Made by a program: the position numbers and the translations under genes. A DNA stretch of 33,230 nucleotides from Flavobacteriaceae bacterium (GTDB lineage Bacteria > Bacteroidota > Bacteroidia > Flavobacteriales > Flavobacteriaceae): NCBI GenBank assembly GCA_018608625.1, contig JABAZC010000038.1, forward strand, positions 1 to 33,230. Direction: 5' to 3'. The notes below the pieces were generated by a model. The model saw only the letters and a list, made by a program, of their open reading frames with translations, was not told where the DNA came from and did no database searches. Positions 1-33,230 of this stretch are shown piece by piece (position 1 is the stretch's first letter; each line of letters begins with the position of its first letter).

Positions 1-50
1 GGCCTCCACGTCCCAAACGTGGCGCGATAACCGGGCTACGCTACACCCCG
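1..50 (-). tRNA. tRNA-Pro(TGG), partial at window edge
   Basis: The 5' 50 nt of a tRNA-Pro on the minus strand; its T-arm and 3' acceptor half lie before the window. The visible bases are identical to the corresponding part of the complete tRNA-Pro at 159-233. The anticodon stem CCACG/CGTGG encloses a TTTGGGA loop, giving anticodon TGG. It lies downstream of the complete copy in the same orientation and is probably co-transcribed with it. Confidence 0.9.
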
Positions 51-158
51 AATTGGTTATCATATTTGGTCTAAAATAAATTAAGAACCAAGAATAAGTA
101 AATTACATAGATTACACTAAATTTAAAAAGTGAATTCGGATAAACGAAGAAACTTTAG

Positions 159-233
159 TCGGGGTGGCAGGATTCGAACCTGCGGCCTCCACGTCCCAAA
201 CGTGGCGCGATAACCGGGCTACGCTACACCCCG
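159..233 (-). tRNA. tRNA-Pro(TGG)
   Basis: Complete 75-nt tRNA on the minus strand. The acceptor stem CGGGGTG pairs with CACCCCG over 7 bp, followed by discriminator A (base 159). The anticodon loop TTTGGGA carries TGG, and the T-loop GTTCGAATC is standard. The 3' CCA is not encoded, so it must be added after transcription. It lies 29 bp downstream of tRNA-Ser and 108 bp upstream of a second tRNA-Pro, in a small minus-strand tRNA cluster. Confidence 0.96.
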
Positions 234-262
234 AATAGTTATCAGTTGTAATTTATGTCCTG

Positions 263-346
263 CGGAGAGACAGGGACTCGAACCCTGGCGACAGTTACCC
301 GTCGACAGATTAGCAATCTGCTCCATTACCACTCTGGCACCTCTCC
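263..346 (-). tRNA. tRNA-Ser(GCT)
   Basis: An 84-nt class II tRNA on the minus strand. The anticodon loop TTGCTAA gives GCT, which reads AGC/AGU serine codons. A long variable arm (CGAC/GTCG stem), characteristic of tRNA-Ser, follows the anticodon stem, and the T-loop GTTCGAGTC is intact. The acceptor stem begins GGAGAGG and ends TCTCTCC with discriminator G; CCA is not encoded. It is the first gene of the tRNA cluster and has a promoter match about 35 bp upstream. Confidence 0.95.
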
Positions 347-380
347 TATAAAATGAACTTATGCAATAAAATTGCGGTTG

Positions 381-411
381 CAAATGTAACTTTTCATTAT
401 TAAGAACGCAA
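381..411 (-). promoter_or_regulatory. promoter of the tRNA-Ser/tRNA-Pro cluster
   Basis: On the minus strand, TTG (409-411), a 20-bp spacer and TACATTTG (381-388) match the Bacteroidota -33/-7 promoter pattern (TTTG and TAnnTTTG). The -7 element is an exact match. Transcription would begin a few bases downstream, leaving a short leader before tRNA-Ser at 346. This is the clearest two-part promoter in the window. Confidence 0.6.
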
Positions 412-444
412 GCTATTTTTTTACTTTTTTATAGGAATTTTCGC

Positions 445-2493
445 TTATTCAGGATATTCAATACGTAAGTGATACATATTGGCTAACTTATGCTTTAAAA
501 CCTTTTTAATCGATTGAATTTCTTTTAGAGTGATTGTAGCGTTTAAAAACTGTTCTGTATCCATTTGCTTAGAAACAATGGCATCTACAAAGTTATTTAT
601 TTTGGTTGAGTTCGGATCTTTTAAACTTTTAGAAGCGGCCTCCACACTGTCACACATCATTAGAATTGCTGTCTCCTTGTTGAATGGCTTTGGACCTCCG
701 TAAGAAAAGTCCGATGTCTCAAATGCTAGATTACTTTCTACTTGCTTATTGTAAAAATAATAGACCATACTACTACCGTGATGGGTACGAATAAAATCAA
801 TTACACGGTCAGGAAGGTTATTCTTTTTGGCCAACTCAATCCCATCTATAACGTGATTGATAATGATTTTCGCACTTTCTTTTGGCGATAATTCATCGTG
901 TGGGTTAATTCCCGTCGATTGATTTTCTGTAAAATAAGTTGGGTTCAACATTTTGCCAATATCATGATACAAAGCCCCTACCCTAACTAGCATGGCATTC
1001 GCTCCAATTTCATTGGCAGCAGCTTCGGCCAGGTTAGCAACATTTAAAGAGTGGTGAAAGGTCCCTGGTGCTTTTTCAGATAATTCTTTTAATAGCTTAG
1101 AATTTGTGTCAGAAAGCTCCAATAGAGAAACGTCTGATACAAGACCAAATAATTTTTCATACACATAAATCAGAGGCTGAACAAATAAGGTCGCTAATCC
1201 ACACAGAATAAATAATAAAAAGGTTTCCCATTGTAAATTATCAATACTGCCTTCGTGTATCACATAAAATGCAAAATAAGAAACGATATAAATGAGTGTT
1301 ATTTGACCTACCGAAATAAATAAGTTGGCCCGTTTATACAGCTCAGACACAGTAAGAATAGTTACAATCCCTGCAATAGTTTGCAAAAACATGTATTCAT
1401 AATTATTAGCCACCACAAAACCCAATAGTAAAACAGTAATTACATGAGTAAACAACCCTAAACGTGCATCAAAGAATGCTTTTAAAATTAATGGTAAAAT
1501 ACAAAGGGGGACAACATATATATATGAGGAATTATAATTAACCACTAGAGTAGTCAATAATACCATAATGACAATATTAAAAAATATAAAAGTGACCTTA
1601 GTATTGTTAGAAAAAACCTCAAACCTATATTTTTTCATAAACAACAATAGCATCAGTAACGCCAAAGACACTAGGACGGTATAAGCCGACAGAATCCAAT
1701 AATAATTTGAATCCGTTAAAACTTGTGACTCATATTCAGACTCCAAGGATTTGAGGACATCATACTTATCGCCTTGCACGACTTCGCCTTTGGAAATGAT
1801 AAGCGTTTGCTTATCAACACGCCCCCTTACAAGTTTAATTTGACTCAGTCGCTCGTCAAGCGACGCCTGTGTTAGCATTTTGTTTAAACTAGCATTTGGC
1901 TTTACTACATCAAAAAAAAGTGCTAAGAAACGTTGACGATGTGCCTCAAGGCCTAAAGAATTAACCGAGGACTCTACAAAAGTCCTTAAATTTGTTTGAG
2001 GGAAAAAACTCAGAAAAGGCTTAAATCCACTTTGGGTATTATTTATTAAAATAGATATTTGTTGATTTAATTTATAATCATAAGAAGCCTCTAAAACCCC
2101 ACTTTGATAAATTTGTTCAAGAATAGTTGAACCTTTTTTATATAATTCTGCTTTAATCTGGTCATCCGAAAGCTCATAAAACAAGCGATCAAAGGCCAAT
2201 GTGTAATCATTTTTAATCAACGTGAAAGCAACAGTATCAACATCAAAAAAAACGGGCGATTGGGTAGAGATTTGCTCACTTTCAGAAGTTATTTCTTCAG
2301 CAGATTTTTTGATCGCAAAATCAAAAGGGGCGTATAAGTTTTCCGATTGCCAAGGCTTTCCTTTTTCGAAACTATACCTAAATGTTCCACTTTTTGGAAA
2401 TAGATATACAATTAAAAAAGTAGTTAATATAAACAGAAACACCTTGTAAATTAAGGAGTGGTTTTTATGAAATAAGTTTATTAAATCTTTCAT
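445..2493 (-). CDS. pgpH: PgpH/YqfF-type 7TM-HD phosphodiesterase (cyclic-di-AMP hydrolase family)
   Basis: An inner-membrane HD-family phosphodiesterase. The family (Listeria PgpH, Bacillus YqfF) hydrolyses the second messenger c-di-AMP. An N-terminal membrane helix (about residues 17-35) leads to a large extracytoplasmic region to about residue 260, then a run of hydrophobic helices to about 450, then a cytoplasmic HD domain. Metal and catalytic residues are visible: FHHSL (about 477), YHDIGK (about 509), INHVIDG, THHGS (about 570) and MCDSVEAA (about 615). Length (682 aa) is typical of the flavobacterial form. Start: an ATG at 2493 is preceded directly by an in-frame TTG at 2496; I chose ATG. 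A TACTTTTG match to the -7 element lies at 2578-2585 on this strand. The gene is divergent from the thiolase. Confidence 0.9.
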   Translation of the reverse strand: MKDLINLFHKNHSLIYKVFLFILTTFLIVYLFPKSGTFRYSFEKGKPWQSENLYAPFDFAIKKSAEEITSESEQISTQSPVFFDVDTVAFTLIKNDYTLAFDRLFYELSDDQIKAELYKKGSTILEQIYQSGVLEASYDYKLNQQISILINNTQSGFKPFLSFFPQTNLRTFVESSVNSLGLEAHRQRFLALFFDVVKPNASLNKMLTQASLDERLSQIKLVRGRVDKQTLIISKGEVVQGDKYDVLKSLESEYESQVLTDSNYYWILSAYTVLVSLALLMLLLFMKKYRFEVFSNNTKVTFIFFNIVIMVLLTTLVVNYNSSYIYVVPLCILPLILKAFFDARLGLFTHVITVLLLGFVVANNYEYMFLQTIAGIVTILTVSELYKRANLFISVGQITLIYIVSYFAFYVIHEGSIDNLQWETFLLFILCGLATLFVQPLIYVYEKLFGLVSDVSLLELSDTNSKLLKELSEKAPGTFHHSLNVANLAEAAANEIGANAMLVRVGALYHDIGKMLNPTYFTENQSTGINPHDELSPKESAKIIINHVIDGIELAKKNNLPDRVIDFIRTHHGSSMVYYFYNKQVESNLAFETSDFSYGGPKPFNKETAILMMCDSVEAASKSLKDPNSTKINNFVDAIVSKQMDTEQFLNATITLKEIQSIKKVLKHKLANMYHLRIEYPE

Positions 2494-2577
2494 CAAGTTA
2501 TACAGATATTCAAAACAAATAGACTTCCACTAATGAAGTCCCTAAATAATTGTAATATTATGTTGGTATTAATTACT

Positions 2578-2585
2578 CAAAAGTA
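2578..2585 (-). promoter_or_regulatory. possible -7 element for pgpH
   Basis: TACTTTTG on the minus strand is an exact match to TAnnTTTG, 85 bp upstream of the pgpH ATG. No clear -33 TTG is present at the expected distance, so this is only a weak promoter candidate in AT-rich sequence. Confidence 0.3.
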
Positions 2586-2684
2586 ATAAAAAGAAGGACA
2601 TTTTCTCTCTATATTAAGATATTACTACTTTATATATCCTAAATTTTCGTTATTTTCGCATGGAACACAGCTAAATAAACAACT

Positions 2685-3866
2685 ATGAGTAAAGACGTTG
2701 TAATCGTATCTGCAGCCAGAACTCCGATAGGTAGCTTTTTAGGAGTCCTTTCTTCTATTTCTGCTCCTAAATTAGGCGCAATTGCAATCAAAGGTGCCCT
2801 TGACAAAATTGGCCTGAGGCCAGAGCTCATAGATGAAGTTTTGATGGGTAACGTTGTTCAGTCCGGCGCTGGACAAGCGCCTGCCAGACAAGCTGCGATT
2901 TACGCAGGCATTCCAGATTCTGTTCCGTGTACAACCATTAATAAGGTATGTGCCTCAGGAATGAAAACGATTATGCAAGCAACACAATCCATTGCCCTAG
3001 GCGATGCGGATATTATTGTAGCTGGCGGAATGGAAAATATGAGTTTAATACCTCACTATTACAATGCGCGTACGGCTCAAAAATTTGGAGCAATTTCATT
3101 GGAAGATGGGATGCAAAAAGATGGATTAGTGGATGCATACACCAATCAACCTATGGGTGTTTTTGCAGATGCTTGTGCAGAAAAACATAATTTCACTAGA
3201 GAGGCACAAGATGCCTTTGCCATACAATCATATAAACGCTCTACGGAAGCATGGGCGGCTGGGAAATTCGATTCTGAAATAGTCCCTGTAGAAGTAATGC
3301 AGCGACGCGGAGAACCAATAATTATTGATACCGATGAAGAATTTACTAACGTCCGTTTAGAAAAAATCCCGAGTCTGCGTCCTGCTTTCACAAAAGAGGG
3401 AACGGTGACTGCCGCTAACGCCTCTACAATCAATGATGGTGCAGCTGCACTCGTATTAATGAGTAAGGACAAAGCAGAGGAGTTGGGGCTAAAACCCTTA
3501 GCTACTATAAAAGGATATGCTGATGCAGCTATGGAACCTGAATTGTTTACTGTAGCTCCTTCAATAGCATTACCAAAAGCACTTAAAAAAGCAAATATAA
3601 ACATCACCGACGTGGACTTCTTTGAGTTCAACGAAGCCTTTTCAGTTGTTGGACTTGCAAATACTCAATTACTAAATCTCGATGATTCTAACGTCAACGT
3701 AAACGGAGGCGCAGTCTCTTTAGGGCATCCACTAGGCTGTTCAGGAGCTAGAATTACTGTGACTTTACTAAGTGTCTTAGAACAAAACAATGGGAAAATA
3801 GGCGCGGCAGCTATTTGCAATGGCGGCGGCGGTGCTTCGGCATTAATCCTGGAACGAAATATATAA
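2685..3866 (+). CDS. acetyl-CoA C-acetyltransferase (thiolase)
   Basis: A biosynthetic/degradative thiolase (EC 2.3.1.9 family) that condenses two acetyl-CoA to acetoacetyl-CoA or runs in reverse in the cytoplasm. The 393-aa length is typical of the family. The nucleophilic cysteine is C89 in NKVCASGM, the base is H348 in GHPLGCSG and the second cysteine is C378 in CNGGGGAS; NEAF is also present. These numbers coincide with the well-studied Zoogloea thiolase. The ATG at 2685 gives the standard N-terminus. It is followed after 3 bp by the SH3-NlpC/P60 gene, so the two are probably co-transcribed. A 3-hydroxybutyryl-CoA dehydrogenase at 19334 could act in the same C4-CoA pathway. The exact acyl-chain preference cannot be told from sequence. 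Confidence 0.94.
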   Translation: MSKDVVIVSAARTPIGSFLGVLSSISAPKLGAIAIKGALDKIGLRPELIDEVLMGNVVQSGAGQAPARQAAIYAGIPDSVPCTTINKVCASGMKTIMQATQSIALGDADIIVAGGMENMSLIPHYYNARTAQKFGAISLEDGMQKDGLVDAYTNQPMGVFADACAEKHNFTREAQDAFAIQSYKRSTEAWAAGKFDSEIVPVEVMQRRGEPIIIDTDEEFTNVRLEKIPSLRPAFTKEGTVTAANASTINDGAAALVLMSKDKAEELGLKPLATIKGYADAAMEPELFTVAPSIALPKALKKANINITDVDFFEFNEAFSVVGLANTQLLNLDDSNVNVNGGAVSLGHPLGCSGARITVTLLSVLEQNNGKIGAAAICNGGGGASALILERNI

Positions 3867-3869
3867 GGA

Positions 3870-4622
3870 ATGCAGTACGGCCTTTGCTACTTAAGCGTTG
3901 TCGCTTTAAGACTTGAAGCCTCAGATACTAGTGAACTAGTATCTCAAGTGCTGTATGGCGACTTTTTTAAGGTTTTGGAACAACGCAAGTGTTGGAGTCG
4001 AATTCGGCTTGCCTATGATAAATATGAAGGCTGGGTTGACAATAAACAATTTAAATTTATAGAAGAATCCGACTATAATACACTTCAAAAAGAAACGCCG
4101 TTATTGACTACTGATTTAGTAGATTTTATCACAGACCAAAACCAACAATTGCATCCCATACTACTAGGATCTTGTCTGAATGGACTACCCTATTTAAAAC
4201 ACCACTTTGAAGGGGCTAAAGCAGAAGGAAGTTTAAATAAATCTAATATTGTTGACACCGCTTTACTTTACCTAAATACACCTTATTTGTGGGGAGGAAA
4301 GACTCCCTTTGGAATTGACTGTTCAGGATTTACGCAAATGGTTTATAAGCTAAACGGATTTAACATCCTCAGAGATGCTTCACAGCAAGCCTCTCAAGGA
4401 GAAGCACTTAGTTTTATTGAAGAAAGCTCGCCCGGAGATTTAGCATTTTTTGATAATAATGAAGGTGAGATTACCCATGTTGGAATTATAATGGAAGACC
4501 ACCGAATAATTCATGCACATGGAAAGGTTAGAATAGACCTACTAGACCACAGTGGAATTTATAATTTAGATACCAAAATACATTCACATAAACTACGAGT
4601 GATTAAAAAAATAGTCTCATAA
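3870..4622 (+). CDS. SH3 domain-NlpC/P60 (C40) cysteine peptidase
   Basis: A 250-aa peptidase that probably cleaves peptidoglycan stem peptides (the NlpC/P60 family hydrolyses the D-Glu to diamino-acid bond). A bacterial SH3-like domain starts almost at residue 1 (to about 60). A linker and possible second SH3-like part follow, then the catalytic domain from about 125. The catalytic triad is C151 in DCSGF, H203 in THVGI, and a third histidine, H215 or H217, in IIHAHG. There is no signal peptide or lipobox, so the enzyme looks cytoplasmic and better suited to muropeptide recycling (as in YkfC-like enzymes) than to wall remodelling. The ATG lies 3 bp after the thiolase stop; no earlier start is needed because the SH3 fold is complete. 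A strong terminator follows. Confidence 0.85.
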   Translation: MQYGLCYLSVVALRLEASDTSELVSQVLYGDFFKVLEQRKCWSRIRLAYDKYEGWVDNKQFKFIEESDYNTLQKETPLLTTDLVDFITDQNQQLHPILLGSCLNGLPYLKHHFEGAKAEGSLNKSNIVDTALLYLNTPYLWGGKTPFGIDCSGFTQMVYKLNGFNILRDASQQASQGEALSFIEESSPGDLAFFDNNEGEITHVGIIMEDHRIIHAHGKVRIDLLDHSGIYNLDTKIHSHKLRVIKKIVS

Positions 4623-4627
4623 AAAAA

Positions 4628-4650
4628 AGCCATTCAAAGTTTGAATGGCT
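4628..4650. terminator. bidirectional terminator between the NlpC/P60 and TPR genes
   Basis: AGCCATTCAAA and TTTGAATGGCT form a perfect inverted repeat, flanked by A8 on the left and T8 on the right. It therefore has the hairpin plus U-tract form in both directions. It begins just after the NlpC/P60 stop (4622) and ends before the TPR gene stop (4676), so it can end both convergent transcripts. Confidence 0.9.
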
Positions 4651-4675
4651 TTTTTTTATGTATAATTATTATTTT

Positions 4676-5947
4676 CTATTTACCAGAATCTAAAGAATCT
4701 GCTATCGCTTTATATTCCTTATATTTTTCAGTATTACCTACTTGACTATAAATATTAGATAATGTTTTGGCAGCTTGATAGTTGTCTGGTTCTACAGAAA
4801 TTGCACTTTCTAAATAAGGAATTGCCTCCAAGAACATCTGGTTACGTTTTTCACTCAACTTATCATACTTAAGGTTTTCAGCTCTAGTAGTTCCTAAGCT
4901 ATTCATCTGGTCAAGGATAGATTGTTCTTGGCCTAATATTAAAGCTGCTAAATTTATATAAGCCGATGTAAAATCTGACTTAAGTTCAATTGCTTTTAAA
5001 TAATATTTTTTAGAATTCTCGAAATCATTAGAATCTGCAGAAATAATTCCTAAGTTAAGTTGCAAATCAGGGTTTGTTGGGTCTTTTAGAACAGCTAGCT
5101 CCAATAATTCTTTAAATTTCAGAATCTCTCCCATTAGATAATATAGATTAGCTTCTTCAAGTATTAGCATCACACTTTCTGGATCATCTGCTCTAGCTAT
5201 AGCAAAAGCTTCAAGAGCTTTGACATTATCTCCTCGTTCCTTATAAATTAATGCTATGTTTTTAATAATTTCAGGAAATTTAGATTTTGTAAATTCTTCT
5301 ACTGGATTTGCATGGGTACCTGCTTTAATTGAAATATTCATCAATGTCTCACTAGTAAAAGACTCTTTTTCCTGAGTATCTAAATTAGTAGCAAACATTT
5401 TTTTCTCTATACCTGTAAATTTAATTACTCTTAACTTTTCATACAAAGCTAGAGATCGGTCAAATTGTTTTGCATTAACAGACATAGATGCTGCATAATA
5501 CAAATTTATGGTATCTGAGGGAGATAAATTATAAGCGGTTTCCATGTATTTTGAGGAAGATTCGTAATCATCTTTTTTGTAAAGTGATAATCCCGTATTG
5601 TATAGATAATTACCTAATAATTGCTTTTGGAATTTAACTGATTCAGCATCCGACGAAGCAGAAACATATTGCAAAGCTTCAATCGATTTTTTAATATCGC
5701 TATAATCTGCGTCAACAGATTGACCATCTCCAGACTTAGAGTAATACACACTTCTACTTAAATAATACTTACTTTTGTATTTCGCTTCCATGGAGCCTAA
5801 TAAAGCCTCTGCAGCATCAAGAGCAATCCCAGCTTTATCATAGTTTCCTTTTGCTAATTCTTTCTTAGCCGTTCTTAATTCTTTCTTTTGTGCAACTGCG
5901 GAGAAACCTATGGTTAATGCTAGCGCAAGTACTATATACTTTTTCAT
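4676..5947 (-). CDS. secreted tetratricopeptide repeat protein
   Basis: A 423-aa protein with a clear signal peptide (residues 1-19, ending AVAQ) and no lipobox, so it is probably periplasmic. The rest is helical repeats. TPR-like units are recognisable around residues 27-60, 110-175 and 235-420, for example NPDLQLNLGIISADSNDFE and the following SAYINLAALIL. The function is unknown beyond protein-protein binding. It starts 20 bp after the gyrA stop on the same strand and is probably in its transcript, an arrangement I recognise from other flavobacterial genomes. The hairpin at 4628-4650 ends the transcript. Confidence 0.85.
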   Translation of the reverse strand: MKKYIVLALALTIGFSAVAQKKELRTAKKELAKGNYDKAGIALDAAEALLGSMEAKYKSKYYLSRSVYYSKSGDGQSVDADYSDIKKSIEALQYVSASSDAESVKFQKQLLGNYLYNTGLSLYKKDDYESSSKYMETAYNLSPSDTINLYYAASMSVNAKQFDRSLALYEKLRVIKFTGIEKKMFATNLDTQEKESFTSETLMNISIKAGTHANPVEEFTKSKFPEIIKNIALIYKERGDNVKALEAFAIARADDPESVMLILEEANLYYLMGEILKFKELLELAVLKDPTNPDLQLNLGIISADSNDFENSKKYYLKAIELKSDFTSAYINLAALILGQEQSILDQMNSLGTTRAENLKYDKLSEKRNQMFLEAIPYLESAISVEPDNYQAAKTLSNIYSQVGNTEKYKEYKAIADSLDSGK

Positions 5948-5967
5948 CTTAATTAAATTTTTTTTTA

Positions 5968-8511
5968 TTATTCCTCTTCTTGTGTTTCTAAAGCTGATTC
6001 ATCAGTTTGAGAGGTATTTATTTGAGTAGCTCCCTCTTCTGTTTGCTCTTCAGTACTATCCACTTCTTCCTCATCTTCACGCATCACTTTAGCAACTGCA
6101 GCAATTGAATCATTTCCTTTAAGATTAATTAAACGAACCCCTTGTGTAGCACGACCCATGACTCTTAAATTTTCAACAGCCAATCGGATAGCTACTCCTG
6201 ACTTATTGATGATCATTAAGTCATCTTCATCCGTTACATTTTTGATTGACACCAGATTTCCAGTTTTATCAGTAATTGAAATGGTTTTAACTCCTTTACC
6301 TCCTCTATTTGTGATTCGGTAATCTTCTAAGCTAGAGCGTTTTCCATAACCATTTTCAGAAACAACCAAAATATTACTCTCCATATCATTAACAGCAATC
6401 ATGCCAATAACCTCATCCGTATCGTGCGCTAAAGTAATTCCTCTAACTCCAGAAGCACCACGGCCCATCGGTCGGGTTTTTGCCTCTTCGAATCGAATTG
6501 CTTTACCAGACTTTAAGGCTAACATCACTTGACTTTCTCCAGTTGTTAATTTAGCTTCTAACAACTCATCATCATCTTTAATAGTAATGGCGTTAATTCC
6601 ATTAGTTCGAGGACGAGAATACTGCTCTAAAGAGGTCTTTTTAACCTGACCTCTTTTGGTTGCCATGATCACGTAGTGAGAATTGATGTAATCTTCGTCT
6701 TTTAAATCTTGAGTACAAATAAAGGCTTTGACCTTATCGTCTTGCTCAATATTTATTAAGTTTTGAATGGCGCGTCCTTTGGAGGTTTTGCTTCCTTCTG
6801 GAATCTCATAAACACGCATCCAGAAACATTTTCCTTTTTGAGTGAAGAACAACATGTATTGGTGGTTAGTTCCTACAAACAAGTGCTCTAAGAAATCTTC
6901 GTTTCGAGTAGTTGATGCTTTCTGACCAACACCACCCCTATTTTGAGTTCTATATTCCGTTAATGACGTTCGTTTAATATATCCTGCATGAGAGATGGTA
7001 ATAACTACCTGCTCGTTAGGAATCATGTCTTCAATAGACAAGTCACCTCCAGCGTATTCAATCACAGAACGACGTTCATCTCCGTATTTATCTTTAACAA
7101 CGGCAAGCTCTTCTTTTATGATCAACATACGACGTTCTTTTTTGTCAAGGATATCTTTCAACTCATCAATTGTTTTCATGATATCATCATACTCACCACG
7201 TAACTTGTCTTGCTCTAAGCCTGTTAATTGTCTTAATCTCATTTCAACAATCGCCTTGGACTGAATCTCACTAAGCTTAAAACGTTCTATTAATTTTTCA
7301 CGAGCCTGATCAGCATTAGAACATCCTCTTATAATCGCTATAACTTCATCAATATTATCAGAAGCAATAATTAGACCTTCTAAAATATGAGCGCGTTCTT
7401 CGGCTTTCTTTAATTCGTATGTTGTACGACGTACTACAACTTCATGACGGTGCTCTACAAAGTGATGAATCATATCTTTAAGATTCAACATTTCTGGACG
7501 CCCATTGACCAATGCGATGTTATTAACACTAAAGGAAGACTGAAGTGCCGTGTATTTATAAAGTTTGTTTAATACAATATTTGGAATTGCGTCTTTTTTC
7601 AAAACATAAACAATACGCATTCCATTTCTATCCGATTCATCACGAATGGTAGAAATACCTTCCATTTTCTTATCGTTTACCAAGTCAGCAGTCTTTTTAA
7701 TCATGTCTGCTTTGTTGACCTGATATGGGATTTCAGTTACAATAATGCATTCACGACCATTGACATCTTCAATATTTGCCTTGGCACGAATAACCACACG
7801 ACCACGACCAGTCTTGAAAGCTTCTCTTACCCCGTCATAACCATAGATCGTTCCTCCAGTTGGAAAATCAGGTGCTTTCACGTGTGTAATTAATTCATCA
7901 ATCTCAATGTCTTTATTATCGATATAAGCAGTAATCCCGTCAACAACTTCAGAAAGGTTATGCGGCGGCATGTTAGTTGCCATTCCAACAGCTATTCCAG
8001 AAGCGCCATTCACTAGTAATCCAGGTATACGTGTTGGCAACACAGTTGGCTCTTGAAGGGTATCATCAAAATTTAATTTATGATCTACGGTATCTTTATC
8101 AATATCTGCTAGCATATCTTCAGATATCTTTCGCATTCTCGCTTCTGTATAACGCATGGCAGCCGGACTATCACCATCGATAGAACCAAAATTCCCTTGA
8201 CCATCTACTAACATATAACGCAAACTCCATTCCTGAGCCATACGAACCATTGCATCATAAACAGAGGTGTCTCCATGGGGGTGGTATTTACCTAACACTT
8301 CTCCAACAATCCTTGCCGATTTTTTATGAGCAGTGTTAGACCTAACTCCAAGTTCATGCATCCCAAACAAGACCCTACGGTGCACAGGCTTAAGACCATC
8401 TCTAACATCTGGAAGTGCTCGAGACACTATTACTGACATCGAATAATCGATGTAAGCAGACTTCATTTCATCCTCAATATTAATAGGAATTACCTTTTCT
8501 CCTTCTATCAT
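5968..8511 (-). CDS. gyrA: DNA gyrase subunit A
   Basis: The breakage-rejoining subunit of DNA gyrase, which acts with GyrB as A2B2 to introduce negative supercoils. The 847-aa length is normal. The winged-helix region holds the quinolone-contact segment [10 protein letters not shown] (residues 77-86), and the catalytic tyrosine is Y121 in AAMRYTEAR. The C-terminal six-bladed propeller follows from about residue 500. In place of the enterobacterial QRRGGKG box it has QNRGGVG, and a later blade has TNRGGKG. The protein ends in a strongly acidic tail ([14 protein letters not shown] and onward). At the E. coli Ser83 position it has Thr82; Asp87 is kept as Asp86. The ATG at 8511 gives the standard [10 protein letters not shown] start. 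The TPR gene follows by 20 bp. Confidence 0.98.
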
Positions 8512-8764
8512 TTTTAAGCTGTATTTTCGTTCGTAATATAACCAAGCTAATATACTACTTTTGAAGTTATTATTATACTAATTTATGTGGCTTTTTTGAC
8601 CCAATTTATCAACAATTTCAAGAGATAAATTCGTTAATAAATAGAGATGTAAAAATTTTGATTTTAATTAGTTTTTTGTATCATTTGTATAAATGAAAAA
8701 TAAATTGGGAATAGTTCTTGATATACTCCCAATGAATATGTAAATTTAACAAAGATTTTTTTTT
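8512..8764. other. divergent gyrA/clpC intergenic region
   Basis: 253 bp of AT-rich DNA between the starts of gyrA (-) and clpC (+); it must hold both promoters. I found no exact TAnnTTTG on either strand. The nearest is AAATTTTG on the plus strand (around 8652-8659). A T9 run directly precedes the clpC ATG. No ORF or RNA gene is seen. Confidence 0.5.
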
Positions 8765-11314
8765 ATGGATGATAATTTTTCCCCTAGAGTAAAGGATGTT
8801 ATTTCTTTTAGTAAAGAAGAGGCGCTTCGTCTTGGTCATGATTTTATTGGTACAGAACACCTCATGCTCGGCCTTTTAAGAGATGGGAATGGGAAGGCGA
8901 TAGACATTTTAAACTCTTTAGACATTGATTTAAGTCATTTAAGACGAAAGGTTGAAATCTTAAGCCCTGCCAATCCCAATATACTGATCACTTCCAATGA
9001 GAAAAAGAACCTTCATCTGACTCGTCAGGCCGAGCGGGCACTAAAAACAACCTTTTTAGAGGCTAAATTATTTCAAAGCAAAACGATAAATACCGCCCAT
9101 TTACTTTTATGTGTTTTGAGAAATGAAAATGACCCCACTACAAAACTTTTAAATAAAATGAAAGTAAACTATGATAGTGTCAAAGAGCAATTTAAATATA
9201 TGACCACAAGCGAGGATGATTTTATAGATAACCCAAAAGCTGAATCGTTTCCCAGTGAGGAAAATCCTAAGGAAGACAACAAAGACAGTTCTTTTGGACA
9301 AACAACAAGTCAAAAAGGCGCCAAAAAATCAAAAACCCCTGTTTTAGATAATTTTGGAAGAGACCTTACAGAAATGGCAGAGCAAGGAAAACTCGACCCT
9401 GTTGTTGGACGTGAAAAAGAAATTCAACGTGTGTCTCAAATACTCAGTCGAAGAAAGAAAAATAATCCGTTGCTTATTGGAGAGCCAGGCGTCGGCAAGT
9501 CGGCAATTGCTGAAGGATTAGCTATTCGAATTGTAAAGCGAAAAGTTTCGCGAATTCTTTTCAATAAACGTGTTGTTACATTAGACCTGGCTAGTATTGT
9601 TGCAGGTACAAAGTACCGTGGGCAATTTGAAGAACGTATTAAGGCCGTGATGAATGAATTGGAAAAAAACAACGATATCATTTTATTTATTGATGAGATT
9701 CACACCATTGTAGGCGCTGGTGGTGCTACCGGAAGCCTAGATGCCTCAAATATGTTTAAGCCTGCTCTGGCTCGTGGCGAACTGCAATGTGTTGGTGCAA
9801 CTACTCTTGATGAGTATAGACAACACATTGAAAAAGATGGCGCTTTAGAGCGCCGTTTTCAAAAAGTAATTGTCGAACCAACTTCAATTATAGAAACAAT
9901 CGAAATTTTAAATAACATTAAAAACAAATACGAAGAGCACCACAATGTAGAGTATACTGCGGAGGCTATCGATGCCTGCGTTAAGCTAACCAATCGATAC
10001 ATGACCGATCGTTTTTTACCAGATAAAGCAATTGACGCCTTAGACGAGGCAGGTTCAAGAGTTCACATTACAAACATAGATGTGCCGGATCAGATTGTTG
10101 AACTAGAAGCGCAACTTGAAGAGGTAAAAGCAACAAAAAATTCAGTTGTTAAAAAACAAAAATACGAAGAAGCTGCCAAGCTACGAGATGATGAGAAACG
10201 TTTAGAAAAAAGTCTTGCTGAAGCTCAAGAAAAGTGGGAGACAGAATCAAAACTAAACCGAATTATAGTCACTGAAAGTGATGTGTCTGAAGTGGTTTCT
10301 ATGATGACAAGTATCCCCGTAAACCGAATTGCACAAAAGGAAAGCAATAAGCTCTCCAAACTTCCCGAGCTTATAAACGGAAAAGTAATTGGTCAAGACG
10401 AAGCTGTTTCAAAGGTTGTAAAAGCGATTCAGAGGAATCGTGCTGGTCTTAAAGACCCTAACAAGCCTATTGGATCATTTATCTTTTTAGGACAAACAGG
10501 CGTTGGTAAAACACAACTTGCAAAAGTACTTGCTAAGGAATTATTTGATAGTGAAGAAGCACTTGTCAGAATTGACATGAGCGAATACATGGAAAAATTT
10601 GCAATCTCAAGATTGGTTGGAGCACCTCCAGGCTATGTTGGTTACGAAGAAGGAGGTCAACTAACTGAAAAGATACGACGTAAACCCTATGCGGTTGTTC
10701 TTTTGGATGAAATAGAAAAAGCACATCCAGATGTTTTTAATATGTTACTTCAAGTCCTAGATGATGGGTTTTTAACAGACAGCTTAGGTCGAAAAATTGA
10801 CTTTAGCAATACCATTATTATAATGACTTCTAATATCGGAGCACGTAAACTAAAAGATTTTGGTGCAGGGGTAGGTTTTGGAACCGCAGCTCAAAAATCT
10901 CAAGAAACTTCAAACGCAAAAAGTGTTATTGAAAATGCTCTCAAGAAAGCATTTGCTCCAGAATTTCTAAATAGAATAGACGATGTAGTTGTATTTAACA
11001 ACCTAGAAAAAGAAGATATTGATAAAATTATTGATATTGAACTTAGTAAGCTACTTGCACGTATCTCAGACTTAGGATATACCCTCAAACTTAGTAAAAA
11101 AGCAAAAAGCTTTATTGCTGAGAAAGGATTTGATAAGCAATACGGAGCACGGCCGCTTAAACGAGCGATTCAAAAATATGTTGAAGACTCCCTAGCTGAA
11201 GAGATTATAAGGTCTAATGTACACGAAGGAGATGTAATCAACTTAGATGTTGGAAAAGACGACAGCAAATTAGAAATAAAAATAACTTCTAACAATAAGC
11301 AGGAAGAATCTTAA
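8765..11314 (+). CDS. clpC: ATP-dependent Clp protease ATP-binding subunit ClpC
   Basis: An AAA+ unfoldase of the ClpC class that feeds proteins to ClpP. The order is the Clp-N double repeat (residues 1-140), an acidic linker, AAA domain 1 with Walker A GEPGVGKS (about 239) and Walker B LFIDEIHT, a middle region containing a UVR motif ([17 protein letters not shown], about 460-475) that marks ClpC rather than ClpB, then AAA domain 2 with GQTGVGKT (about 576) and [13 protein letters not shown]. The VGF tripeptide in GAGVGFG matches the ClpP-docking loop. The C-terminal D2-small domain ([11 protein letters not shown]) is intact. The 849-aa length is normal. No mcsA/mcsB or ctsR neighbours are present. 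A strong terminator follows. Confidence 0.96.
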
Positions 11315-11316
11315 GA

Positions 11317-11351
11317 AATATAAAAGCCTCACAATGTGAGGCTTTTATATT
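11317..11351. terminator. bidirectional terminator between clpC and hutH
   Basis: A perfect 17-bp inverted repeat (AATATAAAAGCCTCACA at 11317-11333 and its complement at 11335-11351) with a single central base, so some inner pairs must open to form the loop. The GC-rich core is bordered by A/T tracts on both sides. It sits 3 bp after the clpC stop and 5 bp before the hutH stop, ending both convergent transcripts. Confidence 0.92.
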
Positions 11352-11355
11352 GAAA

Positions 11356-12855
11356 CTAGTTAAAAAGTAGTTCACTTTCAAGTGCTGTGTTTTGAATAAA
11401 TTTTATAGATTTTTCGATGTCATCGTGAAGGATTCTATCCTCAGTAACTTTTGGAATTTCTAATCTAAAACTTGATATAAAGCTTTTCAGAAACGGAGAG
11501 GTGTTTTTAGTTCTAAAAAATAGGGCTTGTGAGGCATTCAATAATTCAATTGCCAAAATACGCTCAACATTTTCTATTATTTGATACGCTTGTACAGCAG
11601 CATTAGCTCCCATACTAACATGATCTTCCTGTCCATTAGAAGACACAATAGAATCTACACTCGCAGGAGTTGCTAGTTGCTTGTTTGCACTCACTATACT
11701 TGCAGCCGTATATTGAGGAATCATAAACCCGGAGTTTAAGCCTGACTTTTCAATCAAAAAAACCGGTAATTCTCTTAATCCTGAAACCAACTGATAGGTC
11801 CTTCTTTCAGAAATATTCCCAATTTCAGACATTGCTATTTTAAGAAAATCAAAACCAAATGCTAATGGCTGTCCATGAAAATTTCCTCCGGAAATAATCT
11901 TATCTTCATTTATAAAAATATTAGGATTATCAGTAACTGCATTTATTTCGGTTTCAAACGTATTTCGAACAAATGATAATGTGTCTTTTGTCGCTCCATG
12001 AACTTGAGCTATACATCGAAATGAATACGGATCTTGTACGTGTTTTTTTGGTTGAAGGATTAATTCACTTCCCTCCAAAAAACCTCGGATGCGCTCCGCA
12101 GTTTTAATCTGACCATTATGGGGGCGTACTAAATGTACTAGAGGATCAAACGGCTCTGGTCGACCATCATAAGCATCTAGAGAAAGACTGCCTATCAGAT
12201 CTGCCATATAACTTAATTTGTAAGATTTCAATAAACAATGAACTCCATAAGCACTCATAAATTGAGTTCCATTTAGCATCGCTAAACCTTCCTTAGACTG
12301 CAATACTATCGGCTGCCATCCAAAGATGTCTAAAACTTCGGAAGCAAGTAACTTAGTCCCTTTATACCAAACCATCCCCTCTCCTAAAAGAGGCAAAGCC
12401 AAATGGGCTAAAGGGGAAAGATCTCCTGAAGCACCTAGTGAACCTTGGGTGAATATAACAGGTAAAATATCGTTGTTATAAAATGCCACTAATCGCTCCA
12501 CAGTTTCTAAATGAATCCCACTATGTCCATAACTAAGAGACCTAATTTTTAATAGTAGCATTGTTTTAATAATTGACTCAGGAACAAATTCTCCTGTTCC
12601 ACATGCATGAGAACGCACCAAGTTTTCTTGTAACTTGGTAAGGTTTTCAGAGTCAATTCTAACATCATACAAAGAACCAAAGCCCGTATTAATACCATAG
12701 ATAGGATCTATTGTTCTTGCTATTTTTTCGTCTAAATAGTTTCGACAGCTAACAATGTTTTGTTTAACATCTTCTGAGAGTTGAATTTTAAGCCCTTCAT
12801 AAATGAGACTGTTGAGTACAGGTAGGCTTAACGCTTGGGAGCTGATAGTATACAT
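11356..12855 (-). CDS. hutH: histidine ammonia-lyase
   Basis: Converts L-histidine to trans-urocanate and ammonia, the first step of histidine breakdown, in the cytoplasm. The 499-aa length is typical. The self-forming MIO prosthetic group comes from A142-S143-G144 in GSLGASGDLSPL. Y53 in YGINTGFG and H83 in VRSHACG match the positions of the catalytic Tyr53 and His83 of the Pseudomonas enzyme. The S-H pair at 82-83 favours histidine over tyrosine or phenylalanine. The other hut genes (hutU, hutI, hutG) are not in the window, so the gene stands alone between clpC and the tlpA-like gene. Confidence 0.93.
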   Translation of the reverse strand: MYTISSQALSLPVLNSLIYEGLKIQLSEDVKQNIVSCRNYLDEKIARTIDPIYGINTGFGSLYDVRIDSENLTKLQENLVRSHACGTGEFVPESIIKTMLLLKIRSLSYGHSGIHLETVERLVAFYNNDILPVIFTQGSLGASGDLSPLAHLALPLLGEGMVWYKGTKLLASEVLDIFGWQPIVLQSKEGLAMLNGTQFMSAYGVHCLLKSYKLSYMADLIGSLSLDAYDGRPEPFDPLVHLVRPHNGQIKTAERIRGFLEGSELILQPKKHVQDPYSFRCIAQVHGATKDTLSFVRNTFETEINAVTDNPNIFINEDKIISGGNFHGQPLAFGFDFLKIAMSEIGNISERRTYQLVSGLRELPVFLIEKSGLNSGFMIPQYTAASIVSANKQLATPASVDSIVSSNGQEDHVSMGANAAVQAYQIIENVERILAIELLNASQALFFRTKNTSPFLKSFISSFRLEIPKVTEDRILHDDIEKSIKFIQNTALESELLFN

Positions 12856-12945
12856 TTATATTAAGTTAGATTTCCTCAAAATTGAACATTCCGTAATAAA
12901 TATGCAAGTAATTATTAATTTATTAATTAATAAAGATTAATGCCT

Positions 12946-12953
12946 TATTTTTG
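12946..12953 (+). promoter_or_regulatory. -7 element for the TlpA-like gene
   Basis: TATTTTTG matches TAnnTTTG exactly, 22 bp before the ATG at 12976. The -33 region has only TTA, not TTG, so the match is partial. It would give a leader of roughly 15-18 nt. Confidence 0.4.
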
Positions 12954-12975
12954 AGCTCATTTTAGCTGAATTATC

Positions 12976-14010
12976 ATGAAATCTATAATAACTGTATTTT
13001 TAATTACCCTATTAGTTGGGTCTTGCTCAGAAATGCCAAAGGACTATGCAGCGGTTTCAGGTAAAATTTATAATCCAAATAAACTAAACAAAATAACACT
13101 TAGCAATAGAGCAGGTTACTCAAAAGAAATTAAAATCAATGAAGACGGAACCTTTAGCGATACTCTTAAAATTGAAGAAGGTATTTATCGTTTTTTTGAT
13201 GGCCGTGAAATGGGAAATATCTTCCTTAAAAATAACAACTCCATATCATTCTCAGTAGATACTAGCGCTTTTGATGAGACTTTAAAGTTTGAGGGAGATG
13301 GTGCAGATAAAAGTAATTTTATAATCACTAACAATCTGCTTCAAGAAAAATTCCTTACTCAAGATTTATTGAATGCGACTGAAAATGAATTTTTAGAAAC
13401 GTTTAAGGCTTTGAAAATTGCGTACCAAGCTTTAAAAGGTCAATACCCATTAATTGAAACTGCCTATTTTGAGGATCAAGACAAAGGATTTGAGTCTATG
13501 AAAAAAGCTTACTCAGATTATTTTAAAGGAAAAATCGAAATGAGAAAGCTTTTTGCAAAAGGAACTCCTTCCCCTACTTTTTCAGATTACGAAAATGATA
13601 ACGGAAGTAAAAGTTCCTTAAGCGACTTTAGTGGTAAGTTTGTTTACATAGATGTTTGGGCAACTTGGTGTGGTCCTTGTAAGGCGGAAATCCCTTCCCT
13701 TAAAAAATTAGAATTACAATACAAGACCAAAAACATTGAGTTCATTAGTATTTCTGTGGATGACGCTAGACGTAGTGGCACAATGGAAAAAGCACATGAG
13801 TCTTGGAAAAATATGGTCAAGGAGAAACAACTAACTGGGACCCAATTATTTACTGGTAATGGCTGGAATACGGACTTCATTCAAGACTATAAAATCAATG
13901 CAATCCCTCGATTTCTACTCATAGACACAAAGGGTAATATTATTGATGCAGATGCACCTCGTCCTTCAAGCAAAAGATTGATTGAATTACTTAATGATCT
14001 TGGCGTTTAG
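12976..14010 (+). CDS. TlpA-like thioredoxin-family lipoprotein
   Basis: A 344-aa cell-envelope thiol-disulfide oxidoreductase. Residues 1-17 form a lipoprotein signal with lipobox LVGSC (C17). An N-terminal beta-rich domain of the DUF4369 kind (about 24-110) and a helical linker lead to a TlpA/ResA thioredoxin domain (about 200-344). The active site is WCGPCK, with cysteines C232 and C235, and the conserved cis-proline region is INAIPRFLLID. Such proteins reduce periplasmic disulfides, for example in cytochrome c maturation, but the partner is not indicated here. Its stop codon overlaps that of the convergent ytxJ. A TATTTTTG -7 element lies just upstream. Confidence 0.9.
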   Translation: MKSIITVFLITLLVGSCSEMPKDYAAVSGKIYNPNKLNKITLSNRAGYSKEIKINEDGTFSDTLKIEEGIYRFFDGREMGNIFLKNNNSISFSVDTSAFDETLKFEGDGADKSNFIITNNLLQEKFLTQDLLNATENEFLETFKALKIAYQALKGQYPLIETAYFEDQDKGFESMKKAYSDYFKGKIEMRKLFAKGTPSPTFSDYENDNGSKSSLSDFSGKFVYIDVWATWCGPCKAEIPSLKKLELQYKTKNIEFISISVDDARRSGTMEKAHESWKNMVKEKQLTGTQLFTGNGWNTDFIQDYKINAIPRFLLIDTKGNIIDADAPRPSSKRLIELLNDLGV

Positions 14011-14384
14011 AGAAAAGTGCTAAGCTGAAGATCATTGATACCTTCATGAGAAGCGTTAGCCACTACTTTTCCATTTTTCACAACTAGTAATTGTGGTGAT
14101 TGATGAGTCACTACAAACTGTTCGGCTATCTGGCTAGAAATTTCCCTGTAGTTTAATAAATCTAAATAATGAGCCGTAAACTCATCTGAAGAATAAGTAA
14201 AGTGTGCTATAAAATCTGATAACACATATCTACTAATACTGCAGCGCGTAGAATGCTTGAAGATTAATTGAGGACGCGTAAAAGAGTCCGCTATTAAAAC
14301 CTCTAAATTCAACTTAGACTGAATAGTAATCCCTGGCCATAAAGGCTCATTTTGTGTTTTAAACATTGAATCGAAAATCCCCAT
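14007..14384 (-). CDS. ytxJ: bacillithiol system redox-active protein YtxJ
   Basis: A 125-aa thioredoxin-fold protein of the YtxJ family, proposed to act as a bacilliredoxin-like, monothiol protein in the bacillithiol system. The motif FKHSTRCSISRY (residues 42-53) carries the lone active-site cysteine C48 where other members read CPIS. The following LLVVKNGKVV and terminal helix complete the thioredoxin fold. There is no signal peptide, so it is cytoplasmic. Its stop (TAA, 14007-14009 on the minus strand) overlaps the stop of the convergent TlpA-like gene. Its presence implies that the organism makes bacillithiol, but bshA, bshB and bshC are not in the window. Confidence 0.88.
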   Translation of the reverse strand: MGIFDSMFKTQNEPLWPGITIQSKLNLEVLIADSFTRPQLIFKHSTRCSISRYVLSDFIAHFTYSSDEFTAHYLDLLNYREISSQIAEQFVVTHQSPQLLVVKNGKVVANASHEGINDLQLSTFL

Positions 14385-14485
14385 AGATGTTTATCTTTTT
14401 TTTTAAAGTTATTGAAAACTTATGCTATTTATTAGCAGGCTCAAAATTATACAATAACTCCTAGCTATCAAATACAAATTTTGCT

Positions 14486-14493
14486 TAATTTTG
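14486..14493 (+). promoter_or_regulatory. -7 element for smpB
   Basis: TAATTTTG matches TAnnTTTG exactly and ends only 7 bp before the smpB ATG. If used, the mRNA would be leaderless or nearly so. No -33 TTG is evident at 19-21 bp upstream. Confidence 0.4.
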
Positions 14494-14500
14494 ATGCCTA

Positions 14501-14959
14501 ATGAAAAAGTCAGTCAACATACTAAATAAAAAAGCAAGATTTACATATGATCTATTAGATTCATATGTGGCAGGCATTGTACTGACAGGAACAGAAATAA
14601 AATCTATTCGTGAGAGTAAGGCCTCTATAGCAGAAAGTTTTTGTGAATTTAATTTAAGAGGAGAGCTATTTGTGATTAATATGACTATTCAAGAATATGA
14701 CTTTGGAAATCACTATAACCATGCCCCTAAAGCAGAGCGCAAATTATTACTAAATAAAAAAGAGCTCAAAAAACTTGAAAAAGAAGTAAAAAACTCTGGA
14801 CTTACAATCGTTCCCTTAAAGCTGTTTATAAACGACAAGGGGTTTGCCAAACTTAGAATTTCTTTAGCTAAAGGAAAAAAACTTTTTGATAAGCGGGAAA
14901 CCATAAAAGACCGTGATAACAAACGGGACTTAGACCGTGTAAAAAAGAATTTCAAGTAA
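14501..14959 (+). CDS. smpB: SsrA-binding protein SmpB
   Basis: Binds tmRNA and brings it to stalled ribosomes for trans-translation. The 152-aa length is standard. Family hallmarks are all present: the N-terminal NKKARFTYDLLDSYVAGIVL, GTEIKSIRESKASI, NHAPKAERKLLLNKKEL, the K-rich turn LAKGKKLFDKRE, and a basic C-terminal tail (LDRVKKNFK) that enters the mRNA channel. The tmRNA gene ssrA is not in the window. A -7 promoter match lies directly upstream. Confidence 0.97.
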   Translation: MKKSVNILNKKARFTYDLLDSYVAGIVLTGTEIKSIRESKASIAESFCEFNLRGELFVINMTIQEYDFGNHYNHAPKAERKLLLNKKELKKLEKEVKNSGLTIVPLKLFINDKGFAKLRISLAKGKKLFDKRETIKDRDNKRDLDRVKKNFK

Positions 14960-14990
14960 TTCTTAAATGGTCTCCGTTTTACATGAAATA

Positions 14991-15044
14991 AATTGTAGTT
15001 AATTGTAACAACCTACAGATTTAGTCGTCTCATTTGTAACAACC
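14991..15044. repeat. direct repeats upstream of the DUF5686 gene
   Basis: TTGTAACAACC occurs at 15003-15013 and again at 15034-15044, 31 bp apart. A partial copy (AATTGTA) starts at 14991, 10 bp before the AATTGTA of the first full copy. The spacings are near whole helical turns and the block lies 16-69 bp before the ATG at 15060, so it could be an operator. Confidence 0.5.
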
Positions 15045-15059
15045 CTTAATCTCAACTAA

Positions 15060-17513
15060 ATGCGTTTATTGTTATTTTTTATTTTCTCTTCTTTATTTGT
15101 TTCTGCTCAGCTTAAAGGTAGCATTACAGACGTTGACAATAAACCCATCCCCTATGTTAATATATACATAGAAAACTCCTATACGGGAACCACCTCCAAC
15201 GACAATGGGGATTATGTATTAGCCCTTTCCAAACCAGGCACTTATACAATTGTGTTTCAGTTTTTAGGCTATCAAACACAAACCAATTCTATTGACATCA
15301 AGCAATTTCCTTATAAGCTTAACATAACTTTATTGGAAGAAAACATATCTTTAAACGAAGTAGTTATTGATGCGAATGAAAACCCAGCAAATAGAATTGT
15401 ACGAGCTGCCATTAAAAACCGTAAATCTCAGTTGGGAAAAATTAATTCATTTTCAGCAGACTTTTACTCTAAAGGCCTTATTCGCATCGATAGCCTACCA
15501 GAAAAATTTATGGGGAGAGAGATTAAGGCTGATTTCGGCTTGGACTCTACCCGTTCTGGAATTATCTATTTATCAGAAACGATTTCTAAAATAAAATACC
15601 AGAAACCAGATAAGCTTACAGAAAAGGTAATTGCTTCAAAAGTAAGTGGAGACTCAAACGGGTTTAGTTTTAATAGTGCCTTAGATGTTGATTATAATTT
15701 TTATAACAATACCGTTAAAATTAATTCAGCCATTATCTCCCCAATATCAGATTATGCTTTTAAGTACTACCGCTACAAGCTTGAAGGAGTTTTTTATGAT
15801 GATCGCGGCAATTTGATAAATAAGATTAAAGTTATTCCACGACGTCAGAATGACCCTGTTTTTTCAGGGAGCATTTACATTGTTGAGGATCAATGGGCAT
15901 TATTTGGATTAGAGCTACAAGTAAAGGGTAGTCAAATTCAAACACCAATTGCGGATTTAATCACTATTAAACAAAATTTGACCTATGATGAAAATGAGGA
16001 TCACTGGGTTATTAGATCTCAAACGATTGGATTTAAATTTAGGTTTTTAGGGTTTAATGGAGATGGTAGTTTTGTTGCTAATTACTCTGATTATACTTTA
16101 AATCCTATGTTTGAGAAAGATGAATTTTCAAGTGAAATTTTAGCCTTTGAAGGAGAAGCTAATAAAAAAGATTCTAAATACTGGAATAAACTTAGACCGG
16201 TCCCATTAACAGATGAAGAGCTTAAAGATTATATAAAAAAAGACAGTATACAAACTCATAAAGCATCCAAAACATACCGTGATTCGGTTGACCTTGAAAA
16301 TAATAAATTAAAAATTGGAAACTTACTGTCAGGATACTCCTATGAGCAATCTTTTGAAAATAAAAGAATTAGTATTAGCAGTCCATTAAGAGGAATAAAC
16401 AGAAACACTATTCAAGGATACAATTCAAACTTAAAATTAAATTACTCCAAACGCTATGATGAATATAAAAAATATCTTTCGGTTGATGGCTTTATAAATT
16501 ACAGTTTTGATACCGAAAAATTGAGAGGTGGACTAGGAGCGAGATATAAGTTTAATAACAATGATGATCTAACTGTTGGGCTTTTTGCAGGAATAAACGT
16601 GAAACAATTTAACCCTCAAGAACCTATCTCAAATTTTGTAAACTCCATCAGCACGTTTTTTTTTGAAAACAATTATATGAAGTTATATGAAAGTCGCTTT
16701 TTAAGAGCGAGGTATAGCCAAGAGTTATTTAATGGGTTTACAATTAACAGCACACTAAGTTTTGAAGACCGTAGAGCATTATTCAACACAAGTGAATACA
16801 CAGCAGTTGAAGGCGAGAATCAAATCTATTCCAGTAACAACCCCTTAGATCCCTTAAACTATAATTCAGCACCCTTTGAGAATCATGAAATTATTAAGTT
16901 TAAATTAAATGGTTCCATTCGATTAGGACAAAAATACCTCAGCTACCCAGGGAGTAAGATTAATATCTCCAACCCCAAATACCCAAAACTTAACTTTAGT
17001 TTTGAAAAAGGAATGAGCGCAACTAATTCAGATTATAATTTTGAGCATTTGTCGATCGATTTAAATCAAAGTTTAGGTCTTGAGAACAAAGGAACCCTTC
17101 GCTATGCTATAGTCGCTGGAACCTTTTTTAATAACTCCAAACTAGCGTTTATGGACTTTAAGCACTTTGACGGAAACCAAACCCATATAAATCTAAAATC
17201 GAATTACTTAACATCTTTTAAAAACTTAGCTTATTATGATTTTAGCACCTCCAAAAACTATATGGAATACCATTTAGAACATAATTTTACTGGGTTCATT
17301 CTAGGAAAAATTCCTTTGATTAATAAACTTAATTATAATTTAATTGTTGGACTACACGGATTTGCTACAAAAGATCAAAAACCATACAAGGAATTCAGCT
17401 TAGGAATTGATAATATTGGCTGGGGAAAGTATCGTTTACTAAGATTTGATTACGTAAGGTCCTACAAATCTCAATTTATAAATGATGGGTTCTTATTTGG
17501 AATTAATTTCTAG
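15060..17513 (+). CDS. DUF5686 outer-membrane protein with carboxypeptidase-like regulatory domain
   Basis: An 817-aa Bacteroidota outer-membrane protein. A signal peptide (1-16, ending VSAQ) precedes a carboxypeptidase-D regulatory-like/CNA-B-like beta domain (about 18-105: DNKPIPYVNIYIE, GTTSNDNGDY). DUF5686 then fills the rest, ending in many alternating beta-strands and a terminal aromatic residue (GFLFGINF), as in a beta-barrel. There is no TonB plug domain, so it is not a classical SusC receptor. The function of DUF5686 is not established. Its stop TAG shares CTAG with the stop of the convergent pcm gene, leaving no room for an intergenic terminator. Direct repeats lie before the start. 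Confidence 0.85.
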   Translation: MRLLLFFIFSSLFVSAQLKGSITDVDNKPIPYVNIYIENSYTGTTSNDNGDYVLALSKPGTYTIVFQFLGYQTQTNSIDIKQFPYKLNITLLEENISLNEVVIDANENPANRIVRAAIKNRKSQLGKINSFSADFYSKGLIRIDSLPEKFMGREIKADFGLDSTRSGIIYLSETISKIKYQKPDKLTEKVIASKVSGDSNGFSFNSALDVDYNFYNNTVKINSAIISPISDYAFKYYRYKLEGVFYDDRGNLINKIKVIPRRQNDPVFSGSIYIVEDQWALFGLELQVKGSQIQTPIADLITIKQNLTYDENEDHWVIRSQTIGFKFRFLGFNGDGSFVANYSDYTLNPMFEKDEFSSEILAFEGEANKKDSKYWNKLRPVPLTDEELKDYIKKDSIQTHKASKTYRDSVDLENNKLKIGNLLSGYSYEQSFENKRISISSPLRGINRNTIQGYNSNLKLNYSKRYDEYKKYLSVDGFINYSFDTEKLRGGLGARYKFNNNDDLTVGLFAGINVKQFNPQEPISNFVNSISTFFFENNYMKLYESRFLRARYSQELFNGFTINSTLSFEDRRALFNTSEYTAVEGENQIYSSNNPLDPLNYNSAPFENHEIIKFKLNGSIRLGQKYLSYPGSKINISNPKYPKLNFSFEKGMSATNSDYNFEHLSIDLNQSLGLENKGTLRYAIVAGTFFNNSKLAFMDFKHFDGNQTHINLKSNYLTSFKNLAYYDFSTSKNYMEYHLEHNFTGFILGKIPLINKLNYNLIVGLHGFATKDQKPYKEFSLGIDNIGWGKYRLLRFDYVRSYKSQFINDGFLFGINF

Positions 17514-18151
17514 TTTTTGTTTTCTAAAAGTGGTACAAACTTAAAATTTCCTAGTTCGTGTTTTTCAAACTCTTTGGTGCCTTTACGAATATAAAGTGTC
17601 ATTATTTGATCCACATCTCCTACGGGGATTACCAACCTACCTCCTATTTTTAATTGGGACAATAATGGTTTTGGAACAAAAGGAGCTCCAGCAGTCACAA
17701 TAATACGATCAAAAGGAGCTTCGTCCGGAAGGCCTTTATAGCCATCCCCAAAAATTAATCGTTTGGCTACATATCCGATTTTTGGTAAAAATTTACTTGT
17801 TTTTTTAAACAACTCAAGTTGTCGCTCTATGCTATAGACATGAGCACCAAGAACACACAAAACAGCGGCTTGATAGCCACTTCCCGTTCCGATTTCAAGA
17901 ATCTTAGACTCCGGTCTTACTTCAAGTAATTCAGATTGAAACGCCACGGTATAAGGCTGTGAAATCGTCTGATTTGCAGCAATAGGAAATGCTTTGTCTT
18001 GGTATGCATGGTCCAAAAAACTTGAATCCATAAATAGGTGTCTGGGAATAGAGCCTATAGCATCTAAAACCGCCGAATTTGTAATGCCTTTTGAAACTAA
18101 AGTAGCCACCAATTGCTTACGTAATCCTTTATGTTTAAACGTATCTTTCAA
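17510..18151 (-). CDS. pcm: protein-L-isoaspartate(D-aspartate) O-methyltransferase
   Basis: A SAM-dependent enzyme that methylates abnormal L-isoaspartyl residues so that aged proteins can be repaired. The 213-aa length is typical. Pcm signatures are IPRHLF (35-40), QTISQPYTVA (61-70), the SAM-binding motif I ILEIGTGSGYQ (84-94), and DRIIVTAGAPFVPKPLL with GGRLVIPVG near the C-terminus. It is cytoplasmic. The stop overlaps the DUF5686 stop by 4 bp; upstream it is divergent from the Gfo/Idh/MocA gene. Confidence 0.95.
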   Translation of the reverse strand: MKDTFKHKGLRKQLVATLVSKGITNSAVLDAIGSIPRHLFMDSSFLDHAYQDKAFPIAANQTISQPYTVAFQSELLEVRPESKILEIGTGSGYQAAVLCVLGAHVYSIERQLELFKKTSKFLPKIGYVAKRLIFGDGYKGLPDEAPFDRIIVTAGAPFVPKPLLSQLKIGGRLVIPVGDVDQIMTLYIRKGTKEFEKHELGNFKFVPLLENKN

Positions 18152-18282
18152 AAAAATGATTGGGTATAAAAGTATTCTTTTTATTTAAAAGTAAAGATAA
18201 GTTAAACCCTCGCTTTTTTCAAGTTTTAAATTTGATAAGTCACTAAAAATATAAAAAATGTTCTAAAACAGAAAAATAGCAA

Positions 18283-18316
18283 TTTGTTTTTTAATTTATT
18301 TAAAAGCCAATATTTG
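18283..18316 (+). promoter_or_regulatory. possible promoter of the 18361-23531 gene run
   Basis: TTTG (18283-18286), a 22-bp spacer and AATATTTG (18309-18316, one mismatch to TAnnTTTG) lie 45 bp before the ATG at 18361. The spacing is slightly long and the region is very AT-rich, so this is a modest candidate. Confidence 0.35.
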
Positions 18317-18360
18317 AAGAAAAATATAAAAAAACCATAGATTTACATAAATTCTATATT

Positions 18361-19323
18361 ATGAAGCTAAAAGCAGGCGTTTTAGGCGCTGGACACTTGG
18401 GTAAAATTCATCTTAAACTACTTCAACAATCAGATAAATTTGATCTTGTAGGGTTTTATGACCCTGATGAAACTAATGGAAAAAAAGTCGAAAAAAAGTT
18501 TGGCTACCTCTATTATAGCTCACTAGAAGCCTTAATAGAAGCTGTTGATGTGGTAGATATTGTAACTCCAACTCTATCTCACTACACGTGCGCAATAAAA
18601 GCGATTACTAAAGGTAAACACGTTTTTATTGAAAAACCCATCACTAATACTGTTGAAGAAGCGGAGCACATCCGTATGTTAGTTTATGAAAATAACCTTA
18701 GAGGTCAAGTAGGACATGTAGAGCGTTTTAACCCAGCTTTTATAGCAATTAAAGACGAAATTAATTCTCCTATGTTTATAGAAACACATCGATTAGCTGA
18801 ATTTAACCCACGAGGTACTGACGTCCCTGTAGTGTTAGATCTAATGATTCATGATATTGACATCATTTTAAGCATAGTTAATTCACCTGTCAAAAACATA
18901 AATGCAAGTGGAGTCTGTGTTATAAGTGAAACTCCGGACATTGCAAATGCTCGTATCGAATTTGAAAATGGCTGTGTAGCGAACCTTACAGCAAGTCGGA
19001 TTTCTATGAAAAACATGCGTAAAAGCCGTTTTTTCCAAAAAGACGCCTATATAAGCGTCGATTTCTTGGAGAAACAAGTGGAGGTTGTAAAAATGAAAGA
19101 TGCGCCAGAAAATATTGGAGATTTTGATATGGTATTGCAAAATGCAGAAGGTGTTAAGAAACAGATTTATTTTGAAACTCCTGAAATATCACCAAATAAT
19201 GCTATTTTAGAAGAACTAGAAAGCTTTTCGGATGCTATAAATAATCAAACAAAACCAGTGGTCACGCTTAGGGATGGTACTGATGCTTTAAGGGTCGCTT
19301 ATCAAATTATAGATTGTTTTTAA
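18361..19323 (+). CDS. Gfo/Idh/MocA family NAD(P)-dependent oxidoreductase
   Basis: A 320-aa dehydrogenase. The N-terminal Rossmann fold has GAGHLGKIH (9-17), and EKPIT (91-95) holds the family lysine K92. The C-terminal substrate domain has the VVLDLMIHDIDIIL segment with D160 and H164 as likely active-site residues. This HDIDII pattern is also seen in UDP-GlcNAc 3-dehydrogenase-like members (GnnA/WlbA group), so a sugar-nucleotide substrate is possible. The neighbours do not settle it. It is the first gene of a tightly packed plus-strand run; the next gene starts 10 bp after its stop. Confidence 0.88.
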   Translation: MKLKAGVLGAGHLGKIHLKLLQQSDKFDLVGFYDPDETNGKKVEKKFGYLYYSSLEALIEAVDVVDIVTPTLSHYTCAIKAITKGKHVFIEKPITNTVEEAEHIRMLVYENNLRGQVGHVERFNPAFIAIKDEINSPMFIETHRLAEFNPRGTDVPVVLDLMIHDIDIILSIVNSPVKNINASGVCVISETPDIANARIEFENGCVANLTASRISMKNMRKSRFFQKDAYISVDFLEKQVEVVKMKDAPENIGDFDMVLQNAEGVKKQIYFETPEISPNNAILEELESFSDAINNQTKPVVTLRDGTDALRVAYQIIDCF

Positions 19324-19333
19324 ATAAGTACAT

Positions 19334-20221
19334 ATGAAAAATATTGCTGTTATTGGAGCAGGGGCTATGGGAAATGGAATCGCACATGCATTTGCACAAT
19401 CAGGCTATAAAGTTCAGCTTGTTGATGTTAATAAAAAAGCACTCAACAAGGCACTTCTGACTATTTCAAAAAACCTAGACCGTATGGTTGCCAAAGGAAA
19501 AATAGAAGAAACCACAAAGGCTGAAACACTTTCAAACATATCTATCTTTACAGAACTTTCTGAAGGAGTTGAATATGCGAGTCTAGTGATTGAGGCTGCA
19601 ACTGAAAATATTGATTTAAAACTTAAAATTTTTCGACAGCTAGATACAGCATGTTCTGAAGACACCATTTTAGCGACCAACACCTCTTCCATTTCAATTA
19701 CTCAAATTGCTGCAGTAACCTCTCGCCCAGAGCAAGTGATTGGAATGCACTTTATGAATCCTGTTCCAATCATGCCATTGGTTGAAATCATAGCTGGGTA
19801 TAGCACTTCTGAAGAGGTACTTAGTTTTACTAAAGACTTAACTGAAAAAATTGGTAAAACACCTGTAATTGTAAATGATTACCCTGGATTTGTAGCCAAC
19901 CGAATACTGATACCAATGATAAATGAAGCCATTGAAACCTTATATTCAGGGGTTGCAGGAGTTCAGGAAATTGATACTATAATGAAACTTGGAATGGCCC
20001 ATCCTATGGGTCCATTAGAATTGGCCGATTTTATTGGATTAGATGTTTGTTTATCTATTCTGGAAGTTATGTATGAAGGGTTTAAAAACCCAAAATACGC
20101 ACCAAATCCTCTTTTGATAAATATGGTCCAAGCTGGAAAATATGGAATCAAATCTGGAGAAGGTTTTTATAATTACCAAGACAATCGAAAAGCGACTATT
20201 GTCGCATCACAATTTTCATAA
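19334..20221 (+). CDS. 3-hydroxybutyryl-CoA dehydrogenase
   Basis: A 295-aa NAD(P)-dependent 3-hydroxyacyl-CoA dehydrogenase that interconverts 3-hydroxybutyryl-CoA and acetoacetyl-CoA. The N-terminal Rossmann motif is GAGAMGNGIAHAFAQ (8-22). The catalytic pair is H139 in GMHFMNPVP and E151 in LVEIIAG; S118 lies in NTSSISI. The C-terminal domain has HPMGPLELADFIGLD. The single-domain length fits the Hbd/PaaH type rather than the multifunctional FadB/FadJ. It could work with the thiolase at 2685. It sits 10 bp after the oxidoreductase gene and 32 bp before the DUF1015 gene, probably in one operon. Confidence 0.92.
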   Translation: MKNIAVIGAGAMGNGIAHAFAQSGYKVQLVDVNKKALNKALLTISKNLDRMVAKGKIEETTKAETLSNISIFTELSEGVEYASLVIEAATENIDLKLKIFRQLDTACSEDTILATNTSSISITQIAAVTSRPEQVIGMHFMNPVPIMPLVEIIAGYSTSEEVLSFTKDLTEKIGKTPVIVNDYPGFVANRILIPMINEAIETLYSGVAGVQEIDTIMKLGMAHPMGPLELADFIGLDVCLSILEVMYEGFKNPKYAPNPLLINMVQAGKYGIKSGEGFYNYQDNRKATIVASQFS

Positions 20222-20253
20222 CCCCAGACTAACCTAAAATGACCTAAACTTAA

Positions 20254-21489
20254 ATGGCAGAAATAGTACCTTTTAAAGCGATTCGTCCTTGCAAAAAACA
20301 CCTTCAAAACTTTAGTTCTAAGTCCTACAAAAGCTATACAACTGAAGAACTTAAAAATACACTTCAAAAAAGTCCACTCTCATTTCTGAGCATTATTCAT
20401 TTAAAGAAAAATTTAAGTAGAGTTCTTAAAAAACCAGAACGCTTTGAATTAGTGAAAAATAAATTTCGAGATTTAAAAACTAGAAAAGTATTAATAAAAG
20501 ACTCCTCACCCGCTTTTTATATTTATGAAACAAGACAAGGTGACGGGCATTTATTCTGTGGTATTATTGCAGGGGCAAGTGTAAAAGACTACAACATTAA
20601 CGTGATAAAAAAACACGAGGCAACTATTACAAAACGGGAATACTCCTTTAAAGAGTATTTAAAAGCGGTACGATTTAATGCAGCCCCTGTTTTACTAACA
20701 TTTCCTGATGACCGAAATATTGAAAAGGGAATTGAAGCTGCAAAGATTAATGCCCAAGAAATAAACTCTTGGAGTAATGAAAATGAAACTCATAAAATCT
20801 GGTGTATAAATAATGCTAGCGATATTAATATTCTCACAAAGGCATTCGCTAATGTGCCCTCTTTATATATTGCTGACGGCCATCATCGTTCAGCATCATC
20901 AGCACTTTTAGCCAGTGAAATGGACATAAATCTATCAGCTAAAAAAGACAATGCCTACAACTATTTTTTAAGCTATTTAATTCCCGAGAAACAACTTAAG
21001 ATTTATGATTACAACAGGCTAATTAAAAACTTAAATGGTTTAACCCCTAAAGCATTCTTAGATAAAATTAAACTTGTATTTGACGTTGAAGACAAAGGGG
21101 CTGATCCTTATTCAAGTTCTCTTAAAAATGAAATTTCGATGTATTTATCAGGAAGCTTTTATTCCTTATCTTTACACAAATCCATTCAAAATAACGCAAC
21201 TGCAATAAGTCAACTTGACACTCAAATACTGCAATCACACCTACTAGAACCTATTTTAGGCATCAAGAACGAGAGAACTGATAAGCGAATTAGTTATATA
21301 CATGGAAAGGACAGCATGGAACAAATTAAAACAGCTGTAGATCGTAGAGATCATGCCGTAGGGTTTGGACTTTTTCCCATTCAAACAGAAGAGCTAAAAG
21401 CAATTGCAGACTCTGGCGGTGTTATGCCTCCAAAAAGCACCTATATTTATCCAAAACTAAGAAGTGGAATTACTATATATGAATTTTAA
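20254..21489 (+). CDS. DUF1015 family protein
   Basis: A 411-aa cytoplasmic protein of DUF1015 (PF06245). Recognisable features are the N-terminal PFKAIRPCKKHLQN, the segment YIADGHHRSASSALLA near residue 210 (the most conserved part of the family) and the C-terminal GGVMPPKSTYIYPKLRSGI. The biochemical role is not established. It overlaps the following YggS gene by one base (TAATG), so the two are translationally coupled. No signal peptide or membrane helix is seen. Confidence 0.88.
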   Translation: MAEIVPFKAIRPCKKHLQNFSSKSYKSYTTEELKNTLQKSPLSFLSIIHLKKNLSRVLKKPERFELVKNKFRDLKTRKVLIKDSSPAFYIYETRQGDGHLFCGIIAGASVKDYNINVIKKHEATITKREYSFKEYLKAVRFNAAPVLLTFPDDRNIEKGIEAAKINAQEINSWSNENETHKIWCINNASDINILTKAFANVPSLYIADGHHRSASSALLASEMDINLSAKKDNAYNYFLSYLIPEKQLKIYDYNRLIKNLNGLTPKAFLDKIKLVFDVEDKGADPYSSSLKNEISMYLSGSFYSLSLHKSIQNNATAISQLDTQILQSHLLEPILGIKNERTDKRISYIHGKDSMEQIKTAVDRRDHAVGFGLFPIQTEELKAIADSGGVMPPKSTYIYPKLRSGITIYEF

Positions 21490-22145
21490 TGATGTCTATA
21501 AAAACTAAATTATCACAAATTAAAACACAGATTCCAGATCATGTAACTCTAGTGGCTGTTTCTAAAACAAAGCCAGTTGAAGATTTGATGCAGGCCTACG
21601 ATTGTGGCCAACGTATTTTTGGAGAAAACAAAATTCAAGAAATGGCTGAGAAATACCAAGGGATGCCTAAGGACATACAATGGCATATGATTGGAAATGT
21701 GCAGAGAAATAAAGTCAAATACATGGCGTCATTTGTTGATTTAATTCATGGTGTTGATAGTTTAAAATTACTTAACGAAATCAACAAACAAGCGGAAAAA
21801 CACCAACGAATTATTAACTGTTTAATACAACTTAAAATTGCACAAGAAGATACTAAATTTGGTATGTCTCTTGAAGATGCACACACATTAATAGCTTCTG
21901 AATCTTTTAAAAACTTAAAAAACGTAGCTGTTGTTGGAGTCATGGGAATGGCTAGCTTTACGGATAATACAATACAAATAGAAAAGGAATTTAAAACTCT
22001 TAAAGGCAACTTTGATAAACTAAAAGAAATAGCCTCTAATCTTAAAATTATATCTATGGGTATGAGCGGGGATTATACGTTGGCTATTGAAAGCGGGAGC
22101 ACAATGGTTCGAGTTGGAAGTAGTATCTTTGGCACTAGAAATTAA
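21489..22145 (+). CDS. YggS/PLPBP family pyridoxal phosphate-binding protein
   Basis: A 218-aa single-domain PLP protein that manages free pyridoxal phosphate and affects amino-acid balance; no enzymatic activity is known for the family. The PLP lysine is K26 in AVSKTKPVE. Other family motifs are FGENKIQEM, WHMIGNVQRNKVK, LIQLKIAQEDTKFGM, GVMGMASFTDN and the phosphate-binding ISMGMSGDYTLAIESGSTMVRVGSSIFG. The start ATG overlaps the DUF1015 stop, and a second ATG follows at once (M2). The next gene is in the same reading frame after two in-frame TAA codons (22143 and 22152). Confidence 0.94.
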   Translation: MMSIKTKLSQIKTQIPDHVTLVAVSKTKPVEDLMQAYDCGQRIFGENKIQEMAEKYQGMPKDIQWHMIGNVQRNKVKYMASFVDLIHGVDSLKLLNEINKQAEKHQRIINCLIQLKIAQEDTKFGMSLEDAHTLIASESFKNLKNVAVVGVMGMASFTDNTIQIEKEFKTLKGNFDKLKEIASNLKIISMGMSGDYTLAIESGSTMVRVGSSIFGTRN

Positions 22146-22163
22146 ACCTATTAAACCCCAATT

Positions 22164-23531
22164 ATTTACGCTGTATTAGACATAGAGACCACCGGAGGAA
22201 AATTTAATGAAGAGGGCATTACAGAAATAGCTATCTACAAATTTGATGGCCATAATATTGTTGATCAATTTATCAGTTTAGTTAATCCCGAACGCGATAT
22301 TCAGCCTTTTGTAGTTAACCTTACAGGAATTAATAGTAAGATGCTAAGGTCGGCTCCAAAATTTTATGAAATAGCCAAGCGTATCGTAGAGATCACAGAA
22401 GGATGTGTAATAGTCGCCCACAATGCTCAATTTGATAATCGAATCTTAAAAACTGAATTTAAACGACTCGGATTCAGTTTTGAGCGTGAGAACCTGTGTA
22501 CTGTAGAGCTTTCAAAAGAGTTAATTCCAGACCTTCCTTCGTATAGCTTAGGAAAACTAGTTCGCTCACTAGGAATACCCGTCAGTGACCGACATCGTGC
22601 CGCTGGAGATGCGACAGCCACCGTCAAACTTTTTAAAATCCTACTTGATAAAGATGTTGAAAAAACAATCATAAAAGCAGCTATTCGATTAGACCCCAAA
22701 CATCAAATGGAACCCAAGCTGACTGACATTATTTCTAAGCTGCCTCCAGTTACAGGAGTTTATTACGTCCATAAGTCTGATGGTGAAATTGTTTATATTG
22801 GCAAAAGTAAAAACATTAAAAGCAGAATTAGCCAACACTTTACAGGGCAAACCACTAAATCAAGGAAAATTCAGTTAGAAGTTTCTACGGTCTCATATGA
22901 CGAAACTGGAAGTGAATTAGTTGCACTTTTAAAAGAAAGTGAAGAAATTAAACGGAACAAACCCAAATTTAACCGGGCCCTTAGACGAACCATATTCACG
23001 CATGGGTTGTTTAGTTTTCAAGACGCTAACGGGTATGTAAATTTAAAAATTGATCGAATAAAAGGAAATCAAAAACCCATTACAACTTTTTCCAACAATG
23101 ATAGTGGTAAAAGCTTTTTGATTAAAATTGTTGAAAAGAATAAACTATGCCAAAAATTATGTGGGCTATACAAAACAGAAGAAGCCTGTTTTGGATACAA
23201 TATAAAAACTTGTGCTGGCGCCTGTATTTTAGAAGAATCAAGTGAAATTTATAACAAAAGAGTTTTAAATCTTATTGAGTCTAACACCTTCAAGGATCAA
23301 AACATGATTCTTGTTGATTATGGGCGTGAAGTCGATGAGAGGAGTGTAATACTTATTGAAAATGGAGTATTTAAAGGCTATGCTTATTTTAACTTAAACT
23401 TTCAAATTAACACTACAGAAGTTTTAAAGTCTATCCTTACTCCTATGGAACATAATAAGGACGCGCAACATATAATTCAGAGTTTTATGCGGCGACATAA
23501 ACGATTAAAAATAATAAAACTAAAAAACTGA
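22164..23531 (+). CDS. DnaQ-like exonuclease fused to UvrC-type GIY-YIG nuclease, probable ATT start
   Basis: About 455 aa. N-terminal DEDDh 3'-5' exonuclease: ExoI D6-I-E8-TTG, ExoII H86-N-A-Q-F-D91, ExoIII H144-R-A-A-G-D149. C-terminal UvrC/Cho-like GIY-YIG domain: TGVYYV (about 197) and VYIGKSKNIKSRISQHF (about 210-226), followed by a cysteine motif (C329, C342, C350, C354) spaced almost as in UvrC. Exonuclease-GIY-YIG fusions are known in Bacteroidota and Actinobacteria and are expected to act in DNA repair. The first ATG in frame (22341) would remove the whole ExoI motif, and no ATG, GTG or TTG occurs between the in-frame TAA at 22152 and 22341. The start is therefore most likely ATT at 22164 (or 22161), giving an MYAVLDIETTGG-type N-terminus. 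It is the last gene of the plus-strand run. Confidence 0.85.
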   Translation: MYAVLDIETTGGKFNEEGITEIAIYKFDGHNIVDQFISLVNPERDIQPFVVNLTGINSKMLRSAPKFYEIAKRIVEITEGCVIVAHNAQFDNRILKTEFKRLGFSFERENLCTVELSKELIPDLPSYSLGKLVRSLGIPVSDRHRAAGDATATVKLFKILLDKDVEKTIIKAAIRLDPKHQMEPKLTDIISKLPPVTGVYYVHKSDGEIVYIGKSKNIKSRISQHFTGQTTKSRKIQLEVSTVSYDETGSELVALLKESEEIKRNKPKFNRALRRTIFTHGLFSFQDANGYVNLKIDRIKGNQKPITTFSNNDSGKSFLIKIVEKNKLCQKLCGLYKTEEACFGYNIKTCAGACILEESSEIYNKRVLNLIESNTFKDQNMILVDYGREVDERSVILIENGVFKGYAYFNLNFQINTTEVLKSILTPMEHNKDAQHIIQSFMRRHKRLKIIKLKN

Positions 23532-23588
23532 TTCTGTTCTATTTGTTGAATAAAAACTTTAATAAAATGGACATTCAGTACTTTATTA

Positions 23589-23672
23589 TTTAATCAATCA
23601 TTTATTCATTGTGTTAATTATCTTAAACATAGCAAAGATGTTCATATTTAAAAAAATGTTTCATTGATTAAA
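23589..23672. repeat. nested inverted repeats before the kelch/SARP-like regulator
   Basis: TTTAATCAAT (23589-23598) and ATTGATTAAA (23663-23672) are perfect 10-bp inverted copies. Inside them, AACAT (23626-23630) and ATGTT (23638-23642) form a smaller dyad with a nearly common centre (about 23631-23634). The outer arms contain GATTAA/TTAATC, the hexamer repeated before the glycosidase operon. The block lies 50-133 bp upstream of the ATG. Chance occurrence in such AT-rich DNA cannot be excluded. Confidence 0.35.
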
Positions 23673-23721
23673 AATATTTAATTAACTTCACAATTGAGAT
23701 TATATCTTAATAAAATAGATA

Positions 23722-26274
23722 ATGAAGTTTTTAATAAAATTAGTGTATGTTACCCTTATTTTAACTCCAATATTTGGGAATACACAAGGAATTAGCTTTA
23801 CCTCTAGTGAAAGTCCTATAGTCGAAAGAACTTCTTACAATGTATTTGTACACGATCAACCAAAATTTTCAGGTAATTTCAATATTGAGTTTGATTTATC
23901 CATTATAGATTCAAAAATATTTGGATACGTTTTAAATATAAAAGATAAAAATAATCCGATCTCGTATTCATTAGCATATATAAATAGTGTTGGTGGTGCT
24001 GGTGAACTTAGACTAAATTTAGATGGAGTTAAAAAACTACTTTCAATTCCTCTACAAAAAGAACTTATCGGTTCTAGAAAATGGATAAAAATAGCATTAA
24101 ATTTCAATTCATCATCAGAAGAAATTACTCTTTCAGTAAATGATAAAATGCACTCATCCATCGAAAATGAATTTAATAATATGATTATTCCTGAAATACA
24201 CTTTGGAAAACACGGAAGTGTCATAGATGTTCCTTTAATGGCTATTAAAAATCTAGTCATTACTAATAGAAACAACAAAAATGTATTTAATTTCAATGAA
24301 AGTGATGGAAATAATGTTTATGATTCTAAGGGAGATCTTTATGGAGATGTTGACCATCCGAATTGGTTAATCACGGAGTCTTATCACTGGAAATTAATAA
24401 GCACAGAGTCATTTGATCAGGTAACTTCTATAACTTTTGATGAAAATAACAATAGATTTATTTATCAAAATTCAGACTCTTTGAGTTTTTATGATCATGT
24501 AACTAAAAAAAATGTATTTTTTAGTTACAAAGATACTTTACCAGTGCCTATGCGGCTTGGAACTAGCTTCTTAAATACCAATGAAAATAAATTATATGTT
24601 TATGAATTATATGATGTACCAGATGGAGGATCGACAATTGCATCAATAAATTTAGAAAATCCAGAATATTGGTCTAAGAATAGTTCAGTTGAGCTATCTC
24701 AACAAAGACATCACCACAATGGAATATTTAATACTAGCTCGAATAAGTATATAATCTTCGGAGGTTATGGTAACCAAAGATATACTAATTCCTTCAACTC
24801 ATACGACATCAAAAAAAACAAATGGGAATCAGTATCATTTACCGGTGACAAAATATCTCCAAGATTTTTTTCTGGAATGACTCAAATTGGCGCTAAAAAC
24901 GTTTTATTATTTGGAGGGCAAGGAAATAAGACTGGAGAACAAAGTATTGGTAAAACATATTATTATGACTGTTACATGGTTAATTTGGAAACAAAGATAA
25001 TACAGAAGCTTTGGGATGTTAAACAAGAAAATATAAAAATGGTATCATCCAGAAATATCGTTCTTAACAAAGACTTATCTTCATTTTACACTCTTGGCTA
25101 TTCAGAGTATATTCCTTCTACATTTTTACAATTATATAATTATTCCATTAAGGATGGTAGCTACAAAATATTTGGAGATTCAATTCCTATGGTCTCAGAA
25201 AAGATTCGAACTAATGCAAATTTATATCTAAACAAGTCCACAAATCAGTTTTTTTGTACTACTCAAGAATTTGAAGAGGATGGGTCAAATAAAATTAATA
25301 TCTATTCATTAAATGGGCAGCCCGTATCAAAAGAAAATGTGTACAACATTGAAAAAAAAACAAAGTCTAAAATTGTTTTGATATTTATTGTTCTCCTATT
25401 AATGTCAGGTATCTTGTACTACTTAAAGTATTTAAATAAAATACGAAACAAGAAAAAAGACATCTTCCAAGTTCAAGTTCAAAATATATTAAAGCCTCAG
25501 GGTAGCACAAAAACATTAGAAATTAAAGCTAACTCTACTTATTTATTTGGTAGTTTTAGAATGTATGATAGAAATAAAAAAGATATTTCTTACCTGTTTA
25601 GCCCAAAAATAAGACAGTTATTTTTATTATTACTTTTTAGTAGTCGACAAAATGAAGTCCCAGGGTTAACATCCGAAAGAATTCACTCTACGCTTTGGCC
25701 AGAAAGCACCCCACAAAAAGCTAAAAACTTAAAGAATGTAATCATTAGTCAATTAAGGAATATCTTAAAGGATTTAGATGGATTAGAACTCATTTACTCC
25801 AAAGGTCGATTTTTTATGGAATTAGGAGATGAATTTTATTGTGATTATTTTAATTTCTCAATTCAATTAGATTGTTTAAGAGATGACTTACTAGATTACA
25901 GCTCTTTGAATGAACTGACTAACTTGATTAGTCCAGGAAAATTTCTATCGTCAATTAATGATGAATGCTTTGATAAAATAAAGAAAAACTTTGAATATGA
26001 AATATTAAAAATCCTTCCAAACCAATTGAAGCGTTCGTATGCAAATAAAGACTACACACATATCATCGCGCTAACAGAAATATTATTTAATATTGATTCA
26101 TTAAATGAAATAGCCTTTTACTATCGTATCCATACGCTTCACAATATGGGTTTGATTTTAAAGTCAAAAAAACAGTTTAATGATTATATTATAAGGTATA
26201 ATAAAATAATGGGAGATAACTATCCAAGTACTTATAAAGATGTTATTAAACAAATTCCAGATGAATTAATTTAA
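23722..26274 (+). CDS. membrane-spanning kelch/SARP-BTAD-like transcriptional regulator
   Basis: An 850-aa protein. Signal peptide 1-22; a LamG/concanavalin-like beta region (about 26-205: FNIEFDLSI, KWIKIALNFN); a beta-propeller-like region with at least two kelch motifs (about 330-430: YIIFGGYGNQRYTNSFNSYD, NVLLFGGQG); one membrane helix (about 551-572: IVLIFIVLLLMSGILYY). The cytoplasmic part has an OmpR/SARP-like winged helix (about 605-700: FSPKIRQLFLLLLF, IHSTLWPESTPQKAKNLKN, VIISQLRNIL, IYSKGRFFMEL) and a helical TPR/BTAD-like end (730-850). The topology suggests ligand sensing in the periplasm and direct DNA binding in the cytoplasm. Target and ligand are unknown; the adjacent convergent glycosidase operon (40 bp away) is the obvious candidate. 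The gene looks more AT-rich than the housekeeping part. Confidence 0.75.
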   Translation: MKFLIKLVYVTLILTPIFGNTQGISFTSSESPIVERTSYNVFVHDQPKFSGNFNIEFDLSIIDSKIFGYVLNIKDKNNPISYSLAYINSVGGAGELRLNLDGVKKLLSIPLQKELIGSRKWIKIALNFNSSSEEITLSVNDKMHSSIENEFNNMIIPEIHFGKHGSVIDVPLMAIKNLVITNRNNKNVFNFNESDGNNVYDSKGDLYGDVDHPNWLITESYHWKLISTESFDQVTSITFDENNNRFIYQNSDSLSFYDHVTKKNVFFSYKDTLPVPMRLGTSFLNTNENKLYVYELYDVPDGGSTIASINLENPEYWSKNSSVELSQQRHHHNGIFNTSSNKYIIFGGYGNQRYTNSFNSYDIKKNKWESVSFTGDKISPRFFSGMTQIGAKNVLLFGGQGNKTGEQSIGKTYYYDCYMVNLETKIIQKLWDVKQENIKMVSSRNIVLNKDLSSFYTLGYSEYIPSTFLQLYNYSIKDGSYKIFGDSIPMVSEKIRTNANLYLNKSTNQFFCTTQEFEEDGSNKINIYSLNGQPVSKENVYNIEKKTKSKIVLIFIVLLLMSGILYYLKYLNKIRNKKKDIFQVQVQNILKPQGSTKTLEIKANSTYLFGSFRMYDRNKKDISYLFSPKIRQLFLLLLFSSRQNEVPGLTSERIHSTLWPESTPQKAKNLKNVIISQLRNILKDLDGLELIYSKGRFFMELGDEFYCDYFNFSIQLDCLRDDLLDYSSLNELTNLISPGKFLSSINDECFDKIKKNFEYEILKILPNQLKRSYANKDYTHIIALTEILFNIDSLNEIAFYYRIHTLHNMGLILKSKKQFNDYIIRYNKIMGDNYPSTYKDVIKQIPDELI

Positions 26275-26306
26275 GTGCTAGCGGACTTACAGATTTTTAT
26301 TTTCTT

Positions 26307-26326
26307 AATATTAATTATTTAATATT
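26307..26326. terminator. weak AT hairpin at the regulator/GH3 junction
   Basis: AATATTAA (26307-26314) and TTAATATT (26319-26326) form an 8-bp, all-AT inverted repeat with a TTAT loop that includes the GH3 stop codon. It could weakly end one or both convergent transcripts, but it has no GC pairs, so the call is tentative. Confidence 0.25.
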
Positions 26327-28459
26327 TATGCTTGTCATCTTGGATATACTTCCTGAAGAATTACCTACATAAACCATATAATCTCCTAGTTCTAGATTCC
26401 AATTAGATATTGATTCGTCGTAAAAAGATAAATCAGAAATATTTATAGTGATGATTTCGGTTGTTTGGTTTCCTGCTGCTAGATGTGTTTTTTTGAACCC
26501 TTTAAGCTCTTTTAAAGCTCTCGGAATTTTCGAGTTTGACTTACCAATATATACCTGAACAACTTCTGCCCCTTCCCTTCTCCCAGTATTTGTTAATTTA
26601 TATGATAAAATTATACTATCCGAGGCTGTGTAGAACTTTTTATTTGACTTAATCTCTGATATTTCAAATGTGGTGTAAGACAATCCATGTCCGAATGAAA
26701 ATAATGGTTTAATATTTTTAGTATCGTGCCATCTATACCCAACCAAAATATCATCTTTGTAGATTTGTGTTTCACCGTCACCAGGATAAGATAATTCACC
26801 AAAAAAATGAGCTGAATTATCATTTAGTTTAACAGGAAACGAAAATGGAAGTTTTCCAGATGGGTTCGAATCACCACTAATAATATCTGCAATTGCATTA
26901 CCAGCTTCACTCCCTAAATACCATGTTTGCAAAACAGCCTTAACCTTTAAAATCCACGGCATGCTAACAGCATTTCCACCTACTAATACGACCCCAATGT
27001 TAGGATTCACTTTTTGCAACTCACCTATTAAGTAATCTTGATTATATGGAAGCTTTAGTTCCTTGCGATCTTCAGCTTCACAATCTTGACCTCTATTTTT
27101 ATTGAGTCCGCCAACAAAAAGTACTACATCCGCCTGAGTTGCTTTTTCTATAGCATCACTAATAAGCAGCTTAGGATCTTGGTCTGAGTTTTCTGAGGTG
27201 TATCCTTTTGAAAAAATTATAGAGGCATTTTTAAAACGTTTTTTTAAACCTTCTAGAGGAGATACTTCATAATTAGCTTTTAACTCAGAAGAGCCACCCC
27301 CAGTAGTCATAGACTTTATCGCATTTTCACCAATCAAAGCAATCGTTAATTTCTTATCTGGATTTAAAGGGAAAAAATTAGCTCTATTTTTCAAAAGAAC
27401 AATACCTTCTGTGGCTACTTGACGAGCAACATGACTATGTTCAACATTATTTATTTTTCCTAACGGGCGACCTAAATCTAAAGTCGTACGCATCATCAAA
27501 CAGAGAATTCTTCGCACTTTATCATCTAAAACACGCTCATCAATTTCTCTACTTTTTACCAATTCCAAGAAAGATGAACCAAGAAAGTTAGCGTCAAATG
27601 CCTGTCTAGTTGGGGTTTTCGTGTCTATTGGAGACCCCATTTCTATATCAAGTCCATTTAAAGCTGCTTCTTTAGTATTGTGTGTGCCACCCCAGTCAGA
27701 GATGACAACCCCATCAAAATTCCAGTCAGTCTTAAGAATTTTATTTAAAAGAAGTTCGTGATGACTACAATGCTGCCCCCTAAATTGATTATATGCACCC
27801 ATTATAGACCATGTCTCTCCTAGCTTTACAGCAGCCTTAAAAGCAGGTAAATAGATCTCATTCAACGCCCGATCACTTACCTGAACATTAATATGATTCC
27901 TCCATAATTCCTGATTATTTAATGCAAAGTGTTTAACGCAAGCTGCAACTCCATTTGTTTGTACACCTTTGATATATGGCACTACCATTATAGAAGCTAA
28001 ATAGGGATCTTCTCCCATGTATTCAAAATTTCGTCCGTTAAGTGGTGTGCGATAAATATTAACTCCTGGTCCTAGTAAAATATCTTTTTTTCTGTAGCGC
28101 GCTTCTTCTCCAATACTAGTTCCATATTGATTTGACAGAAAAGGATTAAAGGTTGCAGCAAGACAAGTTAACGCAGGGAAAGCAGTTATATAATCATTTG
28201 TCCAACCTGAGTAATCCCAGTTAGACCAATTGATTTCTGCTCTAATTCCATGTGGACCATCCGACATCCACAATTCAGGAATTCCTAATCGAGGGACACC
28301 TGGTGAACTAAATTGAGACTGTGCATGACACATGGAAACCTTTTCTTTAAGGGTCAGTAAAGATAGAATACTATCTATTTTAAAATCTTTAATTTCTTGT
28401 GAAAAAGAAAGAGAATTAATGAATATAAAAAAAAGTAATAAATTTAATTTATTAATCAT
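26315..28459 (-). CDS. glycoside hydrolase family 3 (beta-glucosidase-like), secreted
   Basis: A 714-aa retaining glycosidase; family members remove terminal beta-linked glucose, xylose or related sugars. A signal peptide (1-20, ending SFSQ) sends it to the periplasm or beyond. GH3 N-terminal domain: WMSDGPHGIR (64-73), NGRNFEYMGEDPYL (141-154), VKHFALNNQE (175-184) and the nucleophile D255 in VVISDWGGTH. The C-terminal alpha/beta sandwich (from about 345) has NRGQDCEAEDR, the likely acid/base region, and is followed by a fibronectin-III-like domain (REGAEVVQVYIG, LKELKGFKK). No PA14 insert is seen. It is the last gene of the GH92-GH92-GH3 operon, 30 bp after the preceding gene. The substrate linkage cannot be fixed from sequence. 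Confidence 0.92.
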   Translation of the reverse strand: MINKLNLLLFFIFINSLSFSQEIKDFKIDSILSLLTLKEKVSMCHAQSQFSSPGVPRLGIPELWMSDGPHGIRAEINWSNWDYSGWTNDYITAFPALTCLAATFNPFLSNQYGTSIGEEARYRKKDILLGPGVNIYRTPLNGRNFEYMGEDPYLASIMVVPYIKGVQTNGVAACVKHFALNNQELWRNHINVQVSDRALNEIYLPAFKAAVKLGETWSIMGAYNQFRGQHCSHHELLLNKILKTDWNFDGVVISDWGGTHNTKEAALNGLDIEMGSPIDTKTPTRQAFDANFLGSSFLELVKSREIDERVLDDKVRRILCLMMRTTLDLGRPLGKINNVEHSHVARQVATEGIVLLKNRANFFPLNPDKKLTIALIGENAIKSMTTGGGSSELKANYEVSPLEGLKKRFKNASIIFSKGYTSENSDQDPKLLISDAIEKATQADVVLFVGGLNKNRGQDCEAEDRKELKLPYNQDYLIGELQKVNPNIGVVLVGGNAVSMPWILKVKAVLQTWYLGSEAGNAIADIISGDSNPSGKLPFSFPVKLNDNSAHFFGELSYPGDGETQIYKDDILVGYRWHDTKNIKPLFSFGHGLSYTTFEISEIKSNKKFYTASDSIILSYKLTNTGRREGAEVVQVYIGKSNSKIPRALKELKGFKKTHLAAGNQTTEIITINISDLSFYDESISNWNLELGDYMVYVGNSSGSISKMTSINIK

Positions 28460-28489
28460 GTGAAGCTTTTTAAATTAACAGCAGCAGTA

Positions 28490-30802
28490 TTAATCTTGAC
28501 TGACTGAGTATGGCTTTGAAGATTGATCAGTACCTAAGTTCATATTAGGCTCGGAACTCATTTCTGTAGTAAAAACAGAACCATTCATAATATCTTTGTA
28601 AGTGATATAATTTTTAGTATATGACGACTTGTTTTTGTAAATCCCGTTGATATATATGTTTTTATTGGAATTATTTGGTGCTTTTATTTCAAACGTATTT
28701 CCATTTTGAAGATGTAATTTTACATTTTTGAATAACGGACTCCCAATTGCATATTGACCTGTCCCAGGGGTAACTGGATAAAAACCTATCGCTGAAAATA
28801 CATACCAGGCAGAGGTTTGTCCATTATCTTCATCGCCACATAGGCCGTCCGGAGCAGATGAATATAGTTTATCCATGATTTCTCTTGCGCGAATTTGTGT
28901 TTTCCATGGTTGTTCAAGCCAATTATATAGATAAATAGCATGCTGAATAGGTTGATTCCCATGTGCATATTGTCCCATATCGCCCACTAGCATTTCAGTA
29001 ATTTCATGAATTTGTTGGCCGTAATATGAATCGTTGAATGTTGGTGCAGCTGTAAAGACCTCATCCAAACGATTACGCATTTTTACAATACCTCCAAAAG
29101 AGTCTGCCAATCCAATTGGATCATGGAATACACACCAAGTCCAATGCCATGATGAACCCTCAGTGAAAGCATCTCCCCATTTGTCTGGTGTAAATGTTTT
29201 AGCCCAAGTTCCGTCTTTATTCTTGCCCCGCATAAATCCAATCTCTGGATCAAACAAATTAGTGTAGTTTAAACTTCTATTCCTATATAAATCAATCTCT
29301 ATTTTAGGCTTATTCAAAGCAACTCCGAGTTCGGCTATACTCCAATCTGCAAAGGCATACTCTAGGGTTCGTGCGGCATTTTCATTCACTCCTACATCAT
29401 AAGGAATATAGCCTAAATCGTTATAATATTCTGCACCATATCGACCTACAGAACTTACAGGGCCTACACTTTTGCTGTTTTTTATAATTGCCTCGTAAAG
29501 CGTTTCAATGTCATAGCCACGAATCCCTCTTAAATAGGCATCGGCTATATTAATGGCAGAGTTGGACCCAACCATGCAATCTCTATGTCCAGGACTTGCC
29601 CATTCTGGCAACCAACCGCTTTCATTATACGTATTAACTAATCCTTGCATTAACTGGCTAGTATAGTCTGGATACATGATTGTGAAAAATGGAAATACAG
29701 CTCTAAAAGTATCCCAAAAGCCATTATCTGTAAACATATACCCTGGAAGCACCTCACCACTATATGGACTGTAATGAACAATTTCATTAGCAGCGTTAAG
29801 CTCATAAAACTTTCTTGGAAACAATAAGACTCTATATAGCGCTGTATAAAATGTTTTGTATTGCTCAACAGTGCCTCCTCCAACTTCTATTCTACCCAAT
29901 TCTTTATTCCACAGAGATGCAGCTTTTGTTTTTGTTTGATCAAAGTTATCAGTACCAATTTCCCTTTTTAAGTTTAATTCTGCTTGTTCTAAACTAATAA
30001 AGGAGGACGCTACTTTTGCTGTTATCTTTTCGTTGTTTAACGTTTTAAAAGTTAACACGGCCCCTGCATGATAGCCTTCTGCACTTAAAGCCTGAGTTAA
30101 CCTACTGTTATCAACTTTAGAATTTTTACTGGTTACCCATGTTTGTGAGTCTTCAAAATCTTTATCAAAATAAATTACAAAATAATTGTGAAAGTTTTGG
30201 GGAACACCTCCAGAATTATTGCGACAGTAACCTACTATTTTGCGTTCTTCAGGGAACACTTTCACCATAGATCCCTTAAAAAAGCCATCAACTAACACAT
30301 GAGCATTGTCTGTTTTAGGAAATGTAAATTGAAACTGTGCTCCTCGTTCAGTTGGAACTATTTCAGTTGTGACATCATAGTCTGCTAAATATACCTTGTA
30401 GTAATGTGGCTTGCTAATTTCTGCTTTATGTGAAAACCATGAAGCACGTTTGTCTTCGTTTATTTCAAGTTTTCCAGTCTCAGGAAACAAAGAAAAAGCT
30501 GCATAATCATTAATCCAAGGACTTGGTTGATGTGTTTGCTTGAAGCCTCTAATTTTATACGCGTTGTAAGTGTACCCCCATCCATTGCCCATTTCACCCG
30601 TTTGAGGAGTCCAAAAATTCATACCCCAAGGAGTTGCAATTGCAGGATAAGTATTTCCATTAGACAGTTCAAAAGCGGAGTCAGAGCCAACTAAAGGATT
30701 TACAAAATCTACAAGGCTCACGGAATTGTTAGAATCAGCTTGACTATAAACTTCCGTAGAAGTAAATACATAAAAACAGATTAAGATTCTTAAAATTTTC
30801 AT
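28490..30802 (-). CDS. glycoside hydrolase family 92 (alpha-mannosidase family), GDEDNG type
   Basis: A 770-aa secreted enzyme (signal peptide 1-20, ending VYSQ). GH92 enzymes are calcium-dependent inverting exo-alpha-mannosidases used on N-glycans and mannans. The N-terminal beta domain starts VDFVNPLVGSDSAFELSNG; the catalytic (alpha/alpha)6 domain has NGFWDTFRA, the probable acid E548 in TEGSSWHWTW, and GDEDNGQTSAWYVFSA with D657 and D659 as the likely base pair. The usual GNEP motif reads GNQP (Q617), a change near the sugar-binding +1 site that may mean a linkage other than alpha-1,2. It starts 48 bp after the upstream GH92 and ends 30 bp before GH3. Confidence 0.92.
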   Translation of the reverse strand: MKILRILICFYVFTSTEVYSQADSNNSVSLVDFVNPLVGSDSAFELSNGNTYPAIATPWGMNFWTPQTGEMGNGWGYTYNAYKIRGFKQTHQPSPWINDYAAFSLFPETGKLEINEDKRASWFSHKAEISKPHYYKVYLADYDVTTEIVPTERGAQFQFTFPKTDNAHVLVDGFFKGSMVKVFPEERKIVGYCRNNSGGVPQNFHNYFVIYFDKDFEDSQTWVTSKNSKVDNSRLTQALSAEGYHAGAVLTFKTLNNEKITAKVASSFISLEQAELNLKREIGTDNFDQTKTKAASLWNKELGRIEVGGGTVEQYKTFYTALYRVLLFPRKFYELNAANEIVHYSPYSGEVLPGYMFTDNGFWDTFRAVFPFFTIMYPDYTSQLMQGLVNTYNESGWLPEWASPGHRDCMVGSNSAINIADAYLRGIRGYDIETLYEAIIKNSKSVGPVSSVGRYGAEYYNDLGYIPYDVGVNENAARTLEYAFADWSIAELGVALNKPKIEIDLYRNRSLNYTNLFDPEIGFMRGKNKDGTWAKTFTPDKWGDAFTEGSSWHWTWCVFHDPIGLADSFGGIVKMRNRLDEVFTAAPTFNDSYYGQQIHEITEMLVGDMGQYAHGNQPIQHAIYLYNWLEQPWKTQIRAREIMDKLYSSAPDGLCGDEDNGQTSAWYVFSAIGFYPVTPGTGQYAIGSPLFKNVKLHLQNGNTFEIKAPNNSNKNIYINGIYKNKSSYTKNYITYKDIMNGSVFTTEMSSEPNMNLGTDQSSKPYSVSQD

Positions 30803-30850
30803 TTACTTTATTTATTAATTTAGAGACGTGACTCTGATTGATAATTGAAC

Positions 30851-33058
30851 TTAGTTAAAACTAGGAGGCTCTGTGTTTTCTCCCCACGATTTATTTGGAG
30901 TATTGGAAGACTCGAAATCTATGGTACCCCCATTGTTAATTAAATCCCAATCGACCCAAGTAGACATATATTGCTTTCCATTAATTTTTAAGGACTTAAT
31001 GTAATAGTTTTCAGTAGAACCACCATTAATAGTTAATATTCCTTTAGGCAAATTTACTGTTACTTTTTCAAATTGAGGAAGGCTAACAGAAAACCCTGCC
31101 ACTCCAGGTATCATTGGATAAATTCCTACAGAAGCAAATACATACCATGCACCCATTGTTCCTAAGTCATCATTTCCAGGAAGTCCTGTTGGTTCACTAG
31201 TATACATCTCATTAAAAACTCTGTGAATAACTTCAGATGTCTTGAAGGGGCTATCCGTCCAATTATAGATCCATGGTGCTTGGAAGTCGGGCTCGTTTCC
31301 AGCAGCAAACCAATCATCATCATATGAGGCATCCAAACGCTCAAAGAATGTATTAAGTCGTTTTACAGCTGACTTAGACCCTCCAAGAGTATCAATTAAT
31401 CCTTTTAAGTTATAGGGAACCATCCAAAAATAATTCTTGTGGGTTGCTTCTCTCCAGTCATGTTCAATATCTTTCCACTTACCACTAGGATATCTAGAAT
31501 TCAACCATTTAATTTTAGGGTTATAAATATTTTTCCAATTCTGGGACCTATTTATGAAATAAGAGGCATCCTCTTTATTATTTAAAGCTTGGAGTGCAAA
31601 TTGTCCGATAGCAAAGTCAGATGAAGTATATTCCAGCATCATTGATGCAAAGGTATGACCATCTCTCATGTATTCAGTCAAATAGGGTCGGATTTCTTGA
31701 TCCTGAGAACGTATAAAAGGTACAGTAGCACCTCGTTTCATGTACTCATAAGCTTTGTGTAAGTCAAAATTAGTGGCACCAAAAGCATAAGAATTTGAAA
31801 TAAGTGTTGGTGTGGGGTCACCTTGCATAATCCCTGTCTCAATATTTGCTAAAATCCAACGTCCATACCCCCCACTTTGATCTGCAAAATCAACTAAAGA
31901 CTGCATCATTTCACTGCTCTGTTCAGGATATAACATGGCAACTAACTGTGCCTGTGTACGATAAGTATCCCAAACACTAAAAGAACTGTATTGATCATCT
32001 AATTTTGTCTTGTGAACTTTAAAATCAGCGCCCATATATTGCCCATTTACGTCGCTTACAATGTTAGGGTGGATCAGAGAGTGGTATAAATGGGTGTAAA
32101 ATTGTGTTTTACGGTCAGCATTTGGTGAAACGATTGAAATTTTTGACAAGCATATGTCCCAAGCGTACTCTGCATTTTTTTTGTAAGCACTAAAACCACC
32201 ATCAATAATGCTAGCTTTCAAGTTTTCTTTAGCATTTTCTATTGAAACGTAAGAAATTGCTATGCGATAATTGACCTCACTAATTTCTGTCGTATCAAAT
32301 GAAAAGTAGGCTCCAGAATCTTTTCCAGATGCTAGACTTAACTCTTCAGATAATACATTTTTATCCCAAGTTCCACTAGAGGAAAAAGATCTGTCAAATT
32401 CGGCCACAAAATACAGCTTATAATTTGTAGAGGAGCCACAAAAATCACCTCCCTCTGCAAAGCCTTCACAACTTGAATTCGAAGTAATATTAATCATTGC
32501 ATTGGTAACTTCAGTAGAACTAACCCCAGAACCAATTAAAACTGTGCCTACTTTTGATGTTTCATCAAACTTAAAATTCGCTAATCCTGAACGTTTACTA
32601 ACTGTTAGGTTAGCAGTTGTACGGTCGGGCATTTCAACAGACAAAAATCCTGCATGAGATTCATTTATTGATTTATATTTATTAAAACTATCCATTTTAT
32701 TAGGAGAAACTTTGAGGGAACCAGATATTGGTAATACAGGGAAATTCCCCATGTGCGGACATCCTGCTCCGCTTAGCTGATTGATTACAAAACCCTTCTG
32801 AGGAGAAAAAAAACTGGGAGTAAACTGAACCATTCCAAAGGGGTAAGTTGCTCCAATAAAATTATAACCACATCCCAATCCACTACCTTGAGAACCAATT
32901 TGTGGGTCGACAACTTTAGATAGTTGCTGAGCAGTAACCGAGAAATTAACAAAAATCAGAAATAACAAAATAAAAAACCTTGCTATACTTTTAGAAATAT
33001 TTAAGATTTTAAATATGAATTTAAAAATTGGAGTCATTAAATTTATATAATTATTCAT
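30851..33058 (-). CDS. glycoside hydrolase family 92 (alpha-mannosidase family), GNDDLG type
   Basis: A 735-aa secreted GH92 enzyme and first gene of the glycosidase operon. The N-terminus is long and basic before the hydrophobic core (FFILLFLIFVNFSVTAQ, cleavage near residue 44); an internal ATG at 33037 (M8) would give a more usual signal peptide. GH92 landmarks are VVDPQIGSQGSG at the mature start, VWDTYRTQAQL, the probable acid E537 in WREATHKNYFW, E589 in GNEPDFQAP and GNDDLGTMGAWYVFASVG with N629, D630 and D631. These differ from the GDEDNG/GNQP set of the neighbouring GH92, so the two are distant paralogues with probably different linkage preferences. Phased GATTAA repeats lie 70-110 bp upstream of its start. 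Confidence 0.92.
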   Translation of the reverse strand: MNNYINLMTPIFKFIFKILNISKSIARFFILLFLIFVNFSVTAQQLSKVVDPQIGSQGSGLGCGYNFIGATYPFGMVQFTPSFFSPQKGFVINQLSGAGCPHMGNFPVLPISGSLKVSPNKMDSFNKYKSINESHAGFLSVEMPDRTTANLTVSKRSGLANFKFDETSKVGTVLIGSGVSSTEVTNAMINITSNSSCEGFAEGGDFCGSSTNYKLYFVAEFDRSFSSSGTWDKNVLSEELSLASGKDSGAYFSFDTTEISEVNYRIAISYVSIENAKENLKASIIDGGFSAYKKNAEYAWDICLSKISIVSPNADRKTQFYTHLYHSLIHPNIVSDVNGQYMGADFKVHKTKLDDQYSSFSVWDTYRTQAQLVAMLYPEQSSEMMQSLVDFADQSGGYGRWILANIETGIMQGDPTPTLISNSYAFGATNFDLHKAYEYMKRGATVPFIRSQDQEIRPYLTEYMRDGHTFASMMLEYTSSDFAIGQFALQALNNKEDASYFINRSQNWKNIYNPKIKWLNSRYPSGKWKDIEHDWREATHKNYFWMVPYNLKGLIDTLGGSKSAVKRLNTFFERLDASYDDDWFAAGNEPDFQAPWIYNWTDSPFKTSEVIHRVFNEMYTSEPTGLPGNDDLGTMGAWYVFASVGIYPMIPGVAGFSVSLPQFEKVTVNLPKGILTINGGSTENYYIKSLKINGKQYMSTWVDWDLINNGGTIDFESSNTPNKSWGENTEPPSFN

Positions 33059-33110
33059 GTATGAATTTTAAGAAGAAATAAAACTTTTATAGTTTAATAA
33101 TTAAAATTAT

Positions 33111-33118
33111 TAAATATA
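33111..33118 (-). promoter_or_regulatory. possible -7 element for the GH92-GH92-GH3 operon
   Basis: TATATTTA on the minus strand matches TAnnTTTG at 7 of 8 positions, 52 bp before the GH92 ATG and 9 bp downstream of the nearest GATTAA repeat. The sequence is very AT-rich, so a chance match is quite possible. Confidence 0.3.
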
Positions 33119-33127
33119 GTAGTATCT

Positions 33128-33167
33128 GATTAAGTCAGAGATTAATTGTCGATTAATGGTAGATTAA
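33128..33167. repeat. four phased GATTAA direct repeats (candidate operator)
   Basis: GATTAA occurs on the plus strand starting at 33128, 33140, 33151 and 33162, that is at spacings of 12, 11 and 11 bp; each is followed by G or T. All copies therefore lie on about the same face of the helix. The array lies 70-110 bp upstream of the first gene of the glycosidase operon. SARP-type regulators bind direct repeats with 11-bp periodicity, and a SARP-like regulator is encoded next door. Confidence 0.6.
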
Positions 33168-33206
33168 GTTTTAATTTAATTAATTAATTAAATTAAATTA
33201 AAACTT
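33166..33206. repeat. 16-bp AT-rich inverted repeat
   Basis: The arm at 33166-33181 (AAGTTTTAATTTAATT) is exactly complementary to 33191-33206, with a 9-nt AT-only loop. It overlaps the end of the GATTAA array. It has too little GC for a typical terminator; it could end an incoming transcript from the right, or be a cruciform or protein site. Confidence 0.5.
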
Positions 33207-33230
33207 GAGTTTAAAAAGTTGTTTTTTGGA

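Follow-up and report, generated by a model that had tools for sequence, protein, structure and literature searches.

The regulators known for PULs are SusR-like proteins, HTCS and ECF/anti-sigma systems (PMC3878776, in part). A 2024 review on hemicellulase genes treats HTCS, ECF/anti-sigma control and catabolite repression and, by word count, uses neither the term SARP nor the term kelch (PMC10766802). Both words are also absent from the main text of PMC3878776, and no SARP or kelch regulator of PULs was found in the partial texts of the open PMC matches listed, which does not by itself establish that none has been described. Regulators of the SARP type include AfsR, ActII-ORF4 and DnrI of Streptomyces, with EmbR as a related protein in Mycobacterium, and combine a winged helix with a following helical BTA-type domain. 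In SARP proteins the SARP domain is N-terminal and extra domains come after it; their sites consist of direct repeats whose spacing is 11 or 22 bp and of which the 3' one is placed 8 bp from the -10 element, and two protomers bind side by side on the DNA and engage region 4 of the sigma factor (PMC10936776, in part). As for promoters, the -7 consensus of Bacteroides is TAnnTTTG, and Flavobacterium johnsoniae has yielded no -33 motif (PMC7366714, in part).

Here we analyze a locus of a marine Flavobacteriaceae bacterium. A phased array of short repeats is, in our view, very probably the operator of the promoter of a GH92-GH92-GH3 operon, bound by a linked kelch-membrane SARP-like regulator that would switch the operon on.

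The phased array upstream of the glycosidase operon

The window, that is, the whole stretch of 33,230 nucleotides analyzed, belongs to contig C8 of genome G000. It carries on its minus strand the three genes of the operon: GH92a, the first (30851-33058; Pfam PF07971/PF17678 and NCBIfam TIGR01180), GH92b, the second (28490-30802; Pfam and NCBIfam), and a GH3 gene, the third (26315-28459; Pfam). As stated in the original prediction, four copies of GATTAA are found on the plus strand at 33128, 33140, 33151 and 33162, with spacings of 12, 11 and 11 bp, and they lie 70 to 109 bp upstream of the GH92a start codon (33058). Read on the operon strand, the promoter is TTAATC-5-TTAATC-5-TTAATC-6-TTAATC-9-TATATTTA. 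The candidate operator (33128-33167, minus strand) is thus made of four TTAATC units (33162-33167, 33151-33156, 33140-33145 and 33128-33133) spaced 11, 11 and 12 bp towards the operon. The possible -7 element that had been proposed 9 bp from the nearest copy corresponds to TATATTTA (33118-33111, minus strand), a -7-like box to be compared with the TAnnTTTG consensus (PMC7366714, in part). Since no -33 motif is reported for F. johnsoniae in that source, the missing of an obvious one here is no counter-argument.

The repeat geometry had been claimed to be SARP-like, and it is indeed a near match: spacings of 11, 11 and 12 bp and a distance of 9 bp to the -7 box, counted from the hexamer, stand against the 11 or 22 bp and 8 bp of the SARP rule. 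GATTAA is not enriched as a word in the window (40 copies seen, 43.4 expected), and enrichment was ruled out; it is the phasing, not the word frequency, that sets these copies apart. When the window was scanned for four exact copies of any hexamer having at least one G or C and three different bases, this was the sole array at spacings of 10 to 13 bp, and no comparable array was found at five other spacing classes. No four-copy array arose in 60 dinucleotide shuffles of the whole window or in 5000 local ones.

The window ends 63 bp beyond the array, where a 100-N scaffold gap begins (contig C8:33231-33330, equal to L002:1232-1331), and beyond the gap lies a divergent ion-channel gene that starts at contig C8:33497. 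The array, located between the two genes, might serve the ion-channel gene and not the GH92 operon, all the more as TTAA is palindromic, so that the orientation of the array depends on the -7 box and on the bases after the core; moreover, in the related genome G015 the array is flanked by the same gene pair. However, the -7 box placed at a fixed 9 bp faces GH92, at other places this register is followed by genes for GH92, GH3 or secreted proteins or by those of SusC operons, and among the sites examined the ion-channel gene stands beside it in G000 and G015 only. We find service to the ion-channel gene scarcely credible and take the GH92 operon as the target of the array.

Three minor features of this region were seen. 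An identical stretch of 55 bases on both sides of the 100-N gap resembles an assembler k-mer overlap; by eye G015 shows no such duplication, so that the 55-bp direct repeat is probably only apparent and an artefact. The stretch just ahead of the ion-channel start (about L002:1440-1497 and L053:15115-15176, around TTTGTTCC) looks alike by eye in G000 and G015, much of the spacer having diverged. Finally, an AT-rich inverted repeat (33166-33206; arms of 16 nt with 9 nt between) adjoins the upstream end of the array, and none was seen by eye in G015.

The kelch regulator and its predicted SARP-like domain

The regulator gene (23722-26274, plus strand) encodes a protein with a signal-like N-terminal segment, a kelch propeller, one hydrophobic segment at about residues 551-571 and a C-terminal SARP-like domain, the signal-like and hydrophobic segments being identified by eye. 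Kelch models were the only ones above the Pfam cut-offs; they were present in eight of eight aligned regulator members and at about residues 305-450 of the window protein. HTCS can carry propeller sensors, but an HTCS combines a histidine kinase, a receiver and an AraC-type domain, and none of these was detected by Pfam in the regulator. Membrane one-component regulators of the ToxR/CadC type join an OmpR-type winged helix, by way of a single membrane segment, to a sensor in the periplasm; compared with them, the order is here inverted, with the sensor N-terminal and the DNA-binding part C-terminal, and a BTA-type domain is added.

The C-terminal domain (residues 590-850; 25489-26271, plus strand) was predicted by AlphaFold2 with a pLDDT of 92.5 for the cytoplasmic part when an alignment of 56 sequences was used, superseding a poor single-sequence prediction (pLDDT 43). 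In the model an OmpR-type winged helix is followed by an all-helical BTA-type domain, and the proposal of a SARP-like regulator is supported in that the fold predicted for this part resembles that of the SARP domain in AfsR and EmbR. At E up to 0.001 Foldseek gave six matches in the PDB, all of them AfsR complexes or EmbR (AfsR 8hvr_I, E 4.4e-07, and 8k60; EmbR 2ff4 and 2fez; E up to 3e-06), and the next match had an E of 0.02. The TM-scores were moderate, 0.56-0.61 by query length.

Similarity at the sequence level is weak. With E up to 1, the Pfam model BTAD matched 14 of the 56 members (best E 0.0003) and Trans_reg_C matched nine (best E 0.003), the window domain reaching 16.5 bits with the latter against a cut-off of 26.2. 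NCBIfam gave scattered weak matches on the family, AfsR/SARP models included, whole-genome searching with BTAD gave no match, and the family profile run against PDB sequences found weak matches only, to TPR-type and designed proteins. Two columns of the family alignment are invariant, W70 and N80. Trp 74 of AfsR touches the DNA backbone (PMC10936776, in part), and we infer that W70 of the family is its equivalent.

The likeness to SARPs and EmbR lies in the winged helix followed by a helical BTA-type domain and, for SARPs, in the 11-bp direct repeats near the -10 or -7 element. The differences are that the phylum is Bacteroidota, the unit is YTAAYC, the repeats number four or five in the close set and the genes concern glycans. 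Furthermore, whereas the domain is N-terminal in SARP proteins, here it is C-terminal, behind the kelch propeller and the membrane segment. Because of this position and of the weak Pfam match, we name the protein SARP-like and not a family member proper. SusR-like regulators of Bacteroides are also membrane proteins with a periplasmic sensor and a C-terminal DNA-binding domain, but the motifs predicted for them are pairs of sites separated by 67 or 77 bp, unlike the 11-bp repeats found here; HTCS of PULs share with the present system the control of SusC/D operons through a periplasmic sensor (PMC3878776, in part).

Conservation of the array with the regulator

The regulator has a patchy distribution. 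Eleven of 100 relatives, own genome counted, match it at E up to 0.001: four at full length and at least 54% identity (G000, G015, G017 and G041), two as fragments (G016 and G008) and five distantly; among 397 family genomes, three match it at 1e-60. A strict array pattern was found in six of the 100 relatives, corresponding to all four that have the full-length regulator at 54% or above and to two of the 96 others, odds that are not independent as the genomes are related. The two genomes with regulator fragments gave no strict match, and the reversed control pattern occurred in five genomes, G041 included. In the four genomes with full-length regulator, the strict-pattern sites lie each time at the head of a regulator-associated operon or PUL.

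In G015 both gene order and array are kept: three exact units stand at 11 bp, the fourth unit, at 12 bp, carries one change, and the same TATATTTAATAA is present, the rest of the DNA having diverged. GH92a is apart from SusC in the examined sequence of G000 and G015 and has its own array; in G017 and G041 no separate array accompanies GH92a, and the array is found at the PUL head, ahead of SusC or in the stretch that separates SusC from the gene of a small secreted protein. Genome G005, 76% complete, has a GH92a at 58%, and neither the regulator nor an array upstream of GH92a was found in it.

Nine promoters aligned on the -7 box share a common register of 11, 11, 12 and 9 bp. A search for this register with YTAA units, in which at most one miss of 21 positions was allowed, gave 17 matches in 257,112 bases from 19 close-regulator loci, a set that takes in G008, where the regulator is known as a fragment only. 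These sites span nine genomes in which a relative of the regulator shows about 48% identity or higher, and what follows them is a glycosidase gene, a gene of a SusC operon, the gene of a PUL-linked secreted protein or the regulator itself. Nine of the 19 loci, containing nine of the 17 sites, were fetched by pattern matches (L168, L169, L170, L192 to L195, L197 and L198); the other eight sites are in loci fetched independently. Neither the 26 other GH92 loci (134,541 bases), some of which come from genomes with a distant regulator or a regulator fragment (G016), nor the distant-regulator loci (961,281 bases) contained the register; the arrays that do appear in the distant-regulator loci mostly have three units. 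Among the 52 units of 13 such register sites, TTAA is followed by T in 38 and next by C in 31. In Arenibacter aquaticus the register occurs at the SusC-operon promoter with units that are mostly CTAAYC, and a TTAA-chain search of the PUL promoter of this organism gave no match; in the other two Arenibacter the upstream reading stopped short of the corresponding promoter. The expected conservation of the repeats is thus borne out, as far as sequence comparison goes, by the same register before glycosidase and SusC-operon genes in related regulator genomes.

With the register fixed and up to two mismatches permitted, 12 genomes yielded 26 matches against 12 for the reversed control. The zero-mismatch matches were without exception (9/9) placed before glycosidase, SusC or PUL-linked secreted-protein genes. 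Three of the five one-mismatch matches precede such PUL genes, another precedes the G008 regulator fragment and the fifth is G015:C53. Among the 12 two-mismatch matches, three precede such PUL genes (G000:C84 and two in G467), the one at G468:C5 sits between genes without match to PUL proteins, and the remaining ones are probably mostly due to chance.

In this genome the register occurs at three promoters on three contigs, C8 (the window), C17 and C84. The C17 site precedes a gene that diverges from SusC and encodes a 243-aa protein carrying a secretion-system sorting domain; the C84 site, with two mismatches, precedes a second GH3 gene and recurs before GH3 in G015, where gene order is kept. 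At C17, as well as in G017 and G466, the register is directed at the small secreted-protein gene and not at the divergent SusC, and no clear array with a -7 box facing SusC was seen in the SusC/secreted-protein intergenic regions L168:12560-12887 and L064:864-1182. A further site in G008 (L067:11301-11356) is located upstream of the regulator gene fragment and may represent autoregulation.

We then considered the wider family by means of 62 loci found with an alignment of eight regulators. By record title all are from Bacteroidota except one titled Neomarinimicrobiota, and 37 contain a SusC-like ORF of more than 600 aa within the examined stretch; the loci are not independent, several being close pairs. 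In their intergenic DNA, TTAA recurs three or more times at 11/12 bp in 41 chains, which are distributed over 35 of the loci, and the other 27 show no such triplet in the examined sequence. In 200 dinucleotide shuffles, the mean was 3.5 chains and the maximum eight, in at most seven loci. Other TTAA spacings gave at most six chains, barring the overlapping 10/11 class (32) and the double spacings of 21-23 bp (11 and 13). Chains were denser in intergenic regions touching the regulator (25 in 28,174 bases) than in the others (16 in 64,327 bases). A TAnnTTTG-like box peaks 9 bp past the last hexamer, with 17 cases, and none of the other positions among the 45 offsets exceeds five. The 27 loci of a small control yielded a single chain over 8,992 intergenic bases, compared with 41 over 92,501 in the regulator loci; so little sequence does not decide the matter, and two of the control loci (L066 and L067) come from regulator contigs.

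At the level of whole genomes, the pattern of three TTAA at 11/12 bp plus a -7 box had 28 matches in 16 of 19 regulator genomes against two for the reversed pattern. The 100 relatives gave 45 matches in 30 genomes: eight in the four regulator genomes, where the control gave none, and 37 in the other 96 genomes, where the control gave 37 as well, so that part of the 28 must be background. As judged from these data, the signal is phylum-wide and sites in trans are present in this genome, a scope wider than the original prediction supposed.

The region is very AT-rich and runs of TTAA are frequent nearby, so that the array could be plain promoter DNA of the UP-element-like or curved kind, acting with no sequence-specific regulator. 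Against this, AATT shows no 11-bp peak in the 62 loci, whose intergenic DNA contains not one AATT chain of the 11/12-bp class, the arrays are not generated by shuffles, and array plus -7 box falls to the reversed-control level in the 96 relatives without a full-length close regulator. We judge this explanation highly unlikely. Somewhat less remote, though still improbable, is that the array is the site of some other DNA-binding protein from the same regulon, with the kelch-SARP protein just accompanying the genes, gene linkage being by itself no proof of direct contact. Yet the array architecture tracks the regulator family over 62 loci and many genera, the array geometry is near that published for SARPs, and the family profile, even with E up to 1, matches a single place in the genome (91% complete), which is this regulator. 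The linked kelch protein remains our preferred candidate for binding the array.

An unbiased scan of the intergenic DNA of the 62 loci for three near-identical 7-mers gave four arrays at period 11, ten at period 22 (six loci) and at most three at other periods. Some period-22 arrays lie directly downstream of distant family members (L109:12594, L132:12614 and L136:12639) and recall the 22-bp spacing of SARP sites; because others are far from the regulator (L091, L103 and L116), we set them aside as evidence. Tandem units of 22-23 bp that look partly palindromic were also noticed away from the regulator at L091:16206, L101:2421 and L103:20247.

Proposed mode of action

On our reading of the sequences and of the modeled fold, the protein would be a membrane-held, kelch-sensor, SARP-like activator of PULs that works like a SARP. 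Copies of its cytoplasmic domain, presumably four protomers, would line up on the four TTAAYC units along one face of the DNA, and the last copy would be positioned to keep RNA polymerase at the TATATTTA -7 box and thereby turn the operon on, which would make it an activator rather than a repressor. According to its putative topology, the periplasmic kelch propeller would sense a glycan fragment and exert control through the single membrane segment, with no phosphorelay. GH92 enzymes cut alpha-mannose-containing glycans, and on this ground the signal is probably a glycan of that kind. More broadly, and with only fair assurance, we favor the view that kelch-membrane-SARP proteins constitute a further, phylum-wide class of PUL regulators beside HTCS, SusR-like and ECF/anti-sigma systems. 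They would be one-component transmembrane activators whose protomers, upon binding of a glycan by the propeller, assemble side by side on three to five phased YTAAYC units, replacing the -33 contact of the Bacteroidota sigma factor and controlling regulons in trans.

If this is true, Bacteroidota gain a further glycan-sensing route for switching on PULs, and activation of the SARP type operates with a different primary sigma factor and a -7 box. The operator would also be simple enough for sequence-based prediction of targets. The predicted regulon comprises GH92 and GH3 enzymes, SusC/D operons and a secreted protein with a T9SS-type sorting domain, and it is directly testable in culturable strains of Arenibacter or Winogradskyella.

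Two proteins from other relatives, in L021 (G038) and L022 (G035), match only the C-terminal part of the regulator, and by eye the products of their neighboring genes have a Tat-like signal; these proteins are possibly SARP-like regulators with other sensors.
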